Shown: positions 1-64,000 of the stretch, one piece after another | How positions within the stretch are numbered: position 1 is the first letter of the stretch | Layout: every line of letters starts with the position of its first letter | Origin: an uncultured Roseburia sp. | Lineage (GTDB): Bacteria; Bacillota; Clostridia; Lachnospirales; Lachnospiraceae | Direction of reading: 5' to 3' | NCBI GenBank assembly: GCA_947642555.1 | Contig: CANRSX010000007.1 | Location: 62,001 to 126,000 of the forward strand | Length of the DNA stretch: 64,000 nucleotides | Notes under the pieces: generated by a model | Told to the model about the DNA's origin: nothing | What the model saw: only the letters and a program-made list of their open reading frames with translations | The model's database searches: none | Made by a program: the position numbers and the translations under genes

Positions 1-489
1 GAGATCATCCTTTGTGATATGCCAGTAAGATAAGTGCTGGTTGTGAATGAGGATCGTGGCTGTCCCGCTGGAACCGGACTCTAACAGACAGTTGAAGACA
101 ATGGCAAGGTCAAGAAACCGGATATGCGGGATGCGCTCTAACAGTTCGCGGTTGCGCGCATAGCTGACCAGCTTGAAAATAACGCGGGATTTTACGCGCT
201 CATAATCCGTAAAAAAAGAGACGTCAATCGGGCCGTCGTCCTGATGCTCCTTAAAAACCGCCCGGATATCCGCGAGAATATCGGGGATGGGGCGCCCCTT
301 CTGATACTGTCTGTAATAATGGTTCAGATAGACGGTGGGCGAGAGATTCTGCCCGGCGTGCAGCATGGTCAGGCCGTCCATATGGGTATCGTTGTTTTTG
401 ATGATATCCGAGACCTGAAGCGACGCCAGGGGATTAAGACCGGACTCTAAAGAAGCCAGGACAGATGTCTTAAAATCAGTATAATTCAT
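1..489 (-). CDS. DUF5688 family protein (3' end cut by window edge)
   Basis: The reading frame starts at the ATG at 489-487 (minus strand), 4 bases after a perfect AGGAGG Shine-Dalgarno site, and stays open to base 1, giving 163 visible residues. It begins MNYTDFKTSVLASL and contains an LQVSDIIKNNDTHMDGLTM stretch and a following SPTVYLNHYYRQYQKG segment. This pattern (NN-x-x-x-x-GL, then P-T-hydrophobic-Y-L) is what I recall for DUF5688 proteins, common in Lachnospiraceae and of unknown function. No signal peptide or membrane segment is visible. The C-terminus lies outside the window. The family assignment is from memory of the family pattern; the gene itself is well supported by its start and open frame. 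Confidence 0.8.
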   Translation of the reverse strand, partial: MNYTDFKTSVLASLESGLNPLASLQVSDIIKNNDTHMDGLTMLHAGQNLSPTVYLNHYYRQYQKGRPIPDILADIRAVFKEHQDDGPIDVSFFTDYERVKSRVIFKLVSYARNRELLERIPHIRFLDLAIVFNCLLESGSSGTATILIHNQHLSYWHITKDDL

Positions 490-577
490 GTTACCTCCTG
501 TGAAATGATCCGGCGGATGCCGTGATAAAGGGGAAGGATCGTTCGATAAAACAGGCGGGAGGGTACATGGAAAGAGG

Positions 578-601
578 ACGGGGGCTTTGCGAAGCCCCCG
601 T
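578..601 (-). terminator. Probable terminator of the polyamine operon
   Basis: A perfect 10-bp stem (578-587 with 592-601) closes a TGCG tetraloop and lies about 80 bases beyond the potD stop on the minus strand. On that strand the stem is followed by CCTCTTTCC, only a weak U-tract, so termination efficiency is uncertain. Confidence 0.5.
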
Positions 602-683
602 TACTGTGTACGACTGCTGCGTATCTCTAATCTACCACAGAATCGTTCCAAATACAATTGTCTAATTTTACTAAAAATGTAAA

Positions 684-1787
684 TCATTCTGATTTGAGCA
701 TTTTCCACAAATAATTATACCGGTCGGTGGTGTCCTGGTCAAACTGCTTGTAGACGACACAGTCTGCGAGGATCTCCTCCGTGGGAAAAATCGTTGCGTC
801 GGAGAGGGTTTCCTCGTCGAGCTGTTCGATCACCTTAAGGTTCGGAGTCCCGTACCAGACATACTCAAAATTCAGCATGGCGGCGTCCTCGCGGCAGAGG
901 AAATCCAGAAACTTCTGCGCGTTTTCTTTATTCTGGCTGTCTGCCGGGATGAACCACGAATCAATCCAGAGGTTGGAGCCCTCGCGCGGAACGGAGTAGG
1001 CCAGATCCTCATTCAACTCCGCGGCGTAGGCAGCCTCGCCGGAATAGACCAGCGCCATGGCAGCATTTCCGGCGGCAACCTCGTCCGCCGTCTCGTCCAC
1101 GTAATACGCATAGACGATCGGCTTCTGCTCGATTAAAAGCTGCACCGCCTCCTCGATCTGGCTCTGGTCCTCCGTGTTGATATCATAGCCCAGAAGGCGC
1201 AGCGCCGGCACAAAGGTATCGCGCACGGAGTTCTGCATGATGATGGAATCCGCGTACTTCTCGTCCCAGAGAATGCTCCAGGTATCCGTCTCCTCCTCCG
1301 GAACCATCGTCGTATTGTACAAAATGCCGAGCGTTCCGTAAAAATACGGCATGGAATATTTATTTTCCGGGTCAAAAATCTGCGACGCTTCTATGATCTC
1401 GGGGTTTAAGTTGTCGTAATACGAAAAGCCGGAAAAATCAATTTCCGCGACCTGGCCCTCCGAGATCAGGCGCTCCACCATATAATCGGAGGTGCAGACC
1501 ACATCGTAGCGGATGGAGCCGGAGGAAAACTTGGTATACATTTCTTCCGGGCTCTCATATTCCTCGAGCTTGATATCGATCCCGGTCTCCTCCTCGAACA
1601 TTCTGATGACGGAGTGATCCAGGTATTTTCCATAATTGAGTACGACAAGCGTCCCGTTATCGGCATCGCTGGCTGCGCCGGAACGGTCCGCGGCGCCCGT
1701 ACCGCAGGCCGCAAACGTACCGCAGGCCGCAAGCGTACAGACCGCGGTAACCGCGCAGAATGCGGGTATGATTCTTTTTTTCAGCAT
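684..1787 (-). CDS. potD: Spermidine/putrescine ABC transporter substrate-binding lipoprotein PotD
   Basis: This 367-residue protein binds polyamines outside the membrane and delivers them to the PotBC permease. It starts MLKKRIIPAF, followed by a hydrophobic signal segment and a lipobox ending in Cys22 (TLAAC), so it should be a lipoprotein. An 18-bp tandem duplication (1699-1734) produces a second lipobox-like AAC with Cys28. The mature part has the PotD/PotF-like opening LVVLNYGKYLDHSVIRMFEE, the usual start of the first lobe. Its ATG overlaps the end of potC by 7 bases, as expected for the last gene of a potABCD operon. Substrate preference between spermidine and putrescine cannot be read from the sequence. 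The family call is firm. Confidence 0.95.
   Translation of the reverse strand: MLKKRIIPAFCAVTAVCTLAACGTFAACGTGAADRSGAASDADNGTLVVLNYGKYLDHSVIRMFEEETGIDIKLEEYESPEEMYTKFSSGSIRYDVVCTSDYMVERLISEGQVAEIDFSGFSYYDNLNPEIIEASQIFDPENKYSMPYFYGTLGILYNTTMVPEEETDTWSILWDEKYADSIIMQNSVRDTFVPALRLLGYDINTEDQSQIEEAVQLLIEQKPIVYAYYVDETADEVAAGNAAMALVYSGEAAYAAELNEDLAYSVPREGSNLWIDSWFIPADSQNKENAQKFLDFLCREDAAMLNFEYVWYGTPNLKVIEQLDEETLSDATIFPTEEILADCVVYKQFDQDTTDRYNYLWKMLKSE
1699..1734 (-). repeat. 18-bp tandem duplication in the potD signal region
   Basis: Two adjacent 18-bp copies (1699-1716 and 1717-1734) differ by one base. They encode six residues each and double the AAC lipobox-like motif of PotD. The copies are in frame, so the protein stays intact. 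Confidence 0.85.
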
Positions 1788-2602
1788 GGTTTCCTCATTT
1801 CTGTGTGCCTGTGGGCATCCTGACGCTTTGCGGCGACTGCGGTGCGGTCCGAATGAACATTCATGACGAGCAGCAGGCAGAACGCGAGCAGAAACAGGAT
1901 GGTCGAGAGCGCGTAAAGCTCCGGCCGGATGCCCTTGCGCAGCTCCGTGTAGAGCATGGTGGAGAGCGTGTTCACCCCCGCGCCCTTTGTGAAAAAGGTG
2001 ATCGAAAAATCATCGAGCGACATGGTCACCGCCATCAGGAAGCCGGAAAACACGCCGGAGCGGATCTCGGGCCAGGTGATCTTATAAAAGGCGTACAGCG
2101 GGGATGCGCCGAGGTCTAAGGCCGCCTCGTAGGTGCTGCGCCCGGCCTCGCTGAGCTTCGGGAGCACGTTCAGGATCACGTAGGGGATATTAAACGTGAT
2201 GTGCGCGATCAGCACGGTCACAAACCCGAGGTTTGTAAAGCGGACGAACAGCAGCATCATGGAGATGCCGGTCACGATGTCCGCGTTTAAGAGCGGGATA
2301 TTCGTCGCGCCGAGCATGATGGCCTTATTCCGCTTTTTCATCGCATGGATCCCGATCGCGGCGAGCGTTCCGATCAGTGTGGAGAGCACCGCGGCTGCGA
2401 CTGTGATCTTAAGCGTGGTCGTAAACGCGCTCATGATCGTCTCATCCGTAAAACAGGACGCGTACCATTTTAAGGTAAATCCGCCCCAGATGACCCTCGA
2501 TTTGGAATTGTTAAAGGACAGCACGATCAAAACGAGGATCGGCAGATATAAAAACAGGAATATGACAGCGAGATAAACCCGCTGGACCGCTTTTTTTACC
2601 AT
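1781..2602 (-). CDS. potC: Spermidine/putrescine ABC transporter permease PotC
   Basis: A 273-residue inner permease subunit of the polyamine importer. It has about six hydrophobic segments: the first at residues 10-30 (YLAVIFLFLYLPILVLIVL) and the last near 235-255. The binding-protein-dependent transport signature is visible as EAALDLGASPLYAFYKITWP near residue 180, the EAA loop that contacts the ATPase. The start overlaps potB by 7 bases and the end overlaps potD by 7 bases, indicating translational coupling. The C-terminal tail after the last membrane segment is polar and Arg-rich. PotC follows PotB in the usual order. Confidence 0.95.
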   Translation of the reverse strand: MVKKAVQRVYLAVIFLFLYLPILVLIVLSFNNSKSRVIWGGFTLKWYASCFTDETIMSAFTTTLKITVAAAVLSTLIGTLAAIGIHAMKKRNKAIMLGATNIPLLNADIVTGISMMLLFVRFTNLGFVTVLIAHITFNIPYVILNVLPKLSEAGRSTYEAALDLGASPLYAFYKITWPEIRSGVFSGFLMAVTMSLDDFSITFFTKGAGVNTLSTMLYTELRKGIRPELYALSTILFLLAFCLLLVMNVHSDRTAVAAKRQDAHRHTEMRKPC

Positions 2603-3420
2603 ACCGCAGCACCTCCTCCGTCTTTATCAAAAATGTTAAGCAGCGCCATGCTCGCGATCACAAAGACCATCAGCACGACGGACAGGCCGGAGCCTAAGTG
2701 CCAGTTCATCCCCTGCATGAACTCCTGTTCGATGACATTTCCGATCAGGAGCACCTTGCCGCCGCCCAGAAGATCTGAGATGACGAAGGAGGTTAAGGCC
2801 GGCACAAATACCATGATGATCCCGCTGATGATGCCGGAGAGCGTGAGCGGGATGACGATCTTTACCAGCACGGTCAGACTGTTCGCGCCGAGATCTTTGG
2901 CAGCCTCAACGACATCCTTATTGATCCTGGCCATGGAATTATAGATGGGCAGGACCATAAAGGGAAGAAAATCATATACCATGCCGAACACGACGGAGAG
3001 CTGAGTGTTTAACATCTTCACGCGGCCGATCCCGACCAGCTCAAACAGAGAGTTGATCAGCCCGCTGTTCGAGAGAAGAAGGCGCCAGGCGAGGATGCGC
3101 AGCATAAAATTCATCCACATGGGCAGGATGAACAGAAACACGACAAAGCTCTGATGCCGGAAATGAAACCGGCTTAAAATCAGGCACAGCGGATAGGCCA
3201 GCAGCAGGCAGACCACCGTGCAGAAAAAGCCCAGCTTTAAGGAGAGCAGCAGGGATTTTACATGCACGGGATCCGCGATGGCCGTAATCTGCGATAACGT
3301 AAAGCCGCCGCCATCCGTGGTAAACGCGTAGTACAGGATAAACGCGAGCGGCAGGAGTATAAAACCGGCAACCCAGAGCAGGTAAGGGCCTGCCAGAAAC
3401 TGTCTTTTTAAACGGTACAT
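2596..3420 (-). CDS. potB: Spermidine/putrescine ABC transporter permease PotB
   Basis: A 274-residue permease subunit. It starts MYRLKRQFLAGPYLLWVAGF, with the first membrane segment beginning near residue 11 and about six segments in all. The EAA loop reads EAAKDLGANSLTVLVKIVIP near residue 180, matching the partner loop in PotC. The gene lies 19 bases downstream of potA on the same strand and overlaps potC by 7 bases. With PotC it forms the membrane channel for polyamines. Length and motifs are typical and nothing is missing. Confidence 0.95.
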   Translation of the reverse strand: MYRLKRQFLAGPYLLWVAGFILLPLAFILYYAFTTDGGGFTLSQITAIADPVHVKSLLLSLKLGFFCTVVCLLLAYPLCLILSRFHFRHQSFVVFLFILPMWMNFMLRILAWRLLLSNSGLINSLFELVGIGRVKMLNTQLSVVFGMVYDFLPFMVLPIYNSMARINKDVVEAAKDLGANSLTVLVKIVIPLTLSGIISGIIMVFVPALTSFVISDLLGGGKVLLIGNVIEQEFMQGMNWHLGSGLSVVLMVFVIASMALLNIFDKDGGGAAVW

Positions 3421-3439
3421 ATACTGTTTCCTCCATCTG

Positions 3440-4513
3440 TTAAAGGTCGGTCTCCACGGCTTCCTCGTCCTCGGATTCCGGTTTGTTCATGATCTGGATG
3501 TTGAACGGGATCACATAGATGCCCACATGCGCGCCCACGGTATACAGCTGCGTCGTGTGAACCAGCCACTCAAAGCCGTTCGCGAGAATCTCGATCTCAT
3601 AGTGGACGCCTTTAAAAATGACGGATGTAATATCCCCTTCCATAAACCCGTCCTCCGGCTTTACGATCTCCACATCCTCCGGACGAATCACGACGTCGAC
3701 CGGCCGGTTGCAGCCAAAGCCCTCGTCCACGCAGGGGATCTTTGTCCCGAGAATGGAAACGACGCGGTCTTTTACCATCACGCCGTCAATGATATTGCTG
3801 TCCCCGATAAAATCAGCCACGAACGCGTTGACCGGCTCGTTGTAGATCATCTCCGGCGTGCCGATCTGCTGGATATAGCCCTGGTTCATGACCACGATCG
3901 TATCGGACATCGTGAGCGCCTCCTCCTGGTCGTGCGTGACGTAGACGAAGGTGATGCCGAGCTCGTTTTTTAACCGGATCAGCTCGTACTGCATATCCTG
4001 GCGGAGCTTTAGGTCGAGCGCGCCGAGCGGCTCGTCTAAGAGCAGCACCTTCGGCTCGTTGACGATCGCGCGGGCGATGGCGATCCGCTGCTGCTGGCCA
4101 CCGCTTAAGGAATCGACGGAGCGGCGCTCGAAGCCGTCGAGATTTACCAGCTTTAGGGCATAGCGGATCTTGTCGTCGATATATTCTTTGCTTTTCTTCT
4201 TTATTTTAAGGCCGAAGGCGATATTCTCCGCGATCGACATATGTGGGAAAAGCGCGTACTTCTGAAAGACGGTGTTTAGGTTGCGCTCGTTGGGCGGGAG
4301 GGCGGTGATGTCCTTCCCGTCAAAAATCACCTGCCCGCGGTCCGGGGTCTCAAAGCCTCCTAAGATGCGCAGCGTCGTCGTCTTGCCGCAGCCGGAAGGG
4401 CCGAGCAGCGTGATAAATTCGTTTTCACGGATGTAGAGATTCAGGTCGTCGAGCACGACATTGTCGCCGAACGCTTTGGTGATATTCACAAAATTGATCA
4501 GTTTCTTACTCAT
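3440..4513 (-). CDS. potA: Spermidine/putrescine ABC transporter ATP-binding protein PotA
   Basis: A 357-residue ATPase that powers the polyamine importer from the cytoplasmic face. Walker A is GPSGCGKT at residues 38-45, the ABC signature LSGGQQQR is near 136-143, and Walker B VLLLDEP is at 156-162, followed by the D-loop GALD. The last 110 residues form the TOBE regulatory domain typical of PotA/MalK-type subunits. It is the second gene of the operon, 22 bases after the XRE-cupin regulator. All catalytic motifs are intact. Confidence 0.96.
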
Positions 4514-4535
4514 ATGTAATCCCTTTCTATGGCCG

Positions 4536-5075
4536 TCAGAAGCTCGGCGGGGTGCTGACCCAGATCAGCACGGCGTCCCGGCTCCCGGTATTTTCAAGAA
4601 AATGCTTTTTGCCGCTGTGGAAATAAAAGCTTTCCCCGGCGCGCGCGGTGTAGGATCTGCCGCCGTAGCTGACGCGGACGCTTCCCTTTAAGACGTAGCC
4701 GAACTCCTCGCCCTCGTGCGGCAGATGGACGTCCGAGGAACCGCCGGGCTTTAAGGTGATGCGCACCGGCTCCATCGCATCCTTCTGTGCATTCGGGATG
4801 ACCCATTCGATCATGTGTTTCTTTTCGTCGTCGATCTTTTCGAAATAGTCCTCCGGTTTAAACACGATCTGCTCCGGCTCCTCGTCCGTGAAAAATTCGG
4901 CCGGGGTGGTGCCAAGGCACTGGATGATATCGAGCAGCGTCCCGACAGAAGGGGTGTTCTGATTGCGCTCGAGCTGTGAGATAAAACCCTTGGTCAGCTC
5001 CGCGCGGTCCGCTAGTTCCTGCTGGGTCAGTCCGTACTGGATGCGCAGCTCCTTCATGCGTTTTCCGATATCCAT
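4536..5075 (-). CDS. XRE-family regulator with C-terminal cupin domain
   Basis: This 179-residue protein combines an N-terminal helix-turn-helix (about residues 5-60, with [22 protein letters not shown]) and a C-terminal small-barrel cupin (about 105-178, containing H-x-H-x(3)-E and a later [11 protein letters not shown] strand). That architecture is found in PuuR-like regulators, and in Firmicutes such a gene often precedes potABCD. The start follows AAAGGA. It is the first gene of the pot operon, so it probably controls its own transcription and the transporter according to a small ligand bound by the cupin, plausibly a polyamine. The ligand is inferred from context. Confidence 0.9.
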
Positions 5076-5149
5076 AAAAGTAGTCCTTTCTGCCTGATAG
5101 TAAGCGAAAAGTTTATTATTCCCGTCATCGTCTTAATAATATATTCATG

Positions 5150-5177
5150 GTTTACTATTAATAAACAGAAAAGTCAA
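5150..5177 (-). promoter_or_regulatory. Candidate -35 box and operator of the pot operon
   Basis: On the minus strand a TTGACT box (5177-5172) is followed by an AT-rich imperfect palindrome with GTTTA/TAAAC arms (5150-5166). It sits in the leader of the XRE-cupin gene and could be its autoregulatory site. No -10 box is clearly better than others, so the exact promoter is unresolved. Confidence 0.4.
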
Positions 5178-5244
5178 TACTTTTTTGTCATTTTTTTGCC
5201 GCTTTTGTGTTTTTAAAAAAGTACAAAACTTTTCAAAATAATGG

Positions 5245-5272
5245 TTGCATTTTTCTGTGATTCAGTTATAAT
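5245..5272 (+). promoter_or_regulatory. Promoter of the tRNA-Thr gene
   Basis: TTGCAT (5245-5250) and a perfect TATAAT (5267-5272) are separated by 16 bases. The -10 box ends 36 bases before the mature tRNA, which fits a tRNA leader. Confidence 0.8.
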
Positions 5273-5308
5273 ATCATTTGTAACGCAGACAGGTCATGGA
5301 TATGGCAT

Positions 5309-5381
<73 letters not shown>

Positions 5382-5389
5382 TTTCATCG

Positions 5390-5420
5390 AAGCTCTCAGT
5401 ATATCTACTGGGAGCTTTTA
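5390..5420 (+). terminator. Rho-independent terminator after tRNA-Thr
   Basis: A 12-bp stem (5390-5401 with 5406-5417, one G-T pair) with a TATC loop is followed by TTTTA and starts 8 bases after the tRNA. Confidence 0.85.
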
Positions 5421-5462
5421 TGGATGGCGGTGTCTGTTTCATAAGGCCCATGGCATTCGTAA

Positions 5463-5498
5463 GTGTGAAAAACTGGGTATCCGGGTGATTTTTCACAC
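5463..5498 (+). promoter_or_regulatory. Perfect 10-bp inverted repeat upstream of a small membrane gene
   Basis: GTGTGAAAAA (5463-5472) is exactly mirrored by TTTTTCACAC (5489-5498) across a 16-base loop, and a third TCACAC follows directly. It precedes the 5529 gene by 30 bases. It may be an operator or a leader hairpin; the function is not known. Confidence 0.5.
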
Positions 5499-5528
5499 GA
5501 TCACACAGGAAAAGAGAGGTTAACCGGT

Positions 5529-5825
5529 ATGGATAACTCAGAGAACAGAGGCATGCTGATCTTTTTCGGCGTGCTGGTCGCGGCGCTTTTGGTGATTCTG
5601 ATTTCAATCATCGGGCTGGATATCCCGGCGGTGGCGGTATGTGTCATTGTCGTCATAGAGGTCGCGCTTTCGATCTGTCTGCACGATGTGCCGATCTGGC
5701 TGCACGGGCTGGTCGTGATCGCACAGATTGTTGCCGGTATTTTGTGCCATAACGTTGTATTTATCGCGCTTTGTGCGGTGATCTATCTGCTTGGAATACT
5801 GACGCTTCGGTTTGTGAGAGACTGA
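5529..5825 (+). CDS. Small multi-pass membrane protein of unknown function
   Basis: This 98-residue protein begins MDNSENRGMLIFFG after an AGAGAGG ribosome site. After a short polar N-terminus it is almost entirely hydrophobic, with three to four probable membrane segments (about 9-28, 31-49, 55-72 and 75-93) and a basic end (RFVRD). I do not recognise the family. It stands alone on the plus strand between a tRNA terminator and a dispersed repeat, preceded by an unusual inverted repeat. The good start site and consistent hydrophobicity argue that it is a real gene. Confidence 0.65.
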   Translation: MDNSENRGMLIFFGVLVAALLVILISIIGLDIPAVAVCVIVVIEVALSICLHDVPIWLHGLVVIAQIVAGILCHNVVFIALCAVIYLLGILTLRFVRD

Positions 5826-5889
5826 CCGGATGGGGAGAGAGGATTTTTACGGGACGAAGGTTTGGTAAAGATCCTCTGTTTTTTATGTC

Positions 5890-6052
5890 AAAAGTTCAGC
5901 CAGTCGGAAGCGTATGGATGAAAATCGTGCTCGCACGAAGTTTCATCCATCGGTTTCGACTGAGGGAGCGCCCGTATATGAGCAAAAATGAGTTGCGAAG
6001 CAACGGAGAGTGCCGTCAGGCACGATTTTGCGAATGGCGCGGGCTGAACTTT
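5890..6052 (+). repeat. Dispersed element, copy 1, with 12-bp terminal inverted repeats
   Basis: This 163-bp element starts AAAAGTTCAGCC (5890-5901) and ends with the complement GGCTGAACTTT (6042-6052). Its first about 95 bases match, in reverse orientation, the segment 14660-14756 with only a few differences. Internally it can form a long hairpin (ATGGATGAAA...TTTCATCCAT, about 5914-5952) and small hairpins GTTGC-GAA-GCAAC and TGCC-GTCA-GGCA. It encodes no transposase, so it resembles a MITE or REP-like non-autonomous element. It lies between a membrane gene and the glycosyltransferase gene. Confidence 0.85.
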
Positions 6053-6089
6053 AACTTTTATCACATCATTTTTGAAAATGAGGGACGGA

Positions 6090-7334
6090 ATGGGATTACA
6101 TTCAGAAAAGGGACGGGTGCTGATGTTTGCTTCGCGGGAGATCTGTTACCTGTCCGCCAATTTTTTTGCGCACCAGCTCGGCGCGGCGTTTGAGGAGCTG
6201 GGCTATGCTGCGGATGTCTGCGAGTTTACGGCAAAGGACGATCCGGACGGGATTCTCGCGCCATACCTGGGGGTACATTATGAGGTGATTGCAGATTTTA
6301 ATTCCCTTCTGCCGCGGATGGTATGTGAGGACGGAACGCCGTATCTGGACCGGCTGGACGGGCCGTTTTTCGACTTTATTCTGGATCATCCGCTGTTTCA
6401 TTATACGGGACTGTCCTCGGGCGTAACGAATCTTCACGCGCTTTTTCTCGATGAGGCGCAGGCGGATTATGCGGCGCGGTATTACCCGAAGCTCGCGTCA
6501 GCGTCAGTGCTGCCGCTCGGCGCGACGAGAGCGCTGAGGCTGTCCGGCGCGGCGGATCTGCCGGGCGCGGCGGACAGCGCTGGTGCGGCGGGTCTGCCGG
6601 GATCTGGTGGGAAGGACGCGGAGTGCCGGATTTTCTTTCCTGCCACCTACGATGACCCGGATGAGGTCTGTAAGGTGATTCAGGCTGCGCCGGATCCGCT
6701 GCGCCGGATCATGAAAGCGCTTCTTGAGATGCGGGTGGCGGATCCGCTGCTTCCGATGGAGGAGGCTTTTTCGCAGTACCTTAAGGATGCGGACATGGAG
6801 CTTTCCACGGAGCAGTTCGCGCTGTTTATGAACGCGATGTATGCAGTGGACGCCTATATCCGTAATTATTTCAGAAAACAGGCGGTGGACCGGCTGCTTG
6901 CACAGGGGATTCCGGTGACCGTGGCCGGTTCGGGCTGGGAGAAATACCGCCATCCGAAGGAGCGGTATCTTGTGCGTGAGCCGGAGATGATCTTCGGGCT
7001 GTCGTTTGAGCGCATTGCACGGGCGCATGTGCTTCTGAATGTCTCGCCCATGTTTAACCGGGGCATGCATGACCGCATCCCGGCGGGCATGGCGAACGGC
7101 GCGGTGGTGCTGACCGATGAGAATCCGTACTTAAAGCGGCATTTTGCGGACGGGGAGGAGCTGATGTTTTATTCCCTGACGGATCCGGATTCGCTTCCCG
7201 CGGCGGCGGAGCGGCTGATTACGGATTCTGCGTTCCGGGAGGAGATCGCGGCGCGGGCATCCCTGGAATTTGAGGCGCATCACACCTGGAGGTGCCGTGC
7301 GGAGTCGATCCTTGAGATGGCGGGTGGAAGGTGA
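6090..7334 (+). CDS. CgeB-like glycosyltransferase (Glyco_trans_1_2 type)
   Basis: A probable glycosyltransferase of 414 residues. The C-terminal third carries the CgeB/family-1 pattern: LNVSPMFNRGMHDRIPAGMA, then GAVVLTDENPYLKRHF and a terminal helix, as in proteins that glycosylate spore or cell-surface material. The N-terminal half is a looser Rossmann-like domain with an Ala/Gly/Pro-rich insert near residues 145-170 that may be a disordered linker. I chose the ATG at 6090 because GAGGGA lies 4 bases upstream; an ATG at 6078 and a TTG at 6072 are also in frame. Donor and acceptor are unknown. A repeat element ends 37 bases upstream. Confidence 0.75.
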   Translation: MGLHSEKGRVLMFASREICYLSANFFAHQLGAAFEELGYAADVCEFTAKDDPDGILAPYLGVHYEVIADFNSLLPRMVCEDGTPYLDRLDGPFFDFILDHPLFHYTGLSSGVTNLHALFLDEAQADYAARYYPKLASASVLPLGATRALRLSGAADLPGAADSAGAAGLPGSGGKDAECRIFFPATYDDPDEVCKVIQAAPDPLRRIMKALLEMRVADPLLPMEEAFSQYLKDADMELSTEQFALFMNAMYAVDAYIRNYFRKQAVDRLLAQGIPVTVAGSGWEKYRHPKERYLVREPEMIFGLSFERIARAHVLLNVSPMFNRGMHDRIPAGMANGAVVLTDENPYLKRHFADGEELMFYSLTDPDSLPAAAERLITDSAFREEIAARASLEFEAHHTWRCRAESILEMAGGR

Positions 7335-7404
7335 AGGGGTGTTATAACGGGAAGATCTGTTTGTATTATACAGGTTTGCTTCGGTTTTGTATGGGTAATC
7401 TGCT

Positions 7405-8892
7405 TTATTTCTGTGGAATCCATTTTCCGGTTTTGGTTGAACCTTCTCGTATAATATACCCTTTTTTCTTCAAACCGCTTATTGCACGCTCAATCGTAGG
7501 TTTAGACAGGCCAGTAACACCTGCTATCTCAGCAGCAGTCAGAGCAGGATTCTTTTTAATATGTGTGTACACCCTGTTTTCTGTTTTCTTCAAATCCGAA
7601 TAAACACCATCATTTACACCATCATTTCTTCCATCACCATCATTTATGCCATCATTTCTATCATCCTGTTCGATTCGCAGGGTAAGGGTAATCCGATCCG
7701 GATTAACCGTTTCAACTAAATCCGGTTTCTTAAACCCGTGTGTCTCCCAGATATGGTACACGTCGCAAAGACCGCTTCCGGAACGCTCACCTACATTGAT
7801 GAGGGCAAACATATTAAAGATTTTTCCATTTCGGGCATCGCTGATACCGCCTGCAATAGCTTCGTCAATACCGATACGAAAGGTGCCGGGGTTGGAAATG
7901 GTAACTTTGCGGAATTCCTTGTCAATTACAATGCCGCGCCTGCCATAATAGTCGGCATGGATTAAAGCGTTAGCAAGACATTCCCTGAGACATCTGTGGA
8001 CAGATGTATCGTCAATCCGCTGCAGGCTGGAATCAAGTTGGAATGGCTTTTTCACATCTGCAGTCAGGCGATCAATGACCTTGTAATAAAAATCGAAGAT
8101 ATTGCCGCTCCAGGTGCCGTCGCCGGAGCTGACACGATCAGACCATCGGGTATCAGGGGAAAGTCGTTCCCTGTAATCAAGGAAATAGTTTGGCAGTTCA
8201 TCCGTTATTGTGATAAAATCACCGAAAAAAACAACACCGCCAAGCGTAGGATGAATCCTGCCGTCGTTTTGGCTTTTCTTTGCTGCACCGATTTTCAGAA
8301 GAAATTCATCATTCCCAAGCTTTGTCCAGATGTGGCTGGGCTTTAGATTGTTGAACATGATCCGGTAGCGGTGAATGGACTCCTGATTCAGATCGGTAAT
8401 AAGCAGATTCTCCAGCATAAGTGCATCCTGTGGTGTGTCGGCCTGATCTCGGAGCATAGATTTTACTTCCTCAGCAGAGCAGCGGTAGTCTCCCTCGTGA
8501 TTCCTCTTAAAGGTTCCTTTGAACATATCCGGCCCTACATAGATTGGTTTGTCCCGGCGATCTGCGCGGGGAACCTCAATTATGACAAACGGCATCCCAT
8601 CATGTTCAATCTTATAAACATGATGCTCCAGGAGAATATTTGAATTGAGCTTCTGACGGTTATTCAGAGTATTCCAAATATCCGAGAGCATTTGCTGTGG
8701 GTTTCGGACACCTGTCGGAATAAATTTTTTTGTTTCTTTATCTTCTGCGATCCCAAGGATAATTGTGCCGCCGAAGGTGTTGGCAAACGAAGAATAAGTT
8801 TCCCAAATGCTGTTTGGAATACCTCCTCCTGCCTCCTTTACTTCGATATTCACATGTTCCTGTGAGTCTAATATGGAAACAATATCAATCAT
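7405..8892 (-). CDS. AlbA_2-domain ATP-binding transcriptional regulator
   Basis: This 495-residue protein has an N-terminal AlbA_2/Schlafen-like domain (about residues 8-140, with E-x-K-EAGGGIPNSIWETYSSFANT and GGTIILGIAED), a middle HATPase_c_4-like region (about 300-400, with RECLANALIHADY and the ATP-lid-like GSGLCDVYHIWE), and a C-terminal winged helix (about 440-490, LTAAEIAGVTGLSKPTIERAISGLKKKGYI). Related proteins are called putative regulators; the biochemical role is unsettled. A linker near 415-432 repeats NDG four times. Its base composition is visibly more AT-rich than its neighbours, suggesting horizontal acquisition. The start follows GGGGGG, and a strong promoter lies upstream. 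Confidence 0.85.
   Translation of the reverse strand: MIDIVSILDSQEHVNIEVKEAGGGIPNSIWETYSSFANTFGGTIILGIAEDKETKKFIPTGVRNPQQMLSDIWNTLNNRQKLNSNILLEHHVYKIEHDGMPFVIIEVPRADRRDKPIYVGPDMFKGTFKRNHEGDYRCSAEEVKSMLRDQADTPQDALMLENLLITDLNQESIHRYRIMFNNLKPSHIWTKLGNDEFLLKIGAAKKSQNDGRIHPTLGGVVFFGDFITITDELPNYFLDYRERLSPDTRWSDRVSSGDGTWSGNIFDFYYKVIDRLTADVKKPFQLDSSLQRIDDTSVHRCLRECLANALIHADYYGRRGIVIDKEFRKVTISNPGTFRIGIDEAIAGGISDARNGKIFNMFALINVGERSGSGLCDVYHIWETHGFKKPDLVETVNPDRITLTLRIEQDDRNDGINDGDGRNDGVNDGVYSDLKKTENRVYTHIKKNPALTAAEIAGVTGLSKPTIERAISGLKKKGYIIREGSTKTGKWIPQK
7605..7666 (-). repeat. Short imperfect tandem repeat encoding NDG units
   Basis: The motif (plus-strand sense) ACCATCATTT and variants recur about every 15 bases four times. 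On the minus strand they encode NDG-I/V units in the linker before the winged helix of the AlbA_2 protein. Copy number could vary by slippage while keeping the frame. Confidence 0.7.
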
Positions 8893-8916
8893 CGTATGTG
8901 CCCCCCGTTTCTATCT

Positions 8917-8945
8917 ATTATATTCAGTATTCGGAATAATATCAA
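8917..8945 (-). promoter_or_regulatory. Promoter of the AlbA_2 regulator gene
   Basis: On the minus strand TTGATA (8945-8940) and TATAAT (8922-8917) are spaced by 17 bases. The spacer holds an imperfect palindrome with TATTC/GAATA ends, so autoregulation is possible. Confidence 0.75.
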
Positions 8946-8977
8946 TCCTGAGTTATTCATGAATGTGTAGAAAAACG

Positions 8978-9006
8978 TGGAAAGTATTGCATTTATGATG
9001 TATAAT
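8978..9006 (+). promoter_or_regulatory. Candidate promoter for queH-argH
   Basis: A perfect TATAAT (9001-9006) lies 120 bases before queH. The best -35 at 17-base spacing is TGGAAA (8978-8983), a modest match. Confidence 0.5.
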
Positions 9007-9125
9007 ACGCAGGGAGAAATTTGCTTACGGATGGATTGAGAAAGAAATTATGAATTCTGGAGATGAGCTGATTGAAAAACTTCCCAGAATGCAGACAAAT
9101 CAAAGCCAGAAACGGAAGGGACAGG

Positions 9126-9803
9126 ATGGCAGGGAACAGACAGAACTATCAGAAAAAAATGGAAGCGGTGATTGCGGGGGAGCAGGCGCGGGGAAGAGTC
9201 ACGTCGCTTCTGCTGCACAGCTGCTGTGCGCCCTGCAGCTCCTACTGCCTGGAATCTTTATCGGAGTATTTTCACATTACCGTATTTTACTATAACCCCA
9301 ATATTTACCCAAAGGAGGAATACGGGAAGCGGGTGGAGGAGCAGCAGCGCCTGATCGCGCAGCTTCCGGTGAAGTATCCGGTCCGGTTTCTTGCGGGGGA
9401 TTATGAGAAGGAGCGCTTCTATGAGGCGGTGCGCGGCCTTGAGGGGGAGCGCGAGGGCGGGGAGCGGTGCGTCCGCTGCTTTGCCTTACGTCTCAGAGAG
9501 GCGGCAAAGACAGCGGCGAAGCTTGGGATGGATTATATGACGACCACGCTTTCCATCAGCCCCTTAAAAAACGCGGAGACGCTGAATGAGATCGGGGAGA
9601 GGGCGGCACAGGAATACGGCGTCCGCTATCTGAATTCGGATTTTAAAAAGAAAAACGGCTATAAACGCTCCGTGGAGCTCTCGGCGGAATACGGGCTGTA
9701 CCGGCAGGACTACTGCGGCTGCGTGTTCTCGATGCGGGAGCGGGAAGCGGCGGAGCGGGCAAAAACAGCGGAGCGGGAAGCGGCGGAGAAGAAAAACGAC
9801 TGA
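9126..9803 (+). CDS. queH: Epoxyqueuosine reductase QueH
   Basis: QueH (formerly DUF208) reduces epoxyqueuosine to queuosine in tRNA, replacing QueG in many anaerobes. The diagnostic LLLHSCCAPCSSY is at residues 28-40, with the adjacent Cys33-Cys34 and Cys37. A middle ERCVRCFALRL and a C-terminal DYCGCVFS supply the other conserved cysteines, which bind the metal cluster in this family. I start at the ATG at 9126 after GGAAGGGA, giving 225 residues; an upstream TTG at 9072 would add 18 uncharacteristic residues. The Ala/Glu/Lys-rich tail is low complexity. argH follows 75 bases later. No other queuosine gene is in the window. Confidence 0.93.
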   Translation: MAGNRQNYQKKMEAVIAGEQARGRVTSLLLHSCCAPCSSYCLESLSEYFHITVFYYNPNIYPKEEYGKRVEEQQRLIAQLPVKYPVRFLAGDYEKERFYEAVRGLEGEREGGERCVRCFALRLREAAKTAAKLGMDYMTTTLSISPLKNAETLNEIGERAAQEYGVRYLNSDFKKKNGYKRSVELSAEYGLYRQDYCGCVFSMREREAAERAKTAEREAAEKKND

Positions 9804-9878
9804 CCGGCAGAAAAACAGCAGACCGGCGTGGAACTGGTCGAAGCAGAAAAAGAAGAGAAGAAAGAGAGGAAATCAGAT

Positions 9879-11270
9879 ATGGCACAGTTGTGGGGAGGGC
9901 GTTTCACCAGGGAGACGGACCAGATGGTATACCGGTTTAACGCGTCGATTGAATTCGACAAACGTCTGTACCGGCGGGACATCGAGGGCAGCACGGCACA
10001 TGTAAAAATGCTGGGAAAACAGGGGATTTTAACGGAGCAGGAGACGGAGGCGATTGTGGAGGGCCTGGCCAAAATCCTGGCTGACGTGGAGGCGGGACGC
10101 CTGGCCATCACGTCGGAATATGAGGATATCCACAGCTTTGTGGAGGCGAATCTGATTGAGCGGCTGGGGGATACCGGCAAGAAGCTGCACACCGGGCGCA
10201 GCCGCAATGACCAGGTGGCCCTTGATATGCGGCTTTACTGTCGGGAAAAGGTGGTGCTGGTCGACGCGCTGCTTAAGAAGCTGCTCCAGACGATCCTTAC
10301 GATCATGGAGGCGCACACGGAGACCATCATGCCGGGCTTTACCCATCTGCAGAAGGCCCAGCCGGTGACCCTCGCCCATCACATGGGGGCGTATTTTGAG
10401 ATGTTTAAGCGGGACCGGCAGAGAATGTCCGACATCTATGAGCGCATGAATTACTGCCCGCTGGGCTCCGGCGCCCTCGCCGGGACAACCTATCCGCTCG
10501 ACCGGGATTACACGGCAGAGCTTCTGGGCTTTTACGGGCCGACCCTAAACAGCATGGACGGCGTGTCCGACCGGGACTACCTGATCGAGATGCTCTCGGC
10601 GTTTTCCACGATCATGATGCACTTAAGCCGTTTTTCGGAGGAGATCATCATCTGGAATTCGAATGAATATCAGTTCGTGGAGATTGACGACGCCTTCAGC
10701 ACCGGGAGCAGCATCATGCCGCAGAAGAAGAACCCGGACATCGCGGAGCTGGTGAGGGGCAAGACCGGGCGGGTCTACGGGGCGCTGATGTCGCTTCTGA
10801 CCACCATGAAGGGGATCCCGCTGGCCTATAATAAGGATATGCAGGAGGATAAGGAGCTGGCCTTCGACGCGATGGACACGGTGGAAAATTGTATCGAGCT
10901 CTTTGAGGGGATGCTCGCGACGATTACATTCCGAAAGGAGCGGATGCGCGCATCGGCCAGCCTTGGCTTTACCAACGCGACGGACGCGGCGGATTACCTG
11001 GTGAATCACGGGGTGCCCTTCCGGGATGCCCACGGGATCGTGGGGCGGCTCGTGCTGTACTGCATCGAAAAGGGGATCGCCATCGACGAGATGAGCCTCG
11101 CGGAGCTAAAGGAGATCAGCCCGGTATTTGAGGAGGATCTCTATGAGGCGGTCTCGATGGAGACCTGCGTGAACAAAAGGCTGACCGTCGGCGCGCCGGG
11201 GAAAGAGGCCATGGAGCAGGCGATCGCAGCGGAGCGGGAATACCTGAGGCAGCATCCGGGGATTGTGTAA
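9879..11270 (+). CDS. argH: Argininosuccinate lyase ArgH
   Basis: This enzyme splits argininosuccinate into arginine and fumarate, the last step of arginine synthesis. The 463-residue protein begins MAQLWGGRFTRETD, the standard ArgH start, so I use the ATG at 9879 with GAGAGGAAA upstream instead of an earlier in-frame start. The superfamily signature GSSIMPQKKNPD is near residue 275, and TGRSRNDQVALDM, the substrate loop, is near residue 107. argG is not adjacent, so the pathway is split. Length and motifs are complete. It probably shares a transcript with queH, since no terminator is visible between them. Confidence 0.97.
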   Translation: MAQLWGGRFTRETDQMVYRFNASIEFDKRLYRRDIEGSTAHVKMLGKQGILTEQETEAIVEGLAKILADVEAGRLAITSEYEDIHSFVEANLIERLGDTGKKLHTGRSRNDQVALDMRLYCREKVVLVDALLKKLLQTILTIMEAHTETIMPGFTHLQKAQPVTLAHHMGAYFEMFKRDRQRMSDIYERMNYCPLGSGALAGTTYPLDRDYTAELLGFYGPTLNSMDGVSDRDYLIEMLSAFSTIMMHLSRFSEEIIIWNSNEYQFVEIDDAFSTGSSIMPQKKNPDIAELVRGKTGRVYGALMSLLTTMKGIPLAYNKDMQEDKELAFDAMDTVENCIELFEGMLATITFRKERMRASASLGFTNATDAADYLVNHGVPFRDAHGIVGRLVLYCIEKGIAIDEMSLAELKEISPVFEEDLYEAVSMETCVNKRLTVGAPGKEAMEQAIAAEREYLRQHPGIV

Positions 11271-11319
11271 TTTTGATAAGAAACTGCTCAAAATCCAGAA
11301 ATATTGTATAGAAGCGACA

Positions 11320-11348
11320 TTGATTTTTTGTGAAAAATGTCATATGAT
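11320..11348 (+). promoter_or_regulatory. Promoter of asd
   Basis: TTGATT (11320-11325) and TATGAT (11343-11348) with a 17-base spacer. A leader of about 160 bases follows before the asd start. Confidence 0.7.
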
Positions 11349-11402
11349 ATCGTAGTGAAAGACAAATGTGCGCTCTATACGGACAGGATGCTGCGCAATG
11401 GA

Positions 11403-11452
11403 AAGCCGGGCGCAGTCCAAAGGGGCCGGCAAAGGGAAGCCGGGCGCAGTCC
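11403..11452 (+). repeat. 16-bp direct repeat in the asd leader
   Basis: AAGCCGGGCGCAGTCC occurs exactly twice (11403-11418 and 11437-11452), 34 bases apart. The first copy can also pair with an upstream CTGCGC. Its role is unknown; no lysine riboswitch pattern was recognised. Confidence 0.7.
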
Positions 11453-11516
11453 GAAGATTCTGCAACGGAACATCCGGCGGATGCGCGCATAAGATGAAAC
11501 AGGGAGAACAGAAAAG

Positions 11517-12608
11517 ATGAGTGAAAAATTAAGAGCCGGTATTCTTGGCGCTACCGGTATGGTGGGCCAGAGATTTATTGCACTTCTGGAGAATCATCCG
11601 TGGTTTGAGGTCACGACGGTGGCGGCGAGCCCGCGGAGCGCGGGAAAGACCTACGAGGAGGCGGTCGGCGGCCGCTGGAAGATGGATACGCCCATGCCGG
11701 AAGCGGTAAAGAAGCTTGTGGTAAAAAATGTCAACGAGGTGGAGCAGGTGGCCGCGGAGGTGGATTTGGTCTTTTCCGCGGTGGACATGACAAAGGAAGA
11801 GATCAAAGCCATTGAGGAGGCCTACGCAAAGACGGAGACGCCTGTCGTTTCTAATAACAGCGCGCACCGCTGGACGCCGGACGTGCCGATGATGATCCCG
11901 GAGGTAAACCCGGAGCACGCGGAGGTCATCCGCTATCAGAGGGAGCGCCTTGGGACGGTCCGCGGGTTTGTGGCGGTGAAGCCGAACTGTTCGATCCAGT
12001 CCTACGCGCCGGTGCTTAGCGCATGGAAGGAGTTTGAGCCGTACGAGGTGGTGGCGACGACCTATCAGGCGATCTCCGGCGCGGGGAAGACCTTTGCCGA
12101 CTGGCCTGAGATGGTGGGAAATATCATCCCCTATATCGGCGGCGAGGAGGAGAAGTCCGAGAAGGAGCCGCTGCGCATCTGGGGGCATGTGGATCATGAG
12201 AAAAAGCAGATCATCCCGGCGGAGTCGCCGGTGATCACCTGCCAGTGCATCCGTGTGCCGGTGTTAAACGGCCACACGGCGGCAGTGTTTGTGAAATTCC
12301 GTAAAAGTCCGACGAAGGAGCAGCTCATCGCGGCGTTACATGCGTATTCCGGCGTCCCACAGGAGTTAAATCTCCCGAGCGCGCCGAAGCAGTTCCTCCG
12401 CTATATGGAGGAGGAGAACCGGCCGCAGATCACGCAGGATGTGGACTATGAGAACGGCATGGGCGTCTCGGTCGGACGGCTGCGGGAGGATACGGTCTAC
12501 GACTGGAAGTTTGTCGGGCTCTCCCACAATACGGTGCGGGGCGCGGCAGGCGGCGCGGTACTGTGCGCGGAGCTGTTGAAAGCGCAGGGCTATATCACGA
12601 AGAAATGA
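11517..12608 (+). CDS. asd: Aspartate-semialdehyde dehydrogenase
   Basis: It reduces aspartyl phosphate to aspartate semialdehyde, the branch point to lysine, diaminopimelate, threonine and methionine. The 363-residue protein starts MSEKLRAGILGATGMVGQRF, with the NADP-binding GATGMVGQ at residues 10-17. The catalytic cysteine is in VKPNCSIQSY near residue 158. The length and the ISGAGKTFADWPEM stretch place it in the longer, archaeal/fungal-like Asd group, not the short E. coli type. It follows AGGGAGAA and its own promoter, and two hairpins lie after the stop, so it is probably monocistronic. Confidence 0.96.
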   Translation: MSEKLRAGILGATGMVGQRFIALLENHPWFEVTTVAASPRSAGKTYEEAVGGRWKMDTPMPEAVKKLVVKNVNEVEQVAAEVDLVFSAVDMTKEEIKAIEEAYAKTETPVVSNNSAHRWTPDVPMMIPEVNPEHAEVIRYQRERLGTVRGFVAVKPNCSIQSYAPVLSAWKEFEPYEVVATTYQAISGAGKTFADWPEMVGNIIPYIGGEEEKSEKEPLRIWGHVDHEKKQIIPAESPVITCQCIRVPVLNGHTAAVFVKFRKSPTKEQLIAALHAYSGVPQELNLPSAPKQFLRYMEEENRPQITQDVDYENGMGVSVGRLREDTVYDWKFVGLSHNTVRGAAGGAVLCAELLKAQGYITKK

Positions 12609-12664
12609 CGCCGGGGGCGGGAGCGCCTGACCGTGTCATCAGAGAGATGATCCTATGAAAAAGG

Positions 12665-12747
12665 GGCTGTGGGAACCGGAGCGGACAGCGTTTCGGTTTT
12701 CACAGCCATGTATGGCGTTAGAATCCCGCGAAGCAGGATTCTTTTTT
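12665..12747 (+). terminator. Tandem hairpins ending the asd transcript
   Basis: A first stem pairs GGCTGTG (12665-12671) with CACAGCC (12701-12707). A second stem, AGAATCC (12720-12726) with GGATTCT (12736-12742), is followed directly by TTTTT. The second hairpin is a classical terminator placed just before the next operon. Confidence 0.8.
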
Positions 12748-12773
12748 ATATTGCGGGAAAGGAAGGGGAGGGC

Positions 12774-13466
12774 GTGAAGCATATATTTTTTGTGGAGGAC
12801 GATCTGAGCCTGATTCAGGGGCTGACCTTTGCGATGGAAAAACAGGGCTATGAGATCACGGTGGCGCGCACCGGCGAGGAGGCAAAGCGGCTGTTCCCCG
12901 GCGGGGCGTTTGATCTTGTGATCCTGGACGTATCGCTGCCGGACGGCTCCGGCTTTGACCTGTGTAAAAAGATCCGGCGCATCTCAAAGGTGCCGGTCAT
13001 GTTTCTGACTGCCGCGGATGAGGAGACCGATGTGATCATGGGGCTGGACATCGGCGCGGATGATTATATCACAAAGCCCTTTAAGCTGGCGATTTTCCTC
13101 TCGCGGATCCATGCGCTGCTCCGCCGGAGCGACAATTTCAGCCAGGCGGACACGGAGCTTTCCTCCGGCGGCATCACGGTACAGCTGACAAAGGGGGAGG
13201 GATATAAAAACGGGCAGCCGCTGGAGCTGACCTCAAATGAATACCGGCTTTTATGTATGTTCATGGAGCATCCGGACGCGGTGCTCTCGCCGGAGCAGAT
13301 CCTGGGCAGCCTGTGGGACTGTGATGAAAACTACATTGATAATAAGACGCTGACGGTCTATATCCGCAGGCTGCGCATGAAGATCGAAGACGACCCGGGA
13401 GATCCGAAGCGGATCGTGACGGTCCGGGGAATGGGCTATAAATGGATGACGGGAGAGCAGGTATGA
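12774..13466 (+). CDS. OmpR-family response regulator
   Basis: A 230-residue DNA-binding response regulator. The receiver domain has the acidic pair E9-D10, the phospho-acceptor Asp52 in LVILDVSLPDGSGF and the conserved Lys in ITKPFKL near 102. The C-terminal winged helix (about 130-228) includes LTSNEYRLLCMF and YIDNKTLTVYIRRLRMKI, typical of OmpR/PhoB proteins. I start at GTG 12774 after GGAAGGGGAGG, because the product then begins directly with the receiver fold (VKHIFFVEDD). The stop overlaps the kinase start as ATGA. The partner kinase and the ABC exporter downstream suggest control of an envelope-stress or peptide-resistance transporter. Confidence 0.92.
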   Translation: MKHIFFVEDDLSLIQGLTFAMEKQGYEITVARTGEEAKRLFPGGAFDLVILDVSLPDGSGFDLCKKIRRISKVPVMFLTAADEETDVIMGLDIGADDYITKPFKLAIFLSRIHALLRRSDNFSQADTELSSGGITVQLTKGEGYKNGQPLELTSNEYRLLCMFMEHPDAVLSPEQILGSLWDCDENYIDNKTLTVYIRRLRMKIEDDPGDPKRIVTVRGMGYKWMTGEQV

Positions 13467-14536
13467 AGATTTTTGTCAATCAGAAGGTGAGAAGGCTTTT
13501 TATACAGCAGACGTCCTGTATACTGGTTTCTCTCGTCTGCTCTGTGTCGCTTCTGTTTCTGAGCCGCTGGCAGCCGAAGGGATTCTGGTGGGCGAAGGGA
13601 GGTATCCTGGCGTGCTCCGTCGGCGCGGGACTTGCCGTGCTTTTCTTTTACTGGCGGTATTTCACGGAACAGAACCGGATGATGGAGGATGCCGTCACGC
13701 AGGTGCGGGAATATATTGCCGGGGACCGGGACCGGCGCATTGAGTGTGATGACGAGGGAGAGCTGTACCGCCTGTTTCACGAGGTAAACTCGCTGGCGGC
13801 GATCCTGAATGCGCAGGCGGAGCATGCGGGGCGGACGCGGGCTTTTTTAAAACAGACGATATCCGATATTTCCCATCAGCTGAAAACGCCCCTCGCCGCC
13901 CTTGAGATTTATAACGGCATCATACAGACGGAGGCGAAGGAGCAGGACCTGGCGACGATTCAGAAATTTTCCGGCCTCTCGGATCAGGAGCTGGACCGTA
14001 TTCAGACACTGGTGCAGAATCTGTTAAAAATCGCGAAGTTTGACGCGGGGACAATCGTGATGGAGCGGCATCCGGAAAACATGGCGGCGATGATGGAGGA
14101 GGTAAAACGGCAGTTTGCGTTCCGCGCCGGGCGGGAGGGAAAAGAGATCCTCCTTTCAGGCAGCGATCGGGCTGTCTTCTCCTGTGACAGGAGCTGGATC
14201 GGGGAGGCGGTGGGAAATCTCGTGAAAAATGCCCTGGATCATATGAAGCGGGGGGATACGGTGCGGATCGAATGGCAGGGGTCCGCCTCCATGGTCCGCC
14301 TCGTGGTGGCGGATAACGGGAGCGGGATCCACCCGGAGGATCTGCATCATATTTTTAAGCGTTTTTACCGCAGCCGCTATTCGAAGGATACACAGGGAAT
14401 CGGACTGGGACTGCCCCTGGCAAAATCCGTGATCGAGGCGCATCGCGGGACGATTGAGGTGGACAGCCGGCCGGGACAGGGGACGAGATTTGTCATGAAT
14501 TTTCTGGTTTCCGGACAGAGCGCCATAGAAGCATAA
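13463..14536 (+). CDS. Sensor histidine kinase
   Basis: A 357-residue membrane kinase. Two membrane segments lie at about residues 15-34 and 46-64 with a very short outer loop, as in kinases that sense through the membrane or through a partner transporter. The dimerisation helix carries His138 in SDISHQLKTPLAAL. The ATPase domain shows an N-box NLVKNALDHM, DNGSGI, and GIGLGLPLAKSV. It overlaps the response regulator by 4 bases. Its stop codon (14534-14536) abuts a partial repeat end, and a full copy of the dispersed element separates it from the ABC genes. The signal is unknown. Confidence 0.92.
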   Translation: MKIFVNQKVRRLFIQQTSCILVSLVCSVSLLFLSRWQPKGFWWAKGGILACSVGAGLAVLFFYWRYFTEQNRMMEDAVTQVREYIAGDRDRRIECDDEGELYRLFHEVNSLAAILNAQAEHAGRTRAFLKQTISDISHQLKTPLAALEIYNGIIQTEAKEQDLATIQKFSGLSDQELDRIQTLVQNLLKIAKFDAGTIVMERHPENMAAMMEEVKRQFAFRAGREGKEILLSGSDRAVFSCDRSWIGEAVGNLVKNALDHMKRGDTVRIEWQGSASMVRLVVADNGSGIHPEDLHHIFKRFYRSRYSKDTQGIGLGLPLAKSVIEAHRGTIEVDSRPGQGTRFVMNFLVSGQSAIEA

Positions 14537-14567
14537 AAGTTCAGCCCGCGCCATAGCACCGCACCAT
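14535..14567 (-). repeat. Partial extra end of the dispersed element
   Basis: AAAAGTTCAGCCCGCGCC (14535-14552) repeats the end of the neighbouring full element in the same orientation, followed by 15 bases that are not part of it. It looks like a leftover or duplicated element terminus and begins within the stop codon of the kinase. Confidence 0.75.
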
Positions 14568-14756
14568 AAAAAGTTCAGCCCGCGCCCATTCGCAAGGGCG
14601 TCTACGACGCTTTCCCGCTGCTGACGCATGCTAACAGCGTAAATACCACAGGCATATACGCTGCTCATATACGGGCGCTCCCTCAGTCGAAACCGATGGA
14701 TGAAAATTCGTGCGAGCACGATTTTCACCCATGCGCTTCCGCCTGGCTGAACTTTT
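14568..14756 (-). repeat. Dispersed element, copy 2, with 12-bp terminal inverted repeats
   Basis: This 189-bp copy runs from AAAAAGTTCAGCC (14568-14580) to GGCTGAACTTTT (14745-14756). Read on the minus strand it matches copy 1 (5890-6052) over about the first 95 bases, with the same long hairpin, then a different central part rich in small hairpins, then the common GGGCTGAACTTT end. It lies between the kinase and the ABC transporter genes. Confidence 0.88.
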
Positions 14757-14776
14757 ACGACAAAATTGTAGTCTCC

Positions 14777-14810
14777 CTGTAGCCTGCCTGTAGGATTCGC
14801 GTGCTATTCT
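14777..14810 (+). promoter_or_regulatory. Candidate response-regulator site and -10 box before the ABC exporter
   Basis: CTGTAG occurs at 14777-14782 and 14788-14793, start-to-start 11 bases, one helical turn. TATTCT (14805-14810) could be the -10 box, with the second repeat overlapping the -35 position. Direct repeats so placed are typical of OmpR-family activation; the regulator would be the one at 12774. Confidence 0.55.
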
Positions 14811-14833
14811 TCAGACATGGAGGTGAACAGAAT

Positions 14834-15517
14834 ATGAATTTACTGGAAGTCAGAAAAATCTGTAAGACCTATGGCTGCGGCGAGGCTGCGGTGCAGGCGC
14901 TTCGGAACGTCAGCTTTTCGGTTCCGAAGGGAGAGTATGTAGCAATTGTAGGTGAATCCGGCTCGGGGAAGAGCACACTGTTAAACATGATCGGCGCGCT
15001 GGATACGCCGACCTCGGGAAAAGTGCTGATCGACGGCCGGGACATCTTTGCGATGAAGGAGCGCGGGCTCACGATTTTCCGGCGGAGAAATATCGGGTTT
15101 ATCTTTCAGGCCTTTAACCTGATCCCGGAGCTTTCGGTGGAGCAGAACATTATTTTCCCGATGCTGCTGGATTATCAGAAGCCGGACTGGAAGTATCTGG
15201 AGGATCTGCTTACCGTGTTAAACCTGGAAAGCCGGCGGAACCATCTGCCGGGCCAGCTCTCCGGGGGACAGCAGCAGAGGGTGGCGATCGGCCGTGCGCT
15301 GATCACGAGGCCGTCCCTGATTCTGGCCGACGAGCCCACCGGAAACCTGGATTCCCAGAACAGCAGCGAGGTGATTGCTCTGTTAAAAGAAGCTTCAAAG
15401 AAATACGGGCAGACCATCATCATGATCACGCACAACCGCAGTATCGCGCAGACAGCGGACCGTGTGCTGCAGGTATCCGACGGCGTGCTGACAGATCTGG
15501 GGAGGTGTGAGGAATGA
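14834..15517 (+). CDS. ABC transporter ATP-binding protein (MacB/LolD type)
   Basis: This 227-residue ATPase energises the permease encoded next. Walker A is GESGSGKST near residues 40-48. The signature [15 protein letters not shown] and Walker [13 protein letters not shown] are typical of the MacB/LolD/BceA group of exporters. I start at the ATG at 14834 after GGAGGTGAACAG; an upstream frame extension would add 11 residues without support. It overlaps the permease gene by 4 bases. The nearby two-component system and the direct repeats before the gene suggest induction by that system. The substrate is unknown; antimicrobial peptides are one possibility. Confidence 0.93.
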
Positions 15518-17838
15518 AGAGTTATTTAAGTCTGATCCCCATTTCGGCGAAAACCCGAAGAAAGCAGAACCGCCTGACCTTAATCTGCATTGCCCTGGCC
15601 GTATTTCTGGTGACGTCCGTCTTCTCCCTGGCGGAGATCATGTCAAAGGGGGAAGAGGAGGCCATGATAAAAAAACACGGCACCCACCATATCGTATTAA
15701 GCGGGATATCCGGGGACCAGGCGGCCCGGATCGCGGAGCGAGGCGATGTGGATGTGATGGCATATTATCGCGCGGTCGGTGAGGAGGATTATGACAATTA
15801 CCGGATCGGTGACAGACGGGTCATTCTGTACGGAACTGAACAGACATATGTCGATGAAATTCGCGGCTATGAGACGGAGGGGAGCTATCCAGAGAGAGAC
15901 GGCGGGGTGATGCTGAATTCGGATGCGAAGGAGCGCCTGGGCATTAAGATCGGCGATACAGTGACCATCCATACGCCGGCAGGGGATTTCCCCTGTACCG
16001 TGAGCGGGTTCTGCGTGGATGAGATGGCGCGGGACAATGCGAAATATGACGGCGTCTGCGCATATATGAGCATCACGATGCTGAACGATATATGCGGAAT
16101 GACACACGATGAGAGCGGGATGGCGTATTACATCCGGTTTTGCGGGGATACAAAACTTTCAAAAGCGGTTGAGGAGATCCGGACGCAGTATATGCTCGCC
16201 GACGGGGAGATCAGCGAAAATCTCGCCACGGTCGGTATGTCCGGCGAAAGCAGCCGGGAGGATATCAGTCAGTTTTATTACCTGGCAGCGGCGGTATTTG
16301 TTCTCGTGGTGATTGCGGGGGTGCTGATGATTTCAGGCTGTATGAACAGTAATGTGTCCCAGCGGACGAGATTCTTCGGAATGATGCGCTGCATCGGCGC
16401 GAGCAGGGCGCAGATTATGCGTTTCGTGCGGCTGGAAGCGCTAAACTGGTGTAAGACGGCGATTCCGGCGGGGCTGGGACTGGGCCTTCTGTTTACCTGG
16501 GCCTTATGTGTGATTTTAAAAAACCTGGTCGGCGGTGAATTCAGCGAATTCCGGTTCCGGTTCAGTGCGGCAGGCATCCTGTGCGGTGCGGCGGTCGGTG
16601 TGGTCACCGTGCTGTTTGCCGCACACGCGCCGGCGAAGCGGGCGGCAGGCGTTTCGCCGATGGCTGCGGTATCGGGCAGCGGGGACGCAGGAAAGACGAT
16701 TTCTCATGCGGCAGATACCCGGGTATTTCATGTGGATACCGCGCTCGGTGTCTGGCACGCGGTATCGGCGAAGAAGAATCTGGTGCTGATGTCCCTGTCC
16801 TTTGCCTTTACCGTGACCCTGTTTTTATCCTTTTTTGCGATTCTTGATTTTGTGCGGCGGCTTCTTCCCTCCGCCAGCGATTTGAGCCCGGACTTCTCGA
16901 TTGCGGCAGCGGATAATACCAATTCGCTGGACCGGGGGATGAAGGAGGAGCTGGCCGCCCTGCCGGGAGTGGAGCATGTGTTCGGCTGCTCCTATGCGCT
17001 TGACACCGCGGCACAGATCAATGACAGCGCCGGCAGCGTGGATCTGGTGTCCTACGACGAGTATCTCTTTGACTGGAGCGCCGGCTCGGTGGTGAGCGGC
17101 GACCTTTCGGCGCTGGAAGGGGACTGCGACTACGCGCTGACGATTTTTAATGCGGACAGCCGCCTGGATGTGGGAGACCGGATCCGGATCGGCAGTGATG
17201 AACTTACAATTGCCGCTGTTGTATCGGAGGGGATCGGGACAGAAAGCCGCCCGTCGGTGGTCTGCACGGAGGAGACCTTCCGGCGCATCACGGGGGAGGA
17301 CCGCTATGTCATGCTGAATGTGCAGCTGGAAGAGGGAGCGGAGGAAAGCGTAGGCGATGCCGTTCTGGCGCTTGCGGGAGACAACGAGTGTACGGACCGG
17401 CGGGAGGAGAATCAGGACAGCAACGCCATGTTTTATGTATTCCGGCTGGGGGCCTACGGATTTTTGACGATTATCGCTCTGATTACCGTATTTAATATTG
17501 TAAACAGCATTTCCATGAGTGTGTCGGCGCGGATCCGGCAGTACGGTGCAATGCGTGCGGTTGGCATGAGCGTGCGGCAGATGACGAAGATGATTGCAGC
17601 TGAGGCCGCAACCTATGCGGTATGCGGACTTGCCATCGGATGCGTGGCAGGTCTGAGCATCCACCGGATCGCGACGAAGGTGCTGATCCTGGATCATTTT
17701 GGCGGGACGTGGCATATCCCGGTGGAAGCGCTTGTGATTGCCACAGCGATCGTGGTATTCTCCTGTGTTGCTGCCGTGTATGCCCCGGCAAAGCGGATCC
17801 GGGAAATGGCGGTGACCGAGACGATCGATGAATTGTAG
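15514..17838 (+). CDS. FtsX/MacB-type ABC transporter permease
   Basis: A 774-residue membrane protein with duplicated FtsX-like organisation. The first membrane segment (about residues 25-45) is followed by an extracellular domain, then a cluster of three segments (about 255-370), a second segment and extracellular domain (starting near 430), and a final three-segment cluster (about 645-760). Characteristic stretches include [19 protein letters not shown] and [20 protein letters not shown], the coupling motifs of this family. It works with the ATPase at 14834. Large outer domains fit a transporter that handles peptides or envelope material. The specificity is not visible. Confidence 0.92.
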
Positions 17839-17853
17839 AGAATGGAGATAGCG

Positions 17854-18888
17854 ATGATACTGTTGTATATTTCCGGGATCGTATGCCTGACTCTTTTGGT
17901 TTCTTTTGCGGTGGTCATGCTCTGTGAACCGCGGACGCTGTGGAGCGGAGGACTGTTTGTGAGTGCCATGCTGTCGCTGAGCGTGACCGCGCTGTTTGCG
18001 CTGTATGCGGCCTCGGACTGGCTGGGCGGCCACGTCGCAGTCATTAGCCTGCTGATCTTTTTGGCGTTTCTGGCACTTGGCTGCGTCCTCCTGTTCCCCT
18101 TTGCCCTGACCGCGCTGTTTCTGATCGAGGGGATACGGGTAATCCGGCACGAGGGGATAAAGCCGGTGAATCTGCTGTCGGTTCTGTTTGCGCTTCTGTT
18201 TTTTGCCTGTGTGACCGTGTGGCCGGCTGTCGGAAATCCGGGGAAAACCACGGCGGGCAGGATCTGTTTTACCGTGGCCGCCTGTCTGGCTGTATACGGG
18301 CTGATGCTGCTGGCTGTGTACGCACTCTCCGCCGTGCTGAATCTGATCCATATAAAAAAGCGCCGGAATATGGATTATATTCTGGTGCTGGGCGCAGGGC
18401 TGGCCGGAAAGATGGTGACACCGCTACTGGCAGCGCGGATTGACAAGGGAATCGGGCTGCTGCGGCAGAATCCGGATGCGGTAATGATCCTCTCCGGCGG
18501 GCAGGGGCCGGGTGAGGAGGCGGCGGAATGCGAAGCGATGGCGGACTACGCGATGAAAAATGGCGTGAGGCCCGACCGTATTATCATGGAGCCGGAAGCC
18601 GCGTCTACCAGGGAGAACCTGCTGTTTTCCTACAGGCTGATGGAAAAGCGCCGGCCGTCCATCGCGATTGTCACGACGGATTACCATGTGTTTCGGGCGC
18701 TGATTCTCGCGAGGAAAGAGGGGATCCGGTGCGTGGGCTACGGCGCGAAGACCACCTGGTATTTTGCCCTGAACGCATTTCTGCGTGAATTTTCCGGGTA
18801 TCTGAGCCTGACATTTAAAGGTCATCTGCTGACAGCCCTCCTGCTGGCCGGGATCGTCTCAGCGTGGCAGTATTTCCTGATTTTATAA
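17854..18888 (+). CDS. YdcF family (DUF218) membrane protein
   Basis: The 344-residue protein has five or so N-terminal membrane segments (about residues 1-165), then a cytoplasmic DUF218/YdcF domain (about 172-315) with DYILVLGAGL, ILSGGQGPGEEAAECEAMADYA, the ASTRENLLFS motif and IVTTDYHVFRALILARK, and a last membrane segment. The family is linked to envelope metabolism (SanA/ElyC/YdcF), but the chemistry is uncertain. I prefer the ATG at 17854 with GGAG 6 bases upstream; the in-frame ATG at 17842 has little ribosome signal. It lies 15 bases after the exporter permease, so it is probably in that operon. Confidence 0.88.
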   Translation: MILLYISGIVCLTLLVSFAVVMLCEPRTLWSGGLFVSAMLSLSVTALFALYAASDWLGGHVAVISLLIFLAFLALGCVLLFPFALTALFLIEGIRVIRHEGIKPVNLLSVLFALLFFACVTVWPAVGNPGKTTAGRICFTVAACLAVYGLMLLAVYALSAVLNLIHIKKRRNMDYILVLGAGLAGKMVTPLLAARIDKGIGLLRQNPDAVMILSGGQGPGEEAAECEAMADYAMKNGVRPDRIIMEPEAASTRENLLFSYRLMEKRRPSIAIVTTDYHVFRALILARKEGIRCVGYGAKTTWYFALNAFLREFSGYLSLTFKGHLLTALLLAGIVSAWQYFLIL

Positions 18889-18904
18889 TCTTTGCAATCT
18901 CCTG

Positions 18905-18932
18905 TTGTAAAAAAATTAAAAAATGATATAAT
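18905..18932 (+). promoter_or_regulatory. Promoter of the ATPase-topB transcript
   Basis: TTGTAA (18905-18910) and a perfect TATAAT (18927-18932) with a 16-base, very AT-rich spacer. Confidence 0.75.
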
Positions 18933-18999
18933 TATTTTAAAATCTGTGTTTCGGTTTCTCAGATGCCGGAACACAGGCACGTTCGGGGGAGATGCAGGG

Positions 19000-20364
19000 A
19001 TGGTTGTGAAATCACAGATTGTAAAGGAGCTTGAGAAGGAATACGCACAGACGGGCAATCAGATTTATGTTCTGTACGGGCGGGCGGACTCCGAGAAGGA
19101 GCTTTTGCTGCGCGCCTTTCTTCAGAAGAAGAAGTATTTTTATTATCGAGCGAGGCAGGTGTCGGAGGACGAGCAGCGCAGGCAGATGGGGCAGGAGATT
19201 GCGGCGCAGTATGAGGTGCATCTGCAGAAGTATACCTATGAGGAATATTTTAACCGGGTCAAAAGCGGGGATCCGTCGAAGCTGGTCGTGGTCATCGACG
19301 AGTTTCAGTATATTGTGAAGCGGGATCCCGGCTTTTTTGAAGCGCTCTTAAAGCTTCGGGCGAAGCGGCTTTATCCGGGGCCTGTGATGATCCTGCTGTG
19401 CAGCTCTGCGGTAGCCTGGGTGGAGCGGGAGCTTACCGACTGTATTGGGGAGGCGGCCCAGAAAAAGATCGCGCGCCGGATCAAGCTCTCCAATCTGAAT
19501 TTCCTTGAAGTGGTGCGCGCGCTGCCGGAGTACCCGGTTGCCGAGTGCATCAAGGTCTACGGGATCATCGGCGGGGTGCCGGGGTACATCAACCGGTGGA
19601 ACGCGAAGGCGGATATCCGCACGAACATCTGCCGGCAGATCTTATCCCCCAACGGATACCTGTACGGGGCGGCGGAGGAGCTGATCGGGGCGAGCCTCCG
19701 GGAGCTTTCCGTGTATGAGACGATCCTGGCGCAGATTGCGCAGGGACACGATAAGTTAAATGATCTTTTTCTGCAGACCGGATTTTCGCGGGCGAAGATC
19801 AGCGTCTATATGAAAAACCTGGCGGCCTTTGACATCGTCCAGAAGGTGGTCTCGTTCGAGACCGGAGGATGGGAGAATGCGAAGAAGGGGATTTACCGGA
19901 TCCGGGATAATTATGTGAATTTCTGGTTCCATTTCATTTGTCTACACTTGTCGAAGCTGTACCTGCTCCCCGCGGAGGAATTTTATGACCGCTATATCGC
20001 GCCGGGGCTGGATACCTATTTAAACCGTTATTTTACCGAGGTCTGCATGGAGTACTTAGGGCTTCTGGGGCTGGTGGGAAAGCTGCCGCTTCAGATCGCG
20101 AAGATGGGGACCTGGGTCGGAAAGGAGGGCAATATCGACATCATTGCCCAGAATCCGATCCGGCAGAATATGGTCGGCCTCTGTAACTGGGAGAAGCCGC
20201 TGCTCACGATGGAGATGTGCGAGGAGCTCTTTGCCAGTATGCAGAAGGCAAGAATTAAAGCGGAATATTATTTTCTGTTTTCCGCGAAGGGCTTTGATCC
20301 CTCGGTGAAGGAGATGGCAGAGAAGGATCCGCGTTTTATTCTGGTGGATATGAATGAGTTATAA
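19000..20364 (+). CDS. DUF234-type ATPase with degenerate catalytic motifs
   Basis: This 454-residue protein has the layout of archaeal-type ATPases: an ATPase domain (about residues 1-215), a helical and winged-helix middle (about 250-330) and a C-terminal DUF234 nuclease-like domain (about 340-454). The Walker B LVVVIDEFQYIV is present, but Walker A reads GRADSEKE (27-34), where the Gly and Ser/Thr around the Lys are replaced by Glu. In the C-terminal domain IDIIA is kept, yet the following ExK site is LCN (near 394). Both active sites therefore look eroded. The start at 19000 follows GCAGGG. topB follows 23 bases later. Confidence 0.8.
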   Translation: MVVKSQIVKELEKEYAQTGNQIYVLYGRADSEKELLLRAFLQKKKYFYYRARQVSEDEQRRQMGQEIAAQYEVHLQKYTYEEYFNRVKSGDPSKLVVVIDEFQYIVKRDPGFFEALLKLRAKRLYPGPVMILLCSSAVAWVERELTDCIGEAAQKKIARRIKLSNLNFLEVVRALPEYPVAECIKVYGIIGGVPGYINRWNAKADIRTNICRQILSPNGYLYGAAEELIGASLRELSVYETILAQIAQGHDKLNDLFLQTGFSRAKISVYMKNLAAFDIVQKVVSFETGGWENAKKGIYRIRDNYVNFWFHFICLHLSKLYLLPAEEFYDRYIAPGLDTYLNRYFTEVCMEYLGLLGLVGKLPLQIAKMGTWVGKEGNIDIIAQNPIRQNMVGLCNWEKPLLTMEMCEELFASMQKARIKAEYYFLFSAKGFDPSVKEMAEKDPRFILVDMNEL

Positions 20365-20387
20365 ATGATACAGATGTGGAGGAAAAT

Positions 20388-23300
20388 TTGGCAAAGTCAT
20401 TGATTATCACGGAGAAGCCGAGCGTGGCGCAGGAGTTTGCAAAGATTCTCGGCGTGTCCGGACGGCGTGACGGTTACATAGAAAACGATACCTATGTGAT
20501 CACCTGGTGTGTGGGACACCTGGTGGAGATGGTGTATCCGGAAGAATATGATGCGCGGTATAAAAGGTGGAGACTGGAGGATCTGCCTTTTTTGCCGGAG
20601 GAGTATAAATATCATGTGATTCCTTCGGTGAGCCGGCAGTATGACGTGGTGCACAGGATGCTGCAGAGGGAGGACATCGACACGGTCTACTGGGCGGGGG
20701 ATGCCGGAAAGGAAGGACAGACGATCGAAGAGAACATCCGCAGGTTCGGCGGCGTGCGGACGGGCATGCGGGAGCTTCGGGTGTGGATCGATTCCCAGAC
20801 AGAGGAGGAGATTCTGCGCGGGATCCGGGAGGCGAAGGATATGTCGGAGTACGACAACCTGGCAAAATCCGGCACCATGCGCACGATTGAGGATTATGCG
20901 ATGGGCATCAATTTTTCCCGCGTGATGTCCGTCCGGTACGGACGGCTGTTAAACGACGCCGCGGGGACGAAGAGCTACACGGCGATTGCGGTCGGGCGTG
21001 TGATGACCTGCGTGCTCGGCATGGTGGTGATTCGGGAGCGGGAGATCCGGAATTTTACGGAGACGCCCTTTTACCGGGTGGTGGGGGGATTCCTGCCGGA
21101 GGGTGCCGACAGGGAGGTCTCCGTGATGCAGCCGGGGGAAGCAGCCAGCACCCCGCTGGCGGGGAGCATCGTCGCGGAGTGGAAGGCGGTGTCCGGTTCG
21201 AAGTATTACGAATCCCCTCTTTTATATAAGGAAAACGGATTTAAAAAGCAGGAGAGCGCGAATGCGCTGATCGAAGAGTTAAACGGGCGGCCCGCGGTCG
21301 TGGAGGTCGTGGAGCGCAGCGTGCAGAAGAAGCGGGCGCCGCTGCTGTTTAACCTTGCGGAGCTTCAGGCGGAATGCGCAAAGCGCTTTAAGATCAGCCC
21401 GGATGAGACCCTGGCGGCGGCACAGGAGCTCTATGAGAAAAAGCTGACGACCTATCCCAGGACGGATGCGCGAGTGCTGTCTACAGCTGTCGCAAAGGAG
21501 GTCGGAAAAAATATCAGCCGTCTGAAGAGCTATGAGCCGGTGGCCGGCTTTGCCCAGAGGATTATGCAGGAAGGGAAGTATAAGCAGATCGCCCGCACAC
21601 AGTATACGGACGACGCGAAGGTCACGGATCACTATGCGATCATCCCGACCGGCCAGCTGTCGGAGCTCTCCGCCTTAAATGCCTTACAGCGCAGGATTTA
21701 CGATCTGATTGTCCGACGGTTTTTAAGCATTTTTTATCCGCCGGCGGAGTATGATCATGTACGGCTGACGGTGGCCGTGGCGGGGGAGAAGCTGTTTTCC
21801 TCCGCGAAGGCGCTAAAATCGCCCGGATACTTAGAGATTGCGGGACTGCCGCGCCGTGCGGGCGAGGACGGCGGTGTGACGCCGGAAACCGCTGGCTCCG
21901 AGAAGCGGGGATCGGCAGAGCTGCGCGGATCCAAAGATCAGGAGGGCGGCGAAGGGGAGTCAGAAATCCGAAAGGACGGCGACGGGAGTTCCGAGTCGGA
22001 AAACGCGGCGCTCCTGCGGTACGCGGAGCGTCTGCATAAGGGCGACGCGCTGAGTGTGTGCGGCTATGAGATCCGGGAGGGAAAGACCTCCCCGCCGAAA
22101 CGCTACACCTCCGGCTCGATGGTGCTGGCGATGGAAAACGCCGGCCAGCTGATCGAGGAGGAGGAGCTGCGGGAGCAGATCAAAGGCTCCGGGATCGGCA
22201 CGTCCGCGACCCGCGCGGAGATCATCAAAAAACTGATCCGCATCGGCTATCTGCATCTGAATAAAAAGACGCAGGTGCTGACCCCGGAGGCGCTTGGCGA
22301 GATGATCTTTGAGGTGGTGTCCATGACGGTTCCGGCGCTCTTAAATCCAAAGATGACGGCTTCCTGGGAAAAGGGGCTCGACGGAATCACGCGCGGAACC
22401 GTGGTCATGGAGGATTACCGGGAAAAGCTCGAGGCCTTCATCCGAAAGGAAACCGTCGCCATGATCGATCAGGATTTAAGCGGCGAGGTGGCGGCACGGA
22501 TCCGTCCGTTTGTTGGGAAGGGAGCCAAAGGGATCGCCGCAAAGCATCCGATTGACGCGGTCTGTCCGCTCTGCGGGGGCGGCATGGAGACGACGCCCTT
22601 CGGCTACGGGTGCAGCAATTATAAGCGGGACGGCAGCGGCTGCCGGTTTTCGATCGGCCAGATCGCGGGACGTGATCTGAGCGAGGAGGAGGCGGCGGCC
22701 CTGCTGCGGGAAGGCCGCACGGAGGTCTTAAACGGCTTTGTCTCGAAGGCGAAAAAAAAGTTCTCCGCAGCCCTCTGTCTTCAGAAGAATGAGGATGGAA
22801 AAGTTAATATTGGATTTGATTTTTCGCAAAATGAGCCGGAGATCCTGGAGGGTGTCAGCTGCCCGGCCTGCGGGGAGCCGATGGTACACACGGCGTACGG
22901 ATACAGCTGCCAGAAGCGGGGAAACGAGCCGGGAGCCTGTTATTTCTCGATCGGGAAGATCGCGGGAAAGGAGTTAAACGCCGCGCAGGTGACCGCGCTG
23001 CTGACGGAGGGACGCACGGCGACGATCCGCGGCTTTTCCTCGAAAAACGGAAAGAAGTTTGACGCCTGCCTGGCCCTGGAGACGGATGAGACGGGAAAAA
23101 AGAACGTGACCTTTGACTTTGAGCACGTGGAGGCAAAGAAGATAAAGGATGTCAGCTGCCCGGTCTGCGGCGGGGACATCGTAAAGACGCCGTTCGGCTA
23201 CGGCTGCGCTAACTATGTGAAGGACGACCCGGAAAGCTGCCGGTTTTCCATCGGAAAGATCGCGGAAAAATCACTGACGGAGACAAATGTAAAAGAACTG

Positions 23301-24560
23301 CTGCGGGACGGGCGAACCTCGACCATGCGGGGATTTTCGTCGAAGAACGGGAAAAAATTTGACGCGCGGATCGTCTTAAGCCGTGATGAAGCGGGAAAGG
23401 TGACGGGGTTAAAGTTTGACTTTACGGATCTTGAGGCGAAGAAGATAAAGGACGTGGCCTGTCCGGTCTGCGGCGGAGATATCGTAAAGACGCCGTTTGG
23501 ATTCGGCTGCGCGAACTATGCGAAGGATAACCCAGAGAGCTGCCGGTTTTCGATCGGAAAGATCGCGGGCGTCACGTTAAAGGAGGCGCAGGTGAAGGAA
23601 CTTTTACTCCGCAAAAAGACGGAACCGATCGACGGCTTTGTGGCGAAGACGGGCATGATGTTTTCCGCGCCGCTTAAGCTGACCGAAGACGGCCAGGTGG
23701 TCTTTGATTTCCCGGAGCGGCCGAAGCCGGAGGAGACCACAGTGAGCTGTCCGAAGTGCGGGGAGAAGCTGATGCGGAGCCAGTGGCAGTATGAATGTAA
23801 ATGTGGATTTAAGATATTTCACACAGTGGCGAAGGTTCCGCTTTCCGAGGAGATCATGCGGGAGCTGTTTGCGGCCGGACGGACGAAGGAACGCGTCGGG
23901 GGATTCACCTCAAAGGCCGGAAATCCGTTTGAGGCGTACCTTGTCTTTGACGGGGAGAAGATCTCGTTTGAATTCGACCGGCCGGAGAGGAAGGAGGCAG
24001 TGAGCATCATGACAGAGGAGAAGGGCAGCGTGAAGATCCGCAGCCTGACGGAGGATGAGATCAGCGCCGGGCTGTTTGCGGAGTTTCGCCGCCGCCAGGT
24101 GGTAAACGACTGCTGGCGGAGAGCGGAGGACGGGAGCTGGACGATCCGTCCCGACCCGTTTACCGACGACTGGAGCGAGGAGGATTATGCGTATCTGGTC
24201 ACCTGTCTGCGGCATACAGTCGCTTCCGGCGGCGTGGTGTTCGGCGCGTTTGTGGGAGGGAAGCTGAAAGGCTTTGCCTCCGTAGAGGCGGACCGGTTCG
24301 GAAGCGAAGGGCAGTATATGGATCTGACCTCGCTGCACGTCTCGGAGGAGCTGCGCAGAAGCGGCATCGGAAAGCGGCTGTTTTTGCTGGCGGCGGATCA
24401 GGCGAGGGAGCGCGGCGCCGGGAAGCTCTATATTTCCGCGCACTCCGCGGCGGAGACGCAGGCGTTTTACCGCTCGCTCGGCTGCGTGGACGCAGAGGAA
24501 TACAAAAAAGAGCACGTGGAGGCAGAGCCCTATGACTGCCAGCTGGAGTACCGCGTGTAA
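20388..24560 (+). CDS. topB: DNA topoisomerase III with five C-terminal modules and a fused GNAT domain
   Basis: TopB relaxes and decatenates DNA by single-strand passage. The TTG at 20388 follows GGAGG by 5 bases and gives the usual start MAKSLIITEKPSVAQEFAKIL (1390 residues). The TOPRIM domain contains VYWAGDAGKEGQTIEENI. The active-site Tyr is in LTTYPRTDAR near 355. A polar insert (about 488-545) interrupts the core. From residue 726 five modules follow (Cys pairs at 726, 825, 924, 1025, 1121), each with CPxCG plus a conserved FSIGKIAG...GF.SK.GKKF unit; modules 3 and 4 are nearly identical. Residues 1214-1390 form a GNAT acetyltransferase (RRSGIGKRLFLL). Normal family members are about 700 residues. 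Confidence 0.93.
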   Translation: MAKSLIITEKPSVAQEFAKILGVSGRRDGYIENDTYVITWCVGHLVEMVYPEEYDARYKRWRLEDLPFLPEEYKYHVIPSVSRQYDVVHRMLQREDIDTVYWAGDAGKEGQTIEENIRRFGGVRTGMRELRVWIDSQTEEEILRGIREAKDMSEYDNLAKSGTMRTIEDYAMGINFSRVMSVRYGRLLNDAAGTKSYTAIAVGRVMTCVLGMVVIREREIRNFTETPFYRVVGGFLPEGADREVSVMQPGEAASTPLAGSIVAEWKAVSGSKYYESPLLYKENGFKKQESANALIEELNGRPAVVEVVERSVQKKRAPLLFNLAELQAECAKRFKISPDETLAAAQELYEKKLTTYPRTDARVLSTAVAKEVGKNISRLKSYEPVAGFAQRIMQEGKYKQIARTQYTDDAKVTDHYAIIPTGQLSELSALNALQRRIYDLIVRRFLSIFYPPAEYDHVRLTVAVAGEKLFSSAKALKSPGYLEIAGLPRRAGEDGGVTPETAGSEKRGSAELRGSKDQEGGEGESEIRKDGDGSSESENAALLRYAERLHKGDALSVCGYEIREGKTSPPKRYTSGSMVLAMENAGQLIEEEELREQIKGSGIGTSATRAEIIKKLIRIGYLHLNKKTQVLTPEALGEMIFEVVSMTVPALLNPKMTASWEKGLDGITRGTVVMEDYREKLEAFIRKETVAMIDQDLSGEVAARIRPFVGKGAKGIAAKHPIDAVCPLCGGGMETTPFGYGCSNYKRDGSGCRFSIGQIAGRDLSEEEAAALLREGRTEVLNGFVSKAKKKFSAALCLQKNEDGKVNIGFDFSQNEPEILEGVSCPACGEPMVHTAYGYSCQKRGNEPGACYFSIGKIAGKELNAAQVTALLTEGRTATIRGFSSKNGKKFDACLALETDETGKKNVTFDFEHVEAKKIKDVSCPVCGGDIVKTPFGYGCANYVKDDPESCRFSIGKIAEKSLTETNVKELLRDGRTSTMRGFSSKNGKKFDARIVLSRDEAGKVTGLKFDFTDLEAKKIKDVACPVCGGDIVKTPFGFGCANYAKDNPESCRFSIGKIAGVTLKEAQVKELLLRKKTEPIDGFVAKTGMMFSAPLKLTEDGQVVFDFPERPKPEETTVSCPKCGEKLMRSQWQYECKCGFKIFHTVAKVPLSEEIMRELFAAGRTKERVGGFTSKAGNPFEAYLVFDGEKISFEFDRPERKEAVSIMTEEKGSVKIRSLTEDEISAGLFAEFRRRQVVNDCWRRAEDGSWTIRPDPFTDDWSEEDYAYLVTCLRHTVASGGVVFGAFVGGKLKGFASVEADRFGSEGQYMDLTSLHVSEELRRSGIGKRLFLLAADQARERGAGKLYISAHSAAETQAFYRSLGCVDAEEYKKEHVEAEPYDCQLEYRV
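22563..23985 (+). repeat. Five tandem topoisomerase C-terminal repeat modules
   Basis: Modules begin at 22563, 22860, 23157, 23460 and 23748, so the periods are 297, 297, 303 and 288 bases. Modules 3 and 4 are close to identical at the DNA level through the Cys-rich part, which indicates recent duplication. Module 5 is the most diverged and ends without the second Cys pair spacing of the others. Confidence 0.88.
24015..24032 (+). promoter_or_regulatory. Internal Shine-Dalgarno and GTG at the start of the GNAT domain
   Basis: GAGGAGAAGG (24015-24024) lies 5 bases before an in-frame GTG (24030) that would begin MKIRSLTEDE, a natural start for a stand-alone GNAT protein. A second SD-like AAGGAGG is at 23991-23997. 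Both lie inside the topB frame. Confidence 0.55.
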
Positions 24561-24660
24561 GCAGCGCCGGACGCTTCCCGTGCCGGCAGCGCCGGACGCT
24601 TCCCGTGCCAGCAGCGCCGGGCGCTTCCCGTGCCGGCAGCGCCGGACGCTTCTCGTTCCG
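24561..24660 (+). repeat. 25-bp tandem repeat, four copies
   Basis: Four 25-bp units begin at the base after the topB stop (24561, 24586, 24611, 24636). Units 1 to 3 differ by one or two bases and unit 4 by slightly more. Across each junction GCCGGC and GCCGG pair, so the array can fold into serial hairpins. Confidence 0.92.
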
Positions 24661-24741
24661 GCGGGCATGGCCGGGCCGTCCGGCTGAAGGATGACATCGT
24701 ATCAGCATAACCGCACAAGGGTGCGGAGAAAAGAGGGAGAC

Positions 24742-25410
24742 ATGAAACGAGCAGAAATCAGTAACCTGTATGACCTTAACCAGACGATTGCGGCGGAGAT
24801 TTTTGAGGGCCTTATGTATCCGTGGGAGGCGCTGGCAAAGATCAGCGATTTTATCCGAAAGATCGGGCCGACGCTTGACCCTGAGCGCTACGAACAGCGG
24901 GGAGAGGAGATCTGGGTGGCGAAAAGCGCGAAGGTCGCGCCGACTGCTTTCTTAAATGGACCTTTAATTATTGATGAAGATGCGGAAATCCGACACTGTG
25001 CATTTATCCGCGGAAGCGCGATCGTCGGGAAGGGATCAGTGGTCGGAAATTCGACCGAGTTAAAGAACGTGATCCTGTTCAATTCCGTCCAGGTTCCGCA
25101 CTACAATTATGTCGGGGATTCGATTCTTGGATATAGGTCGCACATGGGGGCGGGTTCCATCACTTCGAATGTGAAGTCGGATAAGACGCTTGTTGTGGTA
25201 AAAGACGATGAAGAGAAAATTGAAACAGGATTAAAGAAATTCGGAGCAATGCTGGGCGATTTTGTGGAGGTCGGCTGTGGATCCGTCTTAAACCCGGGAA
25301 CCGTGGTCGGCTCTCACACGAACATTTATCCTCTTTCCTCCGTGCGCGGCGTGGTGCCGGCGGGATCCATTTATAAGAAGCGTGGGGAAATCGTGGAAAA
25401 GCAGGGATGA
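24742..25410 (+). CDS. Left-handed beta-helix (hexapeptide repeat) protein
   Basis: A 222-residue protein beginning MKRAEISNLYDLNQTIAAEIF. From about residue 60 it shows repeated hexapeptides (IWVAKSAKVAPTAFLNGPLI, IRGSAIVGKGSVVGNSTELK, GDFVEVGCGSVLNPGTVVGS) that form a left-handed parallel beta-helix, as in GlmU-like nucleotidyl/acyltransferases. The N-terminal helix pair is not a nucleotidyltransferase domain, so this is only the helix part; related proteins are often labelled UDP-GlcNAc pyrophosphorylase-like. The start at 24742 follows AGAGGGAGA. The acceptor substrate is unknown. It follows the tandem repeat on the same strand. Confidence 0.85.
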   Translation: MKRAEISNLYDLNQTIAAEIFEGLMYPWEALAKISDFIRKIGPTLDPERYEQRGEEIWVAKSAKVAPTAFLNGPLIIDEDAEIRHCAFIRGSAIVGKGSVVGNSTELKNVILFNSVQVPHYNYVGDSILGYRSHMGAGSITSNVKSDKTLVVVKDDEEKIETGLKKFGAMLGDFVEVGCGSVLNPGTVVGSHTNIYPLSSVRGVVPAGSIYKKRGEIVEKQG

Positions 25411-25428
25411 AATTCGTCGAATTAGGAC

Positions 25429-25457
25429 TTTACTAATCTCTTAAAATATGCGAAAAT
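25429..25457 (+). promoter_or_regulatory. Weak candidate promoter for the NifU-like/GGGtGRT pair
   Basis: TTTACT (25429-25434) and GAAAAT (25452-25457) are spaced by 17 bases. Each matches only four of six consensus positions. A GC-rich inverted repeat (25471-25488) follows in the leader. Confidence 0.35.
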
Positions 25458-25524
25458 AGCTACAGTATGTGGCAGGCGTCCGCCTGTCCGCACCTACATT
25501 TTATCAAGTGAAAGGAGTCTTATA

Positions 25525-26217
25525 ATGATTTACACTAAGGAAGTTGAAAACATGTGCCCGGTTGCAAAAGGCGCAAAGCATGAACCAGCTCCGATTCCGG
25601 AAGAAGGCAAATGGGTTCATTCTAAGAAGATCGAAGACATTTCTGGTTTTACGCACGGCGTGGGCTGGTGTGCTCCGCAGCAGGGTGCCTGTAAGCTTTC
25701 GCTGAACGTGAAGAACGGTGTAATCGAAGAGGCATTAGTCGAGACGATCGGATGCTCCGGCATGACGCATTCCGCGGCGATGGCGGCGGAGATCCTGCAG
25801 GGCAAGACGATTCTTGAGGCGCTGAATACAGACCTTGTCTGCGACGCGATCAACACGGCGATGAGAGAGCTGTTTTTACAGATCGTTTACGGACGTACAC
25901 AGAGCGCATTTTCCGATGACGGACTTGCAGTCGGCGCAGGTCTTGAGGATCTTGGCAAGGGACTCCGCTCCCAGGTCGGTACCATGTACGCGACGAAGGA
26001 GAAGGGCGTCCGCTACTTAGAGATGGCGGAAGGCTATGTCACCGGCATCGCGCTTGACGAGAACAACGAGGTCATCGGATATCAGTTCGTTTCCCTTGGA
26101 AAGATGACTGACTTTATCAAAAAAGGCGATACCCCGAACGACGCATGGGAGAAAGCGAAGGGTCAGTACGGACGTGTCGCCGATGCGGCGAAGATTATCG
26201 ACCCGCGCACAGAGTAA
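25525..26217 (+). CDS. NifU/IscU-like iron-sulfur scaffold family protein
   Basis: The 230-residue protein has a NifU_N/IscU-like fold signature: GWCAPQQGACKLSLNVKNGVIEEALVETIGCSGMTHSAAMAAEILQ is spread over residues 48-92, with cysteines at C50, C57 and C79, in the spacing region where IscU ligands occur. Family members sit beside the GGGtGRT gene in many anaerobes. It may assemble or carry an Fe-S cluster for that partner; direct evidence is lacking. The C-terminal third (about 130-230) is specific to this subgroup. AAAGGAG precedes the ATG. Codon use is strongly biased, suggesting good expression. GGGtGRT follows 20 bases later. Confidence 0.85.
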   Translation: MIYTKEVENMCPVAKGAKHEPAPIPEEGKWVHSKKIEDISGFTHGVGWCAPQQGACKLSLNVKNGVIEEALVETIGCSGMTHSAAMAAEILQGKTILEALNTDLVCDAINTAMRELFLQIVYGRTQSAFSDDGLAVGAGLEDLGKGLRSQVGTMYATKEKGVRYLEMAEGYVTGIALDENNEVIGYQFVSLGKMTDFIKKGDTPNDAWEKAKGQYGRVADAAKIIDPRTE

Positions 26218-26237
26218 GGAAAGGAGAAACGAAGATC

Positions 26238-27248
26238 ATGGCATTATTTGAATCATATGAGAGAAGAATTGACCAGATTAATGCTGTATTAAACAGCTAC
26301 GGGATCAGCTCGATTGAGGAAGCTGAGAAAATCACAAAGGACGCCGGGCTCGACGTGTACGAGCAGGTGAAGAAGATCCAGCCGATCTGCTTTGAGAACG
26401 CATGCTGGGCTTACACGGTGGGCGCTGCTATCGCGATTAAGAAGGGCTGCAGAAAGGCGGCTGACGCTGCGGCTGCGATCGGTGAGGGACTCCAGTCCTT
26501 CTGTATTCCGGGTTCCGTTGCGGATCACAGAAAGGTTGGTCTCGGACACGGCAACCTCGGCAAGATGCTCTTAGAGGAAGAGACCGAGTGCTTCTGCTTT
26601 CTGGCAGGCCATGAGTCCTTTGCGGCTGCGGAGGGTGCGATCGGTATCGCGGAGAAGGCAAACAAGGTTCGTCAGAAACCGCTTCGCGTCATCTTAAACG
26701 GACTTGGCAAGGATGCGGCGCAGATCATCTCCCGTATCAATGGATTTACCTTTGTAGAGACGAAGTTCGACTACAAGGAGAATAAAGTAAACGTGGTTTA
26801 CGAGAAGCCGTATTCGGACGGCCTCCGCGCGACGGTGAAGTGCTACGGCGTGGATGACGTGCAGGAGGGTGTAGCGGTGATGCACCTGGAGAACGTCGGC
26901 GTTTCCATTACCGGTAACTCCACGAACCCGACCCGTTTCCAGCATCCGGTGGCAGGTACATACAAGAAGGAGTGCATCGAGCAGGGCAAGAAGTACTTCT
27001 CCGTGGCATCCGGCGGCGGTACGGGACGTACCCTTCACCCGGATAACATGGCAGCCGGACCGGCTTCCTACGGTATGACGGATACGATGGGACGTATGCA
27101 TTCGGACGCGCAGTTCGCAGGTTCCTCCTCCGTGCCGGCTCACGTTGAGATGATGGGCCTGATCGGAATGGGCAACAACCCGATGGTTGGCGCGACCGTG
27201 GCTGTGGCTGTTTCGATTGAGGAAGCGGCAAAGGCAAATCGTTTTTAA
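26238..27248 (+). CDS. GGGtGRT protein (function unknown)
   Basis: A 336-residue protein named for its conserved SGGGTGRTLH motif (about residues 256-265). It begins MALFESYERRIDQINAVLN. Other notable stretches are GEGLQSFCIPGSVADHRKVGLGHGNLGKML, spread over residues 82-115, and GSSSVPAHVEMMGLIGMGNNPMVGA near the end. Conserved cysteines at C54, C58 and C89 could bind a metal or a cluster. The family is widespread in anaerobes, pairs with the NifU-like gene, and has no established function. The start at 26238 follows AAGGAGAAAC. Codon bias indicates high expression. A 20-bp perfect hairpin terminates the pair. Confidence 0.9.
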   Translation: MALFESYERRIDQINAVLNSYGISSIEEAEKITKDAGLDVYEQVKKIQPICFENACWAYTVGAAIAIKKGCRKAADAAAAIGEGLQSFCIPGSVADHRKVGLGHGNLGKMLLEEETECFCFLAGHESFAAAEGAIGIAEKANKVRQKPLRVILNGLGKDAAQIISRINGFTFVETKFDYKENKVNVVYEKPYSDGLRATVKCYGVDDVQEGVAVMHLENVGVSITGNSTNPTRFQHPVAGTYKKECIEQGKKYFSVASGGGTGRTLHPDNMAAGPASYGMTDTMGRMHSDAQFAGSSSVPAHVEMMGLIGMGNNPMVGATVAVAVSIEEAAKANRF

Positions 27249-27305
27249 ACGATTGGGAGATTTTAATTAGTTTAATCCCAGGACAGCAAAAATAATAAAG
27301 AAAGA

Positions 27306-27349
27306 CATACAAAACGCCATGATTCGTATGAATCATGGCGTTTTGTATG
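27306..27349. terminator. Perfect 20-bp hairpin terminator
   Basis: Arms 27306-27325 and 27330-27349 are perfectly complementary around a GTAT loop. The 3' arm contains TTTTGT and the 5' arm ACAAAA, so it can act on either strand. It closes the NifU-like/GGGtGRT transcript. Confidence 0.85.
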
Positions 27350-27385
27350 CGTAATGACGGCCAAAAGCCATGTATCCCTCTCCGA

Positions 27386-27412
27386 TCTGCTACATATCTA
27401 TAGAATAGCAGA
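27386..27412 (+). promoter_or_regulatory. Inverted repeat before the spore-type peptidoglycan-binding gene
   Basis: TCTGCTA (27386-27392) is mirrored by TAGCAGA (27406-27412) across 13 bases containing CATATCTATAGAA, and ends 20 bases before the start codon. It could be an operator or overlap a promoter; no standard sporulation promoter could be assigned. Confidence 0.4.
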
Positions 27413-27431
27413 AAAAAGGAGAGTACAATCT

Positions 27432-29084
27432 ATGGCAACTGGTTATCTTAGAATGCAGGCCCGGACAGCGCACGAGGCGCTCCCGCTTCAGGGCGTCGTG
27501 GTCACAGTGTGGGATGATGAGGGCAGGGCGGTTTACGAGCTGATGACGGATGAGAACGGGGAGACGGAGACTGTTCCCTTAGAGACGCTGGACAAAAGCT
27601 ATTCGCAGGACGCGTATTTCCCAGGGGCGCCGTTCGTCAGCTATCAGGTATCTGCGTGGGCGGAGGGCTTCACCGGGGTCACAGTGACGGAAATTCCCAT
27701 TTATGACGGTCAGACAGCGGTGCTGCCGCTTATTTTAACGCCGCGGACCGCGGAAGGGCGCAGCCCGTTTCCGGAAACGATCACGATCGGGATGCCGGCC
27801 GTCGCGCTTCCCGGGGAGGACCGGCAGCGCGGCACGATGGAGGCGCCTTATGTGCTGCGCCAGGTGGCGATCCCGAATCCGATCACGGTGCATCTGGGCT
27901 CGCCGGCTTCCTCCGCGGCCAACGTGCAGGTTTCCTTCCCGGATTATGTCAAAAATGTGGCCAGCAGCGAGATCTATCCGACCTGGCCGGATGCGGCGCT
28001 GCGCGCCAATATCTATGCGATTATCACCTTTGCCTTAAACCGGGTCTACACCGAGTGGTACAGGAGCCGCGGGTATTCCTTTGACATCACAAACAGCACG
28101 GCCTACGACCAGTATTTCGTATACGGAAGGCCGGTGTATGAGTCGATTTCCCGGATTGTGGATGAGATCTTTAACGTATATGCCAGAAGATCCGGACAGA
28201 ACGCGCCGTATTTTACGTCGTTCTGCAACGGCACGACTGTGACCTGCCGCGGGCTGTCCCAGTGGGGCACCGTCACGCTGGCGGAGCAGGGGCGCACGCC
28301 GCTTGAAATCCTGCGCGCCTATTATCCGAAGGATCTGGAGCTTGTGGAGACAAATGTCATCACAGGGTCGCTGACCTCCTATCCGGGGACGCCCCTTCGG
28401 GAGGGGAGCAGAGGCTTAAACGTGGAGCTGATGCAGGGGTATTTAAACCGGATCCGAAAGAATTATCCGGCGATCCCGGCGATTACCGGGGAGAAGGGCA
28501 CCTTCGGCAGCCAGACAAAGGCGGCGGTACGGAAATTTCAGAGCGTGTTCGGACTGGCGGTGGACGGGATCGTGGGAAAGGCGACCTGGAATAAGATTTC
28601 CTCCCTGTATACAGCCGTGACAAGGCTCGCGGAGCTCGACAGCGAGGGGAATGCGCTTGGGATCGGCACCGTGCCGCCGGATGTGGTGCTTCGGCAGGGA
28701 TCGAGAGGGCAGGATGTGATTACCTTACAATATCTGCTGGATCTGGCGGGAGAGTTTTATCCGGGCATCCCGCAGCCGGCGATAGACGGGATCTTCGGCA
28801 GCGGAACACGTCAGTCGGTCATCGCGTTCCAGCGGCTGATGAATCTTGCGCCGGACGGGATCGTGGGCCCGCTCACCTGGAAGGCGCTCTATGAGATCAG
28901 GCAGAGCATCGGGGAGAGCGTGCCGCCGGTGTCAGGCTCCTTCCGCTATACGGTGCAGGCCGGGGATACGCTCTGGAAGCTGGCGCAGCGCTTCGGGACG
29001 ACCGTGGACGCGATCATGCGGGCAAACGGGTTAAACAGCGATCTCTTACAGATCGGCCAGGTGCTTGTGATCCCGCAGGAATAG
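27432..29084 (+). CDS. Peptidoglycan-binding protein with SpoIID-like motif and LysM domain
   Basis: This 550-residue protein begins [20 protein letters not shown]. Residues 1-130 look like a beta-sandwich (carboxypeptidase-regulatory-like) domain. The middle (about 150-320) ends with [19 protein letters not shown] and EILRAYYP, resembling the SpoIID/amidase-enhancer pattern. Two peptidoglycan-binding domains follow (about 340-400 and 415-500; both with GIFG/GTFGS...V..FQ...L..DGIVG). A LysM domain closes it (about 505-550, [23 protein letters not shown]). No signal peptide is present, as in spore-assembly proteins made in the mother cell. It probably acts on spore cortex or wall. The start follows AAAAAGGAGAG. 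Confidence 0.82.
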
Positions 29085-29107
29085 GCCGCATATGCGTTGT
29101 CCGGGCC

Positions 29108-29168
29108 GTCACAAAAGCCTCAGGTCACAAAATGGGAAAAATCCGGTCACATTCCGGCATGACGGAAT
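29108..29168 (+). promoter_or_regulatory. Repeated GTCACA boxes and inverted repeat before the GH3 gene
   Basis: GTCACAAAA occurs at 29108 and 29124, and GTCACATTC at 29146. ATTCCG (29151-29156) and CGGAAT (29163-29168) form an inverted repeat. These may be regulator sites for the gene at 29219, but no promoter is clear. Confidence 0.35.
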
Positions 29169-29218
29169 CGCAGGATCATAGTACCATGAGGGCATGAAAA
29201 CAGACAGGAGGTGCCAGA

Positions 29219-30916
29219 ATGGTGGATCTGAAAGGACGTCCGTTTTATCTGGACGAGGAAGCGGAAGGCTGGGTGCGGGACACGCTTGCCGGGATGACGA
29301 CGGAGGAGAAGGTGGGGCAGTTGTTCTGCCTGGTATTGCGCAGCGACACGAAGGAGGAGCTTGACAGTAATTTCCGCAAGATTCAGCCCGGCGGTTTTAT
29401 GTACCGGGTACAGCCGGTGGAGACACTTGTAAAGCTGACGGAAGAACTCGCAAAGAGGAGTAAATATCCCCTTCTGATTGCCGCGAACCTTGAAAAGGGA
29501 GGGAGCGGCATCGCGGAGGAGGGAACCTTTTTTGCGTCCCCGCTTGAGGTGGCGGCGACAGATGACGTTGTGATGGCGAATCATCTTGCGGAGATCTGCG
29601 CGACGGAGGGCAGGGCCTGCGGGGCGAACTGGGCCTTCGCGCCGATCGTCGACATTGACGGGAATTTCCGCAACCCGATCACGAATACGAGAACCTTCGG
29701 GTCGGACGCAGGCCGGGTTGCGGCCATGGGAAAAGAATATGTCACGGTGGTACAGCGGCACGGGATGGCGGCCTCTATCAAGCATTTCCCCGGAGACGGC
29801 CAGGACGAGCGGGATCAGCATCTGGTCACAAGCGTCAATCCCATGAGCTGTGAGGAGTGGGACGCGTCCTACGGGATGATCTACCGGGAATGTATTGAAG
29901 CGGGGGCGCTAAGCTGCATGGTGGGTCATATCATGCTGCCGTCCTACGCAAAGCGGATCAACCCTGCGCTAAAGGACGAGGAAATCCTGCCGGGAAGCCT
30001 GTCACAGGAGCTGATGCAGGGACTGCTTCGGGAGCGGCTGGGCTTTAACGGCCTGATCGTGACGGACGCCACGACTATGGCGGGATACACGCTTGCGATG
30101 TCGCGAAAAGACGCGGTGCCCCATTCCATCGCAGCGGGAGCCGATATGTTCCTGTTCACAAGAAATGTGGATGAGGACATCGAATTTATGTTTGAAGGTG
30201 TGAAAAACGGCGTGATCACGGCGGAGCGGTTAGACGAGGCGGTGACGCGGATTCTCGCCTTAAAGGCAGCCCTGGGCCTCCACCGGCGGGAACTGCCGGA
30301 TCTCGCGGAATCAAAGCGCACCGTAATCCAGAATCCGGTCCATACCGGCTGGGCGAGGGAGTGCGCGGATCGCGCGATTACACTTGTAAAAGAACAGAAG
30401 GGCGTCCTGCCCCTGACGGCTGACCGCTACCGGCGGATCCTTTTATATAAGATCGAGAAGGAGGGCGGCTTCGGACAGTACAAGGTAAAGCAGGGGGCCT
30501 GCGAGGAGATCAGAAGCCGGCTGGAGCAGGAGGGCTTTGTCGTGGATCTCTTCTGCCCGGAACAGGGAAATGAGGGGGAGACGGCAAAATACATGGACAT
30601 TGTCCGTACCTATGACCTGATCGTCTATGTGGCGAACCTGGCGACCTTCAGCAATCAGACCTGCGTGCGGATCGAGTGGGCGAAGCCCATGGGAGCGGAC
30701 TGCGCCCATTATCTGAACGACGTGCCGACGATCTTCATCTCGCTGGAGAATCCGTATCATCTGTTAGATATTCCGCGGGTGAAGACCTTTATCAATACAT
30801 ACAGCTCGAATGACTATATCATTGACGCGCTGATCGAAAAGCTGACGGGGCGGTCAGAGTTTACGGGGATCAGCCCTGTGGACGCGTTTTGCGGAAAATG
30901 GGATACGCATCTGTAA
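29219..30916 (+). CDS. Glycoside hydrolase family 3 (beta-N-acetylhexosaminidase type)
   Basis: A 565-residue cytoplasmic GH3 enzyme, without signal peptide, that likely cleaves beta-linked N-acetylglucosamine from wall or glycan fragments. The TIM barrel (about residues 15-350) has KHFPGDGQDERDQH near 185-198, where a DxH dyad acts as acid/base in NagZ-like enzymes. The nucleophile is the Asp in GLIVTDATTMAGY near 285. A second C-terminal domain (about 370-560) is present, so it is longer than NagZ. AGGAGGTG precedes the ATG. The last 19 bases overlap the YesM-type kinase gene, tying the enzyme to the sensor. Confidence 0.9.
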   Translation: MVDLKGRPFYLDEEAEGWVRDTLAGMTTEEKVGQLFCLVLRSDTKEELDSNFRKIQPGGFMYRVQPVETLVKLTEELAKRSKYPLLIAANLEKGGSGIAEEGTFFASPLEVAATDDVVMANHLAEICATEGRACGANWAFAPIVDIDGNFRNPITNTRTFGSDAGRVAAMGKEYVTVVQRHGMAASIKHFPGDGQDERDQHLVTSVNPMSCEEWDASYGMIYRECIEAGALSCMVGHIMLPSYAKRINPALKDEEILPGSLSQELMQGLLRERLGFNGLIVTDATTMAGYTLAMSRKDAVPHSIAAGADMFLFTRNVDEDIEFMFEGVKNGVITAERLDEAVTRILALKAALGLHRRELPDLAESKRTVIQNPVHTGWARECADRAITLVKEQKGVLPLTADRYRRILLYKIEKEGGFGQYKVKQGACEEIRSRLEQEGFVVDLFCPEQGNEGETAKYMDIVRTYDLIVYVANLATFSNQTCVRIEWAKPMGADCAHYLNDVPTIFISLENPYHLLDIPRVKTFINTYSSNDYIIDALIEKLTGRSEFTGISPVDAFCGKWDTHL

Positions 30917-32658
30917 ATCAGAAAAAGAAGACGCTGGCCGGCGGGATCGTTGCGGTGATCGTGATCCTGATTCTGGCCGGCGTCCTTCTGGCGGCGGCAT
31001 GCGTACTGATGCTGGACGTATACCACAGGCAGATGACAACGCTTCAGTACCAGGTATCCGAGGAACATTTTTCCGGGATCAGCCAGCGGCTTGGCGTGCT
31101 GAATATGGATCTGCGCGATTTGCTCTACAACGGGGAGGAGACCGGGCGGGTGAGCAGAACAGCGGAGCGCGTATACGGGAGCGGAGGGCCGGATGAGGCG
31201 GAGTATGGCGACATACTTCGTCTCAACAGCGCGGTCGCGGATCTGAAACAGGCGTTTCTGAATATGGAGCGGATGTACGGCATGTCGTGCCACTTTTTTT
31301 ACTACGACACGGCGCACGATATCATGGTGGAATACGGGGAAGGCGATTATCCGGCCAGAGAAGCGTTTGCCGGCAGCGTAAAGAAACAGTATGAGGAAGG
31401 GCGGCTTACGTATACGGCCGATCTGATGTGGTATATCAGGGACGACTGTCTGTGCACGATACACAGATCCGAAAACGGTCTGATCGGCTGCTGGATCGCG
31501 CTGGATGACATGGTGACATACATGTTTCGGACGGCCCCGGAGCAGTGTGTCGGGATCGGGCTGTATTTTCCGGATACCGGCGAGGCCGTCTGTTATGAGC
31601 AGGGGGAGAACAAAAGGGTCGTCCCGGGCAGAAACGTACTTTCCGGGGTGGATTATTACCGGATGGAGTACGCCGGATTCTCCTGCAGCTTCCTGCTGGA
31701 TACCTCGGCGTACCGGAATATGATCCTTTATCCGCTGTGTTTCCTGATCCTGATCATTTTCTACCTCATCTTTGTAGGCGGCGTGCTGATCTATATGAAG
31801 AAAAACATACTGGGACAGATCGGCTATTTTTACGACAACCTGCTCCGGTTTAAGGACACGGCGAGATTTCAGGAAAACAGCAGTGTGATCGAGTTTGCGG
31901 AGGCCGGTAAGGTCTTAAACGAGCTGGCCGACGAGGTCAACCGGTTAAAGATTGACATTTATGAGGAGCAGATCGCCCGTCAGAAAACAGAGCTGGACTA
32001 CCTCTCGCTTCAGATCCGTCCGCATTTTTACCTGAACTGCCTGAACATCATCTACAGCATGGTGGAGGCCGGCCGCACAAAAGAGATTCAGGAAATCATT
32101 CTGCAGGTATCAGTCTATTTAAGATATATTTTCAGGCGGAATATGGAGCCTGTGACGATCGAAAAGGAGCTGGCCTTTACGGAAAGCTACCTGAAAGTAA
32201 CGGAATGCTTAAACCGGGAGAGCTATCCCTGCCAGTTCCATATAGAGGATGGGCTGCGGGATTTCCCGGTCCCGCCCTTACTGATACAGACGTTTGTAGA
32301 AAACTCCCTGAAACACAACAGAGATACCAGAGAGGGATTTTATGTTGCGGTCCGGGTGGACGAGCCCCGGGGGGAGGAGAAACGGATCTGCCGGATCACG
32401 ATTTCGGATCACGGAAAGGGATTTCCGCCTGAGTTTGCAGAACAGCTTAACGCCGGGCAGCTCTCGGAGGATAACAGCGGGTATCACGTGGGCATTCGGA
32501 ATGCCCTGATGCGGCTTAAGCTTTTGTACGGGGACGGGGCCCTGATCCGCTTTGGCACGGAAGAGGGCGGAGGAGGCCGTGTGACGATACTGATCCCGGA
32601 GACCGGGGGAGAGAGCCGGTGTGTACAGGATTTTACGGGAACCAGAGGTGACGGATGA
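30898..32658 (+). CDS. YesM/LytS-type sensor histidine kinase
   Basis: This 586-residue kinase has a first membrane segment at about residues 12-38, an extracellular sensor domain (about 39-275) and a second segment near 278-302. The cytoplasmic part has the His_kinase domain with LDYLSLQIRPHFYLNCLNII (phospho-acceptor His in the PHF motif) and an ATPase domain with FVENSLKHN and ISDHGKGFP. The ATG at 30898 overlaps the GH3 gene and has no clear ribosome site, so it may be translated by coupling. It pairs with the AraC-type response regulator (4-base ATGA overlap). YesMN systems usually sense carbohydrates. Confidence 0.92.
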   Translation: MGYASVNQKKKTLAGGIVAVIVILILAGVLLAAACVLMLDVYHRQMTTLQYQVSEEHFSGISQRLGVLNMDLRDLLYNGEETGRVSRTAERVYGSGGPDEAEYGDILRLNSAVADLKQAFLNMERMYGMSCHFFYYDTAHDIMVEYGEGDYPAREAFAGSVKKQYEEGRLTYTADLMWYIRDDCLCTIHRSENGLIGCWIALDDMVTYMFRTAPEQCVGIGLYFPDTGEAVCYEQGENKRVVPGRNVLSGVDYYRMEYAGFSCSFLLDTSAYRNMILYPLCFLILIIFYLIFVGGVLIYMKKNILGQIGYFYDNLLRFKDTARFQENSSVIEFAEAGKVLNELADEVNRLKIDIYEEQIARQKTELDYLSLQIRPHFYLNCLNIIYSMVEAGRTKEIQEIILQVSVYLRYIFRRNMEPVTIEKELAFTESYLKVTECLNRESYPCQFHIEDGLRDFPVPPLLIQTFVENSLKHNRDTREGFYVAVRVDEPRGEEKRICRITISDHGKGFPPEFAEQLNAGQLSEDNSGYHVGIRNALMRLKLLYGDGALIRFGTEEGGGGRVTILIPETGGESRCVQDFTGTRGDG

Positions 32659-33950
32659 ATATTTTGCTGGTGGATGACAATGTATATGTGCTCGAGGGGC
32701 TGCTGGCAGGGATCGACTACCCGTCCCTGGGAATCGGGCAGGTGTTTACGGCAAAGAGCATGCAGGAGGCAGTTGAGCTTCTGGAGACGGAGGAGATACC
32801 GCTTGTCCTGACGGACATCGAGATGCCGGACGGCAGCGGGCTGGAGCTTTTGGAATGGATCAATGAAAATGAACCGGCCACGGTGACGATTTTCTGCACG
32901 AGCTTTGCCGATTTTGATTACGCGAAGCGGGCGGTGGAGCTTCACAGCTTTGACTATTATCTGAAGCCGGTCCGGTATGACGAGCTGCAGCAGCTGTTAA
33001 AGCGGGCGGCGGACGAGGTGCATACCCGCATGCAGACAAAGAAAAAAGCATTCTACAGCGAGCTCTGGATGAGCAGCATCTCCCTGCGCAAACGCCATTT
33101 CTGGGAGGATGTGCTGTTAAAGATTGACAGCTATGACGAGGACGAGCTCGATTTTCTGGCGCAGCAGAGCCATCTTCCGTATTCGAAATCCAGCTGTTTT
33201 ACGCTGGCGCTGCTCTGCTTTCAGAAGGAACAGTCCAAGATGGAGGGATTTTCGGAGAAGCTGGAGCGCTTTGTCATGTGCAATATCACAGAAGAGCTGT
33301 CAGAGCCCGCCGGGGTCTGCATCGAGACGATGGTCAAATGCAGGCGTGATACCTGGCTTCTGGTGCTTTCGCACGGGGCGGATATGGAAAAAGAGACGGT
33401 CGTGGAGATGTTTTCCAGAATCGTGGAGACTCTTAACCGCACGATCCGCTGCCCGGTGAGCGGCTGCTTTGCCTGGGGGAATACCTTAAGCGGGATCCGG
33501 AGCCGTTATATGGATCTTGAGATGGTCAGCCGGGAATGCACGGGCCGGGAAAGCAGCGTCACCGACGTGGATCTGTTTGTAAAACACGGGCAGGAGCAGG
33601 CGGAGGACGCGGCGAGGAACGAGCAGGCGGTAAGGCAGATCAGGGAATATATTGACCTGCATTTCTGTAACACGATCACAGCGGAGGAGCTGAGCGTGGC
33701 GGTGCATTTCAGCCCGGGCTATCTCGCGAAGCTCTTCCGGCAGAAATACGGGGTCTCGCTGGGGGCTTATGTGATCGAGCGGCGCATGGAGGTGGCAAAG
33801 AGGCTGCTCGGGGAGACTGACATTGCGATCTCGGAGGTGTCGGTAAGGTCCGGGTATGATAATTTTGCATACTTTTCGCGGCTGTTCCGCAGGAAGACAG
33901 GCATGTCGCCCAGGGAGTTCCGGGCAAAGGCGGAAAAGCAGAAAGGCTGA
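32655..33950 (+). CDS. YesN-type response regulator with AraC DNA-binding domain
   Basis: The 431-residue protein combines an N-terminal receiver (Asp8-Asp9, phospho-acceptor Asp54 in LVLTDIEMPDGSGL, Lys near 103), a middle variable region (about 130-320) and a C-terminal AraC domain (about 325-425) with AVHFSPGYLAKLFRQKYG and SEVSVRSGYDNFAYFSRLFRRKTG helix-turn-helix units. It forms a two-component pair with the upstream kinase, whose stop overlaps its ATG. Targets are probably the neighbouring carbohydrate genes, including the GH3 enzyme and the solute-binding lipoprotein 110 bases downstream. Confidence 0.94.
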   Translation: MNILLVDDNVYVLEGLLAGIDYPSLGIGQVFTAKSMQEAVELLETEEIPLVLTDIEMPDGSGLELLEWINENEPATVTIFCTSFADFDYAKRAVELHSFDYYLKPVRYDELQQLLKRAADEVHTRMQTKKKAFYSELWMSSISLRKRHFWEDVLLKIDSYDEDELDFLAQQSHLPYSKSSCFTLALLCFQKEQSKMEGFSEKLERFVMCNITEELSEPAGVCIETMVKCRRDTWLLVLSHGADMEKETVVEMFSRIVETLNRTIRCPVSGCFAWGNTLSGIRSRYMDLEMVSRECTGRESSVTDVDLFVKHGQEQAEDAARNEQAVRQIREYIDLHFCNTITAEELSVAVHFSPGYLAKLFRQKYGVSLGAYVIERRMEVAKRLLGETDIAISEVSVRSGYDNFAYFSRLFRRKTGMSPREFRAKAEKQKG

Positions 33951-33995
33951 CATTGTGCAATTGATCGGATAAGAAAGTGAAAGAAATCAGGCCGC

Positions 33996-34017
33996 GCTTT
34001 TTGTAAAATAAAAAAGC
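33996..34017 (+). terminator. Possible weak terminator after the YesN gene
   Basis: GCTTTTT (33996-34002) and AAAAAGC (34011-34017) form a 7-bp AT-rich stem with an 8-base loop. There is no U-run after the stem, so it may be only a leader structure. Confidence 0.35.
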
Positions 34018-34060
34018 CAGGGAACGTCTGGCAGAATACAGGAAAAGGAGAATGAAAAAG

Positions 34061-35632
34061 ATGAAAAAACGAAGTGTGGCGCTTGTGCTGTCTCTTCTGA
34101 TGACAGCGGGAATGCTTACAGCCTGCGGATCAGAAAAGCCGGAGGAGACAGGAGGCAGCGGGACGTCCGGCGGCGGCAGCGCGGTGTCCGGCACGGAAAG
34201 CGCAGCGGGAACAGGGGAAGGGGCACCTGCGGGTGTGAACTTTGACGAGGAGCCGTATGAGGCGACCTTTATGTACTATGCAGCCAACGACGCGAGAGAC
34301 GTGGAAGCCGTGGAGGCGGCGTTTAACGAGCTGACGATGGCGGAGCTGAACATGAAGGTACATCTGATGCCGGTGACCTTCGGAACCTACAATCAGCAGA
34401 TCCAGATGATCTTATCCTCGGACGACAGCCTTGATATCTTCCCGTATTACAGCGGACTTCTCGGCACCTATAAGGACGCGGGATTCGTGATCGATATGGG
34501 AGAATACATCGACGAGTACGGCCAGGATATGGTGGAGATCATCGGGGAGGAGGACGTAAACTGCGGATACTTAAGCGGATTTTTAGGCGGCGTCCCGACC
34601 ATGCATGAGAGGACAAACCCTGTCATGTTTGTCATGCGCACCGATATCCTCGAGGAGACCGGGTTTACGGCGGAGGACATTAAGACACTTGACGATATGA
34701 CGCAGGTGCTGGCAAAGGTAAAGGAGCTTCATCCGGAGATGAACGGCTACGGCGGTACGCCGGGTATGTCCTATCCGCTGATCTGCTCAAACAGCCGTGT
34801 GGATAACCTCGGAGCGGACAATTACGGCGTGCTGTTAAATCAGGGGCAGGATACGGAAGTGGTGAACTGGTACGAGAGCGAGGAGTTCATCCACGCCTGC
34901 GAGGTGATGCGGGAGTGGAATCAGGCAGGGTATACCTCCGCTGATTTTGCGACCTGCACCGACGGCGGCGAGACGCTGATGAAAGCCGGCAACCTCTTCT
35001 GCTTTTCGACCTTCGGAAAACCGAATACCAAGGTGGAGAAGGACGCGCAGACCGGATATGACACGACCTGCGTCCAGGTGACGGCGGACGCCTGCTATAC
35101 CTCGACGACCAACGCGACGCTGTACGGGATTGCCGGAAATTCCGAGGATCCGGGGAAGGCGGTGATCCTTCTGAACTGGATTTATAAGACAAAAGCGGCG
35201 AATGACCTGATCAACTGGGGCATCGAGGGAAAGGATTATGTGGTGCTCGAGGACGGGACGATCGACTTCCCGGAAGGGGTTTCGTCTGAAAATGTCGGCT
35301 ACCACCAGGATTACGGCTGGGCGCATCCCAACCAGTACAACAGCTACATCTGGACCGGCAACGACCCGGCGCTGTGGGACAAATATCAGGAGGTGCGCGA
35401 CAATGCCGTGATGTCTAAGGCTTACGGCTTTATGTTTGACAACAACGAGCTGTTAAACGAGTACTCCGCGATGGGCGCGATCCGCGACGAGTACCTCAAT
35501 TCTATCGCGACCGGCTCGGTGGATACGAAGCCCGCGCTGGAGGAGTTTAATGCAAAATTATACGACGCGGGACTTCAGGACGTCATCGACGCCAAGCAGG
35601 AGCAGCTTGACGCCTGGCTGGCGGAGCAGTAA
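34061..35632 (+). CDS. Extracellular solute-binding lipoprotein (DUF3502-type), no permease nearby
   Basis: A 523-residue lipoprotein: MKKRSVALVLSLLMTAGMLTACG has a signal segment and lipobox LTAC, then a Gly/Ser-rich linker of about 40 residues. The binding fold starts YEATFMYYAANDARDVEAVEAAFNEL, and the C-terminal third (PEGVSSENVGYHQDYGWAHPNQY..) is DUF3502-like, as in oligosaccharide binding proteins of the LplA/YtcQ group. I prefer the second ATG (34061), 10 bases after AAGGAG; the ATG at 34052 is only one base from it. The expected permease genes are absent; an esterase gene follows. It may supply ligand information to the YesM sensor or use a distant permease. Confidence 0.9.
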   Translation: MKKRSVALVLSLLMTAGMLTACGSEKPEETGGSGTSGGGSAVSGTESAAGTGEGAPAGVNFDEEPYEATFMYYAANDARDVEAVEAAFNELTMAELNMKVHLMPVTFGTYNQQIQMILSSDDSLDIFPYYSGLLGTYKDAGFVIDMGEYIDEYGQDMVEIIGEEDVNCGYLSGFLGGVPTMHERTNPVMFVMRTDILEETGFTAEDIKTLDDMTQVLAKVKELHPEMNGYGGTPGMSYPLICSNSRVDNLGADNYGVLLNQGQDTEVVNWYESEEFIHACEVMREWNQAGYTSADFATCTDGGETLMKAGNLFCFSTFGKPNTKVEKDAQTGYDTTCVQVTADACYTSTTNATLYGIAGNSEDPGKAVILLNWIYKTKAANDLINWGIEGKDYVVLEDGTIDFPEGVSSENVGYHQDYGWAHPNQYNSYIWTGNDPALWDKYQEVRDNAVMSKAYGFMFDNNELLNEYSAMGAIRDEYLNSIATGSVDTKPALEEFNAKLYDAGLQDVIDAKQEQLDAWLAEQ

Positions 35633-35679
35633 GAGCGCCGGGCAGCCTGACAGAATTTATACCCGGAGGAAAGAAAACT

Positions 35680-36462
35680 ATGGCAAAACTACAATGTAAT
35701 ATGATATCATATGTACTGGGCAGAGCGGTGGACATTACGCTTGTCATTCCGAGTACGACGATGCCAGAATCCTTCTCGGAAGGGGAGGAGAAGCGTCACA
35801 TCCTCCCGGAGCCGTATCCGGTGCTGTATCTGCTGCACGGGATGGGGAACAACCACGCGACCTGGTGCGGCTACGCCGGCGTAGAGTTTTACGCGGAAGA
35901 GCACAATATCGCGGTCGTCATGATTTCGGGGGAGAACAAGTGCTACCGGAATGTCCCGGGCGGCGACAACTACTTTGATTTTATCTCGCAGGAGCTGCCG
36001 GAATTTGTGACGAATTATTTCCCGCTGTCGAAGGATCCGGCCCACACCTACATCGCGGGGCTTTCCATGGGCGGATACGGAGCCCTTCTGCACGGGATGT
36101 CGGATCCGGAGCGGTTCGCCGCGATCGGCTCCTTCTCGGGGGCCGTGGACGCTTCCTTAAATATGAGCGACGAGGAGCTCACGGCGCACCCGGAGCTGGA
36201 CATTTACTATCTGACCGACCGTGCGCTGGCTGCCGGGAAAAAGATCCCGCCCATGTACCTGGCCTGCGGGGAAGACGATTTCCTCTATGAGATGAGCGGG
36301 AAGTATAAGGACTATCTGCTCAGGAAGCATGTGGACGTGACCTGGGAGTCAGTGCCGGGCTACACCCACGAGTGGCGTTTCTGGAATATGCAGATTGAAC
36401 AGTTCCTGAAATGGCTCCCGCGGACGGACGGCTATGCAGAAAAAGGCGTAAGAAAGGTGTAA
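35680..36462 (+). CDS. Putative esterase (alpha/beta hydrolase)
   Basis: A 260-residue cytoplasmic hydrolase of the esterase D/tributyrin esterase type. YPVLYLLHGMGNNHATW forms the oxyanion region, the nucleophile Ser is in AGLSMGGYGAL near residue 130, a candidate Asp is in CGEDDFLYE near 207, and the catalytic His in GYTHEWRFW near 230. Such enzymes remove acyl groups from sugars or small esters. CGGAGGAAAG precedes the ATG. Its position behind a solute-binding protein suggests deacetylation of imported glycan, which is inference. No signal peptide is visible. Confidence 0.88.
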   Translation: MAKLQCNMISYVLGRAVDITLVIPSTTMPESFSEGEEKRHILPEPYPVLYLLHGMGNNHATWCGYAGVEFYAEEHNIAVVMISGENKCYRNVPGGDNYFDFISQELPEFVTNYFPLSKDPAHTYIAGLSMGGYGALLHGMSDPERFAAIGSFSGAVDASLNMSDEELTAHPELDIYYLTDRALAAGKKIPPMYLACGEDDFLYEMSGKYKDYLLRKHVDVTWESVPGYTHEWRFWNMQIEQFLKWLPRTDGYAEKGVRKV

Positions 36463-36466
36463 AAAA

Positions 36467-37147
36467 ATGTACATTTTACTGGTGAACATGGCGGCGCTGG
36501 CTGCCGGAACGGCGATTGGATGTCTGTTAAAGAAATTTATCCCGGAGAAGCTCCAGGAGAATTCCATGATGTATTTCTCGATTATCACGCTGGTTTTAGG
36601 GATCCGGCTGTTAAACCGCACCGTGAATTTTTCGGCGGTTGTCATCGCGATCTTAGCCGGCGGGGTGATCGGTTATTTTCTGGGACTGGACAGACGGGTG
36701 GCCGGCCTTCCGGAGAAGTTTGCATCGAAGAGCGGGGGATTTGACGCCGGCATGTTCCTGACCGGATTTACACTGTACTGCTTTAGCACCTCCGGGATCT
36801 TAGGAGCGATGGATCTCGGGTTTTCCGGGGATACCACGCTTCTTATTACAAAGGCCGTGATGGATTTCCTGGCCGCCGTGTTTTTCGCGGCGGCCGGGGC
36901 CGGCTGGCAGCAGATGCTGATCACGATCCCGCTGGGGGTGATCCTGTTCGGCCTCTACTTTTTGTCAACGCTTTTAATGCCGCATGTGACGCAGGAGATG
37001 ATCGGTGATTTTTCCGGCTGCGGCGGCATGATTCTGGTGGCAAATGCGCTTCGGATGACGAAGCTGAAGAATCCGCCGGTGATCGACCTGATCCCGGCCA
37101 TGATCCTTGTGTTTCCGATTTCCTGGCTGTGGATGAATTTCTTTTAA
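36467..37147 (+). CDS. DUF554 family membrane protein
   Basis: This 226-residue protein has about seven membrane segments and the DUF554 features: an N-terminal NMAALAAGTAIGCLLKK segment, SGILGAMDLGFSGDTTLLITKAVMDF in the centre, and CGGMILVANALRM near the C-terminus. The family is conserved in Firmicutes and its transport or other role is unknown. It starts 4 bases after the esterase stop, and the AraC regulator gene follows 18 bases later, so the three are likely co-transcribed. No catalytic residues can be proposed. Confidence 0.88.
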   Translation: MYILLVNMAALAAGTAIGCLLKKFIPEKLQENSMMYFSIITLVLGIRLLNRTVNFSAVVIAILAGGVIGYFLGLDRRVAGLPEKFASKSGGFDAGMFLTGFTLYCFSTSGILGAMDLGFSGDTTLLITKAVMDFLAAVFFAAAGAGWQQMLITIPLGVILFGLYFLSTLLMPHVTQEMIGDFSGCGGMILVANALRMTKLKNPPVIDLIPAMILVFPISWLWMNFF

Positions 37148-37165
37148 AAGGATTCGAAAGACAGA

Positions 37166-38023
37166 ATGAAAAACGAAGAAAAATATGAGCTGGTGCGGCT
37201 GGACCCGGATATCCCGGTCTTTATGTGGCTGCACCCGAGAGGGCGGACGACGAACCCGCGTGTGATTGACGCCCACTGGCACAGAAGCCTCGAATTCGAT
37301 ATTATCTGGGACGACGAGCTGCTCTATTACATCAATGGTGTGGAGTACAGGCTGGACGGGGAGTCCGTCTGCCTGATCAACAGTATGGACGTGCACCGCC
37401 TGATCCCGCAGTCGGAGCGTAAAGGGCCGGAGATCATCGGATTCACCCTGATTATCGGCTACGATTTTCTGAAAAGCCTGGTGCAGGATATCGAGGAGAG
37501 TATTTTTGTGCTGGATGGCACGGAGCAGACCAGGGCCGTCCGCGGGCGCCTGGTGAAGATGGCGGATATCTTTTTTGCGCAGGCCTCGCCCTACTGGAAA
37601 GCGGAGATCATGGAGCAGGTGTGCGGGCTGATTTATTATCTGTGCAGCAGCTGCAAACACAGCAGATCCGTGATCCCGGCGCACGCGGAGACAAATGTAA
37701 AAGAAGTCCGTGCCATGATGGAATATATTCAGGAGCATTATACGGAGGATATCAGGCAGCAGGAGCTGTCGCAGAGATTTTTTTATTCACGCGAATATAT
37801 GTCGAAGCTGTTTAAGCGGTACACAAAGTGCACGATCAAGGAATATCTGACGCAGTACCGCCTGCAGCAGTCCGAGCGGTTATTATTTCACACAGACCGG
37901 TCGGTTACGGAGATTGCCCTGACGGTGGGATTTAACGACGCGAAGCAGATGATCCGCGCATTTCGCCGTTATTATGACATGACGCCGCAGCAGTTTCGCA
38001 GATCCGGTCACTGGAAACCATAG
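37166..38023 (+). CDS. AraC-family transcriptional regulator with cupin-type N-terminus
   Basis: A 285-residue regulator. Residues 1-150 form an AraC ligand-binding cupin (IDAHWHRSLEFDIIWDDEL, with the HWH metal-like triad, and SVCLINSMDVH). The last 100 residues hold two helix-turn-helix units, QELSQRFFYSREYMSKLFKRYT and VTEIALTVGFNDAKQMIRAFRRYYDM, followed by the family end TPQQFRRSG. It probably responds to a sugar and controls the esterase/DUF554 genes. A terminator follows directly after the stop. Confidence 0.92.
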   Translation: MKNEEKYELVRLDPDIPVFMWLHPRGRTTNPRVIDAHWHRSLEFDIIWDDELLYYINGVEYRLDGESVCLINSMDVHRLIPQSERKGPEIIGFTLIIGYDFLKSLVQDIEESIFVLDGTEQTRAVRGRLVKMADIFFAQASPYWKAEIMEQVCGLIYYLCSSCKHSRSVIPAHAETNVKEVRAMMEYIQEHYTEDIRQQELSQRFFYSREYMSKLFKRYTKCTIKEYLTQYRLQQSERLLFHTDRSVTEIALTVGFNDAKQMIRAFRRYYDMTPQQFRRSGHWKP

Positions 38024-38024
38024 G

Positions 38025-38048
38025 AGATGCCTTTGGGCATCTTTTTTT
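38025..38048 (+). terminator. Rho-independent terminator after the AraC gene
   Basis: A 7-bp stem (38025-38031 with 38036-38042) with TTTG loop is followed by an uninterrupted T-run (38042-38048). Confidence 0.9.
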
Positions 38049-38059
38049 GTTCGGTTTTA

Positions 38060-38088
38060 TTGACAGAATGTTCCGCTGGTATTAGTAT
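38060..38088 (+). promoter_or_regulatory. Promoter of feoAB
   Basis: A perfect TTGACA (38060-38065) and TAGTAT (38083-38088) with a 17-base spacer, 84 bases before feoA. No Fur box was recognised. Confidence 0.7.
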
Positions 38089-38171
38089 AGATATGCCCGG
38101 GATCTCTGCCGTTGCGGGCGGAAGAACCGGCATCACAGAATCAGAATACACGAAGAAAGCCAGGGATGTAT

Positions 38172-38405
38172 ATGACATTAGAAGAGCTGCCGGTAGGCAG
38201 GACAGCAGTGATTACAGAGGTAGGAGGGGAAGGGGCGCTGCGGTGCCGTTTTCTGGACATGGGACTGATCCCGCGGACCAGGGTGGAGGTGCGCAAGGTG
38301 GCGCCCATGGGGGACCCCATCGAGATCCGTCTCCGCGGCTATGAGCTTACGATCCGCAGGGAGGACGCAAAACAGATTGCGGTGGACCCGGAGGTGGCAT
38401 CATGA
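38172..38405 (+). CDS. feoA: FeoA ferrous iron transport accessory protein
   Basis: FeoA is a small SH3-like cytoplasmic protein that supports FeoB. From the ATG at 38172 the product is 77 residues and begins MTLEELPVGRTAVITEVGG, with the family core LRCRFLDMGLIPRTRVEVRKVAPMGDP spread over residues 23-49 and IRLRGYELTIRREDAKQI near the end. An ATG two codons earlier (38166) is possible; both lie behind a weak CCAGGG. The stop overlaps the feoB start as ATGA. Separate feoA and feoB genes are usual in Clostridia. Confidence 0.92.
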   Translation: MTLEELPVGRTAVITEVGGEGALRCRFLDMGLIPRTRVEVRKVAPMGDPIEIRLRGYELTIRREDAKQIAVDPEVAS

Positions 38406-40408
38406 TTTTCGCGCTTGCAGGCAATCAGAACTGCGGAAAGACGACGCTGTTTAATCAGCTGACCGGATCGAACCAGCACGTGGGAAATTTTCCTGGCGTG
38501 ACGGTGGACCAGAAGATCGGGCAGATCCGTTCGACGAAGAACTGCTCGGTGGTCGACCTGCCGGGGATCTATTCGATCCGCCCGTACACGAACGAGGAGA
38601 TCGTGACCCGGGATTTTATTTTAAATGAAAAGCCGGACGGCATCATCAATATCGTGGACGCGACGAACATCGAGCGGAATCTCTATCTGACGCTCCAGCT
38701 TCTGGAGATGCATATCCCGATGGTGCTGGCCTTAAATATGATGGACGAGGTGCGCGGAAACGGGGGCTCGATCGACTATAAGCAGATGTCGGAGGAGCTC
38801 GGGATCCCGGTGATCCCCATCAGCGCGGCGAAGGATGAGGGGATCGAGGATCTGATCAGAGCGATCACGACCACGGCGTCAAAGCGGATCCTGCCGAAGG
38901 TGATGGATTTCTGTGAGCAGGGGCCGGTGCACCGCTGTATCCACGCGGTTTCCCATCAGGTGGAGGATCACGCTGCGGCGATCGGGATGTCCCCGCGGTT
39001 CGCTGCGACAAAGATCGTGGAGGATGACACGGATATCATCAGACAGCTGGCGCTCTCGCAGAACGAGCTGGAGATGATGGAGCACAGCATCGAGGAGATG
39101 GAGAAGGACTGCGGCCTGGACCGGAATGCCGCGCTCGCGGACATGCGCTACACCTTTATCGAGAAGGTCTGCGCGAAGACGGTGAAGAAGTGCCAGGAGA
39201 GCAGGGAGCACATCCGCAGCGTGAGGATCGACAATATCCTGACCCACCGGTATCTCGCGGTGCCCATGTTTCTTCTGATTATGATCGTGGTCTTCTGGCT
39301 GACGTTCGGCGTCATCGGGACGGGCTTAAGCGATCTGCTGGCCCGGGGGATCGACGCGTTCACGGCGCTCTGCGACCGCGGGCTGACCGCTTACGGGATC
39401 AACCCGGTGGTGCACAGCTTAATCATTGACGGTGTGTTTGCGGGAGTGGGGAGTGTTTTAAGTTTCCTTCCGATTATTGTAGTTTTATTTTTCTTTTTAT
39501 CAATCTTAGAGGATTCCGGGTATATGGCGCGCGTGGCGTTTGTCATGGACAAGCCGCTGCGGAAGATCGGCTTATCGGGCAGAAGCTTTGTGCCGATGCT
39601 GGTCGGATTCGGCTGTACGGTGCCCGCGGTCATGGCGACGCGGACGCTCTCCGGCGAGCGCGACAGGAAGATGACAATCCTGCTGACGCCCTATATGAGC
39701 TGTTCGGCGAAGATCCCGATCTACGCGGTGTTCGCTGCGGCGTTTTTCCCGGGAAAATCGGCGCTTGTCATGATCCTTTTGTATGTTTCGGGCATTCTTG
39801 CGGGGCTGATCTCGGCCCTGATCTTAAACCACACGGCATTTCGCGGGAAACCGATCCCGTTTGTGATGGAGCTTCCGAATTACCGGTTCCCGTCCGCAAA
39901 GAGCGTCGGACAGCTGATCTGGGAGAAGGCGAAGGATTTTATCGAGCGCGCGTTTACCGTGATCTTTGTGGCGACGATCATCATCTGGTTTCTGCAGACC
40001 TTTGACACCCGGTTAAATGTGGTGACGGAGAGTGAGCAGAGCCTGCTTGCCTTAATCGGGCAGTGGATCGCCCCGCTGTTTGCGCCCCTGGGCTTTTCCG
40101 ACTGGCGGGTGCCCGCGGCGCTGATCACCGGCTTTACGGCGAAGGAGGCGGTGGTAAGCACCTTAAGCGTCTTAACTGGCACGGCCACGGCGCAGCTCGG
40201 CACGGTGCTCGGGGACATGTTTTCCGTGCGGTCGGCGGCCAGTTTTTTGGTCTTTACCCTGCTGTATACCCCCTGCGTGGCAGCCATCGCCGCGGTGAAG
40301 CGGGAGCTGGGCAGCGGGTTAAAGGCGTTCGGCGTCGTGGTCTTACAGTGTGCGGTGGCGTGGGTCGCGGCATTTCTGGTCTATCAGGCGGGAGGCCTGT
40401 TTATCTGA
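38402..40408 (+). CDS. feoB: Ferrous iron transporter FeoB
   Basis: A 668-residue Fe(II) importer. The N-terminal GTPase has G1 GNQNCGKTT (residues 7-15), G2 around FPGVTVDQK, G3 DLPG and G4 NMMDE, followed by a helical GDI-like domain (about 170-280). The membrane part (about 290-665) carries the two Gate motifs, LVGFGCTVPAVMATRTL near 403 and LYTPCVAAIAAVKRE near 622, with conserved cysteines. It overlaps feoA by 4 bases and is followed immediately by the Cys-rich small protein gene. All major motifs are present. Confidence 0.97.
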   Translation: MIFALAGNQNCGKTTLFNQLTGSNQHVGNFPGVTVDQKIGQIRSTKNCSVVDLPGIYSIRPYTNEEIVTRDFILNEKPDGIINIVDATNIERNLYLTLQLLEMHIPMVLALNMMDEVRGNGGSIDYKQMSEELGIPVIPISAAKDEGIEDLIRAITTTASKRILPKVMDFCEQGPVHRCIHAVSHQVEDHAAAIGMSPRFAATKIVEDDTDIIRQLALSQNELEMMEHSIEEMEKDCGLDRNAALADMRYTFIEKVCAKTVKKCQESREHIRSVRIDNILTHRYLAVPMFLLIMIVVFWLTFGVIGTGLSDLLARGIDAFTALCDRGLTAYGINPVVHSLIIDGVFAGVGSVLSFLPIIVVLFFFLSILEDSGYMARVAFVMDKPLRKIGLSGRSFVPMLVGFGCTVPAVMATRTLSGERDRKMTILLTPYMSCSAKIPIYAVFAAAFFPGKSALVMILLYVSGILAGLISALILNHTAFRGKPIPFVMELPNYRFPSAKSVGQLIWEKAKDFIERAFTVIFVATIIIWFLQTFDTRLNVVTESEQSLLALIGQWIAPLFAPLGFSDWRVPAALITGFTAKEAVVSTLSVLTGTATAQLGTVLGDMFSVRSAASFLVFTLLYTPCVAAIAAVKRELGSGLKAFGVVVLQCAVAWVAAFLVYQAGGLFI

Positions 40409-40678
40409 ATGGGAGTATGGGATTATCTGCTGTGCGGACTGCTGCTGCTCTGGCTTGCGGCGGTGGTAAGACATATGTGGAAACGTAAAAAATCAGGGGA
40501 ATCCGGCAGCGGCTGTGCGGGGTGCAGCGGCAGCGGCTGTGGTGCCTGTGGCAAAGAGGGGGTCAGAGGCAATGGCCGCGGCGCCTGCGGAAAAGAGGAG
40601 GCCGGGCGCGGCGGCTGCGATGCGTGCGGCGGTAAGGATACGGGGCGCAGCGGTGGGAAGGATGCCGCCGGCAGATGA
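40409..40678 (+). CDS. FeoB-associated Cys-rich membrane protein
   Basis: An 89-residue protein whose ATG follows the feoB stop without a gap. It has one membrane segment (about residues 5-22, LLCGLLLLWLAAVV), a basic anchor HMWKRKK, and a Gly/Cys-rich tail with CAGC, CGAC and CDAC motifs. Small proteins of this plan follow feoB in many Firmicutes and may receive or deliver ferrous iron. Here the tail is longer than the usual 20-30 residues and built from repeated Gly-Cys-Gly-Lys-Glu units. Confidence 0.85.
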   Translation: MGVWDYLLCGLLLLWLAAVVRHMWKRKKSGESGSGCAGCSGSGCGACGKEGVRGNGRGACGKEEAGRGGCDACGGKDTGRSGGKDAAGR

Positions 40679-40681
40679 TGA

Positions 40682-40710
40682 TTGTAATTTTCTGTCAGAA
40701 ACGGTATAAT
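40682..40710 (+). promoter_or_regulatory. Promoter of the MalE-like lipoprotein gene
   Basis: TTGTAA (40682-40687) and a perfect TATAAT (40705-40710) with a 17-base spacer. Confidence 0.8.
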
Positions 40711-40715
40711 AAAAA

Positions 40716-40728
40716 CCGGATATTCCGG
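40716..40728 (+). promoter_or_regulatory. Palindromic operator candidate downstream of the -10 box
   Basis: CCGGA-TAT-TCCGG is a perfect 5-3-5 palindrome that begins 5 bases after the -10 box, a position where a repressor would block transcription initiation. Confidence 0.5.
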
Positions 40729-40742
40729 AAGGGAGAAACGAG

Positions 40743-42083
40743 ATGAGAAGAAGACTTCTTGCGGGGATACTCGGGGCCGTCTGTGCCATTGCGGCTGCGG
40801 GCTGCGCAGGTGCTGGTGAGCCGGCCGCTTCCGGCAGTGCGTCGGGAAGCGAGGGCGATCGGTCCGGCAGTGCGTCGGGCGTTACGGGAAGCGCGGCGGC
40901 GGACGGTGAGGGCGTTACGGGAAGCGCGGCGGCGGGAAGCGGCGGCGTGGTGCAGCTGACCGTGTGGGCGGAGGAAGAGGGCCACGACATGATGGAGGCG
41001 ATGATTGAGAGCTTTCAGGCGGAATACGCCGGCGAGGCGAAGTTTGAGATCGCGCTGGTACAGGCGTCGGAGTCGCAGGCAAAGGATCTGCTGCTCGCGG
41101 ACGTCCATGGCGGGGCGGATGTGTTCGCGTTTGCGGACGACCAGTTAAACCAGCTGGTGGCAGCGGGAGCGCTTGACCCGGTGAGGAATGCGGATGCGGT
41201 CAGGGCGGCGAATCTGCCGGAGACGGTGGAGGCCGCGTCGTTTCATGATGTGCTCTACGCCTATCCGATGACAGCGGACAACGGATATTTTATGTACTAT
41301 AATAAGGCATATTTTACGGAGACGGATGTCGCGACGCTCGACGGCATGCTTGCAGCAGCGGCCGCGGCGGACAAAAAGCTTGCGATGGAGTGGGATTCCG
41401 GCTGGTATCTGTATACCTTTTTCGGAAATACGGGGCTTGTCTGCGGGCTGAATGCGGACAATGTCACGAATTACTGCGACTGGAACAGCACAGAAGGCCC
41501 CATCCGGGGCGTGGATGTGGCGGAGGCGATGCTTGCGATTGCGGCGCATCCGGGATTTTCGAACCGCACAGACGTCGAATTTGTCGAGGGCGTGCAGGAC
41601 GGCAGCGTGATCGCCGGGATGAGCGGCGTGTGGAACAGCGTCGAGGTGAAGAAGGCCTGGGGAAATAACTACGGCGCGGTAAAGCTTCCGACCTACACGG
41701 TTGCGGGAAAGCAGGTTCAGATGGCGTCGTTTAACGGCTACAAGATGGTCGGAGTGAACGCGTATTCGGAGGAGCCGGAATGGGCGCACCGGTTTGCAGA
41801 CTGGATTACAAATGAAGAGAACCAGAGGATTCGCTTTGCGGAGCGCAGACAGGGGCCGTCAAATCAGAATGCGGCCGCCTCGGCGGAGGTAAATGCGGAT
41901 CCTGCGCTTCAGGCGCTGATCGTGCAGGGGCAGTACGGGGATCTGCAGCGCGTCGGGGCGAAATACTGGAGCGCGACGCAGAAATTCGGACTGACGCTGG
42001 CAGCCGGGAATCCGGACGGGACAGAGCTGCAGGAGCTGATGGATGCGCTGGTGGAGGGCATCACGGCGTCTGTGACGGACTGA
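40743..42083 (+). CDS. MalE-like sugar-binding lipoprotein, no permease nearby
   Basis: A 446-residue lipoprotein with lipobox AAAGC at residues 17-21 and an unusually long Ser/Gly/Ala linker (about 25-70) made of repeated GSASG and VTGSAA units. The fold then starts [24 protein letters not shown], as in cluster-1 maltose-type binding proteins, with [17 protein letters not shown] and [15 protein letters not shown] further on. GGAAGGGAGAAA precedes the ATG. No ABC permease gene is adjacent; the next gene, 34 bases later, is a chemoreceptor. The protein could deliver ligand to that receptor, or to a permease elsewhere. The sugar is unknown. Confidence 0.92.
40834..40940 (+). repeat. Nested direct repeats in the lipoprotein linker
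   Basis: CCGGCAGTGCGTCGGG occurs twice (starting at about 40831 and 40864), and GCGTTACGGGAAGCGCGGCGGCGG occurs in two segments starting at 40879 and 40912. All are in frame and lengthen the flexible linker after the lipid anchor. Confidence 0.7.
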
Positions 42084-42117
42084 CGGGAGAAGAGACGGAA
42101 GGAAGGTAACACGGCTT

Positions 42118-43854
42118 ATGAAGGTACAGGGGCGCATCAGCACGAAAATGATCATTCTGCTTCCGGTGTTTATCCTGGGGGTTGTATCGATACTTTCCAA
42201 TCTGATGGCAGTGTCAAATGTGCGGAGAGTGAACAAAAACGCGACGAGGATTACGGACGGTGATCTGGCCTGCATCTATGTGCTCGGCGAGATCAGGCAG
42301 GAGACCCAGGCGATCCACAGACTGGGGCTGTCGCATATCGTGGCCACGGATCTCGACACGATGACAGAGCTGGTCGAACAGATCCGTGAGGAGGAGGAGA
42401 TTCTGGACGGGTATCTGGAGGAGTACCGCCAGTATGTGAATACGGCGGAGGACACCGCGAATTACGGGAAGCTTTTGTCCGGTTACGAGGGAATGAAGTA
42501 CGAGATCGCCAATCTGATGGCATACAGCGCGGCGGGAGACGATGAAGCGGCATATGCGCTGGCAAATACCCTGATCGCGGAACACTCCGCGACGATGCGG
42601 GAGGGGATTGACGGGCTGACGGACGGTGTGGACGCGTCTGTCATCGGGGAGCGCTCCGAGCTGACGAAGGTATACCGCAGCGCAATCCTTGCAAGCATAG
42701 CTACGATTGTAATCAGCGTGATCGCGCTGGCGGCGGCGCTGATCAGCGTGTTAAAGCTGGTGATCGGCCCGCTGTCGAAAACAGAGCGGGAGATCACGGG
42801 CATCATCTCGGATATCGACCGGCGGGAGGGCGATCTGACAAGACGTGTCACGATCCTGCCGAACCGGGAGGTGGCGGCGGTCGGCAGCGGGATCAATATG
42901 TTTATGGGCAAGCTTCAGGATATCTTTAAGATGATCACCAGCAACTCGCAGAAGATGGAGGAGGTGGTCAATGAGGTCCGGGACAGCGTGATGACCTCAA
43001 ATGACAGCGTTTCCGCGCTCTCCGCCATGGCGGCGGAGTTAAACGCCTCCATGCAGGAGATGTCGGTCAACGCTGCGATGATCAACGGAAGCGCGCAGTC
43101 CGTCCGGGAGGAAGTGGGCCGGATGGCAGGGCGAACGACGGAGATCAGCGGCTATACCAGGGAGATGAAGCGGCATGCGGATTCCATGGAGTCCACGGCG
43201 CGTGAAAATATGGCGTCGACCGGGAGCCGGGTGAAGGAGATCCTCGCGGTGTTAAATCAGGCGATTCTGGACAGCGGCAGCGTGGATCAGGTAAACAGCC
43301 TCTCGGATGATATCACAAATCTCGCAAATCAGACCAACCTGCTTGCGCTCAACGCGTCGATTGAGGCGGCGCGGGCGGGCGATGCCGGCAGAGGCTTCAT
43401 GGTGGTGGCCACGGAGATCAGCCAGCTGGCGATTGAGAGCAGGGAGGCGGCCAATCATATCCGCAGGATCAACGGGATTGTGACGGATGCGGTGCACAAT
43501 CTGGCGGAGCATGCGACCGGGCTGGTCTCGTATATGGAGGACAGCATAATCCCGGAATTTGAGTCCTTTGTGGAATCCGGCAGCGAATACAAGAAGCGCG
43601 CGGACTACATTGAGATCGCGATGAATGAATTTTCAGAGAAGACGGGTACCCTGCGGGCGACGACCGAGGAGATCGCGAACGCGATCAACGCGATTGCGGA
43701 TGCGATCGAGGAGAGTGCGGGCAGCGTGACAAACGCGGTCAGCAGCACGCAGACACTTGTAGGCGATATGGAAAATATCACGCATCACATGGACAGCAAT
43801 CAGGCGATCGCCGCGAGCCTGCGGCGCGAGACGGAGATTTTCCGGCGGCTGTAG
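42118..43854 (+). CDS. Methyl-accepting chemotaxis protein
   Basis: A 578-residue chemoreceptor. The first membrane segment is at residues 10-28, a four-helix-type extracellular domain spans about 30-185, and the second segment is at about 190-215. A HAMP domain follows (about 215-265) and the long signalling coiled coil runs to the end. The conserved hairpin tip reads [27 protein letters not shown] near residue 415-440. It would couple to CheW/CheA and bias the flagella encoded at 57 kb. It lies 34 bases after the MalE-like lipoprotein gene, so the pair is probably one transcript. Confidence 0.95.
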
Positions 43855-43878
43855 ACAAATTCGCGGCAACAGGCGCCG

Positions 43879-43902
43879 CCGCGCTTCGCGGACCGGCTTT
43901 TT
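43879..43902 (+). terminator. Possible terminator after the chemoreceptor
   Basis: CCGCG-CTT-CGCGG (43879-43891) is followed, six bases later, by TTTTT. The stem is short and the T-run slightly displaced. Confidence 0.45.
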
Positions 43903-43958
43903 GGAACAAAATGGCACAGCAGATGTAGTTATATACAGAACGGGAGGAAAAGAAAAGG

Positions 43959-45413
43959 ATGGATAAAGTGAGGACAAGATACGCGCCGAGCCCGACGGGA
44001 CGGATGCATGTGGGAAATCTGCGCTCTGCGCTCTATGAGTTCCTGATCGCAAAGCACGCGGGCGGGGATTTCATGCTCCGCATTGAGGACACGGACCAGG
44101 AACGCTTTGTGGAGGGCGCGGTGGACATCATTTACCGCACCTTAGAGACAGCGGGGCTGGCGCATGACGAGGGCCCGGATAAAGACGGGGGATACGGCCC
44201 CTATGTGCAGAGCGAGCGCATGAAGACCGGGATTTATATGAAATACGCGAAGGAGCTGGTGGAAAAGGGCGAGGCGTATTACTGCTTCTGCGATAAGGAG
44301 CGTCTCTTAAGCCTTCGGACGGAGGTGGTCGAGGGCAAGGAGATCATGCTCTACGACAAGCACTGCCTTGGCTTAAGTAAGGAGGAGGTGGAGGAAAAGC
44401 TTGCCGCTGGCGTGCCGTTTGTGATCCGCCAGAATATTCCGAACGAGGGCACGACGACCTTTCACGACGAGCTCTACGGGGATATCACGGTGGAAAACGC
44501 GGAGCTCGACGACATGATCCTGATCAAATCGGACGGGTATCCGACCTACAATTTTGCAAATGTGGTCGACGACCATACCATGAATATTACACATGTAGTG
44601 AGAGGAAATGAATATTTATCCTCCGCGCCGAAATATCAGAGGCTGTACGACGCGTTCGGCTGGGAGTCGCCGGTGTACATCCACCTGCCGCTGATCACGG
44701 ACGAGAATCACAAAAAGCTCTCGAAGCGCAGCGGGCATTCCTCCTTTGAGGACCTGCTGGAGCAGGGCTTCCTGCCGGAGGCGGTGGTCAACTATATCGC
44801 GCTTCTGGGCTGGAGCCCGGAGGAGAACCGGGAGATCTTTACGTTAGACGAGCTGATCGCGGAATTCGATTACAGAAGGATCAGCAAATCCCCGGCCGTG
44901 TTTGATTACACCAAGTTAAAATGGATGAACGGCGAGTATTTAAAGGCCATGGATCCCGACCGGTTCTATGAGCTGGCGGAGCCGTATCTGCGCGCCGTGA
45001 TCCATAAGGAGCTCGATTTCAAAAAGATCGCGGCCATGGTGCAGACGCGCATCGAGATCTTCCCGGATATCGCGGATCACGTCGATTTCTTCGAGGAGCT
45101 CCCGGAATACGACGCGGCGATGTATACCCATAAAAAGATGAAAACGACAGCAGAGACCTCGCTTGCCGTGTTAACCGACCTGCTTCCGCTTTTAGAGGCG
45201 CAGGACGACTACAGCAACGACGCGCTCTACGCGCTGCTCTCCGGCTATGTGGCGGAGAAGGGCGTAAAGAACGGCTACGTGATGTGGCCGGTCCGCACGG
45301 CGGTTTCCGGAAAGCAGATGACGCCGGGCGGCGCGACGGAGCTGATGGAGCTCCTCGGGAAAGAGGAGTCGCTTGCCCGGATTCGGGCAGGCATCGCGAA
45401 GCTGTCAAAGTAA
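43959..45413 (+). CDS. gltX: Glutamyl-tRNA synthetase
   Basis: It charges tRNA-Glu with glutamate. The 484-residue class I synthetase has the first signature as [13 protein letters not shown] (HIGH variant HVGN, residues 9-21) and the second as HKKLSKRSG near residue 250. The C-terminal anticodon-binding helices extend from about 320. AAAAGAAAAGG precedes the ATG. Whether it is discriminating or also charges tRNA-Gln cannot be told here. A long inverted repeat begins in its last codons. Confidence 0.97.
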
Positions 45414-45464
45414 ATCCCCATGCCGCTTTGCTGGCACCACCATAAATGAAAGGGGATTTACTTT
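45407..45464 (+). terminator. 13-bp perfect inverted repeat spanning the gltX stop codon
   Basis: AAAGTAAATCCCC (45407-45419) is exactly complementary to GGGGATTTACTTT (45452-45464). The 32-base interior contains a smaller TGCC/GGCA hairpin. The 5' arm includes the gltX stop codon, and the 3' arm ends in CTTTA. It likely terminates gltX transcription. Confidence 0.65.
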
Positions 45465-45479
45465 AAGCCTCCGGCGGAT

Positions 45480-45564
45480 GTGCAGAAAACGGGAATGGAA
45501 GTTGTCACTTCGTGACCCCGTTTTCGCACAGTTCAGCGCCGGAGCGCTGAACTTTCACAGTAAA
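45480..45564 (+). repeat. Palindromic element before the helicase gene
   Basis: A stem GAAAACGGG/CCCGTTTTC encloses GTCAC-TTC-GTGAC, followed by a perfect 10-bp hairpin AGTTCAGCGC-CGGA-GCGCTGAACT. The last arm shares AGTTCAGC and GCTGAACTTT with the ends of the dispersed element at 5.9 and 14.6 kb, so this may be a reduced relative. Confidence 0.65.
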
Positions 45565-45574
45565 GAGGTAATGT

Positions 45575-47425
45575 ATGGATTTTAACCCTTCACAGCGTGA
45601 GGCCATCCTGCATCGGGATGGTCCCATGCTTGTTCTGGCGGGGCCCGGTTCCGGGAAGACCCGCGTGATTACGGAGCGGACCAGATATCTGATCCGCGAG
45701 TGTCAGATCAGTCCTTCCAATATCCTGGTGATCACATTTACAAAGGCAGCCGCGGCGGAGATGAGAGAGCGGTTCCGCGTGCGGATGGGAGCGCAGACGC
45801 CGCCCGTGACCTTCGGGACGTTTCACGCCGTCTTTTTTTCCATCTTAAAGTATGCCTACCATTACACCGCGGAAAATATTGTGCGGGAGGATCAGAAGCT
45901 TTCCTGCATGCGCGGGATCATCGGGAAGATGGATCTGGAGTACGAGGATGAGACGGAATTTATCACGTCCGTTTTAGGCGAGATCGGGCTGATCAAAAAC
46001 TCCGGGATCGACCTGGCGCACTATTATTCGGTGAACTGTGCGGAGGAGGTGTTCCGCCGGATTTACAGCCGGTATCACGAGTATCTCTATCAGCACCGGC
46101 TGATCGATTTTGAGGATATGCTCGTCTATACCTGGGAGCTGTTTTCCGAGCGAAAAGACATCCTGGCCGCCTGGCAGAACAAATACCGCTATATCCTGAT
46201 CGACGAGTTTCAGGATATCAATAAGCTGCAGTTTGACATTGTAAAGCTTCTGGCCGGGGAGCGGCGGAATCTGTTTGTGGTGGGGGACGACGACCAGTCG
46301 ATCTACCGGTTCCGCGGCGCGAAGCCGGAGCTGATGCTGCATTTTAAAGACGATTTCCCGGAAGCGCGGATGGTGCTGCTCGATGTCAATTACCGCTCGC
46401 AGGCCAATATCGTAAACCATTCCTTAAATCTGATCGGGCACAATCAGGAACGGTTTCAGAAGCGCATCCAGGCGGCGGCAGAAAAAACTACAGATATCGA
46501 ATATGTAGTGTTCGAGGATCAGCGGAAGGAGAATCTGCGGATTATCCGCGACATCGCAGAGCACCGGGAGCGCGGCGGAAGCTATGAGGATTTTGCCGTG
46601 CTGTTCCGGACGCACACCCAGCCCAGGCTTCTGATGGAGCAGCTGATGGAATATAACATTCCGTTCCGCACCAAAGATAAGATCCCGAACCTCTATGAGC
46701 ACTGGATCGCGCGGGACATCTTCGCCTATCTGCGGATCGCGCAGGGCAGCAGGGAGCGGCGGGATTTCTTACAGATTATGAACCGGCCGAAGCGCTATAT
46801 CACCAGGGAATCGCTGGATGCGGAAACCGTGGCGTTCGACGCGTGGGAGTGGTTCTTTGAGGAGCAGCCCTGGGTGGCGGAGCGCATCAGGAAGCTGGAG
46901 GCGGACGTAAAGCGGCTTTCCCGCATGAACCCTTACGCGGCGATCAACTACATACGAAAAGGGATCGGCTACGACGAGTTCTGCACGGACTATGCGGACT
47001 ACCGCCGGATCCGGGTTGAAGACCTTTACGAGGTGCTCGACGAGCTGCAGGAGAGCGCAAAGGGCTACGACGATTTTGACGGGTGGTACGATCATATCGA
47101 GACGTATACAAAGGAGTTGGAGCAGCTCTCGAAAAAGCGGGAGCGCGAGGGGGAGGAGTGCGTCTCCTTAGCGACGCTGCACAGCGCAAAGGGGCTCGAG
47201 TATGAAAACGTCTATCTGATCGATGTAAACGAGGGGCTGATGCCCTATAAGAAGGCCGTGCTCGACGCGGAGATCGAGGAGGAGCGCCGGATGTTTTATG
47301 TGGGCATGACAAGGGCCAAAAAAAATCTGCATCTGTTCTCGGTCAGACAGTTCAACCAGAAAGATGCAGAGATTTCGCGTTTCATCGCGGAGTCACAGGA
47401 GAATGTCAGTCCTCCATGTCGTTAA
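45575..47425 (+). CDS. UvrD/Rep-family ATP-dependent helicase
   Basis: A 616-residue superfamily 1A helicase that unwinds DNA 3' to 5'. Motif I is AGPGSGKTR (residues 22-30), motif II IDEFQDIN near 210, motif III VGDDDQSIYRFRGA near 230, motif V LHSAKGLEYENVYLI near 535 and motif VI FYVGMTRAKK near 575. It is shorter than PcrA (about 720-750 residues) and lacks its C-terminal extension, so it is a separate UvrD-like paralogue. AGAGG precedes the ATG. Its last 20 bases overlap the convergent DUF1292 gene. Confidence 0.93.
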   Translation: MDFNPSQREAILHRDGPMLVLAGPGSGKTRVITERTRYLIRECQISPSNILVITFTKAAAAEMRERFRVRMGAQTPPVTFGTFHAVFFSILKYAYHYTAENIVREDQKLSCMRGIIGKMDLEYEDETEFITSVLGEIGLIKNSGIDLAHYYSVNCAEEVFRRIYSRYHEYLYQHRLIDFEDMLVYTWELFSERKDILAAWQNKYRYILIDEFQDINKLQFDIVKLLAGERRNLFVVGDDDQSIYRFRGAKPELMLHFKDDFPEARMVLLDVNYRSQANIVNHSLNLIGHNQERFQKRIQAAAEKTTDIEYVVFEDQRKENLRIIRDIAEHRERGGSYEDFAVLFRTHTQPRLLMEQLMEYNIPFRTKDKIPNLYEHWIARDIFAYLRIAQGSRERRDFLQIMNRPKRYITRESLDAETVAFDAWEWFFEEQPWVAERIRKLEADVKRLSRMNPYAAINYIRKGIGYDEFCTDYADYRRIRVEDLYEVLDELQESAKGYDDFDGWYDHIETYTKELEQLSKKREREGEECVSLATLHSAKGLEYENVYLIDVNEGLMPYKKAVLDAEIEEERRMFYVGMTRAKKNLHLFSVRQFNQKDAEISRFIAESQENVSPPCR

Positions 47426-47714
47426 ATTCGGATTCGTCGAGCCATTCGTCGAAGCGGTCGGCCACGCGCTCGTATTCGTCGTCCTCCAGGATATTTTCGA
47501 GGGACGGATTGCCCTCCGCGTCCTCAAAATAGCGGTAGATATAGACTTCGCCTTCCTCATTCGGCTCGCCCTTTGCATCGAGCGGGAGAAGGACGATATA
47601 GTCCTGATCATCTACGGAAAATATAGTGAGAATCTCACATTCAGCCTGTGTGCCGTCATCCAGATCAAGGGTGACCAGGATATCGGTGTCATCGCCCGGA
47701 TGATTATCTGCCAT
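47406..47714 (-). CDS. DUF1292 family acidic protein
   Basis: A 102-residue, strongly acidic cytoplasmic protein beginning MADNHPGDDTDILVTLDLDD. The DUF1292 core is visible as DQDYIVLLPL with EVYIYRYFED and a C-terminal acidic helix VADRFDEWLDE. The family is common in Firmicutes and of unknown function. I start at the ATG at 47714 with GAGGTGA 6 bases upstream; a GTG three codons earlier is possible. It is convergent with the helicase gene and overlaps it by 20 bases. A perfect 8-2-8 palindrome lies directly before its ribosome site. Confidence 0.88.
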   Translation of the reverse strand: MADNHPGDDTDILVTLDLDDGTQAECEILTIFSVDDQDYIVLLPLDAKGEPNEEGEVYIYRYFEDAEGNPSLENILEDDEYERVADRFDEWLDESEFNDMED

Positions 47715-47735
47715 ATATCTCACCTCACTTCCTCC

Positions 47736-47753
47736 AAAGTTTATCTAAACTTT
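47736..47753 (-). promoter_or_regulatory. 8-2-8 palindrome in the DUF1292 leader
   Basis: AAAGTTTA-TC-TAAACTTT is a perfect palindrome ending at the GGAGG upstream of the DUF1292 start. It could be an operator, or an RNA hairpin affecting translation. Confidence 0.5.
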
Positions 47754-47810
47754 ATGATAGCAGAAAGTGGGAGGAAGGACAAGCGAATTGTAGAAAAAAT
47801 TACAAAAACC

Positions 47811-47839
47811 TATACAAAGGCAGAATGGAACTGTATAAT
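47811..47839 (+). promoter_or_regulatory. Promoter of the GH13-like gene
   Basis: TATACA (47811-47816) and a perfect TATAAT (47834-47839) with a 17-base spacer, 58 bases before the start codon. Confidence 0.6.
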
Positions 47840-47896
47840 AGATGCGTAAACTGTATGTACATGGATTGACTGCGATTACAAAAGGTGGATGACAGC

Positions 47897-49819
47897 ATGA
47901 GGTATACGTTAAAGGAAGGCAATTACAGGCAGTACGGAGTGCAGGTGAACGAAGAAGGGGTTATGTTTACATTTGAGGCGGAGAAGGGAGAGGAGTGCCG
48001 GATTCTGCTTTACGGGAAGGAGATGGAGGTGAAGGAGGCGCTTCTGGTGCCGGAGGCCTTCTGCAGGGGCGCGGTATGGTCGGTGCTGGTACAGGGGCTT
48101 GACGCGCGGCAGCTGCGGTACAATTATGAGATAGGCAAAACGGTCGTGACGGATCCATGCGCGACGCGGATCATCGGGCGTGAGAGATGGAACGACCAGA
48201 GGAGAGCAGCGGTGTCTTATCAGATCTGCGGAGGCTGCGCGCCCGCGGCGTACGACTGGGGAGAGGACGCGCCGCCCGAGGTGCCGCGCCGCCGGATGGT
48301 GATGTACAAGCTGAATATCCGGGGGTTTACGATGGACGCCGGGCTTCGCGGAAGGGAGCGGGGAACCTTTCAGGCGGTGATATCGCAGATTCCCTATCTG
48401 AAAAAGCTGGGCGTCACGACCGTGGAGTTTATGCCGGTGTATGAATTTGAGGAGCTGATGCTGCCGGAAGTCCCAAAGCTCCCGGAGTATGTGCAGTGGG
48501 AGGTAAAGGACGGGGACCGGATCCTCCCAGAGCAGGAGGCCGCTGTGCCGAAGGTAAATTTCTGGGGCTATGTGCCGGGGAATTATTTCGCGGTGAAATC
48601 CTCCTACGCGGCGGGAGCGGACGCGTCCGCGGAGTGGAAGACGCTGATTAAGGCGCTCCATGCGGCGGGGATCGAGTGCGTGATGGAGATGTATTTTGAA
48701 GGGCAGACAAATCCATGCCGGATTCTTGATATTTTAAGGTACTGGGTGCGGGATTATCATGTGGACGGGTTTCACCTTGTGGGGGAGGGCCTGCCGGTCA
48801 CAATGGCCGTGCAGGATCCGTGGCTGCGCAGGACGAAGCTTTTTTACAGCGGGTTTGATTCGTCGATTGTAGAAAAGGAGAACGCGTACCCGCATCTGTT
48901 TGTGTACAGCGACGAATATCTTTATCCGGCGCGCGCGGTGCTCAATCAGATCAGCGGGGATATCGGCGCGTTTGCCTGCCAGCAGCGCAAGCAGCACCGG
49001 ACGAGAGGGTTTGTCAATTATATCGCGGATCAGAACGGTTTTACGCTCGCGGACCTGTTTTCCTACAGGGAAAAGCACAACGAGGCCAACGGGGAGGAGA
49101 ACCGCGACGGCACGGTGTGGAATGTCAGCAGCAACTGCGGGGCGGAGGGGCCTTCCGGAAAGAAGCGCGTGCGCGGGGAACGGGAGCGCAGGCTGCGCAA
49201 CGCGATCGCGGTGCTGATGACGGCCCAGGGAGTTCCGCTTCTCTTTGAGGGGGACGAGCAGGGCAATTCCCAGGAGGGGAACAATAACGCCTACTGCCAG
49301 GATAATAAGACCGGCTGGGTGAACTGGAAACGGAATGAGAAATACGCATGGCTGACCGAATTTACCGCGCGCATGGCGGCGTTCCGGCGGGAGCACCCGG
49401 TGATAGCCTCTGAGACGCCGAAAGCGCAGAATGATTTTCTGCGGAAGGGATGCCCGGATCTGTCCTATCACGGGGAGAACGCCTGGATCGCGGCGCCCGC
49501 GTCGGGCCTTCTGCCGTTTGGCGTCATGTACTGCGGCAGCTACGAGCAGCTCGCGGACGGCGGCACGGATGATTTTGTATATATCGGATACAATTTCAAC
49601 ACCGCCGCGGGACGGCTCGCACTGCCAAAGCTTCCGGAGGACCGGATCTGGCAGCTTTGCATGGACACCTCGCGCGGCAGGGAGCCGTTTTTGCAGGAGG
49701 AGGAGCAGATGACAGAGTCCCAGATCCAGATCCGGGGAGAGTCTGTGGTGATCCTGATCGGCAGAAAGAAGAAAACAGATCCGGCCGCCGGAAAAAAGAA
49801 AGGCAGAAAGAATGAATAG
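47897..49819 (+). CDS. GH13 debranching-enzyme-like protein lacking catalytic residues
   Basis: A 640-residue protein with an N-terminal CBM48-like domain (about 8-105) and a GH13 barrel related to glycogen-debranching enzymes: YREKHNEANGEENRDGT and NNNAYCQDNKTGWVNW are close to the GlgX pattern. The four catalytic regions are altered: the DVVYNH site reads EMYFEG, the nucleophile site GFRFD is GFHLV near 290, the acid/base AEAWD is YSGFD, and the CHDGFTL site is DQNGFTL near 376. All three catalytic acids appear absent, so binding or a scaffold role is more likely than hydrolysis. The start at 47897 follows AAGGTGG. DUF5662 overlaps its end. Confidence 0.85.
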   Translation: MRYTLKEGNYRQYGVQVNEEGVMFTFEAEKGEECRILLYGKEMEVKEALLVPEAFCRGAVWSVLVQGLDARQLRYNYEIGKTVVTDPCATRIIGRERWNDQRRAAVSYQICGGCAPAAYDWGEDAPPEVPRRRMVMYKLNIRGFTMDAGLRGRERGTFQAVISQIPYLKKLGVTTVEFMPVYEFEELMLPEVPKLPEYVQWEVKDGDRILPEQEAAVPKVNFWGYVPGNYFAVKSSYAAGADASAEWKTLIKALHAAGIECVMEMYFEGQTNPCRILDILRYWVRDYHVDGFHLVGEGLPVTMAVQDPWLRRTKLFYSGFDSSIVEKENAYPHLFVYSDEYLYPARAVLNQISGDIGAFACQQRKQHRTRGFVNYIADQNGFTLADLFSYREKHNEANGEENRDGTVWNVSSNCGAEGPSGKKRVRGERERRLRNAIAVLMTAQGVPLLFEGDEQGNSQEGNNNAYCQDNKTGWVNWKRNEKYAWLTEFTARMAAFRREHPVIASETPKAQNDFLRKGCPDLSYHGENAWIAAPASGLLPFGVMYCGSYEQLADGGTDDFVYIGYNFNTAAGRLALPKLPEDRIWQLCMDTSRGREPFLQEEEQMTESQIQIRGESVVILIGRKKKTDPAAGKKKGRKNE

Positions 49820-50417
49820 CTGGAAGCATTTTTGTACCATCAGCCATCACAAATATCTGGTCATGAAAGGCTGCTTTGCGGTGGGCCTGATCCGTCAGGG
49901 CCTGCTGCACGACCTCTCGAAATATACGCCGACGGAGTTTCTGCCCGGCTGTAAGTATTATCAGGGGACCATGAGCCCGAACAATGCGGAGCGGATGGAC
50001 CGCGGCTATTCCTCCGCCTGGCTGCACCACAAGGGGCGCAATAAGCACCATCTGGAGTACTGGCTGGACTACGGGGTGCCGGAGACGGATCCCACCCAGA
50101 AGAAAGGCGTCTGCGGGATGAAAATGCCGGTGCGTTATGTGGTTGAAATGTTTGTGGATCGTGTCTGCGCTTCGAAGAATTATCAGAAGGATGCCTATAC
50201 CGACCGGAGCGCGCTGGACTATTACCAGAAGGGCAGGGAGGTCCATATCCTGCATGAGGACACAAGGGAGCTGCTTGAGCTTCTGCTTGTGATGTTAAGC
50301 GTGAGAGGGGAGGCTTACACGAACTGGTTCATCCGGAAAAAGCTGCTCACAGGGAAAATTCCCTACGAGAGAAAGGTGCTCGGCCGGATGAAGCTCGTAT
50401 TTCTTTCGGGAAAATAA
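49812..50417 (+). CDS. DUF5662 family protein
   Basis: The 201-residue protein starts MNSWKHFCTISHHKYLVMKG and contains a conserved LIRQGLLHDLSKYTPTEFLPG block, a HHKGRNKHHLEYWLDY His-rich block near residue 74, and MPVRYVVEMFVDR. The H...HD and HHxxxNxHH patterns resemble metal-binding HD-type hydrolases, but the family function is not established. It overlaps the GH13-like gene by 8 bases and is probably co-translated. I know it as DUF5662 of Firmicutes. Confidence 0.82.
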   Translation: MNSWKHFCTISHHKYLVMKGCFAVGLIRQGLLHDLSKYTPTEFLPGCKYYQGTMSPNNAERMDRGYSSAWLHHKGRNKHHLEYWLDYGVPETDPTQKKGVCGMKMPVRYVVEMFVDRVCASKNYQKDAYTDRSALDYYQKGREVHILHEDTRELLELLLVMLSVRGEAYTNWFIRKKLLTGKIPYERKVLGRMKLVFLSGK

Positions 50418-50482
50418 AGGGGAAAAGCACGGGAAACCTGACCCGTTCATAGAATGTATCAAGAACGCTTTTCAGGTGTGTT

Positions 50483-51115
50483 TTGAAGACTTTTTTATCT
50501 CCATTTACCCCCGAACAGGAAAATGAATGCCTGAAGAGAATAAAGGACGGCGATCCCGAGGCAAAAAAAGAGCTGATTCTTCGAAATATGCGCCTGGTGG
50601 CACATGTTGCAAAAAAGTATCAGAACTCCGACGAGGATATGGAGGATCTGATTTCGATCGGCACGATCGGGCTGATCAAAGCGATTTCCACTTACCGGGA
50701 GGATTACGGCAGCCGCCTCGCGACGTATGCGGCCCGCTGCATTGACAATGAACTGTTAATGCATTTCCGCGCCAGGAAGAAGACCTCGCGGGAGGTGTCG
50801 CTGTATGAGCCGATCGGCACGGACAAAGAGGGAAATCAGATCAGCCTGCTCGACATTGTGGAGAGCGAGGAACCGGATGTTGTGGAACGGTTAGAGCTCG
50901 AGCGGTGTACCGGGAGGGTGTTAACGCTGGTTCCGCGCGTGCTGAACGGAAGAGAGCTTTTTATTATTGTAAACCGATACGGGCTGTTTGACAAACAGCC
51001 GATGACGCAGCGGGAGATCGCGTCTGTCTTAAAGATCTCAAGGTCTTATGTTTCCAGAATTGAAAAACGTGCGCTGGGAAAACTGCGCAAAAGCTTTGCG
51101 GAGGAGGTGTCGTGA
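50483..51115 (+). CDS. sigK: Sporulation sigma factor SigK
   Basis: SigK directs late gene expression in the mother cell during sporulation. The 210-residue product begins MKTFLSPFTPEQENECLKR from a TTG at 50483 (AGGTG 5 bases upstream); no in-frame start exists just before it. Region 2 includes RNMRLVAHVAKKYQNSDEDMEDLISIGTIGLIKAI, spread over residues 35-69, and region 4 MTQREIASVLKISRSYVSRIEKRAL near 175. There is no hydrophobic pro-sequence as in Bacillus pro-SigK, and no skin-type interruption. Thus activity should not depend on SpoIVFB cleavage. The gene precedes comM-like, dprA and topA. Confidence 0.93.
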   Translation: MKTFLSPFTPEQENECLKRIKDGDPEAKKELILRNMRLVAHVAKKYQNSDEDMEDLISIGTIGLIKAISTYREDYGSRLATYAARCIDNELLMHFRARKKTSREVSLYEPIGTDKEGNQISLLDIVESEEPDVVERLELERCTGRVLTLVPRVLNGRELFIIVNRYGLFDKQPMTQREIASVLKISRSYVSRIEKRALGKLRKSFAEEVS

Positions 51116-51147
51116 GAGGACGCCTTCTTTATTTATTTGAAAAGGGT

Positions 51148-51177
51148 CTTCCCAAACCCGGGAAGGTATGCTATAAT
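51148..51177 (+). promoter_or_regulatory. Extended -10 promoter of the comM-like gene
   Basis: TGCTATAAT (51169-51177) is an extended -10 box. The -35 region is weak and is overlapped by an inverted repeat CTTCCC/GGGAAG (51148-51165), which could be an operator. The leader before the start codon is about 110 bases. Confidence 0.6.
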
Positions 51178-51291
51178 TCGATTTACAATTGTCACACGGA
51201 CATTCTGCCCGGTGCGGCGGTTTCTTTTTTATCAGATTGCAGTTCAGTTGTATTCCAAAACAGTTCATCAGGAATAAAAAGGAGTGATACG

Positions 51292-52839
51292 TTGTATAGT
51301 ATTGTATCGACAGCGATTGTATCCGGGATCCGGAGCATCCCTGTTTCGGTCGAGGCGGATGTGAGCGACGGGATGCCGGTATTTGAGATGGTGGGGTTTT
51401 TATCCCCTGAGGTCAGGGAGGCGAAGGAGCGCGTGCGCACGGCGCTCCGCAACTGCGGGATCATGCTCCCGGCAAAACGGATCACGGTGAATTTTACACC
51501 GGCGGATATCCGCAAATCAGGCTCGTCGTTTGACCTTCCGGTGGCGGCCGCCGTGCTCGCCGCCTTAGGCCTGGTGCCAAAGGAAGGGCTGACCGGCTGT
51601 CTGTTTGCCGGCGAGGTGGGATTAAGCGGCGACGTGAAGACCGTGCCGGGCATCCTGCCCATGGTGGCGGACGCGAAGGAACGGGGCATGCGCTGCTGTA
51701 TCGTGCCGGCCGGGAACAGAAGCGAGGCGGCGCTTGCAGAGGGGATCCGGATCTGCGGAGTGGACAGCATCGACGGGATGATCCGGCTTTTGCGGGGGGA
51801 TCCCTGGCAGGAGAAGGAAGCGCCATTTAATATAGAAGCAACGGGTGAGAATACGCCTGATTTCGCGGAGATCGGCGGGCAGAAGCTGGTCCGGAGAGCG
51901 TGTGAGACCGCGGTGTCGGGCATGCACAATCTTTTGCTGATCGGCCCGCCCGGTGCGGGAAAGACGATGATTGCAAAGCGGATCCCGTCGATCCTGCCGC
52001 CGCTTGAGAAAGAAGAGCAGATGGAGCTGGCCAGGATTTACAGTGTCAGCGGGCTTCTGATGCGGTCTGCTGCGGGCAGGACGGCGTCCGGTCTGCTGCC
52101 CGCAGCGCGGCCTTTTCGCGCCCCGCATCACACGATTTCCGTGCAGGGCCTTGCCGGGGGCGGCGCACGGCCCAAACCCGGGGAGATTTCCCTTGCGCAC
52201 AAGGGGGTACTGTTTCTGGATGAGCTTCCGGAGTTTCAGAAAAAAACGCTGGAGATCCTGCGCCAGCCGCTGGAGGAAAAATGCGTGCGCCTGGTGCGGC
52301 TGTCGGGAAGCTGCGAATATCCGGCGGATTTTATGCTGGTGGCGGCGATGAACCCGTGCAAATGCGGCTGGTATCCCGATATGCAGCGCTGCACCTGTTC
52401 CCAGGCGTCGGTCCGGCGCTACCTGGAGCGGGTCAGCAAACCGCTTCTGGACCGGATCGACATCAGCGTGGAGGCGCAGCGCATCCCGTTTGAAGAGCTG
52501 GCAAAGGGGGAGCGCGGAGAAGCCTCCGGAGAGATCCGCAGACGCGTCACCGCCGCACATCAGATGCAGCGGGAGCGGTACCGGGGAGAAGCGTTTTCCT
52601 ACAACAGTCAGATTCCCGCCGCGCGCATCCGGGAATTCTGCGCGCTGACAAGAGAGCAGGAAACGTACATGGAGCAGATCTATCAGAGGCTGGAGCTTTC
52701 GGCGCGCGCTTATCACAAAATCCTTAAGGTCGCCAGGACGCTGGCGGATATGGATCAGGAGAAGCGGATTGAGAAACGGCATTTAAGCGAAGCGGTCTGC
52801 TACAGGGGACTGGATCAGAAATACTGGGAGCGGCCATAG
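51292..52839 (+). CDS. YifB/ComM-type Mg-chelatase-like AAA ATPase
   Basis: A 515-residue ATPase of the ComM/YifB family, which aids branch migration during natural transformation in some bacteria. An N-terminal Lon-protease-like fold (about 1-165: DVSDGMPVFEMVGFLSPEVREAKERV) precedes the AAA domain with Walker A GPPGAGKTM near 216 and Walker B GVLFLDELPEF near 304. CKCGWYPDMQRCTCS near 355 is a family cysteine cluster. I use TTG 51292, 7 bases after AAGGAG; this gives the usual start, and the upstream extension is not conserved-looking. dprA follows 53 bases later, a common pairing. Confidence 0.92.
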   Translation: MYSIVSTAIVSGIRSIPVSVEADVSDGMPVFEMVGFLSPEVREAKERVRTALRNCGIMLPAKRITVNFTPADIRKSGSSFDLPVAAAVLAALGLVPKEGLTGCLFAGEVGLSGDVKTVPGILPMVADAKERGMRCCIVPAGNRSEAALAEGIRICGVDSIDGMIRLLRGDPWQEKEAPFNIEATGENTPDFAEIGGQKLVRRACETAVSGMHNLLLIGPPGAGKTMIAKRIPSILPPLEKEEQMELARIYSVSGLLMRSAAGRTASGLLPAARPFRAPHHTISVQGLAGGGARPKPGEISLAHKGVLFLDELPEFQKKTLEILRQPLEEKCVRLVRLSGSCEYPADFMLVAAMNPCKCGWYPDMQRCTCSQASVRRYLERVSKPLLDRIDISVEAQRIPFEELAKGERGEASGEIRRRVTAAHQMQRERYRGEAFSYNSQIPAARIREFCALTREQETYMEQIYQRLELSARAYHKILKVARTLADMDQEKRIEKRHLSEAVCYRGLDQKYWERP

Positions 52840-52892
52840 GGGATTCTGCGGGAAAAACAGCTGCGGCAGGCGGCGGGAAAGGAAACGGTGAG

Positions 52893-53966
52893 ATGAAAGA
52901 GGCATACTGGCTGGCAAATGTGCGCGGAATCAGCGCCAGGAAAAAGAGAAGGCTTGTGGAGACGGCGGGGAGCGCCAGGGACGTGTATTCCCTCACGGAG
53001 CGTCAGATCCGGCGGCTTGCGATACTGACGGCGGCGGAGCAGGACGCGCTGATCGCGGGGAAGGCATGTGACGCGGATCGGGGGTACGCGGCGCTCGGAG
53101 CACAGGGGATTACATTTGTCTCGATAGGGGACGAGGACTATCCGGACCGGCTTACAGCGCTGCCCGACGCGCCGTTTGGCCTCTATGTGAAAGGCCGCCT
53201 GCCGGATCCAGAGCGAAAGCAGGTGGCGGTCGTGGGCGCGCGGATGTGCTCGGAATACGGGCGGGCTGCGGCCACGGAGCTTGGAAGAACACTCGCCGGG
53301 CTCGGCGTGAATATCATAAGCGGGATGGCCAGGGGGATCGATGCGGCGGGACATGAGGGCGCGCTCGCGGGCGGAGGGTATACCTGCGCGGTCTTAGGCT
53401 GCGGGGCAGACGTCTGTTATCCGGCGTCAAACCGGAGGCTTTACGGGGAAATCCTGGAAACCGGCGGCGTCATCTCGGAGTATCCGCCGGGCACAGGCCC
53501 CCTGCCCGGGTATTTTCCGCAGCGCAACCGGATTATCGCGGGCTTAAGCGATGTGGTGATCGTCGTGGAGGCGAGAGAGCGGAGCGGTTCGCTGATCACG
53601 GCGGACTGCGCCTTAGAGCAGGGGAAGGAGATCTACGCGGTCCCGGGGCGCATTTACGACCCCCTGAGCGCGGGCTGCAACAACCTGATCCGGCAGGGCG
53701 CCGGGATCATCGCGGGGGCGGAGGATTTTAAAAAAGAGCTCGGATTGTGCGGTCAGACGATGGTTCAGGAGTCCTTTGTGAATTTATTACTTGAAAAAAA
53801 TGACCGGCTGGTGTATAGTTGTGTAGATTTCCGACCGAAAAATATGGAGAAGCTGCTGGACGAGACGGGGCTTATGCTGCCGGAACTCGCGGAGATTCTG
53901 GAACGTCTGACACAGAATGGCTTTATCACGGAGACATTTAAAAACTGTTACATCAGGAAGATATAA
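52893..53966 (+). CDS. dprA: DNA processing protein DprA
   Basis: DprA (Smf) loads RecA on incoming single strands in transformation. The 357-residue protein has an N-terminal helical region, a Rossmann-fold domain with VAVVGARMCSEYGR, INIISGMARGIDAAGH-like (here VNIISGMARGIDAAGHEGAL) and FPQRNRIIAGLSDVVIVVEA, and a C-terminal winged-helix segment (about 290-355) ending in an LNR-like FITETFKN. GGAAACGGTGAG precedes the ATG. It lies between the comM-like gene and topA, the usual order in Clostridia. Competence itself is not shown by the window. Confidence 0.95.
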   Translation: MKEAYWLANVRGISARKKRRLVETAGSARDVYSLTERQIRRLAILTAAEQDALIAGKACDADRGYAALGAQGITFVSIGDEDYPDRLTALPDAPFGLYVKGRLPDPERKQVAVVGARMCSEYGRAAATELGRTLAGLGVNIISGMARGIDAAGHEGALAGGGYTCAVLGCGADVCYPASNRRLYGEILETGGVISEYPPGTGPLPGYFPQRNRIIAGLSDVVIVVEARERSGSLITADCALEQGKEIYAVPGRIYDPLSAGCNNLIRQGAGIIAGAEDFKKELGLCGQTMVQESFVNLLLEKNDRLVYSCVDFRPKNMEKLLDETGLMLPELAEILERLTQNGFITETFKNCYIRKI

Positions 53967-53993
53967 GCACAGACGGTATGAAGGAGTTGTGAA

Positions 53994-56069
53994 ATGGCGA
54001 AGTATCTTGTTATCGTAGAGTCACCTGCGAAGGTGAAGACAATCAAAAAGTTTCTCGGCAGAAATTATGAGGTTGTGGCGTCCAACGGCCATGTCCGCGA
54101 TCTGCCGAAAAGCCAGATGGGAATCGATATCGAGCATGATTTTGAACCGAAATATATCACGATCCGCGGAAAAGGAGAGATTCTGGCAAAGCTCCGCAAG
54201 GAAGTGAAGAAGGCGGATAAAATCTATCTCGCGACGGACCCTGACCGCGAGGGGGAGGCGATCTCCTGGCACCTGTGCCACGCCTTAAAGCTCGAGGGGC
54301 AGGACGTGCGGCGCATCAGCTTCAACGAGATCACCCAGAAGGCGGTCAAGAACGCGTTAAAGGAGCCGCGCGAGATCGATATGAACCTGGTGAACGCGCA
54401 GCAGACGAGACGGATCTTAGACCGCATGGTGGGATATGAGATCAGCCCGCTCCTCTGGGCCAAGGTAAAACGGGGCTTAAGCGCGGGCAGGGTACAGTCG
54501 GTGGCGCTGCGCATCATCTGCGACCGCGAGGAGGAGATCGCGGCGTTTATCCCGGAGGAATACTGGACGCTGGACGCGGAGCTCTCCGTGCCGGGGGAGA
54601 AAAAGCCGCTGCTGGCAAAGTTCCACGGCGATGAGAACGGAAAGATCACGGTGCGCTCGGCCGCGGAGGCGGAGCAGATAAAGAAGGCGCTGGAAAAAGA
54701 GACGTTTCGGGTCGCCGAGGTAAAAAAAGGCGAGCGCGCGAAGCGGGCTCCGCTGCCGTTTACCACGAGCACGCTTCAGCAGGAGGCGTCCAAAGCGCTG
54801 AATTTCCCGCTCGCGAAGACGATGCGCATCGCGCAGCAGCTGTATGAGGGCGTGGACATCAAAGGCCAGGGAACCGTCGGACTGATCACCTACTTAAGAA
54901 CCGACTCCGTCCGGATCTCGGACGACGCGGACGCGCAGGCCAGGGAATACATCAGAGATTCCTACGGGGAGGAATACGTCGCGGACAAAGTCGCGGCGGC
55001 GAAGACGGACGCGCGGATTCAGGACGCGCACGAGGCGATCCGGCCCTCGGATATCCACAGGACGCCGGTGCTGGTGAAGGAATCGCTCTCACGGGATCAG
55101 TTCCGGCTTTACCAGCTGATCTGGAAACGCTTTACGGCAAGCCGGATGTCGCAGGCGGTATATGAGACTACGAATGTAAAGATCCATGCGGGAAGCTACC
55201 GGTTCGGGGTATCGGCATCCCGTCTGAAATTCGAAGGCTTTCTGTCCGTGTACACCAGCGAGGAGGACGAAAAGGAGGAGAATAACGTCCTCTTAAAGAG
55301 CATTGACGAGCAGACGAAGCTCTCCTTAAAGCAGGTGGATGAAAAGCAGCACTTTACCCAGCCGCCCGCGCATTACACGGAGGCTTCGCTCGTAAAGACC
55401 TTAGAGGAGCTCGGGATCGGCCGTCCGAGTACCTACTCGCCCACGATCACGACGATCCTCGGCAGGCGCTACATCGTAAAGGAGGCGAAGAATCTCTATG
55501 TGACGGAGCTCGGCGAGGTGGTCAACCAGATCATGAAGGAGTCTTTCCCGAGCGTGGTGGATGAGCATTTTACCGCCAATATGGAATCCCTGCTCGACAG
55601 CGTCGAGGAAGGGAAAGTCAGCTGGAAAGCGGTGGTGCGCAATTTCTTCCCGGATCTTACGGCCGCGGTGGCCGCGGCGCAGAAGGATCTCGCGAAGGTG
55701 AAGATCGAGGACGAGGTCTCGGATGTGGTCTGCGACCTGTGCGGGCGCAATATGGTGGTCAAGTACGGGCCGCACGGAAAATTCCTGGCCTGCCCCGGAT
55801 TCCCGGACTGCCGGAACACAAAGCCGTATCTCGAGAAGATCGGCGTTCCCTGTCCGAAATGCGGGAAGGAGCTTGTGCTGCGCAAGACGAAAAAGGGCCG
55901 GAGATATTTCGGCTGCGAGGACAATCCGGAATGCGATTTTATGAGCTGGTCCCAGCCCGTGGCGGAAAAATGCCCGAAGTGCGGCGGGTATATGGTCATA
56001 AAAGGAAATAAGATCGTATGCGCGGACGCGCAGTGCGGTTATGTGACGGAACGAAAAACAGAGGAGTGA
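53994..56069 (+). CDS. topA: DNA topoisomerase I
   Basis: TopA relaxes negative supercoils. The 691-residue protein starts MAKYLVIVESPAKVKTIKKFL with the TOPRIM Glu in VESPAK and the DxDxE-like ATDPDREGEAIS near 85. The active-site Tyr is in GLITYLRTDSVR near 298. Three C-terminal zinc ribbons are visible (CDLCG...CPGFPDC near 580, CPKCGKEL...CEDNPEC near 620, and CPKCGGYM...CADAQC near 660). GAAGGAGTTGTG precedes the ATG, 27 bases after dprA, so the two are probably one transcript. Confidence 0.97.
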   Translation: MAKYLVIVESPAKVKTIKKFLGRNYEVVASNGHVRDLPKSQMGIDIEHDFEPKYITIRGKGEILAKLRKEVKKADKIYLATDPDREGEAISWHLCHALKLEGQDVRRISFNEITQKAVKNALKEPREIDMNLVNAQQTRRILDRMVGYEISPLLWAKVKRGLSAGRVQSVALRIICDREEEIAAFIPEEYWTLDAELSVPGEKKPLLAKFHGDENGKITVRSAAEAEQIKKALEKETFRVAEVKKGERAKRAPLPFTTSTLQQEASKALNFPLAKTMRIAQQLYEGVDIKGQGTVGLITYLRTDSVRISDDADAQAREYIRDSYGEEYVADKVAAAKTDARIQDAHEAIRPSDIHRTPVLVKESLSRDQFRLYQLIWKRFTASRMSQAVYETTNVKIHAGSYRFGVSASRLKFEGFLSVYTSEEDEKEENNVLLKSIDEQTKLSLKQVDEKQHFTQPPAHYTEASLVKTLEELGIGRPSTYSPTITTILGRRYIVKEAKNLYVTELGEVVNQIMKESFPSVVDEHFTANMESLLDSVEEGKVSWKAVVRNFFPDLTAAVAAAQKDLAKVKIEDEVSDVVCDLCGRNMVVKYGPHGKFLACPGFPDCRNTKPYLEKIGVPCPKCGKELVLRKTKKGRRYFGCEDNPECDFMSWSQPVAEKCPKCGGYMVIKGNKIVCADAQCGYVTERKTEE

Positions 56070-56111
56070 GGCAGGCGGAGTGGGAGAAAAATTCAAAAGT
56101 TCCGCTTCATA

Positions 56112-56143
56112 TTCGCAAAATTTCGCAAAAATACGTAAAAATA
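56112..56143 (+). repeat. Three short direct repeats before the codY promoter
   Basis: TTCGCAAAAT, TTCGCAAAAA and TACGTAAAAA lie in tandem (about 56113-56142). Their AT-rich, phased character could act as an UP element or as binding sites. Confidence 0.5.
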
Positions 56144-56172
56144 TTGAATCTTCTGAAAAAACATGTTAGAAT
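56144..56172 (+). promoter_or_regulatory. codY promoter with an overlapping CodY-like box
   Basis: TTGAAT (56144-56149) and TAGAAT (56167-56172) have a 17-base spacer. AATCTTCTGAAAAAA (56147-56161) overlaps them and matches the CodY consensus AATTTTCWGAAAATT at 12 of 15 positions, indicating possible autoregulation. Confidence 0.65.
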
Positions 56173-56245
56173 GCATAATGAAAACCCGGTAACGCTCCAG
56201 ACCGCGTGAAAGCATGTGTTTCACAGCGTAGAAATGAGGTATGCG

Positions 56246-57028
56246 ATGAGTGTTCAGTTATTGGATAAGACGAGAAAGATCAATAAACTGCTTCACAACA
56301 ACAATTCATCGAAGGTCGTCTTCAATGACATCTGCGATGTGTTAAAGGAGATTCTTGGATCCAATATTCTTGTGATCAGCAGAAAGGGAAAGGTACTCGG
56401 AACCGGGATTCGTTCCGGCGTGGCCGAGATCAACGAGCTGATCGCGGACGAGGTGGGCGGATTTATCGATCCGCTGTTAAACGAGCGGCTTCTCGGGATC
56501 CTCTCCACAAAGGAGAACGTAAACCTGGAGACGCTTGGATTTGTGGACAATGTAAAGAAGTACACGGCGATCATCACGCCGATCGATATCGCGGGGGAGC
56601 GTCTCGGCACGCTCTTTGTCTACCGCGAGGACAGTCCGTATGACATTGACGATATCATTTTAAGCGAATATGGCACGACAGTTGTCGGACTTGAGATGAT
56701 GCGCTCCGTCAATGAGGAGAACGCGGAGGAAAACCGCAAGATCCAGATTGTCAAATCGGCGATCAGCACGCTCTCCTTCTCGGAGCTTGAGGCGATCACG
56801 CATATTTTTGACGAGATGGATGGCAAAGAAGGGATTCTGGTCGCGAGCAAGATCGCGGACAGGGTGGGGATCACGCGCTCCGTGATCGTGAATGCGCTCC
56901 GCAAGTTTGAGAGCGCCGGGGTGATCGAATCGCGGTCCTCCGGGATGAAGGGTACCTATATCAAGGTGCTCAATGACGTGGTGTTTGATGAGCTTGACCG
57001 GATCAGAAAGCAGAATCAGAAGAGCTGA
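56246..57028 (+). CDS. codY: GTP-sensing pleiotropic repressor CodY
   Basis: CodY represses nutrient, motility and stationary-phase genes when GTP and branched-chain amino acids are plentiful. The 260-residue protein starts MSVQLLDKTRKINKLLHNN, with an N-terminal GAF domain (about 1-155) and a C-terminal winged helix with VASKIADRVGITRSVIVNAL and RSSGMKGTYIKVLND. The ATG at 56246 lies 6 bases after GAGGT; an upstream in-frame extension is not needed. Its place between topA and flgB is known in Lachnospiraceae and fits control of the flagellar operon. A terminator follows. Confidence 0.97.
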   Translation: MSVQLLDKTRKINKLLHNNNSSKVVFNDICDVLKEILGSNILVISRKGKVLGTGIRSGVAEINELIADEVGGFIDPLLNERLLGILSTKENVNLETLGFVDNVKKYTAIITPIDIAGERLGTLFVYREDSPYDIDDIILSEYGTTVVGLEMMRSVNEENAEENRKIQIVKSAISTLSFSELEAITHIFDEMDGKEGILVASKIADRVGITRSVIVNALRKFESAGVIESRSSGMKGTYIKVLNDVVFDELDRIRKQNQKS

Positions 57029-57041
57029 GCAGAGAAAAGGG

Positions 57042-57087
57042 GCTGCTGCAACACACAGGAGTGGACGTGAATTGCAGCAGCTCTTTC
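57042..57087 (+). terminator. Terminator after codY
   Basis: GCTGCTGCAA (57042-57051) pairs perfectly with TTGCAGCAGC (57072-57081) and is followed by TCTTTCC. Confidence 0.75.
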
Positions 57088-57121
57088 CGTGCCGAAGTTT
57101 TTATTGTAATGAAACAGGTAA

Positions 57122-57134
57122 TTTATGTCATAAA
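57122..57134 (+). promoter_or_regulatory. Palindrome upstream of the flagellar promoter
   Basis: TTTATG-T-CATAAA is a perfect 6-1-6 palindrome about 67 bases upstream of the -35 box of the flagellar operon. It may bind a regulator; it does not fit the CodY consensus well. Confidence 0.4.
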
Positions 57135-57200
57135 ATACAAAGATCTAGTGGGCTCTCTCTATATTTTCCACAAGATCATGTAAAAAAACAAAAAAAGTAC

Positions 57201-57228
57201 TTGTCTTTTCGAAAGGATGATTTATAAT
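57201..57228 (+). promoter_or_regulatory. Sigma-A-like promoter of the flgB operon
   Basis: TTGTCT (57201-57206) and a perfect TATAAT (57223-57228) with a 16-base spacer, 66 bases before flgB. No sigma-28-type promoter was seen, so these early genes appear to use the housekeeping factor. Confidence 0.75.
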
Positions 57229-57293
57229 TATGCTTAGGGCAATTGGTGTATGAGGTCAGTTGCTGTAGAATTGTGACCGAAAGGAGATGCAGG

Positions 57294-57698
57294 ATGATCA
57301 CGACGAATGCATTTGACTACATTAATATTATGGATAAGGCGGCGGATGCCAGCTGGATGCGGGAGAGTGCACTGGCCAATAATATCAGCAATATAGACAC
57401 GCCCGGGTACAAGAGGCAGGATGTGGATTTTCAGTCCGTGCTGCAGCGGGAGCTTGGCGGGGCGCTTGACGCTGGCCATAAGTCTCTGCAAAGGGAAGTG
57501 CGCAGGCTCAATAAAGACCTGGGGCGCCTTGAGGTATCTCCCTATACGGACGCGGCGAATTACTCTTACCGCCTGGACAAAAATAATGTCGATGTGGATA
57601 CGGAGCATGTGGAGCTCGCGTCTGAGCAGATGCGGTATGAGCTGATCACGACGGCGATCAACGGATCGTTCAGCTGGACAAAGGTAGTACTCAAATAA
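57294..57698 (+). CDS. flgB: Flagellar basal-body rod protein FlgB
   Basis: FlgB forms the proximal rod. The 134-residue product starts MITTNAFDYINIMDKAADAS, with the rod-protein signature ALANNISNIDTPGYKRQDVDF near residues 25-45 and a C-terminal helix for polymerisation. AAAGGAGATGC precedes the ATG at 57294. It is the first gene of the flagellar operon, with flgC 14 bases later. The N-terminus has no cleavable signal, as expected for type III export. Confidence 0.95.
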   Translation: MITTNAFDYINIMDKAADASWMRESALANNISNIDTPGYKRQDVDFQSVLQRELGGALDAGHKSLQREVRRLNKDLGRLEVSPYTDAANYSYRLDKNNVDVDTEHVELASEQMRYELITTAINGSFSWTKVVLK

Positions 57699-57712
57699 GC
57701 AGGAGGACAGAG

Positions 57713-58153
57713 ATGGGATTATTTCAGGCATTTGATATCAGCGCATCCGGGATGACGGCGGAGCGGTTCCGCATTGACACGATTGCGCAGAACATTGCGA
57801 ATATCAAGACGACGAGGACGGAGGATGGCACGCCTTACCGAAGGAAGATTGTGACCTTTGCGGAGAAAGATCTGACGTCCTTCAGCAAATATTACGATTC
57901 CGCGCGCGCGCGTGCGGTCGGCAACGGCGTGAAGGTGGTGTCCGTGAAGGAAGACACCGAGACGGACCTGATGATGGTGTACGATCCGGCGCATCCGGAT
58001 GCGGACGAGAACGGATATGTGATGTATCCGAATGTGAATACCGTGACGGAGATGACGAATCTCATTGACGCCACAAGGGCTTATGAGGCGAATACGACCG
58101 CGTTTAACGCTGCCAAGAGCATGGTTCAGGCGGCGCTTAAGATCGGAAGCTGA
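57713..58153 (+). CDS. flgC: Flagellar basal-body rod protein FlgC
   Basis: FlgC is a second proximal rod subunit. The 146-residue product starts MGLFQAFDISASGMTAERFR with the rod signature IAQNIANIKTTRTEDGTPYRRK. The C-terminal end shows the matching helix YPNVNTVTEMTNLIDATRAYEANTTAFN, spread over residues 102-130, found in rod and hook proteins. AGGAGGACAG precedes the ATG. It follows flgB closely. Confidence 0.96.
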   Translation: MGLFQAFDISASGMTAERFRIDTIAQNIANIKTTRTEDGTPYRRKIVTFAEKDLTSFSKYYDSARARAVGNGVKVVSVKEDTETDLMMVYDPAHPDADENGYVMYPNVNTVTEMTNLIDATRAYEANTTAFNAAKSMVQAALKIGS

Positions 58154-58257
58154 CGGGCCGGTGCCGGAGGAGAATGAGAGTAAGACAGCGCTGCGGGCGA
58201 AGCCCGGGAGGGCCGGGACGACGGCAGCCGTATGAATAGAGAATGGAGAGGACTACG

Positions 58258-58572
58258 ATGGATATTAGTGCACTGACGGGACTGGCGCCCACAGACTATC
58301 TGAGCACTGTGGCGGGGAATACCCTGCTGGCAGATTCAGCGGACGAGACATTTGATTCTGTTTTGGCATCTGCGATGAACATGCTGAATGAGACAAATGA
58401 CCTGCAGAACGATTCGGATGCGGCGAAGATGGAATTTGTGCTGGGAAAGGCGGATAACCCGCACGACATGCAGATCGCCGCGGCAAAGGCGCTGCAGGCG
58501 CTGCAGTATACGACAGCGATCCGCGATAAGATGCTGGAAGCATACAAAGAGATCATGAATATGCAGATTTAG
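58258..58572 (+). CDS. fliE: Flagellar hook-basal body complex protein FliE
   Basis: FliE joins the MS ring to the rod. The 104-residue protein starts MDISALTGLAPTDY; the C-terminal half has ADNPHDMQIAAAKALQALQYTTAIRDKMLEAYKEIMNMQI, spread over residues 64-104, the conserved FliE end. The ATG at 58258 follows GGAGAGGA. A 104-base spacer separates it from flgC; no promoter or terminator was recognised in it. Confidence 0.92.
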   Translation: MDISALTGLAPTDYLSTVAGNTLLADSADETFDSVLASAMNMLNETNDLQNDSDAAKMEFVLGKADNPHDMQIAAAKALQALQYTTAIRDKMLEAYKEIMNMQI

Positions 58573-58590
58573 TGAATGGAGTCAGGGAAA

Positions 58591-60192
58591 ATGCCAGAGC
58601 AAATGCAAAAAATGGGAAATCGGATCCTGGAGTGGTGGAAGAAATACAATACCAGGCAGAAAATTCTTCTGGGGAGCATCACGGCGACAGTGATACTGGC
58701 GCTGGCTCTTCTGGCACTGATTGTCAGCCGGCCGTCCATGACGACGCTCGCCGTCTGTGAGACGACGGCGGAGGCCGCGAAGATCAAGGAGATCCTGGAC
58801 GGGGACAGCTCGATTAAATACGAGGTGTCACAGGATGGCCTGACCTTCCAGGTCGCCGAAAAGGACGTTGCGGCAGCGTCGATTCTGCTGGGACAGAACG
58901 GCATACCGTCGGAGGGGTTCGGGCTTGACGATGTGTTTGAAGGCGGGTTCAGCTCCACGGAGGCGGATAAGCTAAAGCGCTATAAGCGCTATATGGAGGA
59001 CCGGTTCGCGGATCATCTGGAGATGCTAAGCAATGTTGAGAGCGCATCGATTGATCTGACGCTGCCGAACAATGACGGCACGATCCTCGCGAAGAAGGAG
59101 CAGGCGTCCGCGGCGGTGATCCTGACCTTGTCCGGAGAAGTGAGTGAGGAGCAGGCGTACGGGCTTGCACGGTACATAGCGACAGAACTTGGAAATGACG
59201 ACACGAAAAATATTCTGATCCTGGATTCCGACATGAACGTGCTGTTTTCAGGCGAGGACAACACTTCCGTCATGGGGACGGCGACGAGCCAGCTGTCACT
59301 CCGCTCAAAGCAGGAGAATATGATAAAGAGCGGCGTGAAGGATGTGCTGGTCGGATCCGGAATTTATGACAATGTAGAAGTGACGGCGAGCTTAAGCATG
59401 GACTTCAGCGAGCGGCGTGAGGTCAGCCGCGAGTATTCCATGCCGGACGGCCAGACGACCGGGTTCCTCACGGAACAGAATGAATTTAACTCCTCCAGCA
59501 CAGGCGGAGTGGCGGGAACGCCGGGCACGGATCCGAATGACGACACGACATATGTCATGGAGGACGGGAATTACACGGAGTCGGAACAGTCGGATATCTC
59601 CAATAAATACCAGTATAATGAAAAAGTGACGGAAGAGAACTCTGCGGTCGGCGCGATTGATTATGAAAATTCGTCCCTCGCGGCAGTTGCGACCAATTAT
59701 GTACTTTATAATGAAGACATCCTGCGCGCCGCAGGCGAGCTTGACGACATGTCCTTTGAGGAATACATCGCGGCGCACAGTGAGCCGGTCAGGAGAGAGG
59801 TCGATCAGGATTACTATCAGATGATCTCCAATGCGACGGGCTTTCCGGTGGAGCGGATCAGCATCATCGCGTATGACGAGCCGGCGTTTCAGCATTCGTC
59901 AGGCGGAAGAAGCGTTACGGATTACATGCAGATCATTCTCGCGGTGCTGATCTTCCTGCTTCTTGGCTATGTGGTATTCCGCAGTACAAGGAGAGAGCGC
60001 GTTCCGGTTGTGGAGGAGGAGCTTTCGGTTGAGAGCCTGCTCGAATCCACGAAGGAGAATCAGGAAGAGCTTGAGAATATCGGCTATAATGAAAAATCAG
60101 AGACGAGAGTCCTTTTGGAAAAATTCGTCCAGGAAAACCCGGAAGCGGCAGCATCGTTATTGCGCAACTGGCTGAATGAGGAGTGGGAATAG
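58591..60192 (+). CDS. fliF: Flagellar MS-ring protein FliF
   Basis: FliF builds the membrane-embedded MS ring. The 533-residue product has a first membrane segment near residues 28-48 (LLGSITATVILALALLALI), two ring-building motifs (RBM1 about 55-130, RBM2 about 130-200), a long periplasmic-side region (about 280-420) and a second membrane segment near 445-462 (QIILAVLIFLLLGYVVF), then a C-terminal FliG-binding tail. ATG 58591 follows CAGGGAAA and GGAG; an in-frame ATG at 58576 is also possible. It overlaps fliG's upstream region closely. Confidence 0.95.
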   Translation: MPEQMQKMGNRILEWWKKYNTRQKILLGSITATVILALALLALIVSRPSMTTLAVCETTAEAAKIKEILDGDSSIKYEVSQDGLTFQVAEKDVAAASILLGQNGIPSEGFGLDDVFEGGFSSTEADKLKRYKRYMEDRFADHLEMLSNVESASIDLTLPNNDGTILAKKEQASAAVILTLSGEVSEEQAYGLARYIATELGNDDTKNILILDSDMNVLFSGEDNTSVMGTATSQLSLRSKQENMIKSGVKDVLVGSGIYDNVEVTASLSMDFSERREVSREYSMPDGQTTGFLTEQNEFNSSSTGGVAGTPGTDPNDDTTYVMEDGNYTESEQSDISNKYQYNEKVTEENSAVGAIDYENSSLAAVATNYVLYNEDILRAAGELDDMSFEEYIAAHSEPVRREVDQDYYQMISNATGFPVERISIIAYDEPAFQHSSGGRSVTDYMQIILAVLIFLLLGYVVFRSTRRERVPVVEEELSVESLLESTKENQEELENIGYNEKSETRVLLEKFVQENPEAAASLLRNWLNEEWE

Positions 60193-60194
60193 TT

Positions 60195-61205
60195 ATGGCG
60201 AAAGCTGAAGAATACAATGGAGTACAGAAAGCGGCGATTCTTCTGATTGCTCTCGGACCGGAACTCTCCGCGGATGTGTTTAAGCATCTGAAGGAAGAGG
60301 AGATCGAGGAACTGACACTTGAGATTGCAAATACAAGAAGCGTTTCCCCACAGGTGAAGGAAGATGTGCTGAATGAATTTTATCAGATCTGTCTGGCGCA
60401 GCAGTATATTGCCGAGGGCGGAATCGGATACGCGAAAGAGCTGCTGGATAAGGCGTTTGGCAACGACAGGGCACAGGAGGTTATCACGAAGCTTACCGCC
60501 TCCCTGCAGGTGCGTCCATTTGAGTTTGTGCGCAAGACGGACCCGAGCCAGCTGTTAAACTTTATTCAGGATGAGCATCCGCAGACGATCGCCATGATCC
60601 TGTCTTATATGACGGCGGCGCAGGCGTCCATGGTGATCGGGGCCTTAGCGCCGGAGAAGCAGGCGGACGTCGCAAAGCGTATCGCGATGATGGACCGCAC
60701 ATCGCCGGATGTGATCAAAGAGGTGGAAAAAGTGCTCGAGAGAAAGCTTGCATCGCTGGTCAATCAGGATTACACGATCGTCGGCGGCGTCGATGCGATT
60801 GTCAATATCTTAAATGCGGTAGACCGTTCTACCGAGAAGCATATTATGGAATCTCTTGAGATCGAAGAGCCCGAGCTGGCGGATGAGATCCGCAAGAAGA
60901 TGTTCGTATTTGAGGATATTCTTCTTCTGGATGACCGCGCAATTCAGCGTGTGCTCAGAGATGTGGAGAATGCGGATCTCGGTATCGCCTTAAAGTCCGC
61001 GAACGAAGAAGTGAAGAATGTGATCTTTAAGAACCTGTCCAAGCGTCTTGCGGCGATGATCCAGGAGGATATGGAATTTATGGGTCCGGTGCGTATGAAA
61101 GACGTGGAGGAAGCACAGCAGAAGATTGTCGGCGTGATCCGTAAGCTCGAAGACGCCGGCGAGATTGTAATCTCCAGGGGCGGAGGTGATGAGATCGTTG
61201 TCTAA
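60195..61205 (+). CDS. fliG: Flagellar motor switch protein FliG
   Basis: FliG is the rotor subunit that contacts the stator. The 336-residue product starts MAKAEEYNGVQKAAILLIAL. The middle domain contains the EHPQTIAMILSYM motif near residue 125. The C-terminal torque domain has MFVFEDILLLDDRAIQRVLRDVE, spread over residues 236-258, with conserved charged residues. It starts 2 bases after the fliF stop and its end overlaps fliH. Confidence 0.96.
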   Translation: MAKAEEYNGVQKAAILLIALGPELSADVFKHLKEEEIEELTLEIANTRSVSPQVKEDVLNEFYQICLAQQYIAEGGIGYAKELLDKAFGNDRAQEVITKLTASLQVRPFEFVRKTDPSQLLNFIQDEHPQTIAMILSYMTAAQASMVIGALAPEKQADVAKRIAMMDRTSPDVIKEVEKVLERKLASLVNQDYTIVGGVDAIVNILNAVDRSTEKHIMESLEIEEPELADEIRKKMFVFEDILLLDDRAIQRVLRDVENADLGIALKSANEEVKNVIFKNLSKRLAAMIQEDMEFMGPVRMKDVEEAQQKIVGVIRKLEDAGEIVISRGGGDEIVV

Positions 61206-61992
61206 TCTGTATAAGCAGTGGTATATCCAGCCGGGGGGGACAGAAGCCAGGGTGATTGATTCCAATCCGCTCGTGGCTTCCTACCTCGCGAAGAATGCTC
61301 CGCGTGCCGATGCGCCGGCTCAGGCGGAGGGCGGATTTGTGGAAGGAATCACAGCGGACGATGTGCCGGTGGAGGCTTTGGAGCCAAAAGCGGATTATGT
61401 TGCGATTGCAAAGACAGAGGCGTCGCGCATTATTGAGGAGGCAAGACAGCAGGCTGCGGAGCTTCTGGAAGAGGCGAAAGCGGATGCGGCCGGGATTCTG
61501 GAGGAGGCGAAGCAGGAGGGATATCAGGCTGCGCAGACAATGATCACCGACGAACGCGAAGCATTCCGGCAGGAGCTGAATCAGGAGTCTGAGGCGAGAA
61601 AAAGTCAGCTGGAGCAGGAATACCGGATAAAGCACGACGTGATGGAGCAGGAGCTTCTCGATGTGATCCTGACCGTTTTTAACAAGGTGTTCCATATTCA
61701 GTTTGACGAAAAACGTGAGATTCTTCTCAGTCTTGTGAATGACACGCTGATGAATGTCGGGGACGAGAAGAGTTTTCGGATCAGGGTGGCGCCCAGTCAG
61801 GTGGCGTTTCTGGAAAAGAACCGGGAGGAGATTCTTGACCATGCCGGACATGATATTGAGCTGGATATTCTGCCTGATCCGTCCATGAAAGGAAATGACT
61901 GTGTGATAGAGACGGATTCCGGAGTGTTTGACTGTGGCATGGATACACAGCTTGAGAATCTGATCAGGGATATCCGGTCACTATGTTCATAA
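61198..61992 (+). CDS. fliH: Flagellar assembly protein FliH
   Basis: FliH binds and regulates the FliI ATPase. From TTG 61198, 9 bases after GGAGGTG, the product is 264 residues and begins MSNLYKQWYIQPGG, a familiar start for this family; an ATG at 61189 has the ribosome site almost overlapping it. The central part (about 80-150) is an Ala/Glu-rich coiled coil typical of FliH/V-ATPase E-like proteins, and the C-terminal domain includes QVAFLEKNREEI. It overlaps fliG by 8 bases. Confidence 0.88.
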   Translation: MSNLYKQWYIQPGGTEARVIDSNPLVASYLAKNAPRADAPAQAEGGFVEGITADDVPVEALEPKADYVAIAKTEASRIIEEARQQAAELLEEAKADAAGILEEAKQEGYQAAQTMITDEREAFRQELNQESEARKSQLEQEYRIKHDVMEQELLDVILTVFNKVFHIQFDEKREILLSLVNDTLMNVGDEKSFRIRVAPSQVAFLEKNREEILDHAGHDIELDILPDPSMKGNDCVIETDSGVFDCGMDTQLENLIRDIRSLCS

Positions 61993-62005
61993 GGATGAAG
62001 CGTTT

Positions 62006-63316
62006 ATGACACATGCATTTGATAAATATTTACAACTTGGCGGGAAGACATATTTTGATCATCTGGGAAAGGTAGTCAGGGTGGTCGGGCTGACGATCGA
62101 GTCGGTCGGACCGAATGCGAAGCTTGGCCAGCTCTGCCGGATTATCCTGGATGCGGAGAAGAATGTGTCCGTGATGGCGGAGGTCGTGGGGTTCCGCGAC
62201 AAACGTCTCCTGCTCATGCCTTTTGAAAATGTAGAGGGGATCGGAGTCGGATGTATCGTAGAGAATACGGGACATCCGTTATCTGTGCCGGTCGGCGACG
62301 AGCTGCTGGGACATCTGCTTGACGGGATCGGCAGACCGACGGACGGCGGGGTTTTAAAGAAGGAAGAGGAGTATCCGGTGGAGGCATATCCTCCGGATCC
62401 GATGAGCAGGCGGATTATCGACGAGGTGCTGCCGCTCGGCGTGAAGGCGGTAGACGGACTGATTACCGTCGGCAAGGGACAGCGAATCGGAATCTTTGCC
62501 GGTTCCGGCGTCGGTAAGAGTACGCTGCTCGGGATGTTTGCCCGGAATACAAAGGCGGACATCAATGTGATCGCGCTGATCGGAGAGCGTGGCCGTGAGG
62601 TGAGGGAATTCGTGGAGCGGGATCTCGGCGAGGAGGGCATGAAGCGTTCTGTCGTCGTGGTCGCCACCTCCGACAAACCGGCTCTGATCCGCAACAAAGC
62701 GGCCAAGACGGCGACAGCGATTGCGGAGTATTTCAGGGATCAGGGAAAGGACGTCCTTCTGATGATGGACTCCCTGACACGTTTTTCCATGGCCCAGCGT
62801 GAGATCGGGCTTGCGTCCGGGGAGCCGCCGGTGACCAGAGGGTATCCGCCCAGCGTTTACTCGGAGATGCCGAAGCTTCTGGAGCGGGCGGGAACCTCGG
62901 AGAGCGGGTCGATCACCGGTCTGTACACAGTGCTGGTGGACGGGGATGACTTTAACGAGCCGATCACGGACACCGCGCGGAGTATTCTGGACGGACATAT
63001 CGTGCTCTCGAGATCGCTGGCGAATAAGAACCATTACCCTGCGATCGATGTGCTGGCGAGTATTTCCCGTGTCATGAGCCAGGTTGCCACGGAGGAGCAT
63101 AAGGAGCTCGCGGGCAGGCTGAATCATGTGCTGGCCACCTACAGCGAGGCGGAGGACCTGATCAATATCGGGGCCTACAAAAACGGCTCCAACCGTGAGA
63201 TCGATTACGCGATTCAGAAGATTCAGGCGGTAAATGCGTTTCTGATGCAGCGGACGGATGAGCGCTTTCAGTTCGATGAGGAGATCGCGCTTTTGGGCGA
63301 GCTGTTCCGGAACTGA
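62006..63316 (+). CDS. fliI: Flagellum-specific ATP synthase FliI
   Basis: FliI energises type III export of flagellar subunits. The 436-residue protein resembles F1-beta: Walker A GIFAGSGVGKST at residues 162-173, Walker B VLLMMDSLTRF near 253, and the family signature PPSVYSEMPKLLERAG near 290. Residues 1-90 form the N-terminal barrel domain. The ATG is 13 bases after fliH, with AAGGATGAAG upstream. Confidence 0.97.
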   Translation: MTHAFDKYLQLGGKTYFDHLGKVVRVVGLTIESVGPNAKLGQLCRIILDAEKNVSVMAEVVGFRDKRLLLMPFENVEGIGVGCIVENTGHPLSVPVGDELLGHLLDGIGRPTDGGVLKKEEEYPVEAYPPDPMSRRIIDEVLPLGVKAVDGLITVGKGQRIGIFAGSGVGKSTLLGMFARNTKADINVIALIGERGREVREFVERDLGEEGMKRSVVVVATSDKPALIRNKAAKTATAIAEYFRDQGKDVLLMMDSLTRFSMAQREIGLASGEPPVTRGYPPSVYSEMPKLLERAGTSESGSITGLYTVLVDGDDFNEPITDTARSILDGHIVLSRSLANKNHYPAIDVLASISRVMSQVATEEHKELAGRLNHVLATYSEAEDLINIGAYKNGSNREIDYAIQKIQAVNAFLMQRTDERFQFDEEIALLGELFRN

Positions 63317-63352
63317 CCGATCGGCGCTGAAGGAAGTGGAAGGATATAAGAC

Positions 63353-63793
63353 ATGGCAAAGTTTGTTTACCGGATGCAGAATATTCTGGACATCAAGGTA
63401 AAGCTGGAGGAACAGGCAAAGATCGCATACGGGATTGCGAACCGGAAGCTCGCTGAAGAGCAGGAGAAGCTTCAGGCGATCTTAATCCGCAGGACGGAAT
63501 TTGAGCGGCATGCAAAAGAGCTGATGAACGGCGTGCTCGATATGGGAAAGATCAGGGAGTGCCGCCGGGCGATCGATGTGATGAAGAGCATGCAGCGCAC
63601 ACAGATGATGAATGTACATGCGGCGGAGCGCGCGCTGGATTATGCGAGGCGTGAGCTCGACCGGGTTATGATAGAGCGCAAGACGCAGGAAAAGCTGCGT
63701 GAGCGCGCGTTTGAGGAGTTTAAGCAGGAGCTCTCGCGCGAGGAGAGCAAAGAGATTGACGAGCTGGTCAGCTATCAGTATCACGTCAGCTAG
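63353..63793 (+). CDS. fliJ: Flagellar export chaperone FliJ
   Basis: FliJ is a coiled-coil protein that links export substrates, FliI and FlhA. The 146-residue product starts MAKFVYRMQNILDIKVKLEEQAK and is nearly entirely helical and charged, with no membrane segment. GGAAGTGGAAGGA precedes the ATG, 37 bases after fliI. Length and order agree with the family, although its sequence is poorly conserved in general. Confidence 0.9.
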   Translation: MAKFVYRMQNILDIKVKLEEQAKIAYGIANRKLAEEQEKLQAILIRRTEFERHAKELMNGVLDMGKIRECRRAIDVMKSMQRTQMMNVHAAERALDYARRELDRVMIERKTQEKLRERAFEEFKQELSREESKEIDELVSYQYHVS

Positions 63794-63828
63794 ACAGATG
63801 ACGTAACGATAGGGAGGATGGAAGCAGT

Positions 63829-64000
63829 ATGGCAGAAGAAAAGGACGAGGTTTTCGATAAAAAGGCGGCGAGAGCGGCCGAGAAGGCGAAGAAGAAAGCC
63901 GATAAAAAAGCGAAAAAGTCGAAAAAAAATGAGCTTGAGGAAGAGGAAACCACAGTTGGCGGTAAGATAGCTGTGTTTTTTGTGACGCTGATTATTCTGC
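63829..64000 (+). CDS. Lys-rich single-pass flagellar protein (3' end cut by window edge)
   Basis: 57 residues are visible. After AGGGAGGATGG the ATG at 63829 opens MAEEKDEVFDKKAARAAEKA, a highly charged Lys/Ala stretch, then ELEEEETTVGGK and a membrane segment (IAVFFVTLIIL...) that runs off the window. A protein with this plan, resembling the MotE/MgtE-like protein, often follows fliJ. The assignment is by position and layout only. Confidence 0.7.
   Translation, partial: MAEEKDEVFDKKAARAAEKAKKKADKKAKKSKKNELEEEETTVGGKIAVFFVTLIIL

Follow-up and report, generated by a model that had tools for sequence, protein, structure and literature searches.

An open reading frame joining a TopB topoisomerase to a GNAT acetyltransferase, probably created by stop-codon loss in one lineage

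A single uninterrupted frame in the window (the whole stretch of 64,000 nucleotides analysed here), opening with a TTG at 20388 and closing with a TAA at 24560, encodes a TopB-type topoisomerase followed by a complete GNAT acetyltransferase (Table 1). As an assembled sequence this fused topB-GNAT frame is confirmed, Pfam placing Toprim, Topoisom_bac, five stretches of Toprim_Crpt and Acetyltransf_1 in the same frame. Comparison with relatives makes it likely that the frame arose in this lineage by loss of a stop, joining two domains that both work but are unrelated in function. The fusion is known from one genome of its species, and no description of a TopB-GNAT fusion was found in the titles and abstract openings returned by a literature search. 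Provided that the full-length product exists in the cell, it would be a clear snapshot of gene fusion, with the two genes still apart in relatives and the old start signals perhaps left in place. The mechanical open reading frame begins slightly further upstream, at a GTG (20376-24560, 1394 aa). I preferred the TTG because stronger pairing to the 3' end of the 16S is predicted for it (-9.3 kcal/mol vs -2.2 for the GTG) and because the topB of a relative (L035) likewise starts with TTG.

Table 1. Features of the fused frame and its flanking genes in the window
Feature	Position	Strand	Basis or remarks
Upstream ATPase	18892..20364	+	DUF234 above Pfam cut-off, ATPase_2 just below; mechanical TTG start
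Fused topB-GNAT frame	20388..24560	+	TTG start, 1390 codons
TopB part: Toprim, Topoisom_bac, five Toprim_Crpt repeats	20388..24008	+	Pfam, PDB search
Tyr codon of TTYPRTD	21453..21455	+	Alignment to E. coli TopB chains
Shine-Dalgarno-like GGAAGGAGG	23989..23997	+	Inside junction; -11.7 kcal/mol
In-frame ATG near the start-codon position of stand-alone GNAT orthologues	24009..24011	+	
GNAT acetyltransferase domain, complete	24009..24557	+	Pfam; 54/54 conserved columns
Next gene: hexapeptide-repeat (LbH) protein	24742..25410	+	Start by SD; mechanical ORF from 24691

The initial annotation of this DNA had described one frame holding a full TopB, with its TOPRIM domain and tyrosine, and a complete GNAT domain of a subtype said to be a stand-alone protein, and the description of the frame was borne out. 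In the topoisomerase, Toprim (30.1 bits, cut-off 23.1) is followed by Topoisom_bac (307.3 bits, cut-off 35.1), the domain order of TopB, and the CxxC motifs of the Toprim_Crpt repeats lie at 22563, 22860, 23157, 23460 and 23748. The tyrosine of TTYPRTD, residue 356 counted from the TTG, falls opposite the YPR motif when the protein is aligned to E. coli topoisomerase III chains, and is presumably the catalytic tyrosine. Bacterial TopB (PRK07726/TIGR01056; E. coli 1d6m and 1i7d) has Toprim, Topoisom_bac and the YPRTD tyrosine motif in common with the window protein, which differs from E. coli TopB in its five Toprim_Crpt repeats, its C-terminal GNAT, its low NCBIfam scores and its TOPRIM DxDxE site. 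There GDAGKEGQ stands opposite GDPDREGQ, the first Asp and the Glu being kept and the second Asp replaced by Gly; since the L035 relative carries the same variant and two paralogous TopBs have DAGREGE, this change looks like a lineage variant. All of the NCBIfam topoisomerase III models listed scored below their curated cut-offs (514.4 vs 597; 461.5 vs 515.75), and the TopB assignment is founded on Pfam and on the alignment to E. coli TopB. Past the last repeat the TopB tail is highly variable, ranging from a few to more than 100 residues across the genus.

The GNAT domain aligns over its entire length with stand-alone orthologues, scores 45.7 bits against Acetyltransf_1 (cut-off 20.7) and keeps every position conserved in its family. 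Among these conserved columns are R116, G119 and G121 of the domain, in the sequence RRSGIG, which I take to be the acetyl-CoA binding motif (R/Q-x-x-G-x-G/A); RRSGIGKRLFLL of the GNAT lies at 24354-24389. The Acetyltransf_1 match above cut-off and the R-x-x-G-x-G motif are its points of likeness to the GNATs of PF00583/PF13673. None of the NCBIfam cut-offs was reached by this GNAT, and its likeness to solved GNATs (2ae6, nourseothricin acetyltransferase 5c82, and PaiA 3k9u/3ne7, presumably a polyamine acetyltransferase) is remote, with a best profile E value of 2.9e-07. Most members of the subtype are indeed stand-alone proteins (125 of 144 rows in the tree), in a tree whose relatives were the best 80 of 105 from a contig scan and therefore not a random sample, and which excludes L033 and L155 (internal stops), L190, L210, L211 and further second copies of included loci, and 10 identical rows. 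In this tree the window GNAT clusters with those of the same-genus genomes G060 and G050 (SH-aLRT 91, below the 95 mark), and its terminal branch is not longer than those of unfused GNATs (0.25 vs 0.36 and 0.37). Its differences from relatives fall mostly at third codon positions. Intact domains would be expected equally of a selected bifunctional enzyme, a point that counts against the stop-loss reading.

A search of relatives for the same architecture recovered the acetyltransferase and not the fusion: the GNAT is present in 19 of 62 same-genus genomes and is fused to TopB in the window genome only. Nor was TopB found in frame with a GNAT of the same subfamily at any other examined locus, and with one of 62 same-genus genomes carrying it, TopB-GNAT does not recur in related species as an established architecture would. 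Three of the 62 have topB and GNAT separate and adjacent; in G060 and G053 the two share a frame and are parted by a stop and a short spacer, and in G050 they occupy different frames, their ORFs overlapping. A fourth relative, G004, keeps the order with three ORFs between the genes and the GNAT 2.7 kb downstream. The initial annotation had named separate genes in close relatives as a result that would speak against it. Separate genes were found, in distant relatives whose GNAT is ~70% identical to that of the window, and they are therefore evidence against an old fusion and not against the reading frame. Because even the nearest relatives are only ~70% identical, the age of the fusion is uncertain. 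Of 38 relatives inspected, 25 have the hexapeptide-repeat (LbH) gene immediately after topB, which makes the GNAT the insert. Gene order thus shows that the GNAT gene settled between topB and the LbH gene within one branch of this genus, and the comparison suggests that the stop between topB and GNAT was later lost in the window lineage to leave one frame.

The assembled sequence has no in-frame stop within 23980-24040. It is unlikely, in my view, that this is an assembly or sequencing artefact, a stop having been masked by a wrong or missing junction base while the genes are in truth as separate as those of the relatives. In favour of an artefact, contamination of this draft genome of 88 contigs stands at 2.88%, and TGA triplets occur one frame off at 24001 and 24010, the latter overlapping the ATG at 24009; a stop overlapping a downstream ATG is a common arrangement of coupled genes. 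However, the junction contains no base run longer than three, and the genes of G060 and G053 also share a frame. Furthermore, the TopB frame is coding to FEFDRPE (~23987) and the GNAT frame from ~24009, so any error would have to lie in these ~20 bases.

The ATG at 24009 is, from its position relative to the stand-alone orthologues, the probable old start of GNAT, and it is preceded at 11 bases by GGAAGGAGG, for which the predicted pairing exceeds that of the topB start (-11.7 vs -9.3 kcal/mol). By contrast, at three other loci (L117, L142 and L172) no Met was seen by eye within 15 residues of the GNAT start. I give little credence to the reading that the gene makes mostly two products, with these signals supplying free GNAT and the long product minor or tolerated, as no stop halts upstream ribosomes ahead of the GNAT. 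The Shine-Dalgarno of this ATG ranks fourth among the 60 ATGs (any frame) in the ORF, and with 3 of the other 59 equal or stronger it could be due to chance; the internal ribosome binding site signal is thus suggestive and not significant. Under the stop-loss reading, a single chain would most likely carry two enzymes that work independently. The added GNAT would disturb the topoisomerase little, since the C-terminal tail of that enzyme is variable and tolerant of change. The GNAT would fold alone and still acetylate a substrate of its own (probably a peptide or small molecule with no relation to DNA), and some free GNAT may still arise from the old ribosome binding site and ATG.

Does the acetyltransferase act on the topoisomerase? 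Functional coupling, whereby the tethered GNAT would acetylate the topoisomerase or DNA-bound proteins and so tune topology, seems improbable, although both domains are intact in one open frame and a TopB adjoins this GNAT in a second lineage. The activity of E. coli topoisomerase I is also reportedly lowered by non-enzymatic acetylation (PMC5983628). However, the fusion occurs in only one genome of the genus. In the second lineage (L153/L210, L161 and L211) the TopB paralogue, which adjoins the GNAT downstream, is different from the window's TopB, and this neighbourhood is common to three genomes with the same other neighbours, so that a single event is probable. A profile search of solved chains returned PaiA and nourseothricin acetyltransferase among others, and no chain in the result is named for an action on DNA-bound proteins.

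The GNAT is moreover joined to unrelated enzymes elsewhere. The same subfamily occurs in frame with NUDIX (L152), glyoxalase plus C_GCAxxG_C_C (L142), CutC (L156), RibD_C (L189), HD (L079), a second GNAT (L078) and APH (L201, whose GNAT is a distant member, ~41% identical), with the partner on either side, and at least nine kinds of fusion partner have Pfam support. These fusions, in other genera, resemble that of the window in their in-frame join to an unrelated partner and differ from it in that the window's partner is a large DNA enzyme. One GNAT family with at least nine kinds of partner is a caution against inferring function from a single fusion. The earlier proposal that the fusion acetylates DNA-bound proteins or the enzyme itself finds no support, given these unrelated partners and a fusion rate no higher than in a control GNAT. 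Neutral read-through by loss of a stop, the other reading offered at the time, is the better supported of the two by the three genomes with separate, adjacent genes, the start-like signals at the junction and the variable TopB tail; the fusion is probably accidental, of the kind that such acetyltransferases have met with other neighbours. Were the GNAT to act on the topoisomerase, and only then, acetyl-CoA would be linked to DNA topology, for which there is no support here. It is very unlikely that the subfamily serves as a portable module, acetylating or being regulated by whatever protein it is attached to, and that its capture by a topoisomerase in this species lets the acetyl-CoA level tune DNA topology.

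I also considered whether this GNAT is unusually fusion-prone, and rejected the idea. Open frames of at least 250 aa were found for 7 of 43 matches of the window GNAT, the window itself (chosen as fused) being among the seven, and for control GNATs in 4/35, 1/6 (240 genomes, E up to 1e-20) and 0/1; 7/43 is not above the controls (Fisher p = 0.75 vs 4/35). An Acetyltransf_1 background from eight genomes, which mixes families of different length and has three frames twice in its list, gave 31 such frames among the 150 matches listed of 193. Partners in the seven long frames are TopB, APH, HD, GNAT and, judged from its resemblance to L189, RibD_C, the other two frames being without an assigned partner. 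Seven different frames vs two control architectures is suggestive only of a wider partner range. The control, the L216 family, is a different GNAT family with two architectures among its 35 matches, a shared second protein (which I take to be CobT-like) in three genomes and another N-terminal part in a fourth. Like the window GNAT, it is fused sporadically, and within the same taxonomic family.

The GNAT as common cargo of mobile elements was likewise rejected in collections of viral contigs, plasmids and phages. Viral contigs held one partial GNAT relative (11 stretches fit a pattern) and, when scanned with the junction protein, no relative; plasmids held one GNAT record (Subdoligranulum, 57.5%), and phages no GNAT relative at E up to 1e-15. 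As a tentative guide to function, the neighbours of the GNAT were counted across 85 loci plus the window. The commonest are an ABC transporter-like cluster, present at 13 loci and named from inspection by eye, and TopB, present at 7 loci (some selected for having TopB, four from one other lineage, and L153 and L210 from the same genome). Upstream of the fused frame, the ATPase gene stands in the same order in G004, and its true start is probably further in than the mechanical TTG.

The topB-GNAT gene is a real, probably stop-loss fusion, so far restricted to one lineage, in which both domains are intact; it is most likely neutral or tolerated. The uninterrupted frame claimed in the initial annotation is borne out in the assembly, where the mechanical ORF is open throughout and holds Toprim, Topoisom_bac and five Toprim_Crpt stretches together with the acetyltransferase (GNAT) domain (Pfam). 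Both motifs it named were located, namely the catalytic tyrosine of topoisomerase III (TopB), whose YPRTD aligns with the E. coli TopB counterpart, and RRSGIGKRLFLL. The TTG start, with GGAGG upstream, is better than the alternative GTG (predicted pairing -9.3 versus -2.2 kcal/mol). The fused frame occurs once in its own genome, the sole other match being weak (E 5.5e-4). Its TOPRIM motif reads GDAGKEGQ, Gly replacing the second Asp of DxDxE, whereas E. coli TopB has GDPDREGQ at this site; the relative in locus L035 has the same variant, and two TopB paralogues read DAGREGE. A charged low-complexity stretch of ~50 residues lies directly past the first Topoisom_bac stretch.

Across the genus, a strong TopB match was found in 61 of 62 genomes (the window's own counted), and G014 (58% complete) gave a weak match only. 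The GNAT, a family covered by the genus search for topB fusions, is present in 19 of the 62 (E up to 1e-15), 16 of these at >=55% identity. Three relatives carry the separate genes by which the fusion was to be checked: an unfused GNAT ORF lies immediately 3' of topB in G060, G053 and G050, which favours the earlier suggestion of neutral read-through by stop loss. In G060 and G053 the two genes share a frame with a stop between them; in G050 the frames differ and the ORF ends overlap. An in-frame TAG makes the G053 GNAT look broken, unless it is a draft error. Three ORFs separate topB from the GNAT in G004, and the gene after the GNAT is the hexapeptide-repeat one (LbH) that also follows it in the window. 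The LbH start, estimated from alignment, falls within ~125 bases of the topB stop in 25 of the 38 other genus genomes inspected (duplicate loci entered a single time); four of these 38 carry the GNAT, and for some the available flank is short or missing. The simplest history would run from topB-LbH through topB-GNAT-LbH to fusion in the window's lineage.

An assembly artefact at the junction is unlikely. The coding character of the TopB frame is recognisable as far as FEFDRPE (about 23987), and the GNAT ATG stands near the start position of separate orthologues. GGAAGGAGG resembles a ribosome-binding site (pairing energy -11.7 kcal/mol); by pairing, this ATG ranks fourth of the 60 in the ORF, three others being equal or stronger. 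No promoter- or terminator-like sites were found in 23800-24760. Because TopB tails past the last repeat vary widely in length within the genus, extra sequence there appears to be tolerated.

This GNAT has also been fused elsewhere. The loci sampled comprise the 80 best of 105 relatives together with sets drawn from the genus, family and order. Of their 144 distinct rows, 19 have an extension of at least 100 aa, and the fused or separate state changes at least 16 times on the tree, a rough figure (70 of 141 forks open, poor support). From the spread of partners tabulated here, TopB is therefore one among many. In L142 a single frame joins a glyoxalase, the same GNAT as in the window and a C_GCAxxG_C_C redox domain.

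Coordinates of features in the window and in relatives' loci (L-numbers), with fusion partners of the GNAT
Feature	Position or locus	Basis or remark
Mechanical ORF, from GTG	20376-24560	
Fused gene, from TTG	20388-24560	
TOPRIM motif	20697-20720	
Charged stretch	~21850-22010	
GGAAGGAGG	23989-23997	
GNAT ATG	24009	
RRSGIGKRLFLL	24354-24389	fused frame
Tandem repeat	24561-24662	
G053 GNAT	L033:3634-4149	
GNAT and TopB paralogue	L153:6016-8879	
GNAT and TopB paralogue	L161:5995-8867	
TopB	window	Pfam
NUDIX	L152	above Pfam cut-off
Glyoxalase_2 + C_GCAxxG_C_C	L142:5614-6969	above Pfam cut-off
CutC	L156	above Pfam cut-off
RibD_C	L189	above Pfam cut-off
HD	L079	above Pfam cut-off
APH	L201	above Pfam cut-off
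Second GNAT	L078	above Pfam cut-off
ParB_N match	L117	below Pfam cut-off
Hydrolase-like	L101, L138, L160	by eye, no Pfam match
GNAT-like N-part	L172	by eye, no separate Pfam match
NUDIX	L174	by eye only
Kinase-like part	L179	by eye only
Further extended rows	L067, L202	L067 without Pfam match

Long frames, meaning open frames of at least 250 aa, hold 7 of the 43 matches to this GNAT (window counted) in an evenly drawn sample of the taxonomic family. A control GNAT searched in that sample gave 4 of 35, three with the same C-terminal partner and one with a different N-terminal part; the two rates do not differ significantly (p = 0.75). Two smaller control GNATs gave 1/6 and 0/1, and Acetyltransf_1 genes at large gave 31 of the 150 matches listed in eight genomes. 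By this comparison, long-frame GNATs are ordinary in this taxonomic family.

The other proposal of the initial annotation, acetylation of DNA-bound proteins or of the enzyme itself, is disfavoured: none of the results ties the GNAT to DNA. Solved structures matched by profile were remote GNATs, including PaiA and nourseothricin acetyltransferase. I give a functional TopB-GNAT link a small chance: a second lineage, in which the same GNAT immediately precedes another TopB paralogue (L153/L210 and L161; in L211 after an HD part), leaves room for it, and an acetylation effect is conceivable because E. coli topoisomerase I activity is reportedly lowered by non-enzymatic acetylation (PMC5983628). 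However, the neighbourhood is common to the members of that lineage, which suggests that the adjacency arose in a single event. In L153 and L161 the GNAT is a separate gene directly 5' of the paralogue.

Within the probably neutral or tolerated fusion, the GNAT domain itself looks maintained, which does not imply how long the fused state has lasted. With the window sequence left out of the column definition, 54 columns of an alignment of 130 close members reach at least 95% conservation; this GNAT retains every one, like 82 of the 129 other members. Its terminal branch (0.25) does not exceed in length the branches of the unfused copies of G060 and G050 (0.36, 0.37), and differences from these two copies fall chiefly at third positions (0.51-0.53, versus 0.17-0.23 at first and second). 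Directly 3' of the fused gene's stop codon begins a 25-base tandem repeat in four copies; a 24-base pattern taken from it turns up nowhere else in that genome when as many as 3 mismatches are allowed.
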